DNA of 64,000 nt from Desulfobacter vibrioformis DSM 8776 (lineage in GTDB: Bacteria; Desulfobacterota; Desulfobacteria; Desulfobacterales; Desulfobacteraceae). The notes below the pieces were generated by a model that saw only the letters and a list, made by a program, of their open reading frames with translations, did not search any database and was not told the DNA's origin. Below are positions 1-64,000 of this stretch, one piece after another. Every line of letters begins with the position of its first letter. Positions within the stretch are counted from its first letter, which is position 1. The position numbers and the translations under genes were made by a program. The stretch spans positions 62,001 through 126,000 of the forward strand of contig NZ_JQKJ01000009.1 of the NCBI RefSeq assembly GCF_000745975.1. Reading direction: 5' to 3'.

Positions 1-446
1 CAGCCACAGGTGACGGCCGGAACAGGCAATATTATTTTGAAATTTGCGAAAATGCTATCGTGTCCTTTTTTGAATGGCCCGAAGCCATGAATCCCGATGA
101 AAAGCTTCATGGCGAGCCGACAAAAAAGCCTCTGGCTTTTGATCATGTAGCCATCGGTGTGGAGAATGATGAGGCGCTTAAAGAAATGAAAAACCTGCTG
201 GAATCTGCTGGGTTCTGGGTCTCTCCTGTGGTAGACCACGGGTTTATTCATTCCATCTACTCCTTTGACCCGAACAACATACCCATTGAATTTACCACGG
301 AGGTCAAAGGACGCAGCCTAAGGGAGATCCCTCGTATGAGTGACCGCAATATAAGTGATATTGCCCGGGAAGGTCATGGGCCGCAACCAGGGAAAAGGCC
401 GGCCCCCCAACCCGGGAAGCCTAAAAGAGGGCAACCCACGGGCTAG
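1..446 (+). CDS. VOC (glyoxalase/bleomycin-resistance) family protein, 3' part
   Basis: The reading frame is open from base 3 to the TAG at 444-446, so the start lies outside the window. The first visible residues (ATGDGRNRQYYFEICEN) resemble the middle of a vicinal oxygen chelate fold, with FFEWPEA next and FDHVAIGV opening a second beta-alpha-beta-beta-beta half. These proteins bind a divalent metal and act as lyases, dioxygenases or antibiotic-binding proteins; the substrate cannot be told here. The last 40 residues are rich in Pro, Gly, Lys and Arg and are probably a disordered tail. A GTG at base 60 could be read as a start, but it falls inside the conserved fold and is unlikely. Confidence 0.75.
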   Translation, partial: ATGDGRNRQYYFEICENAIVSFFEWPEAMNPDEKLHGEPTKKPLAFDHVAIGVENDEALKEMKNLLESAGFWVSPVVDHGFIHSIYSFDPNNIPIEFTTEVKGRSLREIPRMSDRNISDIAREGHGPQPGKRPAPQPGKPKRGQPTG

Positions 447-455
447 CCCTCTTTT
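423..455. terminator. Hairpin terminator overlapping the VOC stop codon
   Basis: AAAAGAGGGC at 423-432 pairs perfectly with GCCCTCTTTT at 446-455, a 10-bp stem ending in a T run on both strands. The stop codon at 444-446 lies within the hairpin. It sits between convergent genes and can serve both. Confidence 0.75.
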
Positions 456-484
456 ACACAATTCTTCTGTTTTTAACAGGCCGT

Positions 485-1183
485 TCAATCCTTAAAAACC
501 AGCTTCCCGCCAATGTGGCCAGCCACACCGGCTGCAGCAAGCATCAGAATATTGATCACAACAAATACCCAGGCCCCGGATGATTCCAGTACACCGGGAT
601 CAACCAGGTACCAGATCATTGAGGCGATGCAGCAGGTTGTGGTTACGGCGGCCGCACCGATTTTTACTTTAAAAATGGTTGTCAGGGCCTGGTTATATTT
701 TTTTTTCCATTCCAGGACACCTGTCATTGCAACCACGGGCAGAGAAATGAGAACGAACACCTGGTTGATAAACCCGGCCTTTGCCAGTATAGGCGATCCG
801 GAAATCCACGAGAGTATAAACAGGATTGCGGCCACAGGAATGACCCCGTTGGGCATGTGTACCGTCATCGGATGAGCATGATGTTTGACCGACAACTCAG
901 CCGCTTTTTCCATGTAGACCGCCACGCGGCCCTCTTTTTTCAAGGGTGGCGCCCCGGGCGTCTCAGTATCGTTTGCGGCCTTGTTTTCAGCGGCAGCCTC
1001 TTTTTCCGGGGCTGTTGTTTTTTTCTCGTCTACCTCTGGGGCTTCAGCAGCGGGTGCTTCACTAACTGTCTCATCTTCAAGAAGTACAAACTTGCTTCCG
1101 GAAACACCGCACACCGGACATTTTTCAGGGGGTTCGTCTCCTGTATGAATGTATTTACATACAGTGCATTGCCATTGTTTCAT
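485..1183 (-). CDS. Rubredoxin-like domain fused to DUF2231 membrane protein
   Basis: The N-terminus (residues 1-38) has two Cys-x-x-Cys knuckles, CTVC and CPVC, typical of the small rubredoxin-type iron site found in rubrerythrins. Residues 40-95 are a Glu/Ala/Lys-rich linker. From about residue 98 the sequence HHAHPMTVHMPNG starts a DUF2231-type membrane domain with about four hydrophobic helices and conserved histidines in the first. This suggests a membrane protein with a cytoplasmic one-iron electron-transfer head; its redox partner is unknown. An AAAGGA ribosome site lies about 9 bases before the ATG. The domain assignments come from recognition of motifs; the function is inferred. Confidence 0.8.
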   Translation of the reverse strand: MKQWQCTVCKYIHTGDEPPEKCPVCGVSGSKFVLLEDETVSEAPAAEAPEVDEKKTTAPEKEAAAENKAANDTETPGAPPLKKEGRVAVYMEKAAELSVKHHAHPMTVHMPNGVIPVAAILFILSWISGSPILAKAGFINQVFVLISLPVVAMTGVLEWKKKYNQALTTIFKVKIGAAAVTTTCCIASMIWYLVDPGVLESSGAWVFVVINILMLAAAGVAGHIGGKLVFKD

Positions 1184-1484
1184 AGATTCGATCCTTTGTA
1201 TTATTCTTTCTGGGCATCATTACATTTCAGCATACCTGTGTTGCAATTTCGCATATTCCATGCCGGTATAGCAAGCTTAAATTGATGTACAAATTGGGTT
1301 TGACCGGATTTTGCAAGCTGACTTCAGACGATGAAAACACAATATGTTGATTTGAATTTTAAGAATGATCCAACCCAAAGTTTAAATGGAAACATTTGCG
1401 AATCATTTTGAATAGTGGTAAATGTTTTTCCATTGATATTCTATTAATATTATAGCGAGTTGGATATTTTTATAAGGCATGCAT

Positions 1485-2681
1485 ATGCAGAATAATCGAG
1501 AATCAATAATTATTTCTTTTTTAAAGTTAGAATCCACTGGAGGGATACTGCTTTTTTGCTCAGCAGTGCTTGCCATAGTGATCTCAAATTCATTTCTTGA
1601 GCCATATTACAAACTTTTTATTTCGACACCTGTAGAAATAAGAATCGGCCCACTGGAAATTGCAAAGCCCTTACTGCTTTGGATCAATGACGGATTGATG
1701 GCAATATTCTTTTTTTTGGTTGGTCTTGAACTAAAACGTGAGTTACTCGAGGGTGAGCTTTCAGAAAAAAGAAAAATAATATTACCCGGAATCGGTGCTG
1801 TCGGAGGTATGGTAATTCCAGCATTAATATATCTGTTTTTTAATGCTGATGATCCTGTTGCGGTTAAGGGTTGGGCAATCCCTTCAGCAACGGATATTGC
1901 ATTCGCGTTGGGTGTGTTAACATTACTTAATTCTCGCGTCCCTTCTTCCATGAAAATTTTCCTGACCTCTTTGGCCATTTTTGATGATATTGGCGCGATA
2001 CTTATCATTGCCTTTTTCTATACGTCAAAAATTTCCCTTCTCGCCTTGGGCGTTGTCTTTCTCTGCTTGTTAATTCTTTTTTTTATGAATAAACGCAATA
2101 TCATATCGAACAGTCCTTATATTCTCATTGGTACAATTATGTGGGCAGCTACGTTAAAATCTGGTATACACGCGACCTTAGCTGGTGTGCTGCTGGCAAT
2201 GTTCATTCCTATGCGTTCAAAAAAGGACCCAGACCATTCGCCCCTTAACAGCCTGGAAAATGATTTGCATTCAATTGTCGCGTTCTTTGTTTTGCCTGTG
2301 TTCGCCTTTGCAAATGCGGGAATCAATTTTAGTGGTGTAACGGCAAACCAAATATTTCATGGCGTACCCGTCGGGATTGTGTTGGGCTTGTTTTTGGGTA
2401 AACAAATTGGCATTTTTGGATTTTGTTGGTTATTTATCAAATGCAACCTCGCCAGGTTGCCTGATAACATGAATTGGCTCAGTTTATATGGAATCTCTGC
2501 GCTTTGTGGGATAGGTTTTACGATGAGTTTATTTATTGGTTCACTCGCCTTTGAAGAAACGGGTGTTAATCTTTTGTTTGATGAAAGACTCGGTATCATA
2601 TTGGGTTCACTGCTTTCAGGTCTGCTGGGATTTCTGGTGCTCAGGGTGAGTTTAGGGAATAGGGAACGCCCCAAAAAATAA
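1485..2681 (+). CDS. nhaA: Na+/H+ antiporter NhaA
   Basis: A roughly 398-residue inner-membrane antiporter that expels Na+ in exchange for protons. It opens with the family pattern LESTGGILLF and has about eleven or twelve hydrophobic helices. The conserved ATDIAFALGVL (Asp of helix IV) and FDDIGAI (the Asp-Asp pair of helix V that binds sodium) are intact. The start at 1485 is preferred over the ATG at 1479 because the TAAGG ribosome site at 1473-1477 lies only one base before 1479 but seven before 1485. The gene is visibly more AT-rich than its neighbours, with many AAT, ATT and TTT codons, which hints at recent acquisition. The roughly 300 bases upstream are AT-rich and hold no gene; no convincing promoter could be fixed. 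Confidence 0.95.
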   Translation: MQNNRESIIISFLKLESTGGILLFCSAVLAIVISNSFLEPYYKLFISTPVEIRIGPLEIAKPLLLWINDGLMAIFFFLVGLELKRELLEGELSEKRKIILPGIGAVGGMVIPALIYLFFNADDPVAVKGWAIPSATDIAFALGVLTLLNSRVPSSMKIFLTSLAIFDDIGAILIIAFFYTSKISLLALGVVFLCLLILFFMNKRNIISNSPYILIGTIMWAATLKSGIHATLAGVLLAMFIPMRSKKDPDHSPLNSLENDLHSIVAFFVLPVFAFANAGINFSGVTANQIFHGVPVGIVLGLFLGKQIGIFGFCWLFIKCNLARLPDNMNWLSLYGISALCGIGFTMSLFIGSLAFEETGVNLLFDERLGIILGSLLSGLLGFLVLRVSLGNRERPKK

Positions 2682-2765
2682 ATTCCCAGGTTTGATTGCT
2701 TTTTTATGGCTCTCCGAGATTTTCCGTGATAGACAAGATTGTTAATTTATGAGAACAGCTTAATT

Positions 2766-5700
2766 TCATTTATCTTTGGTCTCATCCAAAACGTCCCGAA
2801 TCTTTTTTGCAAGATCGTTTATTCCAATCGGCTTCATTAAAAAACCCTTAATTCCGAGAGATTTTATCTTGTCATCTGTCATTGGCTCGCTAAAACCAGT
2901 ACAAAGCAGCACAGGGATATCAGCACGTATTTTGATCAATTCAGCGGCAAGTTTATCTCCAAGCATCTTTGGCATGGTCATATCTGTGATAATCAAATCA
3001 AATTTATCCGGATTGGCCCTGAATGCTTCGAGAGCGTCAGTACTGCTTGTACACGAAGTAACCTGATACCCTAAACGATTCAGAGTCTGTCTTTCCAAAG
3101 CAATGATACTCTTTTCATCATCCACCAAAAGGACGCTTTCAGTACCACCGAGTATGGGTTCATTTGTCTGGGTTTTTTGTTCTTCAAAATCACTTTTTAC
3201 GATCGGCAGAAAAATATGGAACGCACTCCCCTTGCCAGGCTCACTATGAATCTGGATCACCCCGTTCATGCTTTTAACGATACCGTGGACAACCGACAGT
3301 CCCATTCCGGTTCCTTTTCCCTTTTCCTTGGTGGTAAAAAACGGTTCAAAAATTTTATCAATTGTTTCCTTATCCATACCCGTACCAGTATCGACAACAG
3401 TCAAACATGCGTACGAACCTGGCATCATACCAGGAGTGATTAACTCATGCTCGCCCAATTGAATTTCTTTGAGACTTACTTTGAGTTCTCCGCCATGTTC
3501 TTCCATGGCATGATAGGCATTGGTCGCAAGGTTCATGACAATTTGATGGATCTGTGTAGGGTCTGCATTCACAGTACCGCAGTTCGGTTGCAGATTCTGA
3601 TGGATAGAAATGGTTGTGGGAATTGTCGCTCGGATAAGCTTTAAGGCTTCTTTGATAATCGGCTGCAGCTTCATCAATTTCAGATCATTGGTTCCCTGGC
3701 GTGAAAAGGTAAGAATTTGGTGAACAAGATCTCTGGCGCGCAAGGACCCCGTATAAATTTCATTCAGGCTGTTTCTGATTGAACTGTTTTCCTCCGGAGT
3801 ATCGTCCAGGAGCATTTCTGTATGACCAATAATTGAGAAAAGAATATTATTGAAGTCGTGAGCGATACCACCAGCAAGCGTTCCGATGGATTCCATCTTC
3901 TGGGATTGCTGAACATGTGCTTCCATTTTTTTGATTTTGGTAATATCGCGGAAAACAGTCAATTTTGAAATTGATCCATCTGTATGAAAGATGGGTGAGT
4001 TCGAAACAAGGTAAGTTTTGTTGTCTAAAGGACTCAGGACTTCTTCGGTGATAGAACCGCCCATGCTGACCTTTTCATGGACACACCAGGGGCATTTTTC
4101 ATCAAACCCATGAATTCTCTTATAGCAAAATTCACCTGTGGCGTCACGGCCTACCCGTTTGATCATGGACGGATTCATATATTCTATGATGAAATCGTGG
4201 GAGCATATATAGGCCGAATCCGTCATGGATTCCATCATTGAGCGGTATTTTCCTTCGCTTTCTTTCAGTGCTAACGCGATTTTTCGTTGTGCAATACCGA
4301 TGGCCAGGCTTGACGCCAGACGTTCAAACAAGGCGATTTTGTTATTATCCAATTGATCCCGTTTCCGATCATTGAATTGAAGCAAACCGATCCTTTGATT
4401 GCCAAGGGTCAAGGGGATCAATGCCACTGATTCATACCCGTCACCATGGCAGTGATTCCGCGTACTTGCATGGCGGCCTGTGCCTGCTGTGGATGCCAAG
4501 AGGTCTGTGGCGCTGTTCGTCCAAAAACTTCCCTCCTTTGTAAAGAAGGGCAAATCCGGATTAAACCGGCCTTTTACAACATTCCCGCACATGTACTCAA
4601 GTATCGGATTTCCAAAACTGTCTCGAATCAGCCCTCCTTGTTTATTCACACCACACAGATGGTGTTCGGATTCCACAAATTGAGAAGCCTCCCCCCTTGT
4701 TTCAGAGTAAGTGTAGTCATCTCCTTCTTGAAGGCAGATACCCACAGATTCAAAGTCTGACCAGTTTTGAAGTAAGCCGGTGACTTCACGAATGAGGCCA
4801 TGTAAAGTGGTTTTTTTGTGTAACGCGTTCAGGAGATTGATCGTAATCTCCTGTTCCTTCTGGTAATTGATGCGTTCGGTAATGTCGATATGTGTGCCAA
4901 CCGTTCGGGATGCATTCCCCTGGTCATCTCTCTCAACGGTTTTACCTCGGCCCAATATCCATCGCCACTTGCCCTCTTTTGTCTGCATGCGGAATTCAGT
5001 CTGAAACAGTTCACCGGATTCGAGATGTTTCAATATGGTTTGCTCTGCCTTCGGCAAATCATCGGGATGAACCAATTTTCTCCAGGTCTCAAACGCCTGG
5101 GGAAATTCGTTGGGCTCATAGCCCAGCATCGTATACCAGCGTGAGCTGAAATAAACATCTCCGGTGATGGCATTCCAGTCCCAGACAGCATCATTCACAG
5201 CACCCAATGCCAGGTTTAATCTTTCCTCACTTTTCCTCAGCTCCTCCTCTGCTTTGTGCCTTGCGCCTGTCATCTCATTGGCTGAATGTGCAAGCGTTTC
5301 CAACTCTGCGAAATCAATCAGATCAGGATTAATAGATACGGATTCAGTCGCGGCTTTTTTAAAAAATTTTGTTATTAAATCAATATTGGCTTTGGATTTT
5401 TTAGCCACCTCAAACGCAAAAAAACTTAAAAAAAGAACAAGCACAACCAATATAAAAATAATTTTTATGATATGCTGAAAAATTTGTTTTTCAACCACAG
5501 TCCTTTTCTGTCCAATGGCACGTTCAATCTCATCTATGTATATCCCTGTTCCTATGTACCAGTTCCATTCCGGAATGCCGACAACATAAGTCAATTTCGG
5601 GGCAGATTTTTTTCCGGCTATTTTCGGCATGACATATTCTACATAGCCAGACCCTGTTTTTGCGATACGAATTAATTCCTGTACAATTTTTACCCCATTG

Positions 5701-6509
5701 ATATCGATCATATTTATGTTGTTTTGATCTTTGCCGGGGGGGGTTAAGGAGACCCCATCCCACCTTGAAGCGAACACATAGCCATCGTTTTTATATGAAA
5801 TTTGTTCTATATATTCAATAACTGCGTTTTGAAGATCCCGTTCCACATCGTCTGTATATTCGCCGGCACCAATGACCCAATTCAGGGGCTTGAAAAGTTT
5901 AACAAAGGATAGTTTAGAAAAATTTCCGTGGGCGTCAGGCTTTGTCCATGTATATGAATAAAAATCTTCCCCCTTTTTTCGAACAATATCTATCATGTCT
6001 CTGATGACATACTGGCCATCAATATTCTGAAAATCCAACAGGTTCCGCCCTTCCATGTCAGGCCTGCCGGCAAACAATTCTTCAATCCCTTCAAGGTTGA
6101 ATGCAAAATAATAGCCCCGGCCATGATTGAATCGTATGGGGCGTAGGGCCTGTTTGATAATTTCCTCAATCTCCGATGATGGCCTGATTCCCTTAAATTG
6201 TTCAAATATATTTGAAGCAATAGCATGTGCCTCATAAACATGTTCTTTAATAAAATACTTAAGCTGTTTATCCGCTTGGCTCTTTTCAAATTGAATATAA
6301 GAGATAACCTTATCCACTTCATTTTTTATGAACTCTTTTTGTGCAAGGAGAAGTGTCTCACGCATGGATTTCAATTCAACCTGAAGCCCTGCAAATTCAC
6401 TCCATATCCAAATAATGCCGATAAGGCTGATTGATCCAATGGCAATCAACATTACTTTTGTTATCAGGGCATGTGTTATCGTTGGTTTTGAAATTTTTTT
6501 TCCATTCAT
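2766..6509 (-). CDS. Hybrid sensor histidine kinase (Cache, PAS, GAF, PAS, HisKA, HATPase, REC)
   Basis: 1247 residues. A membrane helix at about 16-36 and another at about 345-368 bracket two tandem Cache-type domains outside the cytoplasm; each has a GYYFAF- or GYVFAS-like core and an NWVIGAG/NWYIGTG end. Inside follow a PAS domain (about 430-550), a GAF domain (565-755) and a second PAS (765-875) containing CYKRIHGFDEKCPWC, a Cys-rich segment seen in some PAS folds. The H-box AGGIAHDFNN carries the phospho-His near residue 885. The ATP lid GKGTGMGLSVV follows, and a C-terminal REC domain has LLVDDE and the acceptor Asp in IITDMTMP near 1173. The protein probably senses a small extracellular ligand such as an organic acid. 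It starts 51 bases downstream of hrpA on the same strand. An 8-C run lies in the second Cache region. Confidence 0.92.
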   Translation of the reverse strand: MNGKKISKPTITHALITKVMLIAIGSISLIGIIWIWSEFAGLQVELKSMRETLLLAQKEFIKNEVDKVISYIQFEKSQADKQLKYFIKEHVYEAHAIASNIFEQFKGIRPSSEIEEIIKQALRPIRFNHGRGYYFAFNLEGIEELFAGRPDMEGRNLLDFQNIDGQYVIRDMIDIVRKKGEDFYSYTWTKPDAHGNFSKLSFVKLFKPLNWVIGAGEYTDDVERDLQNAVIEYIEQISYKNDGYVFASRWDGVSLTPPGKDQNNINMIDINGVKIVQELIRIAKTGSGYVEYVMPKIAGKKSAPKLTYVVGIPEWNWYIGTGIYIDEIERAIGQKRTVVEKQIFQHIIKIIFILVVLVLFLSFFAFEVAKKSKANIDLITKFFKKAATESVSINPDLIDFAELETLAHSANEMTGARHKAEEELRKSEERLNLALGAVNDAVWDWNAITGDVYFSSRWYTMLGYEPNEFPQAFETWRKLVHPDDLPKAEQTILKHLESGELFQTEFRMQTKEGKWRWILGRGKTVERDDQGNASRTVGTHIDITERINYQKEQEITINLLNALHKKTTLHGLIREVTGLLQNWSDFESVGICLQEGDDYTYSETRGEASQFVESEHHLCGVNKQGGLIRDSFGNPILEYMCGNVVKGRFNPDLPFFTKEGSFWTNSATDLLASTAGTGRHASTRNHCHGDGYESVALIPLTLGNQRIGLLQFNDRKRDQLDNNKIALFERLASSLAIGIAQRKIALALKESEGKYRSMMESMTDSAYICSHDFIIEYMNPSMIKRVGRDATGEFCYKRIHGFDEKCPWCVHEKVSMGGSITEEVLSPLDNKTYLVSNSPIFHTDGSISKLTVFRDITKIKKMEAHVQQSQKMESIGTLAGGIAHDFNNILFSIIGHTEMLLDDTPEENSSIRNSLNEIYTGSLRARDLVHQILTFSRQGTNDLKLMKLQPIIKEALKLIRATIPTTISIHQNLQPNCGTVNADPTQIHQIVMNLATNAYHAMEEHGGELKVSLKEIQLGEHELITPGMMPGSYACLTVVDTGTGMDKETIDKIFEPFFTTKEKGKGTGMGLSVVHGIVKSMNGVIQIHSEPGKGSAFHIFLPIVKSDFEEQKTQTNEPILGGTESVLLVDDEKSIIALERQTLNRLGYQVTSCTSSTDALEAFRANPDKFDLIITDMTMPKMLGDKLAAELIKIRADIPVLLCTGFSEPMTDDKIKSLGIKGFLMKPIGINDLAKKIRDVLDETKDK

Positions 6510-6559
6510 GGCAATATCTTTTTAATTTTTCTATTCTTCACTGCGACTCAGGATTCATA

Positions 6560-10585
<4,026 letters not shown>

Positions 10586-10691
10586 AATACCGCAAATAGT
10601 AGCCAAGGTTTTGAAAATGTCAAATAAACCCTTTGACACGGCCGGCTATATGTTTGCCTATACACCATAATTGTGATAGAAAATTTAAATT

Positions 10692-11450
10692 ATGACTCAA
10701 ATTATCAGTATTGCCAATCAGAAAGGTGGGGTGGGTAAAACGACCACGGCAGTCAATCTGGCTGCTTGCCTTGCTACACTTAAAAAAAAAGTGCTGCTTG
10801 TGGATTGTGATTCCCAGGCCAATGCCACAACCGCAATGGGGGTGGACAAACCCGCCTTGGAAGCGTCTTTGTATGACGGTTTGATCGGAGACGCCGGCAT
10901 TGAGGCTATGCTTTTACCCACCATGCTGCCGGGTCTGAACCTGGTGCCGGCTAATGTTGATCTCATCGGATTTGAGGTGGAGATGATGGCTGACCCAAAA
11001 CGGGAGGCCCGACTCAAGGAATTTTTGTTGCCCGTGGCTGACAAATTTGATTTCATTATTATCGACTGTCCGCCGGCGTTAAGTCTTTTAACGCTGAACG
11101 CTTTTTCCGCAAGCCATGCCGTTGTCATTCCCCTGCAAAGTGAGTTTTTTGCCCTGGAAGGACTAGGACAGCTTTTGGATACAATTAAGCGAGTCAAGAA
11201 TGCATTTAACAAGAGTTTGATAATCAAAGGTATTTTGGTGACAATGTTCGACCGCAGGACCAATCTGTCCCAGAATGTGGTGGATGACGCCAGCCAGTAT
11301 TTCAAAGACCTGGTGTTCAAGACAAAAATTCCCCGTAATGTGAAGCTTGCAGAGGCCCCAAGCTATGGTCTTCCGGTTCTTCTGTATGACAAAACATCGC
11401 CAGGTGCTAAAAGTTATATGTCCTTTGCCAGGGAACTTTTAAAACGATGA
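10692..11450 (+). CDS. parA: Chromosome-partitioning ATPase ParA (Soj)
   Basis: 252 residues, normal length for chromosomal ParA. The deviant Walker A KGGVGKTTTAVNLA starts at residue 10, the Walker A' VDCDSQAN follows, and Walker B is FIIIDCPPAL. It binds DNA as an ATP dimer and is moved by ParB to segregate replication origins. It is divergent from hrpA. A TTGACA at 10633-10638 with TATACA at 10659-10664 might be its promoter, but the 20-base spacing is poor. It overlaps parB by four bases. Confidence 0.95.
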   Translation: MTQIISIANQKGGVGKTTTAVNLAACLATLKKKVLLVDCDSQANATTAMGVDKPALEASLYDGLIGDAGIEAMLLPTMLPGLNLVPANVDLIGFEVEMMADPKREARLKEFLLPVADKFDFIIIDCPPALSLLTLNAFSASHAVVIPLQSEFFALEGLGQLLDTIKRVKNAFNKSLIIKGILVTMFDRRTNLSQNVVDDASQYFKDLVFKTKIPRNVKLAEAPSYGLPVLLYDKTSPGAKSYMSFARELLKR

Positions 11451-12316
11451 TGAACAAGAAACGGAAAAACACCGGTCTGGGCCGGGGCATATCAGCGCTG
11501 ATCCCCGATATGGAAGAACCTGAAACAAATTCGGATTTTTTCTTTTGTCAGATTGATCAGTTAAGCCCTAACCGCTACCAGCCAAGAACCCGGTTCAGTG
11601 AAGAGGACCAGGAACGGCTTACCCAGTCCATTGCCCAGCAGGGTGTGCTCCAGCCCCTTTTGGCCAGGAAAATGGCTGGTGCCTATGAGCTGATTGCCGG
11701 AGAGCGGCGCTTGCGGGCCGCAAAAGCGGCCGGACTTTCCCAGGTGCCTGTGATTATTCTGGATCTCACGAACGAGCAGGTGCTTGAAGTTTCGATTATT
11801 GAAAATATCCAAAGGAAAAATCTTAACGTATTAGAAGAAGCCGAAGCCTATTTCCGGCTTATTGACGAGTTTGGATATACCCAGGAAAAGGTGGCCGAAA
11901 AAATCGGCAAGAACCGGTCCACCATTGCCAACCTGCTGCGTCTGCGCAGTCTTCCCGAAGAGATCAAGGAGAGTCTGATTTCCGAGCAGATCAGCATGGG
12001 ACATGCCCGGGCACTGCTGGGGGCAGGCTGTGTTGAAAATCAGCTCTATTTGTTCGCCCAGGTGATGGAACAACATCTGTCGGTGCGGGAAACCGAACGT
12101 CTGGTCAATCAGGCTAAAAAACAACCCCAGAAAATTGCAACAAAAATCAGTGCTGACGAAAAACAGTTTCTGGAAGAGACCTCCTCCCAGATATCCTCCC
12201 GGATGAACTTTCCGGTCTCCATAAAGAAACGCGGGGGCCGTGGAAAAATCGAGATCAAATTCTCCTCCGGGGCCGAATTCAACCGTCTTGTGGAGTTGCT
12301 GAGTAAAATTTCATGA
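11447..12316 (+). CDS. parB: Chromosome-partitioning protein ParB (Spo0J)
   Basis: 289 residues. The N-terminus has [12 protein letters not shown]. The CTP-binding core contains [17 protein letters not shown] and [10 protein letters not shown] helix-turn-helix with [23 protein letters not shown] follows, and the C-terminal dimerisation region ends the protein. ParB binds parS sites and slides as a CTP clamp, stimulating ParA. The ATG overlaps the parA stop, and the parB stop overlaps the start of the next gene, so the three genes are probably co-translated. No parS site of the TGTTTCACGTGAAACA type was seen in the window. Confidence 0.95.
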
Positions 12317-14019
12317 AAATTTCAATTGCTAAAACAGCCGGGTTTTGTATGGGCGTCCGCCGGGCTGTGGACATGGTGCTGGATGCCTCCAATAAAGCCA
12401 AGGAACCCATTTATACGTATGGTCCTTTAATCCATAATCCCCAGGTTCTGGAGATGCTGGAAAGCAAACAGATTTTTCGGATGGACACGATTCCTGAATC
12501 CGGGAAAGGCATTGTGCTCATCCGGGCCCACGGGGTGCCGCCCCAGGATGAAAAGGCCCTGGCTGATGCCGGATTCACTGTGCTGAACGCCACTTGTCCC
12601 CGGGTGGTAAGGGTCCAGGTGATCATCGACAAATATTCAAAAAAAGGCTATGACACCATTATTCTGGGTGATGAAAAACATCCCGAGGTGATCGGTCTTC
12701 TGGGATATGCCCGGGGTAAGGGCCATACCATCACCAGCCTGGATCAGCTTAAGGAACTTCCCAGATTTGAAAAGGCAGTGGTGGTGGCACAGACCACGCA
12801 GAATACCAAGATTTTTGCGGATATCAAGGCCTGGTGCCGTAACAATGCCCCCCATTACGAAATTTTTAACACCATCTGCGATTCCACGGAAAAACGGCAG
12901 AATGAGGTCAGGAAAATGGCCGGCACCCATGACGCCGTCATTGTTGTGGGGGGTAAATTTTCCGGAAATACAAAGCGCCTTGCCCAGGTGGCTGCGGAGA
13001 CCGGAAATCCGTCCATGCACATTGAACAGGCATCGGAAATCGACTATGCATCCATCAGCCATGTACAATCCATTGCCATTACCGCAGGGGCCTCCACGCC
13101 CAACTGGATTATCAATGATACCTGCAGCAGGGTGGAACAGGCGTTCAGGGAAAAACAGCCCGGACGAAGAAAAATGATGGCCGTGATCGATGTGCTGATG
13201 AAAACCAACGTTATTCTGGCCGCAGGCGCAGGCTGCCTGACCCTGGGAACAGCCATGATTTCCGGCGCACAAAATCCGGGTATACCAGCGGTCATTGCCA
13301 TGTTTTATATTCTGTCCATGCAGATCATGAACAACATGATGACCACCGGGTCTGACACCTACAACAAACCGGCCCGGGCAGCCCTTTATAAGAAAAACAA
13401 GGGATGGCTTCTGGTTGTGGCGTTCCTGTCCGGTGCGGCCGGGCTTTACCTGGCATGGACAAGGGGATGGGGGTATTTTGGGGTGCTGCTCATCATGATG
13501 CTGTTGGGCATGTCATATAACCGCACCATTGTCCCTTTCGTGTTCTCCGGGCGTAAAATTTACCGGATTAAAGACATGCCCGGATCAAAAACCATTCTTA
13601 TTGCAGCGGCATGGGGTATTGTGACAAGCCTGCTGCCCGGGCTTCGACTTAACGCACACTTCGGATTGACCCTGATCGCCTTTATTTTTGCCACGGGGAT
13701 AGCGTTTGCCCGCACAGCCTTTATGGATATTCTGGCTGTCCAGGGAGACCGGATTGCAGGCAGGGAGACGCTTCCCATTCTTTTGGGCAAAAAGAAAACC
13801 CTCAAACTTATTCGTTACACCCTTGTGGCCGCCATTCTCATTCCTTTGATTTTACCTGTCTGGGTATCGCCTGTGGTATGTGGCCTTGCCCTGATACCGG
13901 CGTTTATGCTTATATTGATCATACAGTATAAAAACGACAGGGAGATTTCCGCTAATCTTTATGAGTTTTGGTTTGAGTTCCCCTTGCTGATTGCAGGTGT
14001 GATCGCTGCTGTCGGCTGA
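12313..14019 (+). CDS. ispH: IspH (HMB-PP reductase) fused to a UbiA-like membrane prenyltransferase domain
   Basis: 568 residues, about twice the usual length of IspH. Residues 1-285 are a full 4-hydroxy-3-methylbut-2-enyl diphosphate reductase. The three 4Fe-4S cysteines are in GFCMGVRRAV, NATCPRV and TICDST, with the HP and TQNT motifs between them. This enzyme makes IPP and DMAPP in the last step of the MEP pathway. Residues 300-568 form about eight hydrophobic helices and end like a UbiA-family prenyltransferase: DILAVQGDRIAGRETLP matches the second Asp-rich motif. The first motif, normally NDxxDxxxD, is here only NNMMTTGSDTYN, so catalytic activity is uncertain. There is no stop or frameshift between the halves. 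The gene is the third in the parA-parB run and overlaps the parB stop by four bases. Confidence 0.9.
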   Translation: MKISIAKTAGFCMGVRRAVDMVLDASNKAKEPIYTYGPLIHNPQVLEMLESKQIFRMDTIPESGKGIVLIRAHGVPPQDEKALADAGFTVLNATCPRVVRVQVIIDKYSKKGYDTIILGDEKHPEVIGLLGYARGKGHTITSLDQLKELPRFEKAVVVAQTTQNTKIFADIKAWCRNNAPHYEIFNTICDSTEKRQNEVRKMAGTHDAVIVVGGKFSGNTKRLAQVAAETGNPSMHIEQASEIDYASISHVQSIAITAGASTPNWIINDTCSRVEQAFREKQPGRRKMMAVIDVLMKTNVILAAGAGCLTLGTAMISGAQNPGIPAVIAMFYILSMQIMNNMMTTGSDTYNKPARAALYKKNKGWLLVVAFLSGAAGLYLAWTRGWGYFGVLLIMMLLGMSYNRTIVPFVFSGRKIYRIKDMPGSKTILIAAAWGIVTSLLPGLRLNAHFGLTLIAFIFATGIAFARTAFMDILAVQGDRIAGRETLPILLGKKKTLKLIRYTLVAAILIPLILPVWVSPVVCGLALIPAFMLILIIQYKNDREISANLYEFWFEFPLLIAGVIAAVG

Positions 14020-14055
14020 TAATTATCCTTATTTTACGGCAACGCTAGGAAAAAT

Positions 14056-16233
14056 ATGGCATCCAGGTCAAAACAAGATAAAGCTGTTCCGTTAATCGGA
14101 ATCCTGGCTGTTAAACATCATTTCATCAGTGAAGAACAGTTGCAAAAGGCCCTTGCCCAATGCAGTGATGACAGCAATTTAGGAGCGGCACTCAAAAAAT
14201 ATTTTCTTTCAGACAACCTGATTTCACCCCAGAATGTCCACCGGCTGGATATGGCCGCCAAGGTCGTTACCATCCACCAGAAGGAACACCGATTCGGTGC
14301 CATCGCGCTGGCCAGGGGGCTTGTCAATAAAAGTGTCCTGGATCTGGCCCTGGAGGAACAAAAGGAGCAGCTTAAACAGGGAAAAAAGCCTCGGCGCATC
14401 GGGGACGTGATGGTGGAAGCAGGTCTGATCACACTCAAACAGCGCGATGAGATCCTTAAACTTCAGAATCGGTCTTGCAAGCCGCCTGGCCAGGCCAACA
14501 AACCGCTGTCAAAAACAGACCCTGCGAAGTATGCGTCAGTTGCCGTCCATGGTGAAAATCAGGCGGACCCGGGTCATGATGCGCTTAACCCTTCTGCAGA
14601 CAACACCCCGGAGCCAACCCCGGAATCCAATGATTGTCTGCTTCTTGACCGGATGGAACAGGCAACGCAGATATGCGGCAGCCTTTTACTCCAGGTTACC
14701 TGCGATCATCTGTCGGCATTTTTATCAAAAACCTGTGATATGGATCCGGATATCCCGGCCGTGGTTATTCGTACGGCCCTGGCGGAAAAAGGGGTAGTTT
14801 TCGGCCTGGCACCTGATTACCAGATAGAGGAATTCATCAGATCCCCCATCGCGGATTCCACATTTTTCAATGTGGCCCAGGGTGTGGAACCGTCCCCGGG
14901 CAGAAATACCAAAATAGAGTTTTTTTTTAATACGGATTACCTGAAAACCGGTGGCATGGATGATTCCGGCAATATTGATTTTAAATACAGGGGCCCCGGG
15001 CCTTTGGTCGAACCAGGCACGGTGCTGGCTGAAAAAATTGCCGGGACCAGGCCCCGGCCGGGCAAGGATGTCTACGGCAATACCATTCAGGCCCTGGGCG
15101 GAACAGATAACCCCTTTCGTGTCGGTACAGGTGCCGTATTGTCCGAGGATGGTCGCAAAGTGCTGGCCACGGTCCGGGGGTGCCCCAGGATTACCCTGGC
15201 CGGGTTCATTGTTGTCCATGAAGAATCCGACATTGACGGGAATATTGATAATAACACAGGGCCTGTTGAATTTGACGGTAATATCCGTGTAACCGGGAGC
15301 ATAAAATCCGGTGTCTGTGGTGTTGATATTACCGCACAGGCAGTGGACAACGGCATTGTAGAAGCCAACGGAGACCTGACCATTGTCCGCGGCATCCATG
15401 ACGCCCGGGTGTACGCCCGGGGAAACGTGTATGCCCAATCCATTACCCATAGCGAAATTGTCTGTATGGGGGATGTGTTTGTTCAAAAAAAGATTATGGA
15501 TTCAAGCATTGAATGCTCCGGGAGTTGTTCCATTATTACCGGTAAACTGGTTTCAAGCCAGGTGACCGCCAAAATGGGGCTGATGGCCCGCAGTATCGCT
15601 TCAGGCACAGCCGGCCCTTCCAGGATCAGGGTCGGGCATGATGTGTTTGCTGCCCGGGAACTGGAACGGAACAGCGCCGGGATGGCACGGTTGGAAAAGG
15701 AAATTCAGGACCTTGGTAGGAAAAAAAATACGATTCGCAGACAGGCGATCGATCTTAAAAAACAGATGACTGATCTGGCCCGGGTCAGGGAACAACTCCA
15801 GGTTCAGTGCCGGGAAATTGAGTCCCAGCCGGAACTTCCTTTGGGTGACCGGGACGCCCTGGACAGGCGTTTAGATGAACTCAGGAAAAGTCTCAAGGCT
15901 ACGGAAACCAAAAGACAAATGTGTGCAACAAAAACCAGGGACCTTGTAAGACAGGCTGCAAAAATGGACCGGCAGAGCCTGAAATCGGCGGCGTCAAAAA
16001 AAGCCCTGGCTGATGAGAAAAAAAATCTGATCAGCTGGTCGGAACATACCCCGGGAAAAGCCCGGGTGGCCGTGGACGGGAAAATCATGCCCGGCACGGT
16101 CATCATGGGTTTGCACAGCAGATTTGTACCTGTTATTGAACTTTGTCATGTCCGGATCACGGAACGGCCCGTTAAATCCGATGAAGGGGAAAATTCTGAA
16201 ATTATTTACCAGATGCAGGTGGATAATTTTTAA
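14056..16233 (+). CDS. FapA family (DUF342) protein with MshEN-like N-terminal repeats
   Basis: 725 residues. The N-terminal 130 residues contain repeated helical units (ISEEQLQKALAQ; LVNKSVLDLALEEQ; RIGDVMVEAGLITLKQRDEIL) resembling the MshEN/GspE N-terminal fold, some members of which bind cyclic di-GMP. Residues 200-520 are the DUF342/FapA beta-helix region, with many Gly/Val/Asn turns and the signature DGNIDNNTGPVEFDGNI. Residues 540-650 are a predicted coiled coil rich in Lys, Glu and Arg. FapA-type proteins have been linked to flagellar assembly or polar localisation in some bacteria, but no flagellar genes lie here. It begins 36 bases after ispH with an AGGA site and may be in the same operon. 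Its last 32 bases overlap the 3' end of rnhA on the other strand. Confidence 0.82.
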   Translation: MASRSKQDKAVPLIGILAVKHHFISEEQLQKALAQCSDDSNLGAALKKYFLSDNLISPQNVHRLDMAAKVVTIHQKEHRFGAIALARGLVNKSVLDLALEEQKEQLKQGKKPRRIGDVMVEAGLITLKQRDEILKLQNRSCKPPGQANKPLSKTDPAKYASVAVHGENQADPGHDALNPSADNTPEPTPESNDCLLLDRMEQATQICGSLLLQVTCDHLSAFLSKTCDMDPDIPAVVIRTALAEKGVVFGLAPDYQIEEFIRSPIADSTFFNVAQGVEPSPGRNTKIEFFFNTDYLKTGGMDDSGNIDFKYRGPGPLVEPGTVLAEKIAGTRPRPGKDVYGNTIQALGGTDNPFRVGTGAVLSEDGRKVLATVRGCPRITLAGFIVVHEESDIDGNIDNNTGPVEFDGNIRVTGSIKSGVCGVDITAQAVDNGIVEANGDLTIVRGIHDARVYARGNVYAQSITHSEIVCMGDVFVQKKIMDSSIECSGSCSIITGKLVSSQVTAKMGLMARSIASGTAGPSRIRVGHDVFAARELERNSAGMARLEKEIQDLGRKKNTIRRQAIDLKKQMTDLARVREQLQVQCREIESQPELPLGDRDALDRRLDELRKSLKATETKRQMCATKTRDLVRQAAKMDRQSLKSAASKKALADEKKNLISWSEHTPGKARVAVDGKIMPGTVIMGLHSRFVPVIELCHVRITERPVKSDEGENSEIIYQMQVDNF

Positions 16234-16927
16234 GATAGCCGGTGTCGTCCGGCAGGCCGGGCATACGGGCGGTTGAATTGGCAAGGTGGTCGCAGGCTTC
16301 GTTCAAGGGGTTGCCGGCATGGCCTTTTACCCAGATGAACCGGATATCAAGACCTGGCAGCAGATCCAGAAGGCGCTGCCACAGATCAGGATTCATGGCT
16401 GGTTTGCCGTCGGATTTTTTCCAGCCCCTGGATTTCCATGCCTTTGCCCAGTTTTTGGTGATCCCGTTGACAACGTACCTGGAATCCGAATGCAGGCAGA
16501 TGGGACGGGTCTCTCCTTCAAGGGCCTCAAGGGCCACGATAACAGCCAAAAGTTCCATGCGGTTGTTGGTGGTCAGATTAAACCCGCCGGAAAAAGTTTC
16601 CCCTGTTTCAAATACCACGCCATATCCCCCGGGACCGGGGTTGCCGATGGCCCCGCCGTCCGTATACACCATCACGGCATTTTCCGGGTATTCATAATTG
16701 GCTGGCTGGTGTCCACCGGACTTTTTTTTCTTTGGGGTACAATCAATATCTTTAGTTGAAGACCTATACGTTGTGTCGCAAGGATCCGCCAGAAAGGCCA
16801 AGGCGTCCTGTTCTGTTTTAAAGCTTTTGAACCGGGCCCCTGCAAATCCTTTGACCTGGCGCTCGGCCTCGGGCCATGATGTGAATATACCTGTTTTACG
16901 GCCCCTGGCCACTGCGTAGAATTTCAT
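16202..16927 (-). CDS. rnhA: Ribonuclease HI with N-terminal hybrid-binding domain
   Basis: 241 residues. Residues 1-50 (KFYAVARGRKTGIFTSW) are the small caulimovirus-viroplasmin/RNase H1 N-terminal domain that binds RNA-DNA hybrids. After a Lys/Ser linker, residues 88-235 are the RNase H fold. The catalytic acids are visible in VYTDGGAIGNPGPGG (Asp), NRMELLAVIVALE (Glu), LHSDSRYVVNG (Asp) and NEACDHLAN (Asp), with the WVKGHAGN loop His. It cleaves RNA in RNA-DNA hybrids. The domain order is more like eukaryotic and Gram-positive RNase H1 than the short E. coli enzyme. Confidence 0.93.
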   Translation of the reverse strand: MKFYAVARGRKTGIFTSWPEAERQVKGFAGARFKSFKTEQDALAFLADPCDTTYRSSTKDIDCTPKKKKSGGHQPANYEYPENAVMVYTDGGAIGNPGPGGYGVVFETGETFSGGFNLTTNNRMELLAVIVALEALEGETRPICLHSDSRYVVNGITKNWAKAWKSRGWKKSDGKPAMNPDLWQRLLDLLPGLDIRFIWVKGHAGNPLNEACDHLANSTARMPGLPDDTGYLKNYPPASGK

Positions 16928-17193
16928 GGGCAGACTATAAATGCAAAGAACCGGGATGTAAACCGTATATTTCCGGACGCCACAATTCGTGCCAGCACCA
17001 AGTAAAGAAACATCAGTGTATCAAAATTGGGCTGTTTCTTGAAATAAATATGCAACCGGTGTAGACTGTTGAAACAATAACGGATCAATTGCAGCCTGTT
17101 GCCCCCGGTTTCATGTCCCATAACCTGAAAAAGAACAGGGTATCGGACAAAACAGGCGGTTAAATAGTTTGCATTAACCATGAAGGAGGTAAA

Positions 17194-17757
17194 ATGGAAC
17201 CGAATAAATTCCGTAAATCAAGACTGTCCATCAACCGTTTGTGTGAACAAATGGATCAGCTCATAGAAGATAAAGAGGTGGATGAGTCAAGGGTCTGCTT
17301 TGACCAGGCATTCGGTGAACTGGACGAGTTGAGGCCTAAGGCATCAGGGGATATTCAGGAACGTTCGGTCAAGAATCTGGCAATGAAACTCAAGGGCATG
17401 GAAGACAGGATTTCCAAGTTAAAAACCAAGGGAACTGCATCATCAGGCTCGGGATCCCGGATGAAAAACAATATTGAGTGGGACATTGACCGGGTGGCAC
17501 AATTATCAAAAGTCTTTCTTGAAAAAGTGCTGGAAAATATGGCGGGCGATCCCGGGTCAAAAGTTCTTTTCGGAACTACGGGCAAAGGTATCCGGCCCAA
17601 TTACCAGATTGAGTTTAAAGACGGTAAAATGGCTTCGTTTACCGGTTCCGGACATAAACCTAAAGCAGGTACAAAAGATCAGGGCGCAAAAAATTTATCC
17701 GCGCCTTTTCCCTTTCAGGACATTGACGCCATTTTAAATAACCCGGGCGATATTTAA
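17194..17757 (+). CDS. Hypothetical protein upstream of mlaC
   Basis: 187 residues, not recognised. The first 80 residues are charged and likely helical (INRLCEQMDQLIEDKEVDES; LAMKLKGMEDRISKLK). The middle is Gly/Ser-rich, and the C-terminal half has a predicted beta-rich stretch (YQIEFKDGKMASF). There is no signal peptide or membrane helix. A strong AAGGAGG ribosome site supports the ATG. It lies 13 bases before the mlaC-like gene, so the two are probably co-transcribed. The 266-base gap before it holds only non-credible reading frames. Confidence 0.6.
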   Translation: MEPNKFRKSRLSINRLCEQMDQLIEDKEVDESRVCFDQAFGELDELRPKASGDIQERSVKNLAMKLKGMEDRISKLKTKGTASSGSGSRMKNNIEWDIDRVAQLSKVFLEKVLENMAGDPGSKVLFGTTGKGIRPNYQIEFKDGKMASFTGSGHKPKAGTKDQGAKNLSAPFPFQDIDAILNNPGDI

Positions 17758-17770
17758 AGGATTAAAACGG

Positions 17771-18400
17771 ATGAAAACAATCAGAATACGGGTTTTATTT
17801 GCATTCATGTTTTTCGCAATGTCCGTTTTTACCCAACAGGCCCTGGCCGCAGACACCTCATCAGCCACACAGGCCCTTAAGGCCAGTATTGATGCGATCC
17901 TTGATGTGCTTAAAACACCGGAATTTAAAGGGGATGAAAAAAAAGAGGTTCGCAGGCAGAAAATCCGTGACATTGTCCTGCAGAGCTTTGATTCCGGGCG
18001 TATGGCCCAGTCTAGTCTTGGAAAACACTGGAGAGGACGCACCCCGGAAGAAAAGCAGGATTTTACGGTCCGGTTCCGGCGTCTGATTGAAAATACCTAT
18101 ATATCCAAGCTTGAAACCTATACCAATGAAAAGGTGGTCTACCTTGATGAGCAGCGCGAAACGAAAAAAGACCGGGAATATGCAAAGGTTCAGACCCAGG
18201 TTATTACGATGGATGGTACGGAAATCCCCATTGCCTATATGATGTACAGACAGGGTACAAATCCCTGGATGGTGTTTGATATCAACATTGAAGGGGTGAG
18301 TTTGGTTAATAATTACCGCTCTCAGTTCGGTGAATTCCTTGCCCAGAAATCGTTTTCAGAGCTTCTCAAAGATATTGATGCAAAAAACAGTTCTGAATAA
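17771..18400 (+). CDS. mlaC: MlaC/Ttg2D-family periplasmic phospholipid-binding protein
   Basis: 209 residues with a clear signal peptide (hydrophobic core FAFMFFAMSVF, cleavage after QALA). The mature part matches the Tol_Tol_Ttg2 (MlaC) family: a helical N-terminus, IRDIVLQSFDSGRMAQSSLGKHWR, FRRLIENTYISKLE, and the beta-sheet segment WMVFDINIEGVSLVNNYRSQF, which is the family hallmark. MlaC carries phospholipids between outer and inner membranes. The partner genes mlaF, mlaE and mlaD are not adjacent here; only the unknown 187-residue gene is linked. Confidence 0.88.
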   Translation: MKTIRIRVLFAFMFFAMSVFTQQALAADTSSATQALKASIDAILDVLKTPEFKGDEKKEVRRQKIRDIVLQSFDSGRMAQSSLGKHWRGRTPEEKQDFTVRFRRLIENTYISKLETYTNEKVVYLDEQRETKKDREYAKVQTQVITMDGTEIPIAYMMYRQGTNPWMVFDINIEGVSLVNNYRSQFGEFLAQKSFSELLKDIDAKNSSE

Positions 18401-18413
18401 CGGCCATGACCTG

Positions 18414-18521
18414 GCGGACACAACAAATCATGAAACATATTTTAACCACGGAACGCACGGAAATCACAGAATTTCATTTTCAGTGTATTCTGTGATTTCC
18501 GTGGTTAAGCTGTTTCATATA
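18414..18521. repeat. Family A long-hairpin intergenic repeat, copy 1
   Basis: A roughly 108-bp element that matches 27560-27666 along its length. Its arms are TTAACCACGG and AAATCACAGAAT on the left and ATTCTGTGATTTCCGTGG on the right. The left arm carries an extra AACGCACGG. The outer ends ATGAAAC and GTTTCAT also pair. It starts just after the mlaC stop and could act as a transcript-end structure as well as a repeat. Confidence 0.75.
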
Positions 18522-18918
18522 AAGGTGTAATCCACAACAAAACATAAGATCTTTTCACCTTTCAAATCCAAGCCGGTCCGCAGTTCAACGGGCCGGCATT
18601 TTATATTCAAATCCCTTTTTCTTTCTGCTGACGGTCAATCGTTTTGGGCCTGTGCCGAATTCCCACCAAATTCTAATACAATTTAAATTTTCATATATTA
18701 CCATTAAAAATCCTAGTGTTTTGCCATTGGGTATGCGGCTAACCATTTTTTTTGGGGGGGGGCATGCGCGATGGAAAGGGGCCAAAGAGAAAAACTGTGT
18801 ATCGAAACACAATCCTAACTTTGGGCTAATATAATATTAAAGTGAATCTAATAAATTTGAACAAGGTGTTTATTACATGCTGAAAATAAACGCATTCCAC
18901 TCTTTTTAAGGAACACAG
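18522..18918 (+). promoter_or_regulatory. Gene-free leader of the pst operon with candidate promoter
   Basis: About 400 bases without a credible gene. A perfect TATAAT lies at 18830-18835, about 84 bases before pstC, but the -35 region about 17 bases upstream is not close to TTGACA. TGTGT at 18797-18801 and ACACA at 18807-18811 form a small inverted repeat over the -35 region; it does not match a Pho box well. A run of eight T then nine G (G at 18754-18762) is unusual. Confidence 0.35.
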
Positions 18919-20307
18919 ATGACAACGATTCATTTGCTTTTAACCCTTTTGACGCTGACCCTGGCAGGCTTTTTTATAGGCCGCAGCAAGGCCATTGCTG
19001 TTTGCTCCGCCCAGGGTGGTCCAAGCACACTTCATTCCAGACCGATATATTACGGGATACTGACCGCTCTTTGGTGTGCGGTGCCGGCCTTGATCGTTTT
19101 TTTGTTCTGGCTGATTTTCCAGTCTACCATCATCACGGATCTGGTGGTTGCCGATCTTCCTGACCAGATCCGATCCCTGCCCGAAGCCCGCCTAAATCTT
19201 GTTATCAATGATCTTAGAAATATTGTGGCCGGTAATATTGTGGGCGGTAATATCAGTCCTGCCATCCAGGCTGCAGCCGACCATTACAAAAGCCTTGAGA
19301 TGACCGGACAGGCCGCGTTAAGCGTTATCGTAACGGTGATGGCCATGGTTGCTGTTGCAGGCGTATGGTTAAAAATCACACCAGCGCTCCGGGCCAGAAA
19401 TCATGTGGAAAAGGTGATTGAGATTCTGCTCCTTGGCTGCTCCACCCTGGCTGTTTTTACCACCATCGGTATTGTACTTTCCGTACTTTATGAGGCGATC
19501 CGGTTTTTCAAAATTGTGCCGGTACATAAATTTTTGTTCGGACTTGAATGGAGCCCCCAGATGGCTATTCATGCAGAGCAGATCGGATCTTCCGGTGCAT
19601 TCGGAGCGGTTCCGGTTATCCTTGGCACCATGCTCATTGCCGGCATTGCCATGTGTGTGGCAGTACCGTTAGGGCTCATGGCGGCCATTTATCTGTCTGA
19701 ATATGCCAATAGACATTTTCGAAATGTTGCCAAGCCGCTTTTGGAGATCCTGGCTGGAATTCCCACGGTTGTTTACGGTTTTTTTGCAGCCCTTGTCGTG
19801 GCCCCGGCCATCAGGAATACCGGCGATATGCTGGGGTTTTCCGTATCCTCGGAAAGTGCGTTGGCCGCTGGACTTGTCATGGGAATTATGATCATTCCCT
19901 TTGTGTCCTCTTTATCTGATGATGTCATCAATGCGGTGCCCCAGTCCCTGCGGGACGGTGCCCTGAGCCTGGGTTCCACCCGGAGTGAAACCATTATACA
20001 TGTTGTGCTGCCCGCAGCCCTGCCCGGTATTGTGGGCGGGGTGCTGCTGGCCGTATCCCGGGCCATTGGGGAGACCATGATTGTCGTGATGGCGGCCGGC
20101 TTGTCAGCAAACCTGACCGCCAATCCCTTCCAGGCTGTTACAACGGTTACGGTACAGATTGTCACCCTGCTGGTGGGGGACCAGGAATTTGACAGTGCCA
20201 AGACCCTGGCTGCTTTTGCCCTGGGTCTTCTGCTCTTTGTCATTACGTTGATTTTAAACGTGGTGGCCCTGATGGTGGTCAGAAAGTACAGGGAGCATTA
20301 TGTATAA
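18919..20307 (+). CDS. pstC: Phosphate ABC transporter permease PstC
   Basis: 462 residues, longer than the usual 300-330 because of an N-terminal part with extra hydrophobic helices and a periplasmic segment before the core permease. The core permease domain (about 230-455) has the family motif SLGSTRSETIIHVVLPAALPGIVGG and IGETMIVVMAAG. It forms the membrane channel with PstA for high-affinity phosphate import. An AAGGA site lies 8 bases before the ATG. Its 3' end overlaps pstA by eight bases. Confidence 0.93.
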   Translation: MTTIHLLLTLLTLTLAGFFIGRSKAIAVCSAQGGPSTLHSRPIYYGILTALWCAVPALIVFLFWLIFQSTIITDLVVADLPDQIRSLPEARLNLVINDLRNIVAGNIVGGNISPAIQAAADHYKSLEMTGQAALSVIVTVMAMVAVAGVWLKITPALRARNHVEKVIEILLLGCSTLAVFTTIGIVLSVLYEAIRFFKIVPVHKFLFGLEWSPQMAIHAEQIGSSGAFGAVPVILGTMLIAGIAMCVAVPLGLMAAIYLSEYANRHFRNVAKPLLEILAGIPTVVYGFFAALVVAPAIRNTGDMLGFSVSSESALAAGLVMGIMIIPFVSSLSDDVINAVPQSLRDGALSLGSTRSETIIHVVLPAALPGIVGGVLLAVSRAIGETMIVVMAAGLSANLTANPFQAVTTVTVQIVTLLVGDQEFDSAKTLAAFALGLLLFVITLILNVVALMVVRKYREHYV

Positions 20308-21595
20308 TTTAAAAGAGTTAAACAATGCACAGGGCAGAGTCCGGACCATAGATATTGTCAAAAAGGGGCTGAACAGACGCTACCGCAAAGAACGCAGGTT
20401 TCGTATTTTCGGGTGTGCGGCTGTTATTATCAGCCTGAGCTTTCTGTCTCTGCTCTTTATTTCCATTATTTCCAACGGATATACTGCGTTTCTGCAGACC
20501 ATGGTCCGGCTGGATGTATTTCTGGATACCCGCGTCATAGACAAAGATAATCTGGCAGATGCCAATTATTCCAAACTGATCCATGAGGCGTTGTTGTCTG
20601 TTTATCCTGATGTGACAAAACACAATGATCGACGCAAATTGTATGGGCTTGTCAGCACGAGTGCCGCTTACAGGCTCCGAACTTTTGTGGCCAAAAACCG
20701 GCATGATATCGGAACACGCATTCAAATATGGGTACCGGCCGATGATGATGTGGATATGTTGATGAAAGGATACATTGACCGGGACACGCCCGAATCCCAA
20801 AGACGGATTGATGACCGGCAGCTTGCCTGGGTGGATCAACTGGTCAGGCAGGGACAGATCAAGAAAGTGTTTAATATGACCTTTTTCACTGCAGGGGATT
20901 CAAGGGAGCCTGAACTTGCCGGGATCTGTGGCGCACTTTTCGGGTCCTTTTACACCCTTATTGTCACCCTGGTCCTCTCTTTTCCCATTGGCGGGGCGGC
21001 TGCCGTGTATCTGGAAGAGTTTGCCCCTAAAAACCGGTGGACAGATATCATTGAGGTGAACATCAACAACCTGGCTGCCGTGCCATCCATTGTGTTCGGG
21101 CTGCTGGGCCTGGCCGTATTTTTAAATTTTTTCGGTCTGCCCAGGTCTGTTCCGCTTGTGGGCGGGCTGGTTTTGACCCTGATGACGCTGCCCACCATTA
21201 TTATTGCCAGCCGGTCCGCGCTTAAAGCGGTGCCGTCTTCCATTCGTGAGGCAGGTCTTGGTATCGGGGCTTCCAAAGTCCAGATGGTGGCGCATCATGT
21301 CCTGCCCCAGGCCCTGCCGGGCATGCTCACCGGCACGATCATCGGTATGTCCCAGGCTCTTGGGGAAACCGCGCCGCTTTTGATGATCGGCATGGTGGCC
21401 TTTATTGTGGATATTCCTTCCGGGTTCACAGATCCTTCCACGGTGCTGCCTGTACAGATTTACCTGTGGGCAGACAGTCCGGAAAGGGCGTTTCTTGAAA
21501 AAACATCAGCTGCGATCATGGTGCTTCTGGTTTTTTTGATGGTCATGAATGGTGTGGCTATTTTTTTAAGAAAAAGATTTGAAAAAAGACATTAA
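20300..21595 (+). CDS. pstA: Phosphate ABC transporter permease PstA
   Basis: 431 residues. The N-terminal 200 residues include one early hydrophobic helix (IISLSFLSLLFISII) and a large, mostly polar segment not found in short PstA proteins. The C-terminal permease core carries EEFAPKNRWTDIIEVNINNLAAVPSIVFGLLG and the coupling-helix motif GIGASKVQMVAHHVLPQALPG (both shown only as landmarks). It pairs with PstC. It overlaps pstC by eight bases, so the two are translationally coupled. The extended N-terminus matches the extended PstC, suggesting a co-evolved pair. Confidence 0.93.
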   Translation: MYNLKELNNAQGRVRTIDIVKKGLNRRYRKERRFRIFGCAAVIISLSFLSLLFISIISNGYTAFLQTMVRLDVFLDTRVIDKDNLADANYSKLIHEALLSVYPDVTKHNDRRKLYGLVSTSAAYRLRTFVAKNRHDIGTRIQIWVPADDDVDMLMKGYIDRDTPESQRRIDDRQLAWVDQLVRQGQIKKVFNMTFFTAGDSREPELAGICGALFGSFYTLIVTLVLSFPIGGAAAVYLEEFAPKNRWTDIIEVNINNLAAVPSIVFGLLGLAVFLNFFGLPRSVPLVGGLVLTLMTLPTIIIASRSALKAVPSSIREAGLGIGASKVQMVAHHVLPQALPGMLTGTIIGMSQALGETAPLLMIGMVAFIVDIPSGFTDPSTVLPVQIYLWADSPERAFLEKTSAAIMVLLVFLMVMNGVAIFLRKRFEKRH

Positions 21596-21648
21596 GCTTC
21601 AGATTTTATTCATTTTTTTTATAAAATTCATGTTTCAGGAGTTTACCC

Positions 21649-22713
21649 ATGAAAAAACTGATTGTCACTTCGATTGCCCTGGTTTATTTATTGATTTCTG
21701 GGATTTCCCAGACCAGTGCCGGTACAGCAAGGGATTATATCTCCATTGTCGGATCCTCAACGGTTTATCCTTTTGCCACAGTTGTTGCTGAAAATTTTGG
21801 AAAAAAAACCCGCTTTAAAACCCCGAAGATTGAATCCACTGGATCCGGCGGCGGCCATAAGCTTTTTGGTGCCGGCATTGGTGTAGAGCACCCGGATATT
21901 ACCAACTCTTCTGCCCGGATTACAAAAAGCCAGCTGGAAAAAGATTTTAGAAATGGTGTAAAAGAGGTTGTTGAGGTGAAAATCGGCTATGACGGTATTG
22001 TTGTGGCAAATTCCAGGCAGGCCATGCTGTTCAGGCTGGCCAGAAAAGATCTGTTTCTCGGCCTGGCAAAGCATGTGCCTGTGCCAGGAAATAAGGGCGC
22101 TTTACAGCCAAACCCATATAAAACCTGGAAGCAAATAAACCCATTACTTCCTGATGCCAAAATTGAAGTGTTTGGGCCGCCACCGACCTCCGGCACCCGG
22201 GATGCCTTTGTGGAGCTGGCCATGGAAGGCGGGGCAAATGCGTTTGCATGGATAGCAAAATTGAAAAAAACGGATAAAAAACGATACAAGGTGATCTGTC
22301 ATACCCTCCGGGAAGACGGGGCCTTTATTGAGGCTGGAGAAAATGACAACCTGATTGTGGACAAGTTGAGTAAATCTCCTGAAGCCTTAGGTATTTTTGG
22401 CTTTTCTTTTCTGGACCAGAACACCGATAAGATCCAGGGTTCTTTTATTGACGGTGTGCAACCGACATTTGAGGCTATTTCCGACGGCTCCTATCCCGTG
22501 TCCCGTCCCCTGTATTTTTATATTAAAAAGGCCCATGTCAACACGATCCCCGGTATGAGGGAATATCTGGCCGAGTTTACCAGTGAAGCTGCCTGGGGTG
22601 ATGAGGGGTACCTTACGACTAAAGGATTGATCCCCATGCCCGGAGAAGAACGGCAGCATTATAGAAACGTTGTGAAAGAACTTACCCCCTTAACGTTGGA
22701 AGATCTCAATTAA
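21649..22713 (+). CDS. pstS: Phosphate-binding periplasmic protein PstS
   Basis: 354 residues with a signal peptide (ALVYLLISGISQTSAG) and the phosphate-contact motifs GSSTVYPFA and ESTGSGGG. SSARIT and GPPPTSGTRDAF also match the PstS fold. It captures phosphate in the periplasm for PstCAB. A CAGGAG ribosome site precedes the ATG. Its position after pstA and before pstB differs from the usual pstS-first order. Confidence 0.93.
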   Translation: MKKLIVTSIALVYLLISGISQTSAGTARDYISIVGSSTVYPFATVVAENFGKKTRFKTPKIESTGSGGGHKLFGAGIGVEHPDITNSSARITKSQLEKDFRNGVKEVVEVKIGYDGIVVANSRQAMLFRLARKDLFLGLAKHVPVPGNKGALQPNPYKTWKQINPLLPDAKIEVFGPPPTSGTRDAFVELAMEGGANAFAWIAKLKKTDKKRYKVICHTLREDGAFIEAGENDNLIVDKLSKSPEALGIFGFSFLDQNTDKIQGSFIDGVQPTFEAISDGSYPVSRPLYFYIKKAHVNTIPGMREYLAEFTSEAAWGDEGYLTTKGLIPMPGEERQHYRNVVKELTPLTLEDLN

Positions 22714-22731
22714 GGATAAATAAAAACAAAA

Positions 22732-23589
22732 ATGAACCAGGAACAAACAACCGGTCATCTCCCAAGAAGGCCTGGGCGGCGTCCGCTGGTCGAGCGGACA
22801 GAGCGGGAAACCGTGGGGCAGACGGCGGTTGAAAACCCCAGGATGAGCTGTCAGAATGTGGGTGTTTTTTACGACTCCAAAAAAGCCATCAGCAATATTT
22901 GTCTGGATATCGGCCGCAATGAAGTCATCGCAATGATCGGGCCTTCGGGGTGCGGTAAATCCACCTTTCTGCGCTGCCTGAACCGGATGAATGATACCAT
23001 TGAAGGATGTCTTGTGACCGGACAGATCCTCATGGACGGAAAAAATATATATGACAGCGACGTGGATGTGGTGCCGTTAAGGGCCCAGGTGGGCATGGTT
23101 TTCCAGAAACCCAATCCTTTTCCTAAATCCATTTATGATAACATTGCCTATGGTGCAAGAATCCACGGCCTTGTCCAGAACCGGGACGAGACCGATGAAC
23201 TGGTTGTGGGCTCTTTGAAAAGGGCAGGTTTGTGGAACGAAGTTAAGGACCGGCTGGAGATGCCGGGGACCAGCTTGTCCGGCGGGCAGCAGCAGCGTCT
23301 GTGCATTGCAAGGGCCATCGCGGTGAACCCGGAGGTGATTCTCATGGATGAACCCTGTTCCTCCCTGGATCCCATTGCCACGGCCATTATCGAGGAACTC
23401 ATTGATGAACTCAAACAGGATTACACCATTGCCATTGTGACCCACTCCATGCAGCAGGCATCCCGGATTTCCCAGCGTACAGCTTATTTTCACCAGGGAG
23501 ATCTCATTGAAATCGGGCCCACGGACCAGATATTTTTAAATCCGCTGCACCAGCTCACCGAGGATTATATCACCGGGCGGTTCGGATAG
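22732..23589 (+). CDS. pstB: Phosphate ABC transporter ATPase PstB
   Basis: 285 residues. An N-terminal extension of about 35 polar residues precedes the ABC ATPase. Walker A is GPSGCGKST, the Q-loop is [13 protein letters not shown], the signature is [14 protein letters not shown] and Walker B is [13 protein letters not shown]. It powers PstCA and lies 18 bases after pstS. No phoU follows, although phoU normally closes this operon; it may be elsewhere in the genome. Confidence 0.95.
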
Positions 23590-23632
23590 CGGCGGTTCAT
23601 ACCCCATTTTTTAAATGAAACTAGAGACAAGA

Positions 23633-23724
23633 TACAGGAAACAAGAGGGTGAAGCGCCTGGGGGCGCTCATTTCAGCCCGCATTGTTGGCGTTTTTAGTT
23701 TCATTGTTCGCTGTGGGCTTGCGG
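23633..23724 (+). repeat. Family B intergenic repeat, copy 1
   Basis: A 92-bp stretch matching the reverse complement of 27468-27558 at about four positions in five by eye. The best conserved blocks are AACAAGAGGG, GAAGCGCCTGG, ATTGTTGG, TTTTTAGTTTCATT and TGTGGGCTTGCGG. An open frame of 95 codons runs from inside it (GTG, 23649-23936) but has no ribosome site and is not believed. The rest of the 417-base gap after pstB holds one imperfect hairpin at about 23849-23883 and no gene. Confidence 0.7.
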
Positions 23725-24006
23725 CCCATGTGGGTTATCCGGAATTACCCCGGATACGCCGCCCCAAACCCATGATACAACTTTGGCTGAGACAGAATCG
23801 TGTGAAACATATTTTTTCTCTAATTCTGTATACAGCTTATCCGGCACTCTATGATATTATTATCAAATGTGATAGGGTGCCGAATGTATTTGATCTTCCC
23901 AAATTGAGTGGTATGCAATTTGCTGATTTGGGGTAGGCGTTCGGCATGAAAATGGTTTACTGGATATTCAATTAAAGGATAACACTACCAAAGGAGGTAA
24001 TAGCAA

Positions 24007-24468
24007 ATGAATTTTAATTCCGTGGATGAGATATTGGAATTTGCCATTGACAGAGAAAAGGAAGCTGTGAAATTTTATGCATCTTTTGCCCAGGAGGCTC
24101 CTTCCGAAGCATTGAGACAGACCTTTATTGATTTTTCCAAAGAGGAAGAAAAACATGTGGCTCTGCTCTCCGATATTTCCGGAAACAAGGCTAAGATTGA
24201 CAGCTATCAGTTCAAGAAAATTCCTGACCTTAAAATAAGCGACTACATGGTGGATACCGCCTATGAAAAAGGAATGCCCATGCCAGATGTGTTGAAACTG
24301 GCCATGAAAAGAGAGGAAAAATCAGTCAAGTTGTATCAGTTTCTGGCGAATCAGACCGATAATGCCGATGCAAAAAAACTGTTTCAGATCCTTGTGCAGG
24401 AAGAGTCCAAGCATAAACTTGGCCTGGAATCCATGTATGATGATTATCTGGCCGACATGGACGGATAA
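24007..24468 (+). CDS. Rubrerythrin-type ferritin-like diiron protein without rubredoxin domain
   Basis: 153 residues forming a four-helix bundle with two Glu...ExxH sets: DREKEAVKFY with EEEKHVAL near residues 16-56, and KREEKSVKLY with EESKHKLG near 102-140. These are the ligands of a diiron site. Such proteins reduce hydrogen peroxide or act in iron handling in anaerobes. The rubredoxin tail of classic rubrerythrin is missing, so electrons must come from a separate rubredoxin. A strong AAAGGAGG site supports the start. It lies in a cluster of oxygen-defence genes and 36 bases before xth. Confidence 0.88.
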   Translation: MNFNSVDEILEFAIDREKEAVKFYASFAQEAPSEALRQTFIDFSKEEEKHVALLSDISGNKAKIDSYQFKKIPDLKISDYMVDTAYEKGMPMPDVLKLAMKREEKSVKLYQFLANQTDNADAKKLFQILVQEESKHKLGLESMYDDYLADMDG

Positions 24469-24504
24469 CGTCAGATCCTGATCCATACCAAAGAACAGGA
24501 CGCC

Positions 24505-25296
24505 ATGGGTGAAAAAAAACAAATGAAATTGATTTCATGGAATGTGAACGGGCTCCGTGCGGTTTTGAAAAAGGATTTTTTTGATTCCGTAACCGGCATG
24601 GATCCGGACATTCTCATGCTTCAGGAGACAAAGCTCCAGGAGGATCAGCGCAGTGACCGGATGATCCGGTTTGGCGACTATGAAAGTTTCTGGAACTATT
24701 CAACCGTTAAAAAAGGATACTCAGGTGTAGTCTCCTACACGCGGATTGCTCCGAATGCTGTGACGACACAGTTTGGAAAGCCAGAGTATGATGGTGAAGG
24801 CCGGATAATAAGAATGGATTTTGAACCCTTTGTTCTGTTTAACATCTATTTTCCCAACGGCCAGATGAGCGATGAACGACTTTCCTATAAGTTAGCGTTT
24901 TATGAGTGGTTCCTTGATTATGCCCAAAAATTAAGGGACAAGGGAAAATCAATCATCGTCACCGGTGACTTTAACACGGCTCACAATGAAATTGATTTGA
25001 AAAATCCGGAACCCAACGCCAAACGGTCAGGATTTTTGCGAATCGAGCGGGATGTGCTGGATAAAATGGTGGATATGGGATATGTGGACACCTTCCGGCA
25101 TTTTTACCCTGAAGCAGTGAAATATTCGTGGTGGTCCTACCGTTTTAATGCAAGAAAAAACAATGCAGGGTGGCGCATTGACTACTTTTTTGTCACCCGT
25201 GATCTCATTGAAAAGGGTATTATAAAAGACGCATTTATTGACAATGATGTCCTTGGTTCTGATCACTGCCCGGTGGGATTAGTGGTTGAAGTGTAG
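24505..25296 (+). CDS. xth: Exodeoxyribonuclease III (AP endonuclease)
   Basis: 263 residues of the ExoIII/APE1 family, which nicks DNA at abasic sites and repairs oxidative damage. Motifs in order: ISWNVNGLRA, LQETKL, GYSGVVSYTR, VTGDFNTAHNEIDL, WSYRFNARKNNAGWRIDYF and SDHCPVGL (catalytic His). The ATG at 24505 has AGGA upstream; an alternative ATG at 24523 would remove six residues and matches the family start equally well. Its placement after the rubrerythrin gene fits an oxidative-stress transcription unit. Confidence 0.95.
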   Translation: MGEKKQMKLISWNVNGLRAVLKKDFFDSVTGMDPDILMLQETKLQEDQRSDRMIRFGDYESFWNYSTVKKGYSGVVSYTRIAPNAVTTQFGKPEYDGEGRIIRMDFEPFVLFNIYFPNGQMSDERLSYKLAFYEWFLDYAQKLRDKGKSIIVTGDFNTAHNEIDLKNPEPNAKRSGFLRIERDVLDKMVDMGYVDTFRHFYPEAVKYSWWSYRFNARKNNAGWRIDYFFVTRDLIEKGIIKDAFIDNDVLGSDHCPVGLVVEV

Positions 25297-25321
25297 GCTC
25301 TTTAACCGTTCCCTTGACTTT

Positions 25322-25373
25322 AAAAGGCCCTGTCCGACACAAGTTGATTGTGTGCCGGACAGGGCCTTTTTTT
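25322..25373. terminator. Bidirectional intrinsic terminator between xth and FTR gene
   Basis: AAAAGGCCCTGTCCG at 25322-25336 pairs with CGGACAGGGCCTTTT at 25356-25370, with an inner ACACAA/TTGTGT stem and a T7 tail. It lies between convergent genes and overlaps the stop of the downstream gene on the other strand. Confidence 0.9.
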
Positions 25374-25701
25374 AAACTATTTTTTCTATAGGTCTTCTTT
25401 CAGGGACATACTCAGGTACCCTCCCAAGGCTGTTCACCTGCTCCGATACATAGAGTCCGCAATAACAGGCTCCAAACTCCTCCATATCCGGCTTACGGTA
25501 CACGCAGGGACAGATAATGTCCCTGTCGTGTTCCCTGTCTCCGCAGGCCAGACGGCAGGGGCAGGCCATGTAGCCGTATCTTTGCTTGTTGAGCAGCAGG
25601 CTTTCCAGCAATTCAAATACCAGGTCCTTATCCTTGTTAAAATAAGCCCCTTTTTTTTCCTGTGATATTTTCAGTGTATTATAAAGCTGTTCTGTGTTCA
25701 T
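25372..25701 (-). CDS. Ferredoxin-thioredoxin reductase catalytic subunit-like protein
   Basis: 109 residues. Seven cysteines are spaced as in the FTR catalytic subunit: CPCRLAC near residues 47-53, CPC at 64-66 and CYC at 79-81. They hold a 4Fe-4S cluster next to a redox-active disulfide, which passes electrons from ferredoxin to a thioredoxin or glutaredoxin. No variable subunit gene is nearby; anaerobes often have only the catalytic part. The ATG overlaps the stop of the preceding glutaredoxin gene by four bases, so the glutaredoxin is the likely electron acceptor. That partnership is an inference from the gene fusion-like spacing. Confidence 0.9.
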   Translation of the reverse strand: MNTEQLYNTLKISQEKKGAYFNKDKDLVFELLESLLLNKQRYGYMACPCRLACGDREHDRDIICPCVYRKPDMEEFGACYCGLYVSEQVNSLGRVPEYVPERRPIEKIV

Positions 25702-25961
25702 TTGGTTATTCCCAATGCTTTTTTAATATCATTTTCCTTATTTCCGACAATCACGGTCTCTTTATTGATTTCAATCGTGGGAAAAGAGCACCTTGGGTTC
25801 AATGCTTTGATCTTTTTGAGAACCGCCATGCGCTCATCGCCTTCAAGATCGTCAACCTGTACGTAATCATAGTCGATATTGTATTTATCAAACAGTTTTC
25901 TGGTGGCTCTGCAATGGCTGCAGGTGCTTAATCCGTATAGTGTGGGGATACAATTGCCCAT
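25698..25961 (-). CDS. Glutaredoxin-like (NrdH-type) protein
   Basis: 87 residues with the thioredoxin fold: TLYGLSTCSHCRATRKLF has the CxxC active site CSHC, SFPTIEINKETVIVG has the cis-Pro and the GNKENDI segment follows the pattern of small glutaredoxins. It reduces protein disulfides. AAGGAG lies before the ATG. The gene is translationally coupled to the FTR catalytic-subunit gene, suggesting reduction by ferredoxin through FTR rather than by glutathione. Confidence 0.9.
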   Translation of the reverse strand: MGNCIPTLYGLSTCSHCRATRKLFDKYNIDYDYVQVDDLEGDERMAVLKKIKALNPRCSFPTIEINKETVIVGNKENDIKKALGITK

Positions 25962-26520
25962 TTAAATTTCTCTCCTTAAATATGTCTATTTTTTACCCAT
26001 TTATTTAACTGAGCATGATCTTACTTCAGCATATTCTATGCCCGCACAAAATTTAATGTCAATGATCCATGTTGGGATTATTACTGTGCCTATCCATATC
26101 CTTGTTTGCAATATGTCGGATTTACAGGGTATCTGCAAGATAAAAAAAAGCAATCTTTTTTTCTTGCTTTTTGTCTTGGTGCTTTGTTATATTCATAAAA
26201 ATTCATTCGTTAATTATCAAATAATAAAAAACTGCCAAATAACAACAAACTGCGAAAAATTATTTTATCATCAGTTGTCTTATGTATCGTCAATGATACG
26301 TTTTGTTGAAACATATATGTATTGAATGCTTTCATATTAATGAGAGTGTGCTAACTGACTTATCCCGGATAAACATAATTACGGGTAATATACTGATTCT
26401 AAGTCGCAGATAAATAATAAATAAATGATGGTATTGTTTTTGCAAAATTTATGCATTAGATTAAATCATCGGGTTTGGATGTTTTGGGTCAATCCCGGTT
26501 AAATTAAGGAGGGCAAAAGG
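25962..26520. other. Gene-free AT-rich divergent regulatory region
   Basis: About 560 bases between the glutaredoxin gene (reading left) and the superoxide reductase unit (reading right). AAAAAGCAA at 26145-26153 and TTGCTTTTT at 26164-26172 form a perfect 9-bp hairpin with a T-rich loop, possibly the end of a small transcript. ATTAC-GG-GTAAT at 26378-26389 is a perfect short palindrome that could be an operator. An open frame at 26038-26325 has no ribosome site and biased AT codons and is not believed. Confidence 0.4.
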
Positions 26521-26748
26521 ATGACTAAAGTAATTGCATATCAGAAAACTGAAAGCCGGTCAGAAGAAAAACGGGCTCCTTTTTATGGTGCGATTAAGTC
26601 TGAAAATGAATTTTATTTTCAAATAGCCTCCTTATTCCGGGAGGCGACCAAAGGCCGCAGACAATTATCAGGGCAAATGCTTGAGCAGATGCTCAAGGAA
26701 AAAGCAGCAGACCGCTCTGTGGAAAAGTCTGTCTACACCCCATATTGA
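26521..26748 (+). CDS. Small hypothetical protein upstream of superoxide reductase
   Basis: 75 residues, not recognised. It is highly charged (Lys, Glu, Arg), with a likely helix at EFYFQIASLFREATKGR and another at QMLEQMLKEKAADR. No cysteines, signal peptide or membrane helix are present. An excellent AAGGAGG site and normal spacing support translation. It is followed after 70 bases by the desulfoferrodoxin gene with no terminator between, so the two probably share a transcript. A role in the peroxide/superoxide response is only suggested by position. Confidence 0.6.
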   Translation: MTKVIAYQKTESRSEEKRAPFYGAIKSENEFYFQIASLFREATKGRRQLSGQMLEQMLKEKAADRSVEKSVYTPY

Positions 26749-26818
26749 TGCCAGGGCAAAAAAACTGGCTTTCGAAAACAGCGTTTAATAAACTTTTAAA
26801 ACAAAAGGAGTGTTATCA

Positions 26819-27199
26819 ATGGCTGAAAAAATGGGAATTTATAAATGTTTAAAATGCGGCAATATTGTTCAGGTTCTTCATGGTGAACAACCGCCGGCAA
26901 CCTGTTGCGGAAAACCCATGGACCGCCTGGTGGCAAATACGGTTGATGCCGCCAAAGAAAAGCATGTTCCCGTGATAGAAAAAATAGAAGGCGGATACAA
27001 GGTGTCTGTGGGCAGCGTTGCCCATCCCATGACAAAAGAACACTGGATCGAATGGATTGAACTTGTATCCTGTGACGGTGCGTATGTACAGCGTCTGATG
27101 CTGACCCCGACTTCGGCACCCGAAGCGGTTTTCAAATGTGATGCGGATAAGGTTGAGGCCATGGCCTACTGCAATCTTCACGGTCTGTGGAAAGCTTGA
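26819..27199 (+). CDS. dfx: Desulfoferrodoxin (2Fe superoxide reductase)
   Basis: 126 residues. Centre I ligands are C10, C13, C29 and C30 (YKCLKCG and TCCGKP), as in desulforedoxin. Centre II ligands are H49, H69, H75, C118 and H121, with the catalytic E47-K48 pair intact. The enzyme reduces superoxide to hydrogen peroxide without making oxygen, using rubredoxin as donor. The ATG at 26819 is chosen because AGGAG ends 8 bases before it; an upstream GTG at 26810 lies inside that site. Rubredoxin, rubrerythrin and cytochrome bd genes are all within 8 kb, making a coherent oxygen-defence region. Confidence 0.96.
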   Translation: MAEKMGIYKCLKCGNIVQVLHGEQPPATCCGKPMDRLVANTVDAAKEKHVPVIEKIEGGYKVSVGSVAHPMTKEHWIEWIELVSCDGAYVQRLMLTPTSAPEAVFKCDADKVEAMAYCNLHGLWKA

Positions 27200-27281
27200 A
27201 CTTCATGTAGAATCAAACATTATTTTTTGTAGAACCCGACAATTATAAGGATAGAATATGCCGGGTTTTCAAAATATAAAA

Positions 27282-27322
27282 GGCCCGCTGTCTTTGTGCT
27301 GAAGACCGCGGGCTGTTTTTTT
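27282..27322 (+). terminator. Intrinsic terminator after dfx
   Basis: GCCCGC at 27283-27288 pairs with GCGGGC at 27308-27313, with extra pairing inside, followed by a T run from 27315. Confidence 0.8.
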
Positions 27323-27467
27323 ATTTGCTTCGTTTACGTCAACTTCAACAAATTTCCCGGCTAAAAGTTTGATGGCCCATTTCCTTGTTAGCTGTCAGAT
27401 TTTTTTGCATGTTGGTAAAAATCTGTTCATGGGTATCTTCCATTTTTTCGTTTATAACCTACCTGGT
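27323..27467 (-). pseudogene. Possible frameshifted remnant of a short gene
   Basis: On the minus strand, one frame reads MEDTHEQIFTNMQKNLTANK and then stops, and the next frame continues in a coding-like way as KWAIKLLAGKFVEVDVNEAN toward the terminator. The switch looks like a frameshift in a small gene. No family is recognised and the case rests only on amino-acid composition, so this is a weak call. Confidence 0.2.
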
Positions 27468-27558
27468 CCGCAAGCCCACAACGAATAATGAAACTAAAAA
27501 CACCAACAATACGGGGCTAAAATAGGCGTCCAGGCGCTTCGCCCTCTTGTTTGCTGTA
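27468..27558 (-). repeat. Family B intergenic repeat, copy 2 (inverted)
   Basis: 91 bp matching copy 1 at 23633-23724 in the opposite orientation. It directly abuts family A copy 2, with one base between them. Confidence 0.7.
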
Positions 27559-27559
27559 T

Positions 27560-27666
27560 GCGGACACAACAAACTATGAAAAACATTTTAACCACAGAAC
27601 ACACGGAAATCACAGAATTTTATCTTCAGAGTCTTCTGTGATTTCCGTGGTTAAATTTTTTCATAT
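27560..27666. repeat. Family A long-hairpin intergenic repeat, copy 2
   Basis: 107 bp matching 18414-18521, including the flanking GCGGACACAACAAA and the end TTCATATA. The arm TTAACCACAG...AAATCACAGAA pairs with TTCTGTGATTTCCGTGG. The rest of the gap to 27832 shows no gene. Confidence 0.75.
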
Positions 27667-27832
27667 AAACTGTCAGGGACTTTTGAGAAAATGATTTTAA
27701 CTTGCCTGATATTCCTATAATATAAGACCTGTAAAATCAATAAATCATTTTCAGCCTCCCGGGTAACCTACCGATCTTTTTGATGCTGTGGTGACATTGT
27801 GGCGGTGACAAAAAGATAAGGATTTGAATTTT

Positions 27833-29236
27833 ATGACTGAAAAAGTATTTGTTCGAAAAACCACAATCCATGCCCCGGTTTCCGCTGTCTTTGCCTGGCA
27901 TGCCAGGGATGGTGCCATCAACCGGCTCACGCCGCCATGGGCACCTCTGTCATTGGTGGCAAGAAAGGGCAGGGGCATTGACAAAGGCGTTGAAGTCACA
28001 TTCAAAATAAAACTGTTTGGGATTCCCATGATATGGAAGGCCCGGCATATTGATTACAAAGAAAACGCAATGTTCCGGGACTGCCAGGTTAAAGGCCCCT
28101 TTGCCTACTGGGAACACAGTCATCTGTTCCACGAAAAATCACCCAACGTAACCGTGATGGAGGATCAGGTCAGGTGCCGGCTTCCCTTTGGTATTTTCAT
28201 CCTTCCCTTCTACGGATATGCCCAAAGGCAGCTTGAACGTATTTTTTTCTATCGGCATCAGGTGCTTAAATATGATATGGAGAACCGGGTGGGACAAATT
28301 CGCAAGCAGCGGATTCTGATTTCAGGCGGATCAGGTACCATTGGAAAGGCCCTGATCCCTTTTTTAAAAACCTGTGGTCATGAGGTGATTCGTCTGGTGC
28401 GCGATCCCGACGACCAGTCAGAAGATGCGCTCTTCTGGGATCCTTACAAAAATATTTTGGATCTGGATGCGGCCGGGCCTGTTGATGCGATAATCAGTTT
28501 AAACGGGATGGATATTTCAAAGGGAAGATGGAACAGGCGTCAGCGTGCCCTGATTGTTGATTCGCGGGTGGTTTCCACCCGGGTGCTTGTGGAAAAAATG
28601 AAACGCATGACCCATCCGCCGGCCACCTTTATTTCTGCCTCTGCCATCGGGTTTTATGGGGATGGCGGACCCGGCAGACTGACAGAGGAAAGTGTGCCCG
28701 AGGATTGCTTTATCTCCCGGGTCTGCCGCCAGTGGGAAGACATTTCCTTTGGCGCTCAGACAGCAGGTATCCGACCGGTGCAACTGCGAATCGGGGTGGT
28801 ACTGACCCCGGCCGGCGGGGCCCTTGAACGCATGTATCTGCCCTTTTTAATGGGGCTTGGCACCCGGTTGTCCCATGGTGGGCAGTACATGAGCTGGATC
28901 GGTATGGAAGATGTTCTGGGCAGCATTCTTCATATCCTTGAAAACAAAGGAATCAGTGGACCGGTAAATCTCACGGCGCCTGAACCTGTGACCAATGATG
29001 AATTTACCCGTACCCTGGCACGGGTGTTGGACCGGCCGGCCCCCTTTGTTCTGCCAAAGGCGCTGGTGCTGGCCCTTTGGGGGGATATGGGAAAGGAAAC
29101 CCTGCTGGCCTCGGCCCGGGTGATACCTGAAAAATTAATTAAAAGCGGCTATCGCTTTGTGCATCCCCGGCTGGAAATGGCCCTGGGCCATGTGCTGGGC
29201 AGATGTGCTGCAGAACATGTTGATGGAACAATATAA
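27833..29236 (+). CDS. SRPBCC domain fused to SDR39U1-type (TIGR01777) epimerase
   Basis: 467 residues. Residues 1-155 resemble an SRPBCC/cyclase-dehydrase lipid-binding fold (TTIHAPVSAVFAWHAR; LTPPWAP). From about 160, ILISGGSGTIGKALIPFL is a Rossmann NAD(P)-binding loop, FISASAIGFYGDGG is the family motif, and the C-terminal DUF1731 tail has LPKALVLALWGDMGKETLLASARVIPEKL as a landmark. These proteins are annotated as NAD-dependent epimerases; their substrate is unknown. The ATG at 27833 has AAGGAT upstream; a TTG nine bases earlier is less likely. The next gene begins directly after its stop. Confidence 0.88.
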   Translation: MTEKVFVRKTTIHAPVSAVFAWHARDGAINRLTPPWAPLSLVARKGRGIDKGVEVTFKIKLFGIPMIWKARHIDYKENAMFRDCQVKGPFAYWEHSHLFHEKSPNVTVMEDQVRCRLPFGIFILPFYGYAQRQLERIFFYRHQVLKYDMENRVGQIRKQRILISGGSGTIGKALIPFLKTCGHEVIRLVRDPDDQSEDALFWDPYKNILDLDAAGPVDAIISLNGMDISKGRWNRRQRALIVDSRVVSTRVLVEKMKRMTHPPATFISASAIGFYGDGGPGRLTEESVPEDCFISRVCRQWEDISFGAQTAGIRPVQLRIGVVLTPAGGALERMYLPFLMGLGTRLSHGGQYMSWIGMEDVLGSILHILENKGISGPVNLTAPEPVTNDEFTRTLARVLDRPAPFVLPKALVLALWGDMGKETLLASARVIPEKLIKSGYRFVHPRLEMALGHVLGRCAAEHVDGTI

Positions 29237-30340
29237 ATGACAACCCGATTAAAGCTTTTGTTCTCCTTTTTAATGATTACGGCCCTGGGGCTGGGATATG
29301 CTGATATCTATTTTCCTGTGGATGGTTTAAGTTTTGAGCGTCTGCACATATTTTTATTCAATTTGTGTACCGGCGGCACGATTCTGTTGTATTACACTGA
29401 ACGGCAGTCTGCCGTATCCGGCCGTGTGAAGCTGTTTTTCCTGCTCTCCCTGGTCTATGCTTTTTGTGCATTTCTCAAGTGGTATCCGGTTACCCTGGCC
29501 GTCTCCGTGGTCCTCTGGGGCCTGGTGGAAAAAATACGCATCAGCAAATTTGGCATTGTGCCCTATCAATTTTTTCTGCCACGGGTGCCAGTGTCTGAAA
29601 AATTTCACCAGGCATCCTTATTGTGCCTGTCCATCGGCATTGCCATGGCGTCTGTGGTGATCATCAATAACGAATATACCCATTGGGTACACATGGAAAA
29701 ACTGACCCTGGATACTTTTTTTCTGGGGTATTCATTTCCATTGTCTTTAATTACCTTGTCCCTTGTTTTCGGCATGCTTAAAAAGATTGAAGGTCCCCGG
29801 AGCAAATCCATTATGGAAATCTGCTTCTGGACCATCACTGTGGGGGTGATTGTATTTTTTATTTTTATTTTGTTTGAAAGATTTTGGCCCCAGATTTTTG
29901 TGACCGCAGCATTGTTCACAGCCGTTGTCATGGTTTTCATGCTCTATTACACCTTTGCGGAGAACATGCAGCAGAAAAAGTTTTTAACCTCGGGCATTGG
30001 ATTTCTCATTGTCACGGCAGTGACGGGCATTGCTTATATCTGTTTTCAGATGCAGGAGGGATATGATCCCCTAAAGACGAAATGGCTGCTTCACGTCCAT
30101 GTGTTTGCATCCCTTTACGGCTGGAATCTGTGCGGCCTGGCCGTGATCTGCCGGTTTGACGATTTTCCCATCAGGCTTCACTCGGCAACTGTAATTCTGG
30201 TACACTGGCTTACGGCGCTGGTGCTGGCGCCCCTGGGTATTTTTCAGGGATGGTTTGCGGTACTGGCCATTGCCGGCTATGCATTTATTACTTTGACCCT
30301 GTTTTTTTCAGGAAACGGAAACATTAATTATGACCAGTAA
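29237..30340 (+). CDS. Polytopic membrane protein of unknown function
   Basis: 367 residues, not recognised. About ten hydrophobic helices cover nearly the whole chain, with short loops. Several histidines lie at membrane edges (ERLHIF, WVHMEK, LLHVHVFASLYGW, RLHSATVILVHW), a pattern that could bind metal or heme but is not proof. The ATG immediately follows the SDR gene stop, and the 3' end overlaps the DHH gene by 11 bases, so all three are likely one operon. Confidence 0.75.
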   Translation: MTTRLKLLFSFLMITALGLGYADIYFPVDGLSFERLHIFLFNLCTGGTILLYYTERQSAVSGRVKLFFLLSLVYAFCAFLKWYPVTLAVSVVLWGLVEKIRISKFGIVPYQFFLPRVPVSEKFHQASLLCLSIGIAMASVVIINNEYTHWVHMEKLTLDTFFLGYSFPLSLITLSLVFGMLKKIEGPRSKSIMEICFWTITVGVIVFFIFILFERFWPQIFVTAALFTAVVMVFMLYYTFAENMQQKKFLTSGIGFLIVTAVTGIAYICFQMQEGYDPLKTKWLLHVHVFASLYGWNLCGLAVICRFDDFPIRLHSATVILVHWLTALVLAPLGIFQGWFAVLAIAGYAFITLTLFFSGNGNINYDQ

Positions 30341-31322
30341 CCGGGAAAAAATTAAGCAGCTTCTGTCCCATTTTTCAGGGACCTCCAAGGTACTTGTAAT
30401 CATTAATGCAGACCCTGATGCCATTGCATCTGCCATGGCTGTGAAGCGCATTTTATGGCGGCGGGTCAGTGAGGTCGTGATTACCTATTTTAACCGGATC
30501 ACCCGGCCGGACAACCTGGCCATGATCGAGTATACCGAAGCCGGAATGGTTCCCCTGGCTGATGTGGACAAGTCCCTGTTTGACAAATTTGTAGTGGTGG
30601 ATTCCCAGCCCGACCATAATGAAAATTTTTCCGGTATTACATATGACGCCATCATTGATCACCATCCCTTATCCTGCAATGATGGTGCGTTTGTGGATAT
30701 CCGGCCGGACTACGGGGCCTGTTCAACCATGTTCACCGAATATCTGCGCAGCCTGAAGGTAAAGCCGTCGGCAAAACTTGCGTCCGCCCTGATGCTGGGG
30801 ATCAAAACAGATACGGCCAATTTTACCCGCCAGGCATCTTCCCGGGATATCCGGGCCTTTCAGTTCCTGTACAAATATGCAAACATGAATATTGTCACCA
30901 AGGTGGAACGGGCCTATCTGACGGAATCTGACCTGGATTTTATGGGCAATGCCATGAGACACCGGATAATCCAGGACAACCGGGCCTTTTATCATGCCGG
31001 AACCATATCCAAACCCGATGCACTGGTGGTGGCTGCCGATTTTTTCCTCTCCATTGCCGGGGTAAACTGGAGCGTGGTGTCAGGGGTGGTGGATAAAAAG
31101 CTGATCGTGATCCTGCGCAACGATGGTCTGCGCAAAGGTGCCGGAAAAACTGCCCAGGAGGCATTTGGCAAATTCGGGTCAGCCGGCGGACATAAAACCA
31201 TGGCCAGGGCTGAACTGGATATCTTCCTGATCCGCAAAGAGATCAGGCGGGTAAACCAGAAGGCATTGACCCAGTGGGTGGTTGAACGGATCACCCAAAC
31301 CGCCGGAAAAAAGATTGAATAA
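30330..31322 (+). CDS. DHH-family phosphoesterase (NrnA/RecJ-like)
   Basis: 330 residues. The N-terminal DHH domain has INADPDAIASAMA, VVVDSQPD and AIIDHHP, which supply the metal-binding Asp and His residues; ALMLGIKTDTANF follows. The C-terminal DHHA1 domain ends with FGKFGSAGGHKTMARAEL, with the GGH motif that binds the substrate. Relatives degrade nanoRNA, pAp or cyclic dinucleotides. The specific substrate cannot be told. The start ATG lies inside the preceding membrane-protein gene. Confidence 0.9.
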   Translation: MTSNREKIKQLLSHFSGTSKVLVIINADPDAIASAMAVKRILWRRVSEVVITYFNRITRPDNLAMIEYTEAGMVPLADVDKSLFDKFVVVDSQPDHNENFSGITYDAIIDHHPLSCNDGAFVDIRPDYGACSTMFTEYLRSLKVKPSAKLASALMLGIKTDTANFTRQASSRDIRAFQFLYKYANMNIVTKVERAYLTESDLDFMGNAMRHRIIQDNRAFYHAGTISKPDALVVAADFFLSIAGVNWSVVSGVVDKKLIVILRNDGLRKGAGKTAQEAFGKFGSAGGHKTMARAELDIFLIRKEIRRVNQKALTQWVVERITQTAGKKIE

Positions 31323-31344
31323 CCGGTACCAGCCCTAGGAACAA

Positions 31345-31379
31345 CAACGCCGGTTGGCAAAAAAAAACAACCGGCGTTG
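31345..31379. terminator. Perfect 12-bp hairpin between convergent genes
   Basis: CAACGCCGGTTG at 31345-31356 and CAACCGGCGTTG at 31368-31379 pair fully around an A-rich loop. There is no T tail after the stem on either strand, so termination is possible but not assured. Confidence 0.5.
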
Positions 31380-31445
31380 GGTGGGTTACACTATTCCCGG
31401 ACCCGGACCCAGACTTGGACCTGAACAGGCCGGGGCAAGGGGATA

Positions 31446-31607
31446 TTACTCTTCTTTTTCAAATTCGTCTTTGTCTGCCCCGCACACAGGACAGGTCCAG
31501 TCTTCGGGAAGGTCTTCAAAGGGAGTGCCGGGCTCAATGCCGTTTTCCGGATCGCCTTTTTCCGGGTCATACTCGTAGCCACAGGGGCCGCATACATATT
31601 TGTCCAT
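31446..31607 (-). CDS. Rubredoxin
   Basis: A 53-residue rubredoxin. Iron ligands are C6 and C9 ([11 protein letters not shown]) and C39 and C42 ([10 protein letters not shown]), with the family spacing and the acidic surface, including [19 protein letters not shown] lies 7 bases before the ATG. It carries electrons to superoxide reductase, rubrerythrin or rubredoxin-oxygen oxidoreductase in this kind of organism. It lies downstream of cydB on the same strand, 76 bases away, and may be in the same transcript. Confidence 0.97.
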
Positions 31608-31683
31608 ATTTTTCTCCTTATTCTTTTTGTTGGTTTATAGGTACAAGCTTAATCCAAATATTAAACCTGCAAGTTGATTATGA

Positions 31684-32712
31684 TTAATACGCTTCGTCCA
31701 TATCCAGATCTTCGTCAGAAACAGGGTCCTTGAATAAATGATAGGCCCAGGACTGGTATGCAATGACAATGGGGATGAAAATTGCAACCACGACCAGCAT
31801 GATTTTAAGGGTCAGTGGGCTTGAGGATGCATTAAATGCCGTCAGGTTCCATGCCGGGTTCATGCTTGAGGGAAAAAGGGCGGGAAAAAGGCCGAAAATC
31901 CCGAAAAAAGTGCATCCCGCAATGGTCAGGGCTGATGCAAACCAGGCTTTGAACCATGCCTCTTTTGCGTTGAAATACCGCGTCAAAAACAGTGCGGCCA
32001 CGGCCAGGACAATAACCAGGAACAGACCCTGAGACTTGATGTAATTGTCATAGAGGCGGGTGGCAAAGAATGAGGCAATCAGAAACGCCACTGCCACAGG
32101 TACAAGCACCATCCATGTCTGGGCAGCAATTTTGGCAAAGCGTTCCTGCAGTTCCCCTGTGGCCTTGATGGTCATCCAGTTGGCCCCGTGTAACATAAAC
32201 AGCAGGACAAATAATACCCCGCCTAAAAGCCCGTAAGGGTTAAGCAGTTTTAAGGTGTTGCCGTGGTACAGTCCCTGGTTGTCAAAGGGAATACCTGCAA
32301 AAATATTGGCAAAGGCCACCCCGAACAAAAGGGCGGGCAGAAAAGATCCTATAAAAATCAAGGTATCCCATGTTTTTTTCCATCCAGGGCTTTCGATTTT
32401 TCCCCTGAAGTGCATGGCCACACCCCTGAAGATCAATGCAAATAAAATGAGCATCAGCGGGGTGTAAAGGGATGAAAACATGGTGGCGTAGACTTTGGGG
32501 AATGCTGCAAAGGTAACGCCGCCGGCCGTGATCAGCCACACTTCATTGCCGTCCCATAACGGCCCTTTGGCATTGAGCATGACCCGTTTGTCCCGGTCTG
32601 TTTTTCCGGCAAACGGATAGAGGATGCCGATGCCGAAATCAAACCCGTCTGTCAGGAAAAAAATCGCCCAGAGAAGTCCCCACAGAAAAAACCAGATTGA
32701 TTGAAGTTCCAT
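31684..32712 (-). CDS. cydB: Cytochrome bd ubiquinol oxidase subunit II
   Basis: 342 residues with about eight or nine membrane helices. It opens with IWFFLWGLLWAIFFLTDGFDFG and contains LWDGNEVWLITAGGVTFAAFPKVYA as landmarks of CydB, and ends with FIPIVIAYQSWAYHLF. It supports the heme-bearing CydA in quinol oxidation and oxygen reduction. In strict anaerobes this enzyme removes oxygen rather than supporting growth. Fourteen bases separate it from cydA. Confidence 0.95.
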   Translation of the reverse strand: MELQSIWFFLWGLLWAIFFLTDGFDFGIGILYPFAGKTDRDKRVMLNAKGPLWDGNEVWLITAGGVTFAAFPKVYATMFSSLYTPLMLILFALIFRGVAMHFRGKIESPGWKKTWDTLIFIGSFLPALLFGVAFANIFAGIPFDNQGLYHGNTLKLLNPYGLLGGVLFVLLFMLHGANWMTIKATGELQERFAKIAAQTWMVLVPVAVAFLIASFFATRLYDNYIKSQGLFLVIVLAVAALFLTRYFNAKEAWFKAWFASALTIAGCTFFGIFGLFPALFPSSMNPAWNLTAFNASSSPLTLKIMLVVVAIFIPIVIAYQSWAYHLFKDPVSDEDLDMDEAY

Positions 32713-32726
32713 TTATTCTATCCTCC

Positions 32727-34037
32727 TTATGCGGTAGCGGCCCCAGGGCCTTCTTTAACGGATTTGGCCATCAGGTAGAACCCAACAGCCCCAAGCAGGC
32801 CGTAGACCAGGATGAATGCCACAAGTGATATCAGAACCTGGGTGCCGGCAATGGGGGAAGCCGCATCTGAGGTGCGCATCAGATTGTAAACAATCCAGGG
32901 CTGGCGTCCCACTTCAGAAACCACCCATCCCATTTCCATGGCGATATAGGGTAACGGAATGGACCACAACATGATTTTTAAGAAATTGGGGCTTTCCAAC
33001 AACTTGTCGCGCCGGACCCAGCCGTAAATCATGAGAAGAATAAACAGGGTGCCAAGCCCCACCATGGTCCTGAATCCGATAAATGTTGGAAATACCGGCG
33101 GGCGGTCCTGTTTGGGAATGTCTTTTAGACCAATGACCTCGGCATTGAAATCATGAAATCCTAAAAAACTTAATAACCCCGGAATAGAGCCGATTTCAAT
33201 CCGGTTTTTTTCCTGGGTTTCATCGGGTATGGCAAACATGACAATGGGGGCCTGGGCACCGGTTTCCCAGTGGGATTCCATGGCTGCCAGTTTGGCTGGC
33301 TGGGTTTTGGATACGTTAATGCCGTGCATATCACCGGTAAACGCTGTGAATAATGAGGTGACAAGGCCGACAACCAGGCCGATCCTGAACGATTTCAAAA
33401 AGATTTCAGTATGCTGCTTTCTTAAAAGATGGTAGGCAGAGATTCCCATGATGAAAAATGCGCCCAAAAGCAGGGCCGCTGGCACCACATGGACAATTTC
33501 CAACAGCCCGTGCTTGTTGGTGACCACAGCCAGAAAATCAGTGAGTTCCGCACGGCCGTTTCTGATATCATAGCCCACGGGATGCTGCATAAATCCGTTG
33601 GCAATGAGAATCCACACCGCACTGAAATTTCCTGCCAAGGCCACCAGCCACATCACAACGGCATGGGCCTTGGCTGAAATTTTTTTCCAGCCAAAAATCC
33701 AGATCCCGATAAATGTGGATTCAAGAAAAAAGGCGGCAGATGCCTCTATGGCCAGAAGGGAGCCAAATACATCGCCGACATACTCGCTGTACCGGGACCA
33801 GTTGGTGCCGAACTGAAATTCCAGGGTGATGCCGGTGACAACGCCCAGGGCAAAGTTAATCAGAAATAGTTTTCCCCAGAATTTGGTCATCCTCAAATAA
33901 TTTTTGTCGCCGGACCAGGCATATCTGGTCTCCATGTATGCGATCAAAATTGACAGACCTAGGGTAAGGGGGACAAAAAGAAAATGGAACATGGTTGCAG
34001 CTGCAAACTGCAGTCTGGACAGAAAAACCGGGTCCAT
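32727..34037 (-). CDS. cydA: Cytochrome bd ubiquinol oxidase subunit I
   Basis: 436 residues. Likely heme ligands are the His in TMFHFLFVPLTLG and the His in LEIVHVVPAALLLG; VSEVGRQPWIVYNLMRTSD is the conserved GRQPW region. At 436 residues it is much shorter than E. coli CydA (522), consistent with the short-Q-loop type. It oxidises quinol and reduces oxygen to water. GGAGG lies 7 bases before the ATG. A possible 19-codon ORF and an operator-like repeat lie upstream. Confidence 0.95.
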   Translation of the reverse strand: MDPVFLSRLQFAAATMFHFLFVPLTLGLSILIAYMETRYAWSGDKNYLRMTKFWGKLFLINFALGVVTGITLEFQFGTNWSRYSEYVGDVFGSLLAIEASAAFFLESTFIGIWIFGWKKISAKAHAVVMWLVALAGNFSAVWILIANGFMQHPVGYDIRNGRAELTDFLAVVTNKHGLLEIVHVVPAALLLGAFFIMGISAYHLLRKQHTEIFLKSFRIGLVVGLVTSLFTAFTGDMHGINVSKTQPAKLAAMESHWETGAQAPIVMFAIPDETQEKNRIEIGSIPGLLSFLGFHDFNAEVIGLKDIPKQDRPPVFPTFIGFRTMVGLGTLFILLMIYGWVRRDKLLESPNFLKIMLWSIPLPYIAMEMGWVVSEVGRQPWIVYNLMRTSDAASPIAGTQVLISLVAFILVYGLLGAVGFYLMAKSVKEGPGAATA

Positions 34038-34050
34038 AAATTCCTCCAGG

Positions 34051-34110
34051 TTAGAAGTTGATTAAAAAGGTTGGTATGCCGATTATTGCATTTAAAATTT
34101 TATTTTTCAT
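34051..34110 (-). CDS. Possible 19-residue leader peptide upstream of cydA
   Basis: A short ORF, MKNKILNAIIGIPTFLINF, with a good AGGAG ribosome site 7 bases before its ATG. Its stop is 13 bases before the cydA start, and it is mostly hydrophobic. It could be a translated leader or a tiny membrane protein. It is not like CydX, which normally follows cydB. The rest of the 360-base gap up to 34396 contains no larger gene. Confidence 0.4.
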   Translation of the reverse strand: MKNKILNAIIGIPTFLINF

Positions 34111-34330
34111 GGCTTGCTCCTAAACGTTTAAGTTGCCGGGATTAATTTTACTTTAAAGGCTTTCAGCAAGTAACATGCCAGTTTCTAAGCTGGATTGGAT
34201 GGCACCGAAGATCTTTTGAATTTTGTTGATAGCATACCGGAATGTTAATCTGTTTTCAAGTGGCGGCAGGGGCTTTTCACAATCATTTTTTTGATGTCTG
34301 TGTTTATGTCGAATGTGTCTGTATTTTTAT

Positions 34331-34362
34331 TGATACGAAGTTGTATCGACAGATTGATACAA
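34331..34362. promoter_or_regulatory. Operator-like alternating inverted repeat upstream of cydAB
   Basis: Three half-sites alternate in direction: GATAC at 34332-34336, TTGTATC at 34341-34347 and GATACAA at 34356-34362. The outer pair of TTGTATC and GATACAA is a perfect 7-bp inverted repeat with 8 bases between. It lies about 220 bases before the leader ORF and just after the response-regulator gene. Confidence 0.45.
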
Positions 34363-34396
34363 TCATGTCCCTGATGTGAAAATCAACCGCGTCTTC

Positions 34397-35095
34397 CTAT
34401 TCCTTGTTTAATTCCTTCATTTCAATCTCGATAATAAGTTTGATTCCTTTTCCAAGAATCAATTCAAACTTTAAAAAATCTTTTTCCTTAATCACACTAT
34501 TGGATATAATTTTAAATTGCTGTGTGCCGTCTAATTCAAGAACTTTAAATATATATTCCAAAAATTGATTGATATTGCCGGGATTATAAGGATTTTTTTT
34601 GGAGGCAATTTTTACAGTGACAGCGGTCTGGCCTTGGTTAGGTTCGACAGAAATATTTTCAATTAATTGTCCTATGCTCTTTATATTACCAAACAAATTT
34701 TTAACTTCGCATATAATTTCTTTTTGTTCCAACGCGGATCTGATGACATTTTTCAATTCTTCCATATCCCATGGTTTTGAAAGGAACCGGAAAATTTCTC
34801 CTTCGTTTATGGTTTTTACTAAATTATCAAAATCACTATATCCGGACAGCATAATGCGCATGGTTTCCGGATATTCTTTTCTGGCAATCCTCAAGACCTC
34901 AAATCCATTCATTGTCGGCATTCTTTGATCACATAAGATCAAATCGATTTTTTCTTTGCCAAGTATTTCAAGGCCTTCCTCGCCACTTGTGGCCGTATAT
35001 ATTTTATACCCCTCCCTGCGTAATAAGCGATTAAGTGTTTTTAAAATACTTTCTTCGTCATCAATACATAGGATGGCATAAGTTTCTTTTTCCAT
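34397..35095 (-). CDS. Response regulator with REC domain and unknown C-terminal domain
   Basis: 232 residues. Residues 7-120 are a receiver domain: CIDDEES (acid pocket), LILCDQRMP (acceptor Asp near 54), LSGYSD (Thr/Ser switch) and KPWDMEEL (Lys). This REC type usually carries an HD-GYP or other output, but the C-terminal 110 residues have no recognised DNA-binding motif and are rich in Ile, Lys and Asn. It lies 36 bases downstream of the sensor kinase gene on the same strand, so the two form a probable two-component pair. Confidence 0.85.
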   Translation of the reverse strand: MEKETYAILCIDDEESILKTLNRLLRREGYKIYTATSGEEGLEILGKEKIDLILCDQRMPTMNGFEVLRIARKEYPETMRIMLSGYSDFDNLVKTINEGEIFRFLSKPWDMEELKNVIRSALEQKEIICEVKNLFGNIKSIGQLIENISVEPNQGQTAVTVKIASKKNPYNPGNINQFLEYIFKVLELDGTQQFKIISNSVIKEKDFLKFELILGKGIKLIIEIEMKELNKE

Positions 35096-35131
35096 TTTTC
35101 GATGTTTCCTTTTGATAAAATTAATAATACG

Positions 35132-37030
35132 TCAACGATGCCGTGCAATTTCAACAGGGAATTTAATGATTATTTTTGTGCCCTCACCGATTTTACTTTC
35201 TACATCAATTTTTCCTTTATGCTCCTCTATGATGCCATAGACAATATAAAGCCCGAGCCCCGTTCCTTTCCCAACATCTTTTGTGGTGAAAAACGGATCG
35301 AAAATTTTGTCCATTATGTCTTCGTGCATGCCTTTTCCACTGTCAGTAACTTCAATTGTAACATGCTCTCCCTGATGATATGTTTTAATACGAATCGTTC
35401 CTTTATCCTCAATCGCGTGGGATGCATTGATAAGGATATTCATCATAACCTGTTCGATCTGTTGAGGGTTGCCGCTTATCTTTGGCAACTCTCCATATTC
35501 TTTGACAATCTCACAGTTATATTTGACCTCATTAAGCACCAGATTAAGCGCCTTCTCAATCTCATTATTCAAATTAACGGGCACATGGCATTCCATTCCC
35601 GGGTGAGTAAAACTTTTCAGATTGGCAACAATATTTTTTATCCGATTCGTTCCCTCCAGACATTCGTTGATGAGTTCCGGTAGATCTTCCTTCAAATAAT
35701 CGATATCATAATTTTCCTTTAGCTTTTGCAAACAATCCTGCAACGCTTCTGATTTTTCCGGATCTTGTGGCGAATTATTCCGTAGCAGTTCTTCAAAATT
35801 ATCTATTATGGAAAAAAGCTGATTAATATTGACTGACAATATTTGAAGATTAGACATGACAAAGCCCGTGGGGTTATTGATTTCATGGGCAACACCGGCG
35901 GCAAGTTGGCCGATTCCGGCCATTTTTTCTGACTGGATGAGTCGTTTTTGGGTCTCTTTAACCAAGTCTGCAAGATGATCCCGGTGTTTTTTCAGTTTAG
36001 CCTCAATCTGTTTTTGTTTTTTTAAACTTTTTCCCAGCTGAACATTGGCAATGCTGAGCCGGGAGACCATGACGGCCAGCTTTGTATAAAAATCCATCAC
36101 ATTATAAACCGTTTCGCGGCTCCACCGGGGAACATCGGCCAATGCGGCCAGATACTCTTTTTCATCAAAACCATACTTTTTGGCCTGTTTGGTAAACAGT
36201 TCGTAGTCCAGAACTTCATCGTCAAAAAAGAACTGGCCCAAAAACAGGTTGGCAATATGCCTGCCGCCGACAACAATAGGCGTTGCAATATCCCACATGT
36301 TGTTTTTGCATTTGTAAAGGCTGTACTGACCTTCTTTTACATTTTGGGATAGATAAATATCACTCTTTTTGCAATGCCCCAGGGTTTCAGGATGAATGCG
36401 ATGAAATTTTGTGCAGATATCCTGCCAGCCTGTGGCAACTTGGACATTGCCTTCGAGATCGGTGATCGCAATACCGATATGGGTGGTTCTATAAAAGGCA
36501 TTCATCATCTCCTGGATAGCCGGAAAATCGATAAGTTGCCTGATATCCTTTCTGCTGATCCCCCTTTCCTGGGCGAGCAGGTATTCAATGGAGGTATTGA
36601 TCTGTGGCGGTGGTTCTGCCTCGTCTGTTTTCATTGATTCCTGCTTTTTGATATGGCGTAGAATGGTTAAATAGTGTGGATTATCGCCAAGATCGATGTG
36701 ATTGATTGAAATATTTACATTGACTACTGTATTTTCTTTGCTCATAATTCGGGTGTCAATGTTACGAATTGATTTTTCCGTTTCGAGCTGTTCAAACACC
36801 TGGGTCCATAAATCCGGATTGAGAAAAAAGACCATTTTCAGAGCGGTCTGGCCGATAATTTCTTCCCTCTTGTATCCAATGAGTTTTTCGCAGGCCCCAT
36901 TGATATCCATCACCACTTTATCGCTTTTGCGCATCAACAAAACAGCATCCGGGAAAAAATCAAAGATTTGAAAAAACTTGATGTTCTCTTGTTTTAAAAA
37001 AGTCATACGATCACTTGAATCCATTTCCAT
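35132..37030 (-). CDS. Sensor histidine kinase with PAS and PocR domains
   Basis: About 632 residues from the chosen start. A PAS domain covers roughly 15-130. A PocR sensory domain (about 165-330) contains TDLEGNVQVATGWQDIC, GHCKKSD and YKCKNNMWDIATPIVVGGRH; such domains bind small hydrocarbon-type ligands in PocR. After a coiled coil, AAGVAHEINNPTGF carries the phospho-His, and DPFFTTKDVGKGTGLGL is the ATPase lid. No membrane helix is present, so the kinase is cytoplasmic. The ATG at 37030 is preferred to 37063 because GGAGGAG lies just before it. The response regulator gene follows. Confidence 0.9.
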   Translation of the reverse strand: MEMDSSDRMTFLKQENIKFFQIFDFFPDAVLLMRKSDKVVMDINGACEKLIGYKREEIIGQTALKMVFFLNPDLWTQVFEQLETEKSIRNIDTRIMSKENTVVNVNISINHIDLGDNPHYLTILRHIKKQESMKTDEAEPPPQINTSIEYLLAQERGISRKDIRQLIDFPAIQEMMNAFYRTTHIGIAITDLEGNVQVATGWQDICTKFHRIHPETLGHCKKSDIYLSQNVKEGQYSLYKCKNNMWDIATPIVVGGRHIANLFLGQFFFDDEVLDYELFTKQAKKYGFDEKEYLAALADVPRWSRETVYNVMDFYTKLAVMVSRLSIANVQLGKSLKKQKQIEAKLKKHRDHLADLVKETQKRLIQSEKMAGIGQLAAGVAHEINNPTGFVMSNLQILSVNINQLFSIIDNFEELLRNNSPQDPEKSEALQDCLQKLKENYDIDYLKEDLPELINECLEGTNRIKNIVANLKSFTHPGMECHVPVNLNNEIEKALNLVLNEVKYNCEIVKEYGELPKISGNPQQIEQVMMNILINASHAIEDKGTIRIKTYHQGEHVTIEVTDSGKGMHEDIMDKIFDPFFTTKDVGKGTGLGLYIVYGIIEEHKGKIDVESKIGEGTKIIIKFPVEIARHR

Positions 37031-37707
37031 TTTTTCTCCTCCCCCCATTTCACTGGTACCCACAACGCCACATAAAATGCGGATTTCAAATCTCTTACAT
37101 GTTTGGCGGACAGATTTTCGAACCCTGATGGGGGGATACCCTTTACCAATCTTCGGTCATCCACACGAAATGATATTCTATTTCGAATATTCTACGACGC
37201 CCCTGCCGATAGGCCATACAAAACAGCATAAAATAACTGTCGGCAAAAAATTCTATTCATTTGGAAGTGGGGCAAAACCATCAGCAGGAACAATAATAAC
37301 GGCTAATCATATACTTAAGGATAAAGAACACAGCATATGAAATCATATCAATCAACCCCGCCAAAGTCCAACAAATTTTACCTGAATCAGAAAACGGTTT
37401 TTCAACTCTTATAGGCCTTGGTCGATGATCAAGGCCCAAACTTTAACCTGATTTGAAGATCTTTTCATATTGGGAATTGCTGATGTAAAAACCTGTTATC
37501 TTTATTATCCATTAATTTTGTGTTATTTTGATCTTCTTAAATTTAGTTAACTGGGGTGGATCTGAATGCATTGGTTTTGCAATGCAAATTCTGGCATCTT
37601 TTTTATTTTTTTCAGGTTAAACCCCGGCTTATAAACAATAAAGATAACTGCAAAAGATAACTGCATTGGGTCAGATCGTTTAACGGATTGGTTGAAAAGG
37701 ACTGAAA
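37031..37707. other. Gene-free region between divergent kinase and thioredoxin genes
   Basis: About 680 bases. GCCGATAG at 37205-37212 pairs with CTGTCGGC at 37237-37244; GGCCTTG at 37414-37420 pairs with CAAGGCC at 37430-37436; and TGCATTG at 37567-37573 pairs with CAATGCA at 37580-37586. AAAGATAACTGC occurs twice in tandem at 37640-37651 and 37654-37665, just before the thioredoxin gene. No riboswitch or tRNA was recognised. Confidence 0.5.
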
Positions 37708-38262
37708 ATGAGAAAAGAAAATATTCTGGTGGGGGTACTGGTGGTGCTGGCGTTGGGTGGAATATATCAATACAACCGGCCGGCGCCGGATTTGGGTTCC
37801 CAGGTAACCAACGTAAACATTGAAGCGCTTGCGACAGAAAATAAAATCCCGCAAAATTTATCCATGGCAGCCCCTGAAGATATTTCATGGAATGATTACA
37901 CCCCGGGCATGGCCCTGGCCGGGAAAGAGGGTAAACCCATTTTTCTTTATTTCCATGCGTCCTGGTGCGGATACTGTGTTAAATTAAAAAAGGAAACCTT
38001 CACGGATGACCGGGTCAAAGCTTACCTGAACGACCATTTTGTCAGCATTGGCGTGGACACGGACAAACGTGAAAAGCTGGCCCGGCAATGGGGCGTCCGG
38101 GGACTTCCAACCCTGTGGTTCCTGGAAGCGGACGGAACAAAAATCAATAATCTGCCCGGATTTGTCGATGCGGATCAGCTGCTCACGATTCTGCAATATA
38201 TCCACACCCAAAGTTACAACACCATGAATTTCCAGGAATATGTCCAACAAAAAAAATCCTGA
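37708..38262 (+). CDS. Membrane-anchored periplasmic thioredoxin-like protein
   Basis: 184 residues. An N-terminal hydrophobic helix (ILVGVLVVLALGGIY) probably anchors it to the outside of the inner membrane. The thioredoxin fold has the active site ASWCGYCVKLKKETF and the cis-Pro in GLPTLWFLE, most like the C-terminal domain of DsbD and related thiol-disulfide carriers. It may reduce cytochrome or other periplasmic cysteines. It stands alone; no DsbD-type membrane partner is next to it. Confidence 0.85.
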   Translation: MRKENILVGVLVVLALGGIYQYNRPAPDLGSQVTNVNIEALATENKIPQNLSMAAPEDISWNDYTPGMALAGKEGKPIFLYFHASWCGYCVKLKKETFTDDRVKAYLNDHFVSIGVDTDKREKLARQWGVRGLPTLWFLEADGTKINNLPGFVDADQLLTILQYIHTQSYNTMNFQEYVQQKKS

Positions 38263-38390
38263 TCCAATTTTCTGAAGAATTCCTGCTTGAATATCTGATG
38301 CGATCCATGGTAGCGCAAAGAACGGATAGCGCAAAGATAAGGACAGCGCAAAAAAAGTATTGATTGGTTTTTATTTCAGGAGAATTGAAT

Positions 38391-39152
38391 ATGATACGGG
38401 TCGGCATTATTGGCGGGTCAGGGCTGGATAACCCTGATATTTTAGAAAATTGTGAAAACATTGAAGCAGACACCCCCTATGGTCCGCCGTCATCAGATAT
38501 CATGGCCGGGCAGATCAACGGCACCCGGGTGCTGATTCTGGCAAGACACGGCCGCAAGCACCAGTACAGCCCGGCCCAGGTGAACAACCGGGCAAATATA
38601 TATGCCCTGAAACAGGCCGGTGCCACCCATATCCTTGCCACAACCGCCTGCGGCAGCCTGAGACCGGAAATCGGCCGGGGCCACTTTGTGATCCTGGATC
38701 AATTCATTGATTTTACCCGGTTTCGTAAAAATACCTTTGCCGACTCTTTTGAACACGGCGCGGTTCATACGGCCATGGCCGATCCCTTTGATCCGTGCCT
38801 GCGCAATGTGCTGTATAAATCTGCCGCGGATCTGGGGCTGAACGCCCATGACAAAGGATGTGTAGTGACCATTGAAGGTCCCAGGTTTTCAACCGTGGCG
38901 GAATCCAATATGTTCAGGGTGTGGGGCGCGGATGTCATCAATATGTCCACGGCACCCGAGGCTATGCTGGCCAATGAGGCGGGCATCCCCTATGCAGCCG
39001 TGGCCATGTCCACCGACTATGACTGCTGGAAACAGGATGAAGCCCCGGTCACCTGGGAACAGATTCTTTCGGTGTTCAATAAAAACGCTGATAATGTCAA
39101 ACAATTGCTCATCAAGGCGGTTTCACAAATAACCTTTAATATATGCGTATAG
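38391..39152 (+). CDS. mtnP: S-methyl-5'-thioadenosine phosphorylase
   Basis: 253 residues of the PNP/MTAP family. VGIIGGSGLDNP, LARHGRKHQYSPAQVNNRANIYAL, ATTACGSL, VVTIEGPRFST and INMSTAPEAMLANEAGIPYAAVAMSTDYD are the landmarks. It cleaves methylthioadenosine with phosphate into adenine and methylthioribose-1-phosphate. The ATG at 38391 follows AGGAGA by seven bases; an upstream GTG at 38364 is less likely. The adenine phosphoribosyltransferase gene follows 15 bases later and would recycle the adenine released. Confidence 0.95.
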   Translation: MIRVGIIGGSGLDNPDILENCENIEADTPYGPPSSDIMAGQINGTRVLILARHGRKHQYSPAQVNNRANIYALKQAGATHILATTACGSLRPEIGRGHFVILDQFIDFTRFRKNTFADSFEHGAVHTAMADPFDPCLRNVLYKSAADLGLNAHDKGCVVTIEGPRFSTVAESNMFRVWGADVINMSTAPEAMLANEAGIPYAAVAMSTDYDCWKQDEAPVTWEQILSVFNKNADNVKQLLIKAVSQITFNICV

Positions 39153-39167
39153 GAGAAACAAGAGACC

Positions 39168-39689
39168 ATGGATTTAAAACAGACGATCAGAAGCATTCCG
39201 GACTGGCCCATCAAAGGGGTGATTTTCAGGGACCTGACCACATTGATGCAGAATCCAGAAGCATTTAAAGAATCCTGCGATATCCTTTACGACCGCTACA
39301 AGGACAAGGGCCTTGACAAGGTCGTGGGCATTGATGCCAGAGGCTTTGTCTTTGGTGCGGTGCTGGCCTATCGTCTTGGTATCGGTTTTATCCCGGTGCG
39401 CAAAAAAGGAAAACTGCCCCACAAAACCATTGAGCAAAGCTACAGCCTTGAATATGGCGAAGGCACCCTTGAGATGCACGAAGATGCCGTTACCCCCGGC
39501 GAAAAAGTGGTCATCGTGGACGATCTCATTGCAACCGGCGGCACTGTGGGGGCCACGGTCAAACTGGTAAAGCAGCTTGGGGCGGATCTGCTGGAATGCG
39601 CCTTTATTGTAGAACTGCCTGATCTCAAGGGCCGGGATCAGATCCCCGGCTGTCCAGTGTTCAGTGTTACTGAGTTTGAAGGAGAGTAA
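39168..39689 (+). CDS. apt: Adenine phosphoribosyltransferase
   Basis: 173 residues. It begins IRSIPDWPIKGVIFRDLTTL and has the PRPP-binding motif KVVIVDDLIATGGTVGATV and GIDARGFVFGAVLAY. It joins adenine with PRPP to give AMP. AGGAGA precedes the ATG. Linked to mtnP, it forms a methylthioadenosine-to-AMP salvage pair. Confidence 0.96.
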   Translation: MDLKQTIRSIPDWPIKGVIFRDLTTLMQNPEAFKESCDILYDRYKDKGLDKVVGIDARGFVFGAVLAYRLGIGFIPVRKKGKLPHKTIEQSYSLEYGEGTLEMHEDAVTPGEKVVIVDDLIATGGTVGATVKLVKQLGADLLECAFIVELPDLKGRDQIPGCPVFSVTEFEGE

Positions 39690-39727
39690 TGTCCTGTTAC
39701 TAAAAAGAGAAGGAAGGGGGCAGATTC

Positions 39728-40201
39728 ATGAGAATTAACTGTATTCGTTTGGGGTTACAGGTGACAGTCTCCCTGGCCCTTTTTGTTTCTTTCATTCCGG
39801 CAGGATGCGGGTTCAACAAGGCCGGACATATGACGCACAGTCCCGTACTCATGGAACAGTACCGGGAAAAGCTGCTCCCTGAACAGTTATCATATTTTTA
39901 CTGCGGCAGGGAAAATCTGCCCGATGCTGTGGTGGGCATTGACCCGGCCTATACCTTTGAAACAAAATTCTGGTTTCCCATTGAATTCGGGCCAGACCTT
40001 TACAGCAAGATCGACCATTTAAGTAATCTGGAACCCGGCCAGGACAGAATGTACGCCAGGGCCATTACTGGTCCGGCAGGCAACACCATAGGCGTGTGGT
40101 TCTCTTTTTATTATTCCACGGGTGTCATTGTGGATGATGCCAATCACAGGATTCAAGTGTTCAACCCTTACAGGCCTGAATCCAGGCTCTATTTTTTTTG
40201 A
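39728..40201 (+). CDS. Putative lipoprotein, function unknown
   Basis: 157 residues. The N-terminal signal has a lipobox-like end, FIPAGCGF, with the Cys near residue 27. The mature part contains FYCGRENLPDAVVGIDPAY and IGVWFSFYYSTGVIVD; no family is recognised. The reading frame ends 10 bases before the recC region. It probably lies on the inner face of the outer membrane or the outer face of the inner membrane. Confidence 0.7.
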   Translation: MRINCIRLGLQVTVSLALFVSFIPAGCGFNKAGHMTHSPVLMEQYREKLLPEQLSYFYCGRENLPDAVVGIDPAYTFETKFWFPIEFGPDLYSKIDHLSNLEPGQDRMYARAITGPAGNTIGVWFSFYYSTGVIVDDANHRIQVFNPYRPESRLYFF

Positions 40202-40226
40202 TTATTAAGGCTTGGGAATATCTGCC

Positions 40227-43200
40227 ATGCTCAATCTGATCAAAAGCAACCGCATGGAGAATCTGGCCCAGGCCCTTTTCGCCGTCATCGGCAAGGGCCC
40301 TGGCAACCCAATTGCATCCGAATTCATCGGTATCCAGTCCCGGGGTATGAAACAATGGCTTTCCCAGGGGATTACACGTCACTTCGGGGTGTGTGCCAAT
40401 GTGCGGTTCATGTTTCCCCGGCAGATGCTTGAATATATCCGGGAGCAGGGCTGCGAAACCCAGGGGCCAGGCCTTTCAGGACCAGGTCTGCTGGACCGGG
40501 ACATGATGGCCTGGGGTGTTCTGGATGCACTGATGGCCAGGGCAGCGGAACCGGCCCGGGCAGACAGCCGTTTCCTGGGTCCCGGAACATACCTTGAACA
40601 TGACACCACCGGAACCAAGGCCATGGCGTTAAGCCGCAGGATTGCCGCTGTACTGGATGATTATCAGGTGTATCGTCCGGACATGCTGGCAGCCTGGGGC
40701 AGGGGAGAAGACCTGGAATCAGAGGACCCCCAGGCCCTGTGGCAGGCTTTTTTATGGCAAACCCTGATACACAAAGGCATGTCCCTGCCCGACCAGATGC
40801 AGGCCTGTCTTTCCTCATTTGAATCCGGTACTGTCAATGCACACGCGTTGCCCCGGCGCATATCCCTTTTCGGGATTTCTGCCATGCCTCCGGTTTTTTT
40901 GAATCTTTTTAATCTGTTGAGCCGGCATATGGATATTTTTCTGTTTCTGCTCACGCCAACCTATCAGTTTTTTTTTGATCTGCCTTCTGCACGTCAGCAG
41001 GAAAGGGCCGCATTAAAAGACGAGGCCGTTTCAGCGCTGCCCGAAGAGGGCAATCCCCTGCTTGGTGCTTTGGGCCAGAGCAGCAGGGAAACCCAGGGGA
41101 TTCTGGAAAATTTTGACTATGACGAGCCCATGGGGGACCTGTTTGTTGATCCGGCGGTCATGCCAGAGGATACAGATGAAAAAGATCCGGATGGCCCGGG
41201 TCCTGCCGATATGCTCTGGGTGATCCAGTCCGATATCCTGAACCTTATCTGGCGGGGCAAGGGCAGGGCGGATTCTCCCATTGCTGTTTCCCCCGGGGAT
41301 AACTCCCTGGCCGTTCATGCCTGCCATTCGCCCATGCGCGAGGCCCAGGTGCTAAAAGATCTTCTCCTGGATGCGTTCAACCGGGACCCCGGTCTTTGCC
41401 CCCATGATGTAGTGGTGATGATGCCTGATATTGAGGCCTATGCCCCTTTTCTGGAGGCTGTGTTTTCCCAGTCGCCCGGGCTACCGTTTACCGTGTCCGA
41501 CCGCCGCCGCCGCTCTGAATCCTTAACCCTTTCCGCCTTTTTAAGTATCCTTGACATGAAAGAGTCCCGCCTTGAGAAATCCAAGATTCTGGGGCTTTTG
41601 TCCTGCCCTGTCATTGCCGATAAATTCGGCCTGACCCAGGGAGACCAGGACCTTGTTTCTGCCCTGTTTGATTCTGCCGGGATTTTGTGGGGCAGGGACG
41701 GTGCCCACCGCGAAAGAATTTTGGGCCGGCCTTATGAACACAATTCCTGGACCTTTGGCCTGAACCGGCTCATGGCAGGGTTTGCCCTGCCCGAAGCAAG
41801 TACCGTATTTGTTAATGGTGTGCTTCCCTGCGACGGGTTTGAAGGGCTTGAAGGAGAGATTTTAGGAAAATGCGCCCATTTTATTCACTCTTTGTTCAAG
41901 GCCCTGGACCTGATGGCGTCCCCCGGCACGGTCCGGGAATGGGCCATCCGGTTCAGGACCATTATTTCAGACATGCTGGCAAAGGATCTTGGCAATGACG
42001 GGGATATGGCTGTGCTGCTCAATGCACTGGATGATATGGAAAAGCAGGCTGGTCAGGCCGGGTTTGACAGACCGATCTCTTTTCCTGCTGTCCGCCTGGC
42101 CCTGACTGCCAAGCTTGATGTGCATGTGTCCCAGGGCAGGTTCCTTTCCGGGGACATCACGTTCTGTAATATTATGCCCATGCGCAGCATCCCGTTCAAA
42201 CTTGTCTGCCTGATGGGGATGGATGCCCAAAGTTTCCCCAGAACAGGCAGTTCCCCCGGCTTTGACCTGATCCGCCAAAATCCCAGGCTCGGGGACAAGC
42301 AGGACCGCCAGGAGGATTGTGAGATTTTTCTGGAGGCATTGCTGTGCGCACGCCGTGGGCTTATCATTACCTATACCGGCATGCGCATCAGCGACAACAC
42401 GCCTGTTCCCGTTGCCTCACCTGTGGCGGAACTGATCGATACCGTTGAAAACAGCTTTGTTTTTCCCCAGGGGTTTCAATGGCAGTTTGTCCATCCGTTG
42501 CACCCGTTCAGTCCGGTCTATTTTTCAGACATCCATGGGCCTGGATTGGGGCCTGGATTTTTTTCCTATTCAAATGCCCAGTGCCGGATCTGCAGCAGCC
42601 AGAGTACCCGGAACAATGGAGATGGAGATACCGCTGGAGCCCCTTGTTTTTGCTTCCGGGACCCGGAGGTTGACAATACCCTGCAACACCAGGTATCAAA
42701 AGACATACCCGTGATTGCACTTGCAGATCTCATTGCGTTTTTCAGACACCCTGTCCAATATTATGTCACCAAGACCCTGGGACTGATCTACCAGGAACCG
42801 GGGCAGGTGCCCGATGAACGCGAGCCCTTCAGACTGTCCGGGCTGCCCCTTTACCAGTTGGGTTCCCTGGCCGTTGAAACCCATGAAGATTTTGATCTCT
42901 ACCCCATGGTAAAGGCACAAGGCTGTCTGCCCTTTGGAAAAAAAGGCGAACAGGAATGGGCCAGAATCAATGATCTGGCAGAACCTGTGAAGCATCTGGC
43001 CCAAAATGAACGCCTTGGGCGAGCCCCACGCAGCCTGGCGTTGTCTCTACAAACAGATGCCTGCTGCATCACAGGCCAGGTAACCCATGTGTATGACCCG
43101 TGCCGGGTTGTGGCAGGTTTTGGCCGGCTGAATCCGTCCCGGTTGTTGACCCAGTGGATTATGCACCTGGCGTATTCGTGTATTGAAGACCACCCCGGAA

Positions 43201-43616
43201 CCACTGTGATGATAGGGCAGGACCCCAAGGGACGCAAGCCTGCGGTGAGATTTGAATTTTCCGCTATTGAAGAAAAATCCCGGGCCCGGGCATTGATCCT
43301 GGATCTGGCCGGATATTACCTGAACGGAAAGGCAAGGGTCTTTCCCTTTTTTGCCGATCTTTGTTTTCATCTGGTTGTTGATCTGTCCTCACGGGAGTAT
43401 GACCTGTCAGCACCATCCCTGGCAAAGGCCTTAGGTAAATGTGCTGGTTTATGGTGCAATAATTTTAATTCAACCGGGGAGGGTTTTAACCGGTACACGG
43501 CCCTTGTTTTCGGGCAGGACACCCCCTTTGCAGATCCGACGTCCCTTGGGCGTTCCGGGGTGCTGGATGCAGGTCTTGCCGTGTACAGGCCCATGCTGGA
43601 GTATTTTATATCATGA
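40227..43616 (+). CDS. recC: Exodeoxyribonuclease V gamma subunit RecC
   Basis: 1129 residues from the chosen ATG. It begins like the family (MLNLIKSNRMENLAQAL) and has GISAMPPVFLNLFNLLSRHMD and a degenerate helicase/nuclease fold (FKLVCLMGMDAQSFPR) as landmarks. RecC binds Chi sites and splits DNA for RecB. The ATG at 40227 has GGGA upstream; a TTG at 40212 would add five residues. The stop overlaps the recB start. recD, normally with recB, is not in the window. Confidence 0.93.
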   Translation: MLNLIKSNRMENLAQALFAVIGKGPGNPIASEFIGIQSRGMKQWLSQGITRHFGVCANVRFMFPRQMLEYIREQGCETQGPGLSGPGLLDRDMMAWGVLDALMARAAEPARADSRFLGPGTYLEHDTTGTKAMALSRRIAAVLDDYQVYRPDMLAAWGRGEDLESEDPQALWQAFLWQTLIHKGMSLPDQMQACLSSFESGTVNAHALPRRISLFGISAMPPVFLNLFNLLSRHMDIFLFLLTPTYQFFFDLPSARQQERAALKDEAVSALPEEGNPLLGALGQSSRETQGILENFDYDEPMGDLFVDPAVMPEDTDEKDPDGPGPADMLWVIQSDILNLIWRGKGRADSPIAVSPGDNSLAVHACHSPMREAQVLKDLLLDAFNRDPGLCPHDVVVMMPDIEAYAPFLEAVFSQSPGLPFTVSDRRRRSESLTLSAFLSILDMKESRLEKSKILGLLSCPVIADKFGLTQGDQDLVSALFDSAGILWGRDGAHRERILGRPYEHNSWTFGLNRLMAGFALPEASTVFVNGVLPCDGFEGLEGEILGKCAHFIHSLFKALDLMASPGTVREWAIRFRTIISDMLAKDLGNDGDMAVLLNALDDMEKQAGQAGFDRPISFPAVRLALTAKLDVHVSQGRFLSGDITFCNIMPMRSIPFKLVCLMGMDAQSFPRTGSSPGFDLIRQNPRLGDKQDRQEDCEIFLEALLCARRGLIITYTGMRISDNTPVPVASPVAELIDTVENSFVFPQGFQWQFVHPLHPFSPVYFSDIHGPGLGPGFFSYSNAQCRICSSQSTRNNGDGDTAGAPCFCFRDPEVDNTLQHQVSKDIPVIALADLIAFFRHPVQYYVTKTLGLIYQEPGQVPDEREPFRLSGLPLYQLGSLAVETHEDFDLYPMVKAQGCLPFGKKGEQEWARINDLAEPVKHLAQNERLGRAPRSLALSLQTDACCITGQVTHVYDPCRVVAGFGRLNPSRLLTQWIMHLAYSCIEDHPGTTVMIGQDPKGRKPAVRFEFSAIEEKSRARALILDLAGYYLNGKARVFPFFADLCFHLVVDLSSREYDLSAPSLAKALGKCAGLWCNNFNSTGEGFNRYTALVFGQDTPFADPTSLGRSGVLDAGLAVYRPMLEYFIS

Positions 43617-46600
43617 GCAGAACTGCCTTGCCCCTGCCCCTTGATCCCTTTTCCCTGGACCTTGAAAAGATCAGCCTGATCGAAGCCAGCGCAGGAACCG
43701 GAAAGACATACACCATTTCCACCCTGTTTGTCCGGCTGGTGGCCATGGGCTATAAGGTGGAATCCATCCTGGTGGTGACATTTACCGAGGCTGCTGCCGC
43801 AGAGTTGAAATTAAGAATCCGGAAACGTCTGGTTCACTGTCTGATGGTTTTGTCCGGCCAGGAAAATGACGAATACAACGCCGACGATCTCACCTGTTTC
43901 CTGCAAAAACAAAGCGATGCAGATCAAATCCGCCGCCTGCTCCGTCTTGCTGTGACCTGTTTTGACCAGGCTGCCATTATGACCATCCACGCTTTCTGCT
44001 TTTCCGTGCTCAGGGAAAATGCCTTTGAAAGCAATGCCCATTTTGACATAGAACTTATGGCAGACAACCGGGGTTTTGTTGACCAGGTGGTCCGGGACTT
44101 TTTTTCAGGCCGCATCAATCATCTGGACTCATTGTTTTTATCTTTTCTGGATCAAAATAATATCACCCCGGACACCTTTGCCAAAGGGCTTGTTCAGGCC
44201 GCATCAAGGCAGGAAATCCGGGTGGTTCCTGCCCCCCCTGCGTTTCAGGAAATTTGGGATGATTACAAAGAGACCGTCAATTCGGCAGCAGAAATTTTGA
44301 ACCGGGAACTGGAAGGCATCCTGAACCTGATCCAGGACCATGCCGGGATAGAGAAACGAAGTTACAATAAAAAAAATCTGTCCAACTGGCTGGATGCCTG
44401 TCAGAAGAAATTTGAAAACAGCCCTGGCACGGATCTGCTGTTTGACATGAGTGAAAAGGGCGATGCCCTGTATAAATTTACCCGGACCCGGCTGGCAGAA
44501 AAGACAAAGGCCGGCCACACCCCGCCGGCCCATGTTTTTTTCGACCTTTGCGAACACCTGCTTGACCTGTCCCGATCCATGGCGGCAAATCTCATTGCCT
44601 TAAGATATCTGTTTCTTGATGATTATGCCAAGGCCCTGGCCGCCATGAAGCAGGGGCAGGGGGCCTGTTTTTTTGACGACCTGATCAATGATCTGGCAAC
44701 AGCCCTGGACGGTCCGGGCGGCCATGCGTTGAAAACAGCTGTGAGAAAACGCTTCCATGCCTGCCTCATTGATGAGTTCCAGGACACGGACCCGGGCCAG
44801 TACAAAATTTTTTCCATCCTGTTCACGGATCCGGATACGCCCTTTTTTATGATCGGCGATCCCAAGCAGGCCATCTACGGTTTCAGGGGCGGTGATATTT
44901 TTACTTATATGACGGCGTCAAAGGCCTGCAACCAAAGCTTTACCCTGACAAAAAATTACCGTTCCGCACCGGCCATGGTGCAGGCCGTGAATACCATCTT
45001 CTCATTAAAAGACAATCCCTTTGGATTCGAACTTATTCCTTTTCAGCCTGTGGAAACACCTGACACAGCCGTTGACCGGCTGGTGTGCAACGGTGTTCCT
45101 GTTCCGCCGGCAACATTTCTGGTTGTGGATAAAGATGGGTTGCCATGTAACAAAAACGGCCTGGTCAATAAGTCCGATGCCCAGAGGATCATACCCGATA
45201 TCCTTGCAAGAGATATGCTTTCCCTTTTAAAGGATCCCGATATCTGTCTGCTGGACAAAGACGCACCGGACGATAGAGACGCGGCAACCCCTGTGACGCC
45301 GGGGGATATGGCTGTGCTGGTGCGCACCAATGTCCAGGCCGAGGCGGTGCAGCAGGCCCTTGTTCAACGGGGTATCCCCTGCTTTTTATCCAGAACCGGG
45401 TCTGTGTTCGACGCTGTCCAGGCCCGGGAGCTTTATGACATCCTTTGCGCAGTTGCCAGCCCCGGAGACATGTGCCTGATCAGGGCCGCTTTGGTCTCTT
45501 CGGTGTACCAGGCGGATGAGGCCTTTTTAAAACGCATGAACACCGATGACACCCTTGCAGGTACCTGGCAGGACCGATTTGCGGACTACAGGCGGATCTG
45601 GGAGGAAAAGGGCTTTGTCGCCATGATCACAGCCCTTTTGTACCAGGAGGATGCCCTGCCTTGTCCCTGTGCTCATATGGATGAACGGGGACTGACCAAT
45701 GTGTTTCATTTAAAGGAGCTTTTGGCCCAGGCAGCCATGAATCTGGGTAAAGAGACACCGTCTAAAATTGCCCTGCTGATTGAATGGTTTCGAAAACAGC
45801 TGTTTGAACAGACCCGGCAGGCAACCGCCGATGAACTGCGCCTGGAAAGCGATGCCCGGGCCGTGGCCATTGTCACCATCCACAAAAGCAAGGGGCTTGA
45901 ATATCCCCTTGTGTTTCTGCCTTTTTTGTGGCAGACAGGCACTGCTAAGGATACCCATGCACCTGTTTTATTCCATGATCCGGAAGACAATCATGCCCTG
46001 GTGCTGGACCTGGGCTCTGAAAACAGGGACCGGGCCATGCGGCTGAACCAAGATGAAGCGGCTGCCGAAGATATGCGTCTGCTCTACGTAGCCCTGACCC
46101 GGGCTTCCTCGGGCGTAAGGATCTACTGGGGCGGTTTTGCAGGTATTGAAGACTCGGCATTCGGACGGCTTTTGCATCCCGGGGGCCTGGGAAACGACCA
46201 AACCCTGCTTGCAGATCTTGGACGATTGTGTGAAACCTCAGGCAAAAGCATTGACGCTGTCATGCTTAAACCCGATGCCCTGCCCGAAAGCCTATTTGAT
46301 CCCCAAACAGTTCAGGACACCGATTTTTCCCCAAAAATCATGACCCGGAAGGTATCTCCTGCATGGCGAATGTCAAGCTATTCAGCCCTGGCTGCAGGGC
46401 ACAAGCATGATCCCGTACAGGACGGGCAAAAGGAGCGGCAGGAGCCAACCCCGGATTTTTTTTTGAGAGATGCCGCACCTGCCATGGATATCGTGCCCCT
46501 GTCCACTTTTCCCAAAGGGCCGGGGGCAGGCGATTTTTTCCACAAGGTGTTTGAAGAAATAGATTTTTGCGATCCTGCCACCATTGAACCGGCTGTTGTC

Positions 46601-47242
46601 AGCAACCTTGACCGGTTTGGATTTGCCATGCCAAAGGCGGTTCCCGGTATCTGCGATGCGGTTAAAGGTATTTTAGCCGCCCCCCTTGACACAGGGCAGG
46701 GCGGTTGTTTTTCCCTGGATCAGATTGCGCTGACCCACCGGCTGGTGGAGATGGAGTTTTATATTACCCTGGACCGGTTTAACCCGGCAGCCCTTGGCAA
46801 ACTGTTTGAAAAAATCGAAAAGAATGAAAAGGACGAAAACGATAAAAAAACGGCTGGTTACGGTGCCAGGATCTCATCCATGCAGACAGCCGGGTTCCAG
46901 GGGTTTTTAAAAGGATTCATCGATCTTGTGGTCTGCCATGAAAACCAATGGTATATCATGGATTACAAGTCCAATTACCTGGGGCCTTGTTTCAGTGATT
47001 ATCATCCCGGGGCGATTGAGGCGGCCATGATCAGCCACGATTATATCCTGCAATATTATCTGTACCTTGGGGCCCTGGACAGGTATTTGCGTTTACGCCT
47101 GAAAGATTATAATTATGCGGAACATTTTGGCGGGGTTTTTTACCTGTTTATCCGGGGTATGGCCGGGGGTAAAAATACCGGGATCTATTTTCACAGGCCC
47201 GGCAATGAATTGATGAAACAGTTGAGAATACTTTTATCGTAA
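43613..47242 (+). CDS. recB: Exodeoxyribonuclease V beta subunit RecB
   Basis: 1209 residues. Walker A is EASAGTGKTYT; other UvrD-family helicase motifs are DEFQDTDPGQ, GDPKQAIYGFRGGD, KNYRSAP and VTIHKSKGLEYPLVFLP. The C-terminal nuclease domain has FIDLVVCHENQWYIMDYKSN, with the catalytic Asp and DxK. The subunit unwinds and degrades DNA and loads RecA at double-strand breaks. Its ATG overlaps the recC stop by four bases. A separate recD was not found nearby. Confidence 0.96.
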   Translation: MSRTALPLPLDPFSLDLEKISLIEASAGTGKTYTISTLFVRLVAMGYKVESILVVTFTEAAAAELKLRIRKRLVHCLMVLSGQENDEYNADDLTCFLQKQSDADQIRRLLRLAVTCFDQAAIMTIHAFCFSVLRENAFESNAHFDIELMADNRGFVDQVVRDFFSGRINHLDSLFLSFLDQNNITPDTFAKGLVQAASRQEIRVVPAPPAFQEIWDDYKETVNSAAEILNRELEGILNLIQDHAGIEKRSYNKKNLSNWLDACQKKFENSPGTDLLFDMSEKGDALYKFTRTRLAEKTKAGHTPPAHVFFDLCEHLLDLSRSMAANLIALRYLFLDDYAKALAAMKQGQGACFFDDLINDLATALDGPGGHALKTAVRKRFHACLIDEFQDTDPGQYKIFSILFTDPDTPFFMIGDPKQAIYGFRGGDIFTYMTASKACNQSFTLTKNYRSAPAMVQAVNTIFSLKDNPFGFELIPFQPVETPDTAVDRLVCNGVPVPPATFLVVDKDGLPCNKNGLVNKSDAQRIIPDILARDMLSLLKDPDICLLDKDAPDDRDAATPVTPGDMAVLVRTNVQAEAVQQALVQRGIPCFLSRTGSVFDAVQARELYDILCAVASPGDMCLIRAALVSSVYQADEAFLKRMNTDDTLAGTWQDRFADYRRIWEEKGFVAMITALLYQEDALPCPCAHMDERGLTNVFHLKELLAQAAMNLGKETPSKIALLIEWFRKQLFEQTRQATADELRLESDARAVAIVTIHKSKGLEYPLVFLPFLWQTGTAKDTHAPVLFHDPEDNHALVLDLGSENRDRAMRLNQDEAAAEDMRLLYVALTRASSGVRIYWGGFAGIEDSAFGRLLHPGGLGNDQTLLADLGRLCETSGKSIDAVMLKPDALPESLFDPQTVQDTDFSPKIMTRKVSPAWRMSSYSALAAGHKHDPVQDGQKERQEPTPDFFLRDAAPAMDIVPLSTFPKGPGAGDFFHKVFEEIDFCDPATIEPAVVSNLDRFGFAMPKAVPGICDAVKGILAAPLDTGQGGCFSLDQIALTHRLVEMEFYITLDRFNPAALGKLFEKIEKNEKDENDKKTAGYGARISSMQTAGFQGFLKGFIDLVVCHENQWYIMDYKSNYLGPCFSDYHPGAIEAAMISHDYILQYYLYLGALDRYLRLRLKDYNYAEHFGGVFYLFIRGMAGGKNTGIYFHRPGNELMKQLRILLS

Positions 47243-47257
47243 ACATCAGGAGGAACA

Positions 47258-47647
47258 ATGACCTTTTTGTTGAATCTGCTCTGGTTTGTACTTGGCGGGG
47301 GATGGGCCGCAGGCCTTTTATGGATTATGACAGGCTGTATTCTGATGCTGACAATTGTGGGCATTCCTTTTGGCTGGGCCGCATTCAGAATTGCAGGATT
47401 TGCCGCCTTTCCCTATGGCAAAACCCTGGTGGATGCCCGGACCGTGGGCGAAGAGGTGATAACCGGTACAATGATAGCCAATATTTTGTGGGTCATCCTT
47501 GCGGGGATATGGCTGGCCATCTCGCACATCTCAGCCGGAATCGGCCTTTGCATGACCATTATCGGCATCCCCTTCGGATTCGCCCATTTCCGGCTGGCCG
47601 CCGTATGCTTTGCTCCCCTGGGAAAACGTACGGTTTTGATTTCCTAA
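47258..47647 (+). CDS. YccF-domain inner-membrane protein
   Basis: 129 residues with two internally similar halves (TIVGIPFGWAAFRIAGFAAFP and TIIGIPFGFAHFRLAAVCFAP), each holding a pair of hydrophobic helices; this duplication is the YccF (DUF307) signature. The function is unknown. AGGAGG supports the start, 15 bases after recB, so it may be the last gene in that operon. Confidence 0.88.
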   Translation: MTFLLNLLWFVLGGGWAAGLLWIMTGCILMLTIVGIPFGWAAFRIAGFAAFPYGKTLVDARTVGEEVITGTMIANILWVILAGIWLAISHISAGIGLCMTIIGIPFGFAHFRLAAVCFAPLGKRTVLIS

Positions 47648-47686
47648 AACCTAAAACCTAACACATAAAACCTAAAACCTAACACC
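47645..47686 (+). repeat. Two tandem 21-bp repeats after the yccF stop
   Basis: TAAAACCTAAAACCTAACAC is repeated at 47645 and 47666 with one base different at the end of the unit; each unit itself contains TAAAACC twice. A small CGCCC-GAA-GGGCG hairpin follows at 47688-47700 and might end the transcript. Confidence 0.75.
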
Positions 47687-47709
47687 CCGCCCGAAGGGCG
47701 ATAATCCAT

Positions 47710-49104
47710 TCAGACATCAGGAGGCTTTGGGGGTTTGAATTGCTTCTTATCCAGCCCGTGCCGGGTCAACAGGCGGTTTAACTGCCGGCTGGTAATGCCG
47801 GCTTTCTGTGCCGTCTCTTTTATCCGGCCGTTTGTTTGTTTCAACAGGCTGGTCAGGTAGGAGATTTCACAGGCATTGACCGCATGCTGGCGGGCCTGGG
47901 CCAGGGTCAGGCCGGTGCCGGGTGCCGGTATATCCTGGGCAACAGCCATCTGGGTTTCGATGGGTAAATTGCCGGAGGTCATCACAGGGGAAATTTCGAG
48001 GATATGAGCCCGTTCAAGGATATTTTCAAGTTCCCGGATATTGCCGGGCCATTCATAGTGGCGGAATCCTTCCAGAATAGACGGATGAACCCTATGAATA
48101 TTTTTCCCGTACTTGACGTTCAGTTTTTTTAAAAAGAGATCCACCAGGTATTCCAGGTCTTCCAGCCGTTCCCTGAGGGTCGGAATTTCAATGGGAAACA
48201 CGTTGAGCCGGTAAAACAGGTCTTTTCGAAACGTCCCTTTACTGACAGCCTCTTCCAGGTTTGAGTTGGTCGCTGCGATGATCCGTACATTGGCCTTGAG
48301 AATGGACTCGCCACCGATCCGGCTGAAGGTGCCATCCTGGAGCACCTGGAGCAGTTTAATCTGGGCGGATGGGGAGATGGTGCCGATTTCATCCAGAAAA
48401 ATGGTGCCGCCATCTGCCATTTCAAACCGGCCGGGCTTTTTCCGTTCAGCACCGGTAAATGCGCCTTTTTCATGGCCGAACAGCTCGCTTTCAATAAGGG
48501 TGTCCGGGATGGCCCCGCAGTGGATGGAGATAAAAGGCTTTTCAGAACGCTGGCTGTGCCAGTGGATCAGTCGGGCCAGGGTGCCTTTGCCCGTACCGGT
48601 TTCTCCCAACAGCAGGACAGTGGCAATGGTGGGGGCAACAGACCGGATATTGGCAAAAATTTTTTTCATGCCCACATTTTTGGACCGGATGATATCCAGC
48701 CATTCGGTTTTCCAGAACCGGTCCCGCAGGTAGTCCAGTTCAAAATCCTTGGAACGGGACCGGTTCAAGGCGGGAAGCAGCAGATGGATATCCCGTTCTC
48801 TGAACGGAGATAACAGGTATCCCACAGCACCGGCTTTTACCGCTTCAATGGCTTTACAGGTGTTGAACCGTGTACACAGTACAATGAACTGAACAAATGG
48901 ATTGACCGAACTGAACGCCGACATGCCCGGATCGGCCGACAGCAGTTCGATGTCGGCCATGATCAGATCAAACGGAGTCTGGGTGTGCAATGTCAGTGCC
49001 GTATTGATATCCGAGGCCTGGCGGATGTTGTGGGCATCAGACAAGGCGTTTGAAATCAAACGGTACTCATCTTCCGCATTGGTCAAAACCAGCATATCTT
49101 TCAT
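47710..49104 (-). CDS. Sigma-54-dependent transcriptional activator (NtrC family)
   Basis: 464 residues. The N-terminal REC-like domain (1-120) lacks the usual DD acid pair at its start (LTNAEDEYR) but keeps LIMADIELL with an Asp. The AAA+ domain has GETGTGKGTLA, GAFTGA and FLDEIGTIS; the C-terminal Fis-type helix-turn-helix has IKETAQKAGITSRQLNRLLTRHG. GAFTGA contacts sigma-54. It is divergent from the DUF2760/Hsp70 operon and may control it, but no clear -24/-12 promoter (TGGCACG-N4-TTGCA) was found in the 246-base gap. A perfect ATCTATAGAT palindrome lies at 49282-49291. Confidence 0.9.
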   Translation of the reverse strand: MKDMLVLTNAEDEYRLISNALSDAHNIRQASDINTALTLHTQTPFDLIMADIELLSADPGMSAFSSVNPFVQFIVLCTRFNTCKAIEAVKAGAVGYLLSPFRERDIHLLLPALNRSRSKDFELDYLRDRFWKTEWLDIIRSKNVGMKKIFANIRSVAPTIATVLLLGETGTGKGTLARLIHWHSQRSEKPFISIHCGAIPDTLIESELFGHEKGAFTGAERKKPGRFEMADGGTIFLDEIGTISPSAQIKLLQVLQDGTFSRIGGESILKANVRIIAATNSNLEEAVSKGTFRKDLFYRLNVFPIEIPTLRERLEDLEYLVDLFLKKLNVKYGKNIHRVHPSILEGFRHYEWPGNIRELENILERAHILEISPVMTSGNLPIETQMAVAQDIPAPGTGLTLAQARQHAVNACEISYLTSLLKQTNGRIKETAQKAGITSRQLNRLLTRHGLDKKQFKPPKPPDV

Positions 49105-49350
49105 CTGAAACCCCGAAAAAGATTTTTTACCACTCTGCTGAAAAATAGATGGAACGGGCAGCGTGTTTTTTTAGCAGCAACCCGGTTTTCTGTCAACATG
49201 GCCTGGGCAGAAGCTGAAAAAAGGTTTCATGCGCCTGCTTTTTTTAGTATGTTAGGCCACCAAGTAATGTCTTGCCATATCATCTATAGATAAAGTTGAT
49301 TGTGATAGACTTGCATATTTTAGATACAAAAAATAAGGAGAACGCACATC

Positions 49351-50154
49351 GTGAACATGACAAAGGCATATGCGACAAAATCATTTATAGTTATTATGCT
49401 GTTTATGGTGGCCATTGGCGGTGCCGTGGGTGCCGGAATCTATTTCGGACTAAAGAAAACGGCATTGCTCTTTGCACCAGGAGCTGACGGCATAGTCACT
49501 ATTCCAGGAATTAATGCCACAATTACCATTCAAAGTCTGGCTGATGTGGCTCATTTTCTGGATATGGTGACGACGCAATATATTGCCTGCATTGTTGTAT
49601 GTATAGTCCTTGTTTTTTTGGTTTCAGGCCTTATTCTCTGGGGCATTTTAAAATTAAGCGCAGCGTCATTGTTTGGAACTGCTGTTTCCATGCCGGCTGA
49701 CCCAAAAGCCCGTGAACGTGGTGAAAGCGCAAAGAAAAAGGATTATGTAGAGAAACGACTGGAACAAGAGCGGCAAAAAAGACTTTTTCTGCATTTTATA
49801 TCGGTGTTACAGCGAGAAGGACGATTGCTGGATTTTTTTGCAGAAGAATTGTCTGTATATGATGATGAGCAGATTGGCGCTGCCGTCAGAAGCATACAGG
49901 AAGACTGCAGGAAAAGTGTAAACAAGTACCTGGCCCCGGTGCCGGTCATTGATAAAGAAGAAGGGGATGTTGTTGACGTTGACTTGGGGTTTGACCCCAA
50001 TGCCATAAAATTAACGGGGAATGTTTCCGGTGAGCCGCCTTTTAGAGGGGTGTTGAGGCATCGGGGATGGAAGGCTGCAAAAAATGAGGTACCCAAATTA
50101 TCAGATGTACAAGATTCCTCCATTATTGCGCCGGCAGAAGTCGAAGTTGAATAG
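49351..50154 (+). CDS. DUF2760 membrane protein
   Basis: 267 residues. Two membrane helices near 10-32 and 80-102 flank a short outer loop. The cytoplasmic C-terminal half has the DUF2760 pattern: FLHFISVLQREGRLLDFF, DEQIGAAVRSIQEDCRK, AIKLTGNVSGEPPFRGVLRHRGW and VPKLSD. A GTG start is used because AAGGAG lies 10 bases before it; the nearest ATG is six bases later. DUF2760 genes often sit before Hsp70-like genes, as here, but their biochemical role is not known. Here it could anchor or tie the Hsp70s to the membrane. Confidence 0.88.
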   Translation: MNMTKAYATKSFIVIMLFMVAIGGAVGAGIYFGLKKTALLFAPGADGIVTIPGINATITIQSLADVAHFLDMVTTQYIACIVVCIVLVFLVSGLILWGILKLSAASLFGTAVSMPADPKARERGESAKKKDYVEKRLEQERQKRLFLHFISVLQREGRLLDFFAEELSVYDDEQIGAAVRSIQEDCRKSVNKYLAPVPVIDKEEGDVVDVDLGFDPNAIKLTGNVSGEPPFRGVLRHRGWKAAKNEVPKLSDVQDSSIIAPAEVEVE

Positions 50155-50185
50155 AAATTTTTTTATTTATTTGTAGGAGTGTGCC

Positions 50186-52009
50186 GTGAAAGAGGGCCGA
50201 TATATCGTTGGAATAGATCTTGGGACAACAAATTGCGTGGTGGCCTACTCAGATATGCACGTTGAAAGAGCCCCCAGGCAAATGGCAAAAATAAACCTTT
50301 TCAGAGTGCCGCAACTCACAGGTCCCGGAGTGGTTGAATTAAGAGACGCTCTTCCCTCTTTTCTTTATGTCAAGGAAGGGCATGAAGACGCTTCGAACAC
50401 CTTGCTATTGCCATGGCAGGAAGAAGGGACAGTTACTGTTGCAGGTGAATTTGCCCGGGAGCGCGGTGCAGAAGTTCCCCATAAACTCATCTCTTCGGCC
50501 AAGTCATGGTTGTGCAATTCGGCGGTGGATCGGGAAACGCCCATTTTGCCTTGGGATACCGCAAAAGACATTGAAAAGTTGTCTCCGGTCCAGGCCTCAT
50601 GTGCGCTGCTCAGGCATATAAAAAATGCCTGGAACCATGAAATGGCGGCTGATGATCCGTCTCTTTGTCTTGAAAATCAAGCGATCTACCTGACAGTACC
50701 GGCATCGTTTGATGCGGTGGCCAGAGAACTGACGGTGAAGTCTGCGCAAATGGCCGGTTTAAAAGACATTGTCCTTATCGAAGAGCCGCAATCCGCCTTC
50801 TATGCCTGGATTGACAAAGCAGGTGATGACTGGAGAGATCAAGTGGAAAAAGGCGATCTTGTCCTGGTCTGTGATATCGGCGGCGGTACCAGCGATTTCA
50901 GTCTTATTGAGGTGAACGAGGGCGCGGATGGCCTTTTAAATCTTGAACGCGTGGCTGTGGGCAATCATCTTCTTGTTGGGGGAGATAATCTGGATTTAAC
51001 ACTCTCATACTTTCTTGCGGCAAAGCTTGGAGAAAAAAAACAGAAACTGGATGCCTGGCAGATGAGGGGGCTTGTTCACTCCTGCAGAAAAGCAAAAGAG
51101 GAATTGTTTTCATCCGAAGGCCCGGATGAATATCCTGTAACGGTTTTGGGACGAGGGTCCGGCCTGATTAAAGGAACGATCAAACTGAGTTTGAAACTGG
51201 CGGATGTACAGCAGGTCGTGCTGGATGGTTTTTTCCCGGCATGCAGCCTGGATGACAAACCTGCGGCAAGCAGTGCAACAGGCATGAAAGAGTTTGGTCT
51301 TTCCTATGAATCCGATCCTGCCATCACACGGCATTTGGCCCAGTTTATATCTTCTCATACAGATGCCCAAGGAAATCCACGACTGCCCACTGCCGTTGTA
51401 TTTAACGGTGGCGTCATGAAGTCCCCGTTGATCAGAGAAAGGCTTCTGGATGTACTAAAGCAGTGGCACAGTGCATCTGCGAGCGGAGAAATCCGGCAGA
51501 TCAATACGGTTGATTATGATCTTTCAGTGGCCTGGGGGGCCTCTTATTATGGCCAGGCGGCCCGGGGAGATGGAATCAAGATACGCGGTGGGCTGGGGAT
51601 GTCCTACTATATGGCGATTGAAGCTGCCATGCCCGCCATTCCAGGGCTTGCCATGCCCACCAGAGCCCTTTGTATTGCTCCCTTTGGCATGGAAGACGGC
51701 AGCCAGGCGGAAAGTAAGGATCGTCTGTTTAATCTGGTTGTGGGCGAGAAAGTCACTTTTGATATCATGAGTTCTCCAAACCGCCCTGATGACCAGTTGG
51801 GAGATGTGATAGATAATTGGGAGGATATAGGAATCACGGGGTTAACCTCTATTGAAACTGAGCTGGAAAGAACGGGAACGGATCAAGGATTTATACCCGT
51901 CACTTTTGAAGTCAAGGTGACCGAGATCGGCACGCTCGAATTTTGGGCCTGCTCACGGGATGATGATCGCAAATGGCGTTTGGAGCTGAATGTAAGGCCC
52001 AGGATCTAG
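50186..52009 (+). CDS. Hsp70-family protein lacking a canonical DnaK tail
   Basis: 607 residues. The ATPase domain has GIDLGTTNCVVAYSD (phosphate 1), VCDIGGGTSDFSL near 229 (phosphate 2) and VVFNGGVMKSPLI (adenosine). The following 180 residues are beta-rich and differ from DnaK; there is no lid helix or EEVD end. It lies 31 bases after DUF2760 and 19 bases before a paralogue. With the absence of dnaJ or grpE in the operon, it may be a dedicated rather than general chaperone; this is inference. Confidence 0.93.
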   Translation: MKEGRYIVGIDLGTTNCVVAYSDMHVERAPRQMAKINLFRVPQLTGPGVVELRDALPSFLYVKEGHEDASNTLLLPWQEEGTVTVAGEFARERGAEVPHKLISSAKSWLCNSAVDRETPILPWDTAKDIEKLSPVQASCALLRHIKNAWNHEMAADDPSLCLENQAIYLTVPASFDAVARELTVKSAQMAGLKDIVLIEEPQSAFYAWIDKAGDDWRDQVEKGDLVLVCDIGGGTSDFSLIEVNEGADGLLNLERVAVGNHLLVGGDNLDLTLSYFLAAKLGEKKQKLDAWQMRGLVHSCRKAKEELFSSEGPDEYPVTVLGRGSGLIKGTIKLSLKLADVQQVVLDGFFPACSLDDKPAASSATGMKEFGLSYESDPAITRHLAQFISSHTDAQGNPRLPTAVVFNGGVMKSPLIRERLLDVLKQWHSASASGEIRQINTVDYDLSVAWGASYYGQAARGDGIKIRGGLGMSYYMAIEAAMPAIPGLAMPTRALCIAPFGMEDGSQAESKDRLFNLVVGEKVTFDIMSSPNRPDDQLGDVIDNWEDIGITGLTSIETELERTGTDQGFIPVTFEVKVTEIGTLEFWACSRDDDRKWRLELNVRPRI

Positions 52010-52028
52010 TGGCGGGCAGGAGATTATT

Positions 52029-54875
52029 GTGGATTTTCAAGATAAACGATACGTTGTCGGGATTGATCTGGGGACTACCAATTCAGCGGTATCATATGCT
52101 GATCTGACTTGCCTGAACACCAAGGGAGACGGTGCCGGCATTGACAATGGAATAAAAGTCTTCAAGGTGCCTCAATTAACCGGGCCAGGCGAGTTTTCGC
52201 CTGTCTCCGTGCTGCCCTCTTTTTTATATATTCCGGGTGAGTATGATCTTTCCAAGGATGCTCTGAAGCATCCTTGGAAAAAGGAAAATGACCTGTTTGC
52301 CGGTGTGTTTGCAAGGGACCATGGTTCACAAATTCCATCCCGGCTGGTTTCATCTGCAAAAAGCTGGCTATGCCATTCCCGTGCTGACCGTGAAGCGCCG
52401 ATTCTGCCGTGGGGATCAGAGAATGTGGATAAGATTTCCCCGGTCAAAGCGACCAGTGAATATCTGAGACATATTCGAAAAGCGTGGAATCACTTTGTTA
52501 AAGATGAGGATTTGTTTCTTGAAAATCAATTTACAGTCATAACCGTTCCTGCATCTTTTGATGAAGCGGCTCGTGAATATACCCTGAAAGCCGCAAGAGA
52601 AGCTGGGTTTGGTAAAAATATAACGCTGCTGGAAGAGCCCCTTGCCGCGTTTTATGCCTGGGTGACACGCCATGAGCATGACTGGCAATCCCATGTCAAG
52701 ACCGATGATCTGATCCTTGTTTGCGATGTGGGCGGGGGAACAACCGACTTCACCTTGATATCTTTGAAAGAGGCCCATGGCAGTCCTCAGTTTGAGCGTG
52801 TAGCTGTTGGAGACCACCTCATTTTAGGCGGAGACAATATAGACCTTATGCTGGCGCGTTATGTCGCATCAAAATTTACCCAAAAAGCAAACCTGACCCC
52901 GGATCAATGGAAAACACTGAGTTATAAATGCCGTGCCGCAAAAGAAAAGCTTCTTCTGGACAGCGCTGAAAACGGTGATGACAATCGGGTTAGAATCGTA
53001 TTAAGAGGTGAAGGCCGCTCTCTTATCGCCAATACCTTGTCAGCGGATCTGGAAAAAAATGAGCTGGAAGATATCCTGTGCAACGGCTTTTTTCCAGAGG
53101 TTGAGCCCAGCCTTGCACATCCTAAAAAATCAGGCAAGGCAATGGCCGAATTTGGTCTCCCATATGAGCAGGAACCGGCAATAACCCGTCATATCGGATG
53201 GTTTTTAGAACGCCATCGTGAAAGTGTCAAAGCGATTCTGGGCAAAGAGCCCATACCTGATCATATTTTGTTTAATGGCGGTTCACTGAAACCCTCCGTG
53301 TTTCAAAACAAAATCAGGTCAGCTATTCGAAAATGGTTTTCCTGTGAGGACCAGGCCCTGCCGTCATTGCTGGACAATAGTGATCCGGATCTTTCCGTTG
53401 CCCTGGGGGCCTCTTACTATGGTCTTGTCAAACAAGGCATGGGGGTGCGTGTGGGCAGCGGCAGCCCCAGAAGTTATTATATCGGAATTGCTTCGGATAA
53501 TGTCCAGAATACCCATCGCTCTCAAAATGAAACCTGTGGCCCAACGTGTGAAAACGTACTGTGCGTGGTGGAGCGTGGTTTGGATGAGGGGTCATTGATC
53601 CAGCTCCCGGAGATGGAATTTGAGGTTGTGACCAACCAGCCGGTTCTTTTTTCAATGTTCAGCTCCAGTTTCAGATCCGGTGATAAGAGTGGTGATATTC
53701 TTCAGGTTGATGATTCCCTGACATCGCTGCCCCCCCTTAAAACCGTTATTAAATTTGGGAAAAAAGGAGAATCAAAACGGATTCCGGTTAAGGTGGAGGT
53801 GGAATATACCGAAATGGGAACCCTTGGGATGTGGTGCCGCTCAAGCGTGTCATCCCATCGTTGGAAACTTCAGTTTCAATTGCGCGAACCCCAGGCCGGA
53901 GAAGCCAACGAGAGTGAAGTCTATGATGATGATACTGTAAATAATGTCCGTAATCTGTTGACGGACGCCTTTTGCGGCTCTGCCGACAATGCCCGGTTGT
54001 CTTCCGTTGTAAAAAACATGGAAAAGCTGGTGGAGACAAAGAGGAATAAATGGCCTTTGTCCTTCCTTCGGGCCGTGGCAGATCATCTGCTTGAAAATGC
54101 CGGATGGCGGCACACTAGCCCGGAGCACGAAATTCGATGGTTGAACTTGACTGGATTTTGTATCAGGCCGGGCTTTGGTGATGCATTTGATGAGGCGCGT
54201 ATGCCCAAATTATGGAAAGTTTATTTACAAAAAAGCGTATTCCCTAAAGCCAAGCAAAATGCCCTTGAATGGTGGATCTTTTGCCGTCGAATTGCCGGGG
54301 GATTGACTGCCGGTCAACAGCGGCAGTTTTTTCAGGATATATCCGGCTATTTATTGGCAAACAGCGGGACCGGGAAAAAACTGCCTGTGCAGGAGATGAC
54401 CGAAATGTGGATGGCCGCAGCAAATATGGAGCGCCTGTTGATAAAAGACAAAATTGCTTTGTCAAAAAAGCTGATCCCCCAGTTGAAACCGGGCAAAACG
54501 CCGCATCAGATGTTTTGGGCCCTGTCCAGAATTGGCGCCAGAGAACTTCTTTATGGTTCTGTGGACAGGGTTGTTCCGGCAAAAGAGGTGGAAAGATGGA
54601 CAAAAAGATTGATGAAGATCAATTGGAATCCAAAGGATCCGATTTCCACTGCATTGGCCCAGATTCTCAGGAAAACAGGGGATCGAACCCGGGACGTTTC
54701 CCAGGATGTGATCCAAATAATGGTTCCGTGGTTTGAGCAGATGCAGGCGTCTCAAAAGTCATTGAATATGATTCAGACCGTCATTCCCATTGAATCAGCC
54801 GATGAAGCTTCCATTTATGGGGAAAGCCTTCCCCAGGGCCTTATACTCAGCAGTCGCCCAAGACTCGGTGATTAG
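52029..54875 (+). CDS. Hsp70-family protein with C-terminal DUF3731-like domain
   Basis: 948 residues. The N-terminal part parallels its upstream neighbour: GIDLGTTNSAVSYAD, VCDVGGGTTDFTLIS, LFNGGSLKPSVF. The last 310 residues (from about 640, after EANESEVYDDD) are a helical region with conserved Trp and Arg clusters such as PLSFLRAVADHLL and WWIFCRRIAGG; this C-terminus is recognised as DUF3731-like. The two Hsp70s probably arose by duplication. A GTG start follows AGGAG. Confidence 0.92.
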   Translation: MDFQDKRYVVGIDLGTTNSAVSYADLTCLNTKGDGAGIDNGIKVFKVPQLTGPGEFSPVSVLPSFLYIPGEYDLSKDALKHPWKKENDLFAGVFARDHGSQIPSRLVSSAKSWLCHSRADREAPILPWGSENVDKISPVKATSEYLRHIRKAWNHFVKDEDLFLENQFTVITVPASFDEAAREYTLKAAREAGFGKNITLLEEPLAAFYAWVTRHEHDWQSHVKTDDLILVCDVGGGTTDFTLISLKEAHGSPQFERVAVGDHLILGGDNIDLMLARYVASKFTQKANLTPDQWKTLSYKCRAAKEKLLLDSAENGDDNRVRIVLRGEGRSLIANTLSADLEKNELEDILCNGFFPEVEPSLAHPKKSGKAMAEFGLPYEQEPAITRHIGWFLERHRESVKAILGKEPIPDHILFNGGSLKPSVFQNKIRSAIRKWFSCEDQALPSLLDNSDPDLSVALGASYYGLVKQGMGVRVGSGSPRSYYIGIASDNVQNTHRSQNETCGPTCENVLCVVERGLDEGSLIQLPEMEFEVVTNQPVLFSMFSSSFRSGDKSGDILQVDDSLTSLPPLKTVIKFGKKGESKRIPVKVEVEYTEMGTLGMWCRSSVSSHRWKLQFQLREPQAGEANESEVYDDDTVNNVRNLLTDAFCGSADNARLSSVVKNMEKLVETKRNKWPLSFLRAVADHLLENAGWRHTSPEHEIRWLNLTGFCIRPGFGDAFDEARMPKLWKVYLQKSVFPKAKQNALEWWIFCRRIAGGLTAGQQRQFFQDISGYLLANSGTGKKLPVQEMTEMWMAAANMERLLIKDKIALSKKLIPQLKPGKTPHQMFWALSRIGARELLYGSVDRVVPAKEVERWTKRLMKINWNPKDPISTALAQILRKTGDRTRDVSQDVIQIMVPWFEQMQASQKSLNMIQTVIPIESADEASIYGESLPQGLILSSRPRLGD

Positions 54876-54976
54876 AAGGCCATTGAACATCAGCGGATTT
54901 TTGATTCAGTCCAATGATGCACCTGTCCCGTGCGCTGGCAGGGAAGGGAATGCCAGCCAGATATGAAGGAGTGTCC

Positions 54977-57900
54977 ATGTCAGATCCCGCCAAATTTCGT
55001 TTTTCCGTTGACCGCGGCGGCACCTTCACGGATGTCTATGCCGAGGTGCCAGGGAGACCCGGGTTCAGGGTTATCAAGCTTTTGTCCGAGGACCCCCGGA
55101 ACTATCCTGACGCGCCCCGGGAGGGAATCCGGCGCATCCTGGAAGAGGTGACTGGAAAACCTGTTTCCAAAGCGCTGTTCGACGAAGGCCAGATTGAGTG
55201 GATTCGCATGGGGACCACCCTGGCCACCAACGCCCTGCTGGAACGGAAAGGCGCGCCCAGCGCCCTGGTGGTGACCCGGGGATTCCGTGATATTCTTCAA
55301 ATCGGGAACCAGGACCGTCCCCATATTTTTGACCTGGAGATCAAAAAGCCCGAGATTTTGTACCGGGAGGTCATTGAAGCGGACGAGCGCCTGAGAATCC
55401 TTCGGGCGGATGAGGACGCCCCGGCAGGGAGAGCAAGGATCGTGAAGGGGATTAACGGTGACCGCCTGGCAGTGATCCGCCCCCTGGATACAGAGGCCAT
55501 AAGATCCGATCTTAAGGCCGTCTATGACCGGGGCATCCGCAGCCTTGCCGTCGTGCTCATGCACGCCTATGCCTGGCCGGATCATGAACTGGCCATCGGC
55601 CGCCTGGCCCGGGAGATGGGGTTCACCCAGGTCTCCCTCTCCTCCCGGGTCATGCCCCGGGTGAAGCTGGTGGCCAGGGGCGATACCACCATGGTGGACG
55701 CCTACCTCAACCCGCATATTCGCACCTACCTTGACAGCTTTAAATGCGGGTTCAAGGACAAACTTGTCCATACAGGCCTTCTTTTCATGCAGTCCGATGG
55801 CGGCCTGGCCGGTGCCGACGGTTTCACCGGCAGCCGGGCCATCCTGTCCGGGCCTGCCGGCGGGGTGGTGGGATATGCCATGACCACCTTTGATTCTGAA
55901 AAAAAACAGCCTGTCATCGGATTCGACATGGGGGGCACATCCACGGATGTCTCCCGGTTCGGCGGGGAATACGAACTGGTCTTTGAAACCCAGACCGCGG
56001 GGGTGCGCATCCAGGCCCCCCAGCTTCACATCAGGACCGTGGCCGCCGGCGGGGGTAGCCGCCTTTTCTTTGACAACGGCATGTTCCTGGTGGGGCCGGA
56101 ATCTGCCGGGGCCCACCCGGGGCCGGTCTGCTACCGGAAAGACGGATACCTGACGGTCACGGACGCCAATCTGGTGCTTGGCCGCATTCAACCCAGGCAC
56201 TTTCCCCATATTTTCGGGTCCACCGGGGACCAGCCCCTGGACGTGGAAGCAGCCCGGCAGGCCCTGGCCGCCCTGACCGAGGAAATCAACGCTTACGGCG
56301 CCGCTGGCGGGCAGCCGCCCATGACAGTGGAGGAGGCTGCCCTGGGCTTCATCCGGGTGGCCAACGAGGTGATGGTCAGGCCCATCCGTGAGATTTCGGT
56401 GATGCGGGGATTTGATATCAAGGAACACGTGCTGGCCACATTCGGGGGGGCCGGCCCCCAGCATGCCTGCGCTGTTGCCCGGGCCCTGGGGATATCCAAC
56501 ATTTTTATCCACCGGTTTTCCGGCATTTTGTCCGCCTACGGCATGGGACTGGCCGATGTGGTCACCGAGCGGCAGCAGCCCTTTGCCGCCGTTTTATGCC
56601 TCCGGGCCTTGAAAGAGGCTGAAACGGTTTTCCAGCGGCTGGAAAACGAGGCCCGCCAAGAACTGCAGGATCAGGGATTCTCCCCAAAGGCCGTTGACGC
56701 CACCCGGTTTCTTAACCTGCGGTACCACGGGACAGATACGGCCATCATGATCCCCGGGCCTGAAGACAATGACTATGCCAAGGCTTTCAGGGCCGTCTAC
56801 AGCAGGGAGTTCGGGTTCGATCTGCCGGGGAGGGAAATCCTCATCGACGATATCCGGATCCGGGCCCGGGGCAGGATTGCGGGTTTGCACCAGGCCAGCA
56901 TCCCAAAGGCCCAGGGGGCGCCGCCGGTGGTGGACACGGCCCAGTGCTGTTTTGAAGACGGATGGCAGAAAACCCCGATCTATGATCTGGAAAAACTTTT
57001 CGCCGGCCACTGCATTGCCGGCCCGGCCATTCTGATCCACCAGACCTCCACCATCCTTATCGAACCGAACTGCACTGCGGCCATTACCCGGAACGGCGAT
57101 GTGGAGATCAGGGTGGGATCGGGTACGCGGGCGCAAATCGGCACTAAAATGGACCCGGTCCAGCTCTCCATTTTCAGCAATCTTTTCATGTCCATTGCCG
57201 AACAGATGGGCCGGATGCTCCAAAAGACCGCCATCTCCACCAATATCAAGGAACGCCTTGATTTTTCCTGCGCTCTGTTTGGACCCAATGGCGAATTGGT
57301 GGCCAACGCGCCCCATCTGCCGGTTCATCTGGGGAGCATGAGCGACGCGGTAAAGGCGCAGATCCGAATCCAGGGAAGCGGTCTTATGCCCGGGGATGTG
57401 CTGGTCTCCAACCATCCGGCTGCAGGGGGCAGCCATCTGCCCGACATTACGGTCATCACCCCCGTGTTCAAGGACGGCCAGGTGATTTTCTGGGTGGGAT
57501 CCAGAGGCCACCACGCTGACATCGGCGGCATCTCTCCGGGGTCCATGCCCCCGAACTCCCGCACCCTTGAAGAGGAAGGGGCCTGCATTACTTCGTTCAA
57601 GCTGGTGGAGGACGGTATTTTTCAGGAAAAGGGCATTTCAGAACTGCTGCTTGCGCCGGGCAAGTTGACCCCGGCACCGGGGCGCCCGGCCATCTCCGGC
57701 ACCCGGCTTCTGGCAGACAACATCTCCGATCTAAAGGCCCAGATTGCCGCCAACCGGAAGGGGATCGAACTGGTGCTGGAGATGGTGGATCACTACGGCC
57801 TTGATGTGGTCCAGGCCTATATGAAGCATGTCCAGGATGCGGCTGAAGAGGCGGTGCGCCGACGGCTCCGGGCGCTTTCCGCATCCAAGGGGATGGCTGA

Positions 57901-58753
57901 ACGGGATACGATCCGCGCCAGGGATTATCTGGATGACGGCAGCCCCATTGCCCTGTCCCTGACCATCGACCGGAAGGACGGCAGCGCTCTGTTTGATTTT
58001 CAAGGCACCGGATCCCAAATTTGGGGAAACTGCAATGCCCCCAAGGCTGTCACCAAGTCGGCCATCCTCTACTGCCTGCGGTGCCTGATTGAAAAAGATC
58101 TGCCCCTGAACCACGGCTGCCTTATTCCCATCACCGTGAATATCCCCAAGGGCTCCCTGCTTGATCCCTCTGCCGGGGCCGCGGTGGTGGGCGGCAACGT
58201 GCTGACCTCCCAGCGAATCACCGACGTGGTCCTCAAGGCGTTCGGCGTGGCCGCCGCCTCCCAGGGCTGCATGAACAACTTTACCTTTGGCAATGACCGG
58301 TTTGGTTACTATGAAACCATTGCCGGCGGGGCCGGGGCCGGTCCTAGCTGGCACGGCCAGACCGGGGTCCATACCCACATGACCAACACCCGCATCACTG
58401 ATCCGGAGATCCTGGAGCGGCGATATCCTCTGATTCTCAGGGAGTTTTCCATTCGCCGGGGGTCCGGCGGCAGGGGCCGGTTCAACGGTGGGGACGGTTT
58501 AGTGCGTGAGGTGGAATTTTTAGAGCCCCTCAATGTAGCCATCCTTTCCGAACGCCGGGTTTTTGCCCCCTACGGGCTTGAAGGCGGTGAACCCGGAAAA
58601 AAAGGGGTCAACCTTTTCATCAGAAAAGACGGTGCCTCAATCTGTATGGGCGCCAAGAACGAAATCCTGGCTCAACCCGGCGAGCGTTTCCGTATCATGA
58701 CCCCCGGCGGAGGGGGATTTGGCACTCCAACAGCCAATAAAGATAGGAATTAG
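54977..58753 (+). CDS. ATP-dependent 5-oxoprolinase/hydantoinase (fused HyuA-HyuB)
   Basis: 1258 residues. Residues 1-680 are the HyuA half: FSVDRGGTFTDVYAEV, GTTLATNALLERKGAP, and VIGFDMGGTSTDVSRF for ATP binding. Residues 700-1255 are the HyuB half: DFSCALFGPNGELVANAPHLPVHLGSM, SRGHHADIGGISPGSMP and the Gly-rich end GGGGFGTP. The fused enzyme opens a lactam ring with ATP; 5-oxoproline or a hydantoin is the likely substrate, but relatives such as acetophenone or acetone carboxylase subunits exist. AAGGAG supports the ATG at 54977. It is much more GC-rich than its neighbours. There are no transporter or glutathione genes next to it. Confidence 0.9.
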   Translation: MSDPAKFRFSVDRGGTFTDVYAEVPGRPGFRVIKLLSEDPRNYPDAPREGIRRILEEVTGKPVSKALFDEGQIEWIRMGTTLATNALLERKGAPSALVVTRGFRDILQIGNQDRPHIFDLEIKKPEILYREVIEADERLRILRADEDAPAGRARIVKGINGDRLAVIRPLDTEAIRSDLKAVYDRGIRSLAVVLMHAYAWPDHELAIGRLAREMGFTQVSLSSRVMPRVKLVARGDTTMVDAYLNPHIRTYLDSFKCGFKDKLVHTGLLFMQSDGGLAGADGFTGSRAILSGPAGGVVGYAMTTFDSEKKQPVIGFDMGGTSTDVSRFGGEYELVFETQTAGVRIQAPQLHIRTVAAGGGSRLFFDNGMFLVGPESAGAHPGPVCYRKDGYLTVTDANLVLGRIQPRHFPHIFGSTGDQPLDVEAARQALAALTEEINAYGAAGGQPPMTVEEAALGFIRVANEVMVRPIREISVMRGFDIKEHVLATFGGAGPQHACAVARALGISNIFIHRFSGILSAYGMGLADVVTERQQPFAAVLCLRALKEAETVFQRLENEARQELQDQGFSPKAVDATRFLNLRYHGTDTAIMIPGPEDNDYAKAFRAVYSREFGFDLPGREILIDDIRIRARGRIAGLHQASIPKAQGAPPVVDTAQCCFEDGWQKTPIYDLEKLFAGHCIAGPAILIHQTSTILIEPNCTAAITRNGDVEIRVGSGTRAQIGTKMDPVQLSIFSNLFMSIAEQMGRMLQKTAISTNIKERLDFSCALFGPNGELVANAPHLPVHLGSMSDAVKAQIRIQGSGLMPGDVLVSNHPAAGGSHLPDITVITPVFKDGQVIFWVGSRGHHADIGGISPGSMPPNSRTLEEEGACITSFKLVEDGIFQEKGISELLLAPGKLTPAPGRPAISGTRLLADNISDLKAQIAANRKGIELVLEMVDHYGLDVVQAYMKHVQDAAEEAVRRRLRALSASKGMAERDTIRARDYLDDGSPIALSLTIDRKDGSALFDFQGTGSQIWGNCNAPKAVTKSAILYCLRCLIEKDLPLNHGCLIPITVNIPKGSLLDPSAGAAVVGGNVLTSQRITDVVLKAFGVAAASQGCMNNFTFGNDRFGYYETIAGGAGAGPSWHGQTGVHTHMTNTRITDPEILERRYPLILREFSIRRGSGGRGRFNGGDGLVREVEFLEPLNVAILSERRVFAPYGLEGGEPGKKGVNLFIRKDGASICMGAKNEILAQPGERFRIMTPGGGGFGTPTANKDRN

Positions 58754-59142
58754 GGCCTTGGAACGTTGTCTCCAATGAATAGTCAATAGTCAGATTTGCA
58801 TGATACAGACCGTTCAATGTTATAAACTTAAGTATTGAGTATTGGGTTACCTAAGGGTAATTACTCGGTATTTTACCGAATTTGACTCCTGACAGATAAT
58901 ACCATTATTGCGGGGTTTGTATTTACTATATTTCATTGGTTTTATACAACTGTATTGGAATCCTTTTACGCATTTTAAAATACTGATAGCGGGTATGAAA
59001 GAGTTTCAGTTTTCATGATATGTGGTGAGATAGCCGGACCCGTTCAGGCACATGTTAATTTTTTATTAATTAAAATTGACATATGTTAATCTATATATTA
59101 GATAGTATGAACAAAAGTTAACTTTTTATCTATTGCCTTAAT
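58754..59142 (+). promoter_or_regulatory. Gene-free AT-rich leader of the repressor/defence operon
   Basis: About 390 bases with no gene. TTGACA at 59076-59081 is a likely -35; TAGATA at 59099-59104 is a weak -10. ATGTTAAT occurs twice (59052-59059 and 59083-59090), and AAAAGTTAACTTTT at 59113-59126 is a perfect palindrome just before the repressor gene. TCGGTA-TTT-TACCGA forms a hairpin upstream. Confidence 0.55.
59113..59126. promoter_or_regulatory. Perfect 14-bp palindrome, possible operator
   Basis: AAAAGTTAACTTTT is fully self-complementary and lies 17 bases before the S24 repressor ATG, where a self-repressing operator would be expected. Related GTTAA-type half-sites lie further upstream. 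Confidence 0.5.
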
Positions 59143-59796
59143 ATGAATAACATTAGTTTCCATTCTTTTTATCAAAGATTAATCAATGAAGGTATTATTA
59201 CGTCTCAAAAAGAATTAGCTTCATTGTTGGATGTCAAAGGTTCTGCAATATCCCAGGCAAAGAGACGAAAAGTAATCCCACAAGCATGGGTATCAAAAAT
59301 TTCCGAAAAAATGAATTTAAGCCCCAAATGGATTAAAACAGGCAACGGGGATAAATATTTTGATAAGATTTGCGATGACAATCATACTTTTGAGATCGTC
59401 CCAAAAGTGAAGGCTCGCTTATCTGCGGGAGACGGATCTTTCGATGTCGATCAAAAAATTTCCGAATACTATTCATTTCAAAAAATTTGGTTAAGAAAAA
59501 AAGGGAATCCCAAAGATATGGTTTTAATGGATATCTCTGGCAATAGTATGGAACCTGAGTTGAAAGATGGAGATACAGTTCTTGTTGACAGATCTAAAAA
59601 TGAAATATTGGCGGGAGCAATATATGCAGTTGGTGTTGAGGATACTGTTTTAATAAAAAGGGTTGAAAAGCTTCCGGACAAGCTTGTTTTAATAAGTGAT
59701 AATGAAAAGTATTCCCCAATATACATAACAGGAGATGATATCAACCGTGTAAGAGTTTTAGGGAAAGTCATATGGATTTGTCGAGAAATCAATTAA
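59143..59796 (+). CDS. CI-type repressor with S24 self-cleaving peptidase domain
   Basis: 217 residues. The N-terminal 65 residues are a CI-type helix-turn-helix (SQKELASLLDVKGSAISQAK). The C-terminal S24 fold has the likely cleavage site Ala95-Gly96 (LSAGDGSF), catalytic Ser135 in GNSMEP and Lys172 in VLIKRVEK. Phage CI and LexA relatives bind operators and cleave themselves when RecA is activated by DNA damage. No phage genes are near. It is the first gene of the AT-rich island and probably represses itself and the two genes behind it. Confidence 0.92.
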   Translation: MNNISFHSFYQRLINEGIITSQKELASLLDVKGSAISQAKRRKVIPQAWVSKISEKMNLSPKWIKTGNGDKYFDKICDDNHTFEIVPKVKARLSAGDGSFDVDQKISEYYSFQKIWLRKKGNPKDMVLMDISGNSMEPELKDGDTVLVDRSKNEILAGAIYAVGVEDTVLIKRVEKLPDKLVLISDNEKYSPIYITGDDINRVRVLGKVIWICREIN

Positions 59797-59898
59797 ATAA
59801 TGATTATCAAAAACAATTTAAATCTAACGCTGTTTTTTGAAAAAACAATAATATGAAAATTTTAAAAGTCATATTCGGAATAATACATAGATAGCCCT

Positions 59899-62800
59899 AT
59901 GAAAGAATTAAAAAAAATATTCTCTCGTTTAGGGATGAATCAAGAAAACGGTTTATTCATATCATCAGAACTCAGGCAAGAAAGAGTATTGTCACATAGG
60001 GTTGAAAAACTTTTTGAGAGTAGATTAAAGCCAGCCGCTTTTTTTTGCATTGATAATAAACCAACTGTGCTTTTTTATAATTCTCCCCCAAATAGGAGTG
60101 ATTTATTCAAAGCCATATGGAACTTCAATGAATCTCCTGTCGTTATTATAAACGAACCAGATAGGATTGAAATCCTCAATGGGCTTTCTTTCCTTGACAA
60201 GGAAAATACACTTGAGAAATTAGCCGAGGAATCTAACCTTGACGCGTTTTCATATTTTGAGATTGTGACTGGAAGGGTATGGCAGAAATTCGGAGATAGA
60301 TTCAAGTATAATAATAGAGTTGATTACAAGCTGCTTGAGAATATTAAAGCTGCGAGAGATCTTCTTATTAGCCAAGAAAATATCAATGATTATTTGGCAA
60401 ACGCTCTACTTGGAAAATGCTTGTTTATCAGATACTTAATTGATCGAAAAGTTAGAATAAAATTTGATGATAAAATTCTGAGAGCCTGGAGCAATGATGA
60501 GTTTTGTCAGCTTTTAGAAGACAAAACCAAAACAATTAAATTTCTAAATTATTTAAAAGCACATTTTAATGGGGAAGCCTTTCTAATAGAGGATGCGCTA
60601 CTATATGACATCCCCGATAGCGCTTTTGAAATTTTAAAAAAATTATTGTTGGGAACAGAGATAACAAGCAACCAAATGTCATTGTTTGATATCTATGATT
60701 TCTCAATTATTCCTGTTGAATTTATAAGCAACGTATACGAATACTTTATTGGAAGAAAGCAACAAGCTAAAAAGGGTGCCTATTACACTCCTCTTTTTTT
60801 AGTTGACTATATTATTTCTAAAACCGTTACAAAGTATCTTAAAGACAATCCTGATAGCTATAAATGTAAGATATTAGATCCAGCCTGCGGGTCTGGTATT
60901 TTTCTTGTTGAATCATTGAGAAAAATGATAGAGCACTATCAAGAAACAAACAATAAGACTTCACATAGTAGTCGTAACTTTAAAGAAGTATTAAAAAAGA
61001 TCACCGAAGAAACAATTTTTGGTATAGACCAAGATAAAAATGCAATTAATGTTGCTATTTTTTCGGTTTATCTTACGTTGCTTGATTATCAAGAACCAAA
61101 AGAAATAGAAAATTTCAGATTTCCGAAATTAATAGAAAAGAATTTTTTCATTAAAGATTTTTTTAATGAAAATGATATATTTAACAATGCGTTTCAAAAA
61201 ATTGATTTTGACTTCATTCTTGGTAATCCACCCTGGAAGAGAGGCAGTGATAAAAACGCTCTTTTCTTAAAGTATATTAATAGAAGACGAACACTTGAAT
61301 CCAAAATATCAAACACGGTAATTCCGTCAATCAGCAACAAAGAAATAGCTCAAGCCTTTTTGCTCAGAACAAGCGATTTCAGCTCTAAAAATACGAAATG
61401 TGCCTTAATTGTAACCAGCAAGACATTATATAATCTCAAAGCAGACGGGTTTAGAGAATATTTTTTGAAAAATTATTTTCTTTCGAAAGTTTTTGATTTG
61501 TCTCCGGTTCGAAAGGAAGTGTTTGACAAATCAAATGACCCTGCGGTTGCACCTGCAGTTATTCTTTTCTTTAATTATGCACATGGACAATCAACTGATA
61601 AAAATATAATTAATCATATAGCTTTGAAACCCAATCGTTTCTTTTCGCTTTTTAAAATTTTTGTTCTGCAAAAGAATGACATAAAACAGGTTTTGCAATC
61701 TCGTTTAATTGAAAATGATTGGTTATGGAAGATATTGCTTTATGGTAGTTATCTTGATTTCCATTTAATCAAAAGACTTAAAACTCAGTACGAAAGCATA
61801 CATAAATCAATACAAAGAAAAAAATATTTATGTCTCACGGGGATTCAGTACGGCCAAGACAAAAGAAACTCAAAGCACTTGATTGGATTGCCAATTATTA
61901 GTGTAAATCGAGTGAAACCTTTTTTTATTGAACCACATTCTAAAGAAATTTTCTCTAAATCTTATATACACAGGCCGCGTAATAAAGAGCTTTTCGAAGG
62001 TGAAAGGCTCATTATTAAAAAAGGACTTAACCCATATTTTAAATCAACCTCTGCCATAATAAGAGAGAAAGCTATTTTCAAAGATTCACTGACAGCGATA
62101 AAAATCTTTGAGCACTCCAATATTAAGGACTTAAAAACATTTTGTGGTCTTCTCCAATCAGCAATGTTTTCCTATTTTATTCTTATGACCGGCTCATCAA
62201 CAGGAGTTGAAAGAGAACAAGGATTCAATGAAGAAAAATTCGATTTTCCATACACGAACAATCCATTAGTGTCAGAATATGTAAGCAAAATTGAAGAATT
62301 ATGTGATCAACTTGTAAATAATAAGAATAAGTTATTAGATACTGAGGTGCTATCAATAGAAAGAAAAAAAAACAAACTGTTGGAAAAATTAGACGAGGAA
62401 ATTTTTAGAAGTTTCGATTTAAATGAACAGGAATTAGCATTAATTGATTACGCTATCAAAATAACCATTCCTCTAATTATGAAACATAAGAAGTTTGAAA
62501 AAAACACTTTAAGTCCTTTGTTGGTAGAAGATCCATTTCTAAAAGATTACTCTCAGGTTTATTTTAATCGTTTTAAAAAATCATTTGAAAAACACAATAA
62601 AAAATTTGTGCTCCAAATACTTTACAATGAATATTTAGTAGGAATGTTTTTTAAAGTTATTGATGCCAAAGATTTCATAAGGCAAGTTATTTGGAAGCAA
62701 GCGTCAGAAAATAGCATAATTTCAAAACTTCACTCTCTTGGTTGCCAAAAACTTACAAAAAATCTTTTTCTTCAGAAAGATATAAGAGGCTTTGAAAAAA

Positions 62801-62904
62801 ACGGATTTTATATTGTAAAGCCGAATGAAAAAAAATTATGGCATAAAGCTATAGCTCACCTTGATGTTACTGAATTCGCTGATGCAATGTTGAAAAAGGA
62901 CTAA
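59899..62904 (+). CDS. Eco57I-like N6-adenine DNA methyltransferase (type IIG/Pgl-X-like)
   Basis: 1001 residues. AKKGAYYTPLFLVDYI near 290, DPACGSGIFLVES near 327 (SAM binding) and GNPPW near 443 (NPPY-type catalytic motif) are in the order of amino-methyltransferases. The N-terminal 290 residues resemble the Eco57I leader (AIWNFNESPVVII); no PD-(D/E)XK site is clear there. The C-terminal 450 residues likely hold target recognition. The gene is very AT-rich. It is followed 12 bases later by the putative nuclease gene, suggesting modification and cutting by separate proteins. Confidence 0.9.
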   Translation: MKELKKIFSRLGMNQENGLFISSELRQERVLSHRVEKLFESRLKPAAFFCIDNKPTVLFYNSPPNRSDLFKAIWNFNESPVVIINEPDRIEILNGLSFLDKENTLEKLAEESNLDAFSYFEIVTGRVWQKFGDRFKYNNRVDYKLLENIKAARDLLISQENINDYLANALLGKCLFIRYLIDRKVRIKFDDKILRAWSNDEFCQLLEDKTKTIKFLNYLKAHFNGEAFLIEDALLYDIPDSAFEILKKLLLGTEITSNQMSLFDIYDFSIIPVEFISNVYEYFIGRKQQAKKGAYYTPLFLVDYIISKTVTKYLKDNPDSYKCKILDPACGSGIFLVESLRKMIEHYQETNNKTSHSSRNFKEVLKKITEETIFGIDQDKNAINVAIFSVYLTLLDYQEPKEIENFRFPKLIEKNFFIKDFFNENDIFNNAFQKIDFDFILGNPPWKRGSDKNALFLKYINRRRTLESKISNTVIPSISNKEIAQAFLLRTSDFSSKNTKCALIVTSKTLYNLKADGFREYFLKNYFLSKVFDLSPVRKEVFDKSNDPAVAPAVILFFNYAHGQSTDKNIINHIALKPNRFFSLFKIFVLQKNDIKQVLQSRLIENDWLWKILLYGSYLDFHLIKRLKTQYESIHKSIQRKKYLCLTGIQYGQDKRNSKHLIGLPIISVNRVKPFFIEPHSKEIFSKSYIHRPRNKELFEGERLIIKKGLNPYFKSTSAIIREKAIFKDSLTAIKIFEHSNIKDLKTFCGLLQSAMFSYFILMTGSSTGVEREQGFNEEKFDFPYTNNPLVSEYVSKIEELCDQLVNNKNKLLDTEVLSIERKKNKLLEKLDEEIFRSFDLNEQELALIDYAIKITIPLIMKHKKFEKNTLSPLLVEDPFLKDYSQVYFNRFKKSFEKHNKKFVLQILYNEYLVGMFFKVIDAKDFIRQVIWKQASENSIISKLHSLGCQKLTKNLFLQKDIRGFEKNGFYIVKPNEKKLWHKAIAHLDVTEFADAMLKKD

Positions 62905-62916
62905 TATAGTAAAAAA

Positions 62917-63582
62917 ATGAACCAACCGCTTGATGCTTCAGTTTTTATAGAATCGGCTAATTTTAAATTAGCTGAATTTCAAGACATTCTTTCTAAGATA
63001 GTTGAGTGCTATAAATTAATGATGTCTGATGGGATACTGGTGAATAATGACGAAAACGAAATCAGAGATGTTTTGCATAGAGATTATTTAAATAACAACA
63101 GCATTAGAAATAGTTTAGGATTAACGGATTATCTCTTTGACCCTGAAGTTCCAGAGGCAAATACTCAAGGAAGGACGGATATAAAAATACAGACACCTGA
63201 TACATTTTTGGACACATTTGCATATTACATAATTGAATGCAAAAGATTGGATAATGGAAATCCAAGTGGTAGAACAGGCCTTAATGCGAAATATATTAAA
63301 AATGGGATCATGCGATTTGTTGAAGGAAAATATTCAACATACTGCAAGCTGAATGGTATGATTGGATTTATTGTTGAGACTATGGATATAAATAAAAATA
63401 TCCAGCATATCAATTGGTTACTTGATTCTAAATACTTCCAAACAAACACTTTAGAAAAATTAAGTTCTCAACTATTTATTCAAGATTTTAAATACCAGTA
63501 CTGTTCAGTTCACAAGGATTTAAAAAATAACAAATTTAGCCTGTATCATCTGATGCTGGATTTTTCAAAAAACTTGATATGA
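62917..63582 (+). CDS. Putative PD-(D/E)XK nuclease
   Basis: 221 residues, no named family recognised. QGRTDIKI with D88 and AYYIIECKRLD with E107-C-K109 match the core D...ExK of this nuclease fold, and charged residues follow. The first 80 residues are helical, perhaps for DNA or partner binding. It is likely the cutting partner of the methyltransferase, since the two are nearly adjacent and share AT-rich composition. This is inferred from motif and position. Confidence 0.7.
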   Translation: MNQPLDASVFIESANFKLAEFQDILSKIVECYKLMMSDGILVNNDENEIRDVLHRDYLNNNSIRNSLGLTDYLFDPEVPEANTQGRTDIKIQTPDTFLDTFAYYIIECKRLDNGNPSGRTGLNAKYIKNGIMRFVEGKYSTYCKLNGMIGFIVETMDINKNIQHINWLLDSKYFQTNTLEKLSSQLFIQDFKYQYCSVHKDLKNNKFSLYHLMLDFSKNLI

Positions 63583-63618
63583 TAATCACTTCCCAGTTAA
63601 ACAGTAATCGGAACATCC

Positions 63619-63678
63619 GGACTTTGTCTATCATGTGTCGCCGATAGGCTTGCTAGTAAAGTCCGTCACTTCTTTTTT
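63619..63678 (+). terminator. Probable terminator after the nuclease gene
   Basis: GGACTTT at 63619-63625 pairs with AAAGTCC at 63658-63664, with an inner CTATC/GATAG stem. A T-rich run follows near 63670-63678. Confidence 0.5.
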
Positions 63679-63707
63679 CAGTGCTCAGGTCACTCTCAAT
63701 TGAGTAC

Positions 63708-63779
63708 GAACGTTACAGGCCTTGATCCGCTTTATGACGGAACATTAAGAAAGAGACCAAGACCTGTGTTGAAACGTTC
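63708..63779. repeat. Imperfect inverted repeat at the island's downstream edge
   Basis: GAACGTTACAGGCCTTG at 63708-63724 mirrors CAAGACCTGTGTTGAAACGTTC at 63758-63779, with an extra five bases in the right arm. It lies between the nuclease gene and the cytochrome stop; it may be a hairpin or a remnant of an insertion boundary. Confidence 0.45.
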
Positions 63780-63784
63780 CGGAT

Positions 63785-64000
63785 TTACGGCGTGCTACCG
63801 TATCCCATGGGCAGCTGCTTGAACCGGCCGCCATATATAATGGGATCTCCTTCATACCCCAAGGCTTTAAAGTTAATGTAATCGGTTTTGTTGATTAAAT
63901 GCTCAACATCCCGGCCTCTGGATTTCATATAGGAAAAATCGGTACCCTTGTGGGCGATTTTTTTGAAATCCACATTGCGGTTGTCCTGGTGACACCGGTT
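63785..64000 (-). CDS. C-type cytochrome, C-terminal fragment
   Basis: The frame runs to the window edge, so the N-terminus is missing. The first readable residues are NRCHQDNRNVDFKKIAHKG; the CH preceded by two residues fits the end of a CxxCH heme site whose first Cys lies just outside. The tail of about 70 residues has another His (IAHKG) and charged stretches but no further heme motif. Multiheme cytochromes with this ending are common in Desulfobacterota. The number of hemes is unknown. Confidence 0.65.
   Translation of the reverse strand, partial: NRCHQDNRNVDFKKIAHKGTDFSYMKSRGRDVEHLINKTDYINFKALGYEGDPIIYGGRFKQLPMGYGSTP

Follow-up and report, generated by a model that had tools for sequence, protein, structure and literature searches.

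Whether a restriction-modification (R-M) system can be placed under a repressor that responds to DNA damage is the question raised by positions 59041-63678 of the window, the whole analysed stretch of 64,000 nucleotides from Desulfobacter vibrioformis DSM 8776. According to the ORF list, three co-directional genes on the plus strand occupy 59143-63582, in the order S24 repressor, methyltransferase (MT) and small nuclease-like protein (NUC) (Table 1). The G+C content of 59041-63678 is 31.1%, compared with 48.6% for positions 1-58753, where 109 equally long sliding windows went no lower than 40.3%, bearing out the original prediction of three AT-rich same-strand genes unlike their flanks. The locus was presumably acquired horizontally. 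PADLOC detected no clear defence gene among the four genes scanned to the left and the six to the right, and its only overlaps there were generic, HSP70-like and AAA-activator matches. The word island in the earlier description was thus generous. To the right of the locus lies a variable spot, in which integrase or transposase genes were found in three of the four relatives inspected.

Table 1. Positions of the features of the S24-MT-NUC locus in the window.
Feature	Position	Strand	Remarks
Candidate operator/promoter region	59053..59089	+	Half-sites TGTTAA 59053-59058, TTGACA 59076-59081 (also -35-like), TGTTAA 59084-59089
Perfect 14-bp palindrome AAAAGTTAACTTTT	59113..59126	.	S24 leader
CI/LexA-type repressor, 217 aa	59143..59796	+	CI-like HTH and S24 peptidase; A95-G96, Ser135, Lys172
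Inverted repeat TGTTTTTT-G-AAAAAACA	59831..59847	.	S24-MT gap; read directly from the sequence
Gamma-class N6-adenine DNA methyltransferase, 1001 aa	59899..62904	+	Own target-recognition region; PDLC03603, 923 bits
MT N-terminal 270 aa	59899..60708	+	Usual nuclease position in Type IIG; no nuclease family match, no conserved (D/E)xK
MT SAM motif DPACGSG	60877-60897	+	Sequence motif
MT catalytic NPPW	61225-61236	+	Sequence motif
MT hypervariable region, about residues 621-830	61759..62388	+	Taken as target-recognition region
Small PD-(D/E)XK-like protein (NUC), 221 aa	62917..63582	+	D88 63178-63180, E107 63235-63237, K109 63241-63243

The first gene product has the anatomy of LexA/CI repressors, i.e. 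a helix-turn-helix (HTH) and an S24 domain with the A-G pair and the Ser/Lys dyad. It matched PF00717 (E=2e-24) and PF07022 (CI helix-turn-helix, E=2e-6), a profile search of the PDB led to LexA/UmuD, and the cleavage pair and dyad were kept in all eight aligned repressors. From these features the protein is predicted to undergo RecA-dependent self-cleavage and to repress its own operon promoter. The host assembly (95% complete) contains a RecA gene, and no second S24 protein and no LexA were found in it; in genome G370 likewise only one S24 protein was found. No operator-like site was seen by eye in the 475 bp upstream of recA, which starts 18 bp after the preceding gene and looks like part of an operon.

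In five 150-bp regions upstream of S24 orthologues, TTRACA/TGTYAA half-sites occurred 15 times against 2.4 expected, a count reached by none of 1000 dinucleotide shuffles, for a motif that was picked after viewing the tested sequences and with orthologues L072 and L073 outside the test. The palindrome that had been predicted before the repressor is present and perfect over 14 bp; the top-ranking inverted repeats of L020, L027 and L028 do not include it. A second control site is possible at the inverted repeat between the S24 and MT genes. When the host's own genome was searched with TGTTAA N4-10 TTRACA, 15 rows (two sites being counted on both strands) were obtained versus 3 for the reversed control. 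These matches were rejected as a regulon, because TTGACA doubles as a -35 box; the pattern also misses the window's own promoter, where two half-sites lie 17 bp apart. A consensus promoter scan of 58700-64000 returned 17 promoter-like sites, fewer than in shuffles (24.1), and is therefore uninformative on the S24 promoter.

The predicted DNA methyltransferase with NPPW was confirmed: the second protein matched the Pfam families N6_Mtase and Eco57I (both E about 1e-16), carries the SAM motif and the NPPY/F/W-type motif of the gamma class, and led to methyltransferases in a profile search of the PDB. Residues D327, C330, G331, S332, N443 and P445 were present in 26 of 26 MTs, and W446 in 22. In 15 pairs among six MTs, the hypervariable region was 27–57% identical, compared with 59–77% for residues 1-600, and specificity probably comes from the MT.

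The gamma-class adenine MT, its C-terminal variable region and the full-length PADLOC match all resemble Type IIG (PDLC03603; Eco57I/MmeI-like), which by definition combines cleavage with gamma-class methylation in a single chain (PMC4081073). Here, by contrast, the nuclease-like part is a separate 221-aa product, and membership of Type IIG was rejected since no fused nuclease was found in the MT chain by Pfam or by residue conservation in 26 MTs. Pfam searches with the first 270 aa of seven MTs gave no nuclease family; in the first 200 aa of the 26 MTs no Glu or Lys reached 80% and no (D/E)xK was conserved, D142 and D182 each being present in 21 (the 80% level or above). The N-terminus may hold a very degenerate nuclease domain, the AlphaFold model of the MT having a pLDDT of 45.5. 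In Type IIH/AhdI ("Type 1 1/2") systems, too, the gamma-class MT is accompanied by a Type II-like nuclease that is a distinct protein; AhdI has a separate S subunit as well (PMC4081073), whereas recognition here seemingly lies inside the MT.

The third protein shows the D...(D/E)xK active-site pattern of PD-(D/E)XK nucleases, with D88, E107 and K109 precisely where they had been predicted. Non-conservation of this triad would have spoken against the earlier reading, and it proved conserved, E107 and K109 occurring in all 28 NUC proteins and D88 in 26. In the window's NUC nothing exceeded the cut-off in Pfam, PADLOC or NCBIfam; PF08011 (PDDEXK_9) weakly matched six of the 28 members (best E 0.0011), the window's protein not being among them. 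The elements predicted around the motif run a-b-b(D)-b(E)-a-b, an order compatible with the alpha-beta-beta-beta-alpha-beta fold of these nucleases, in an AlphaFold model of low confidence (pLDDT 49.7). Foldseek with this model gave nothing meaningful, since none of its 222 matches (E limit 10) reached E <= 0.001, and profile searches of the PDB with NUC gave nothing credible. The NUC and MT models are poor, probably owing to the small alignments behind them (10 and 8 sequences, respectively).

Two pairs of relatives bear on whether NUC could be the only source of specificity. In L015/L021 the MTs are 83% identical over residues 1-600 and 37% over 621-705, while NUC is 78% identical (57–90% per 30-aa window), which argues against such a role. 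In L016/L022 identity of NUC falls to 35% at residues 46-105 versus 77–84% elsewhere, this patch diverging alongside the recognition region, which speaks partly for such a role; some of the specificity may thus reside in NUC itself.

Co-occurrence of the three genes was assessed in 38 MT loci. Separate, adjacent MT and endonuclease-like genes are the rule, with an intact NUC-like gene directly downstream of the MT in 28 loci; of the other ten, four end at a contig edge, three have a broken NUC and three have none. In four relatives a Type III-like operon encloses the MT-NUC pair. An S24-family gene stands immediately upstream of the MT, in the same direction, in only six loci, which belong to three separate MT branches (window and L020, L027 and L028, L031 and L032). 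The predicted trio therefore recurs, in L020 and L027 and with a LexA-type repressor in L031 and L032, but as a minority form and not as an obligate three-gene system. Judged by gene order in these loci, MT and NUC are the conserved unit and S24 is a recurrent minority add-on; since most MT-NUC loci lack S24, control by S24 lies outside the core system.

Two kinds of repressor, CI-like and LexA-like, precede the MT. Those of L031 and L032 are LexA-type (PF01726), and in both an operator-like site common to the two overlaps the start codon. A phage origin of MT and NUC was rejected, as neither had a counterpart in 50,697 phage records or two viral-contig scans, for which S24 was not a query. 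The same searches count against the suggestion that the S24 gene was left behind by a prophage or mobile element and lies upstream by chance, with no control of MT and NUC. Close S24 relatives with no MT nearby (L071, L072, L073) and the integrase or transposase genes of the variable spot could be read that way, but the recurrence of this gene order with both kinds of repressor, on three MT branches, and S24 proteins that are 52–53% identical where the MTs share only 25–27%, make it very improbable.

C proteins, which are small HTH regulators, lack a protease domain. Type II R-M systems controlled by them resemble this locus in having the gene of a self-acting HTH regulator within the operon (PMC3874152), but the window's regulator, at 217 aa and with an S24 peptidase, is not a small, HTH-only protein. 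It could nevertheless serve the same end in an ordinary Type II-like R-M system, setting dose or establishment by a burst of MT on entry followed by self-repression, with RecA cleavage irrelevant. The repressor gene does come first and the MT precedes NUC, and other HTH genes are found before the MT, annotated as MerR in L039 and seen by eye as XRE-like in L132 and HTH-like in L130, so some regulator appears to be wanted, not always a cleavable one. In addition, IrvR is reported to be an S24-superfamily exception to RecA control (PMC7101444). Mere dose control is disfavoured by the cleavage pair and dyad in eight of eight repressors and by the separate recruitment of a LexA type in L031/L032, and is considered unlikely.

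The reading preferred here, which is thought a little likelier to be right than wrong, is a horizontally acquired two-protein Type II-like R-M system under a RecA-responsive, self-repressing switch. Anatomy and comparison support well the original prediction of an R-M-type module with a self-cleavable S24 repressor. The MT would methylate adenine, its C-terminal recognition region determining the site, and NUC would supply the cutting active site apparently missing from the MT, probably acting in complex with it or at the same sites; restriction activity of the pair is predicted from these sequence features. The repressor would bind the half-sites in its own promoter and keep expression of the entire operon low enough to be tolerated. 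RecA-coated ssDNA arising from phage infection, incoming DNA or damage would cause it to cut itself between A95 and G96, releasing the operon. If the MT is repressed along with NUC, inducing the operon while the DNA is unmethylated would be hazardous, which counts against this reading.

In another reading the operon is a suicide module: repression of the MT would leave the genome unmethylated, and RecA activation upon infection would free NUC to cut it, as a form of abortive infection. S24 would indeed repress MT and NUC jointly, and no separate MT promoter has been demonstrated. Such damage-triggered suicide is improbable, because the MT, lying ahead of NUC, would be made first, and because MT-NUC pairs are common without S24, where steady expression must be tolerated.

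For the preferred RecA-responsive switch, parallels are offered by CapW/BrxR, CapH+CapP and CapK+CapS, which are DNA-damage-sensing controllers of immune operons; a third family of such controllers was reported in 2026 (PMC13373217). The inferred likeness is an operon-head regulator that releases a defence-type operon upon DNA damage. Those systems rely respectively on an ssDNA-binding repressor, a protease with a separate repressor, and a kinase with a repressor, and none is given as a self-cleaving LexA/CI protein in the accessible text of PMC13373217. In Type I systems, too, transcription of a restriction operon is repressed by a protein devoted to it, RptR, but this is a small helical protein with short TAGCTA sites, and no peptidase is mentioned in the accessible part of PMC12255303. 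A literature search, beyond whose reach lay most subscription journals, found no S24- or LexA-controlled restriction system. It is only tentatively proposed, as an idea more apt to fail than to hold, that self-cleaving LexA/CI repressors add a fourth class to the DNA-damage controllers of bacterial immune operons, that a single R-M family has acquired them on three or more occasions, and that in LexA-less hosts they would be the sole switch read by RecA, the damage response being restriction rather than repair.

The timing of R-M during infection is poorly known, and the pairing of repressor, MT and NUC in several separate MT branches hints at restriction that is switched by DNA damage. If this is true, the operon would link restriction directly to RecA in a host with no detected LexA, and whether restriction is inducible by DNA damage would become a testable question. 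Defence catalogues would also need to re-file the MT-NUC pair, which is widespread and goes by the label Type IIG despite its separate nuclease-like gene.

The original prediction had placed the three genes correctly (see table). The gap between the genes for the S24 repressor and the N6-adenine methyltransferase (MT) is 102 bp, and that between MT and the PD-(D/E)XK-like protein (NUC) is 12 bp. The G+C content of positions 59041-63678 is 31.1%, compared with 48.6% for the window to the left, where the minimum among 109 windows of the same size was 40.3%. The left neighbour of the operon, a hydantoinase/oxoprolinase gene, was perhaps also acquired. The right neighbour (680 aa) shares 93-99% identity with its counterparts in four genomes of the same genus. 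Beside this gene (63785-64000; comparison loci L153-L156) gene content varies within the genus: two integrase genes are found in genome G802, a DDE transposase in G803 and, further away, an IS110-type transposase in G399, and several genes are common to G806 and G399. The operon was absent from all four same-genus stretches (13.5-13.7 kb each). Since the flank contents also differ, the operon sits in a variable spot and was probably acquired.

Coordinates of the operon genes and associated features (window positions unless a locus is named)
Feature	Position	Strand	Remarks
S24 repressor gene	59143-59796	+	
MT gene	59899-62904	+	
NUC gene	62917-63582	+	
Hydantoinase A+B/oxoprolinase, single chain	54914-58753		61% G+C vs ~48% in its left neighbours
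MT-NUC pair flanked by Type III-like mod and res genes; additional cargo present	L016:1786-10800		likewise L017, L018, L022

A PADLOC scan revealed no clear defence gene among ten neighbouring genes. Two adjacent HSP70-like genes (PF00012; 50186-54875), the second carrying DUF3731, both match PADLOC PDC-M61B weakly. Homologues of the right-flank gene contain one in-frame TGA in several genomes (L143-L145, L148-L151), possibly selenocysteine or a genuine break.

MT is a gamma-class N6-adenine methyltransferase and matched the PADLOC model PDLC03603, 'Type IIG', over its full length (923 bits). According to PMC4081073, Type IIG enzymes combine cleavage and methylation within a single chain, whereas here NUC is a separate gene product. 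The defining fused nuclease was looked for in the MT N-termini and not found: there was no conserved (D/E)xK motif in the first 200 residues of 26 MTs (the tree set of 33 minus seven partial or broken ones), and, in the seven MTs whose N-terminal 270 residues were searched, no match to a nuclease family. NUC is the obvious supplier of the nuclease that MT appears to lack.

No named family was found for NUC in Pfam, PADLOC or NCBIfam. E46, E107 and K109 are invariant in all 28 NUC relatives. For L027 and L040, BLAST gave no match to the NUC of the window; these two were included by position, size and motif, which means that their motif is not independent evidence. D88 is present in 26 of the 28; in the exceptions, L029 and L127, a D stands two residues ahead of the column, and the difference may thus be an alignment matter. 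PDDEXK_9 was matched weakly by six relatives (best E 0.0011), and one matched a Cas5-like PADLOC model (E 0.003), which was taken as chance. The structure model of NUC was too poor to prove a PD-(D/E)XK fold.

The pairing of MT and NUC was followed in 38 MT loci: the window, 12 from genome_contigs, 7 from the phylum (drawn from 395 genomes), 3 further copies, 10 from a second phylum (382 genomes) and 5 of 36 matching plasmid records, the other 31 and two weak further matches in G419 lying outside the count. An intact NUC-like gene lies directly 3' of MT in 28 of these (window; L015-L018, L020-L022, L024, L025; L027, L029-L032; L126, L127; L130-L134, L136, L137; L036, L037, L039, L040). At four loci the contig runs out (L019, L023, L026, L129); NUC is broken in three others (L028, also near a contig edge, L033 and L125); and in the remaining three no NUC was found (L135; L128, whose MT is split; L038, whose MT is truncated). 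The two genes frequently overlap by a few bases (e.g. L015, L016, L018), as with translationally coupled genes. Broken NUC or MT genes occur in several relatives (L028:93-443, L125:2910-3275, L033, L020, L021), as if the system were often lost or inactivated. Outside this tally, a NUC-like piece lies at a contig end (L034:5700-6038, genome G079) with no MT in view.

In four of the 12 genome_contigs loci (L016, L017, L018, L022), a gene of 618-648 aa with a PF01555 DNA methylase domain lies just 5' of MT-NUC. Domain scans place a Type III Res-like gene (ResIII) next in L016, L022 and L018, where the contig end cuts it; L017 contains just the first 160 aa of what may be a similar gene. The extra cargo in between is a DUF1828 protein in L016; in L018 it is a Bro-N protein plus a nuclease of the YhcG type.

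Across 15 pairs, MT identity was 27-57% for residues 621-830 versus 59-77% for residues 1-600. Between L015 and L021, MT is 83% identical over residues 1-600 and only 37% over 621-705, while NUC stays at 78% (57-90% per window), a pattern suggesting that NUC may depend on MT for its site, with the caveat that the MT of L021 is disrupted beyond residues 621-705. Between L016 and L022, residues 46-105 of NUC are only 35% identical and the recognition region has diverged too, which argues that NUC may contact DNA or MT via this patch.

An S24-family gene heads the operon in six of the 38 loci (window, L020, L027, L028, L031, L032), and comes first in five of the eight loci of the host's own phylum. 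For at least L030 the contig starts within MT, and any upstream gene lies off it. In a maximum-likelihood tree of 33 MTs, with L020 placed by a 659-aa piece, the six loci occupy three separate places. Only 1-3 S24 genes per genome were present in six genomes checked, so an S24 gene ahead of MT by chance is unlikely; the loci are related and hence no probability is attached. In other loci MT is preceded by genes resembling those of XRE, MerR or other HTH proteins, or by unrecognisable ones (names partly by eye). The S24 protein of L020 is 85% identical to that of the window; those of L027 and L028 are 52-53% identical, versus only 25-27% for MT. S24 relatives without MT occur in L071-L073. Repressor and enzymes can become separated.

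The S24 protein combines a CI-type HTH (PF07022) with Peptidase_S24 (PF00717), and its closest relatives among solved structures are LexA and UmuD. The A95-G96 pair, Ser135 and Lys172, which we take to correspond to the LexA cleavage site and dyad, are kept in all eight aligned repressors, including the stand-alone relatives L071 and L072. The L031 and L032 repressors carry a LexA DNA-binding domain (PF01726).

Upstream of five S24 orthologues, 15 TTRACA/TGTYAA half-sites were observed against 2.4 expected, and none of 1000 shuffles reached 15. These candidate operators are suggestive only, because the motif was picked by eye from the sequences tested, L072 and L073 lay outside the test, and TTGACA is also a -35 box; no half-sites were seen by eye in the upstream stretch of L072. 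L031 and L032, of different families, have in common a 14-base string spanning the start codon, a length reached by one of 1000 simple shuffles. In L031 it is part of the palindrome ACTATACAAATGTATAGT, whose L032 counterpart has a mismatch in one arm. An inverted repeat in the S24-MT gap (TGTTTTTT-G-AAAAAACA, 59831-59847) is a possible second control site but might also have arisen by chance, the DNA being AT-rich.

In the host assembly (G000; 4.47 Mb, 95.4% complete) no other S24 protein was found, PF00717 matching the operon S24 only, and no LexA by LexA_DNA_bind search. This model matched in 14 of 21 genomes of relatives, host included, and is not LexA-specific, since four archaeal controls matched too. 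The absence of LexA may be real, or the gene may lie within the missing 5%. In genome G370 as well, the operon S24 was the only S24 gene found. RecA is present in the host; the recA gene closely follows another gene, and inspection by eye revealed no operator-like site.

The chief difficulty for the mechanism is the predicted repression by S24 of both NUC and the protective MT. Leaky basal expression of the operon would keep the genome methylated, and DNA damage would then boost expression. This is favoured over a suicide module triggered by damage, and over a pure establishment switch acting like a C protein.

DNA-damage controllers of immune operons are described in PMC13373217 (CapW/BrxR, CapH with CapP, CapK with CapS). 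RptR is given as a repressor of Type I systems in PMC12255303, a text which does not contain the words S24, peptidase or LexA. Accounts of restriction-modification regulation cover C proteins and proteolytic alleviation, and no S24 control was seen in their available parts (PMC3874152, PMC12707154). The literature searched yielded no restriction system controlled by S24 or LexA. The operon is a new combination of known parts.
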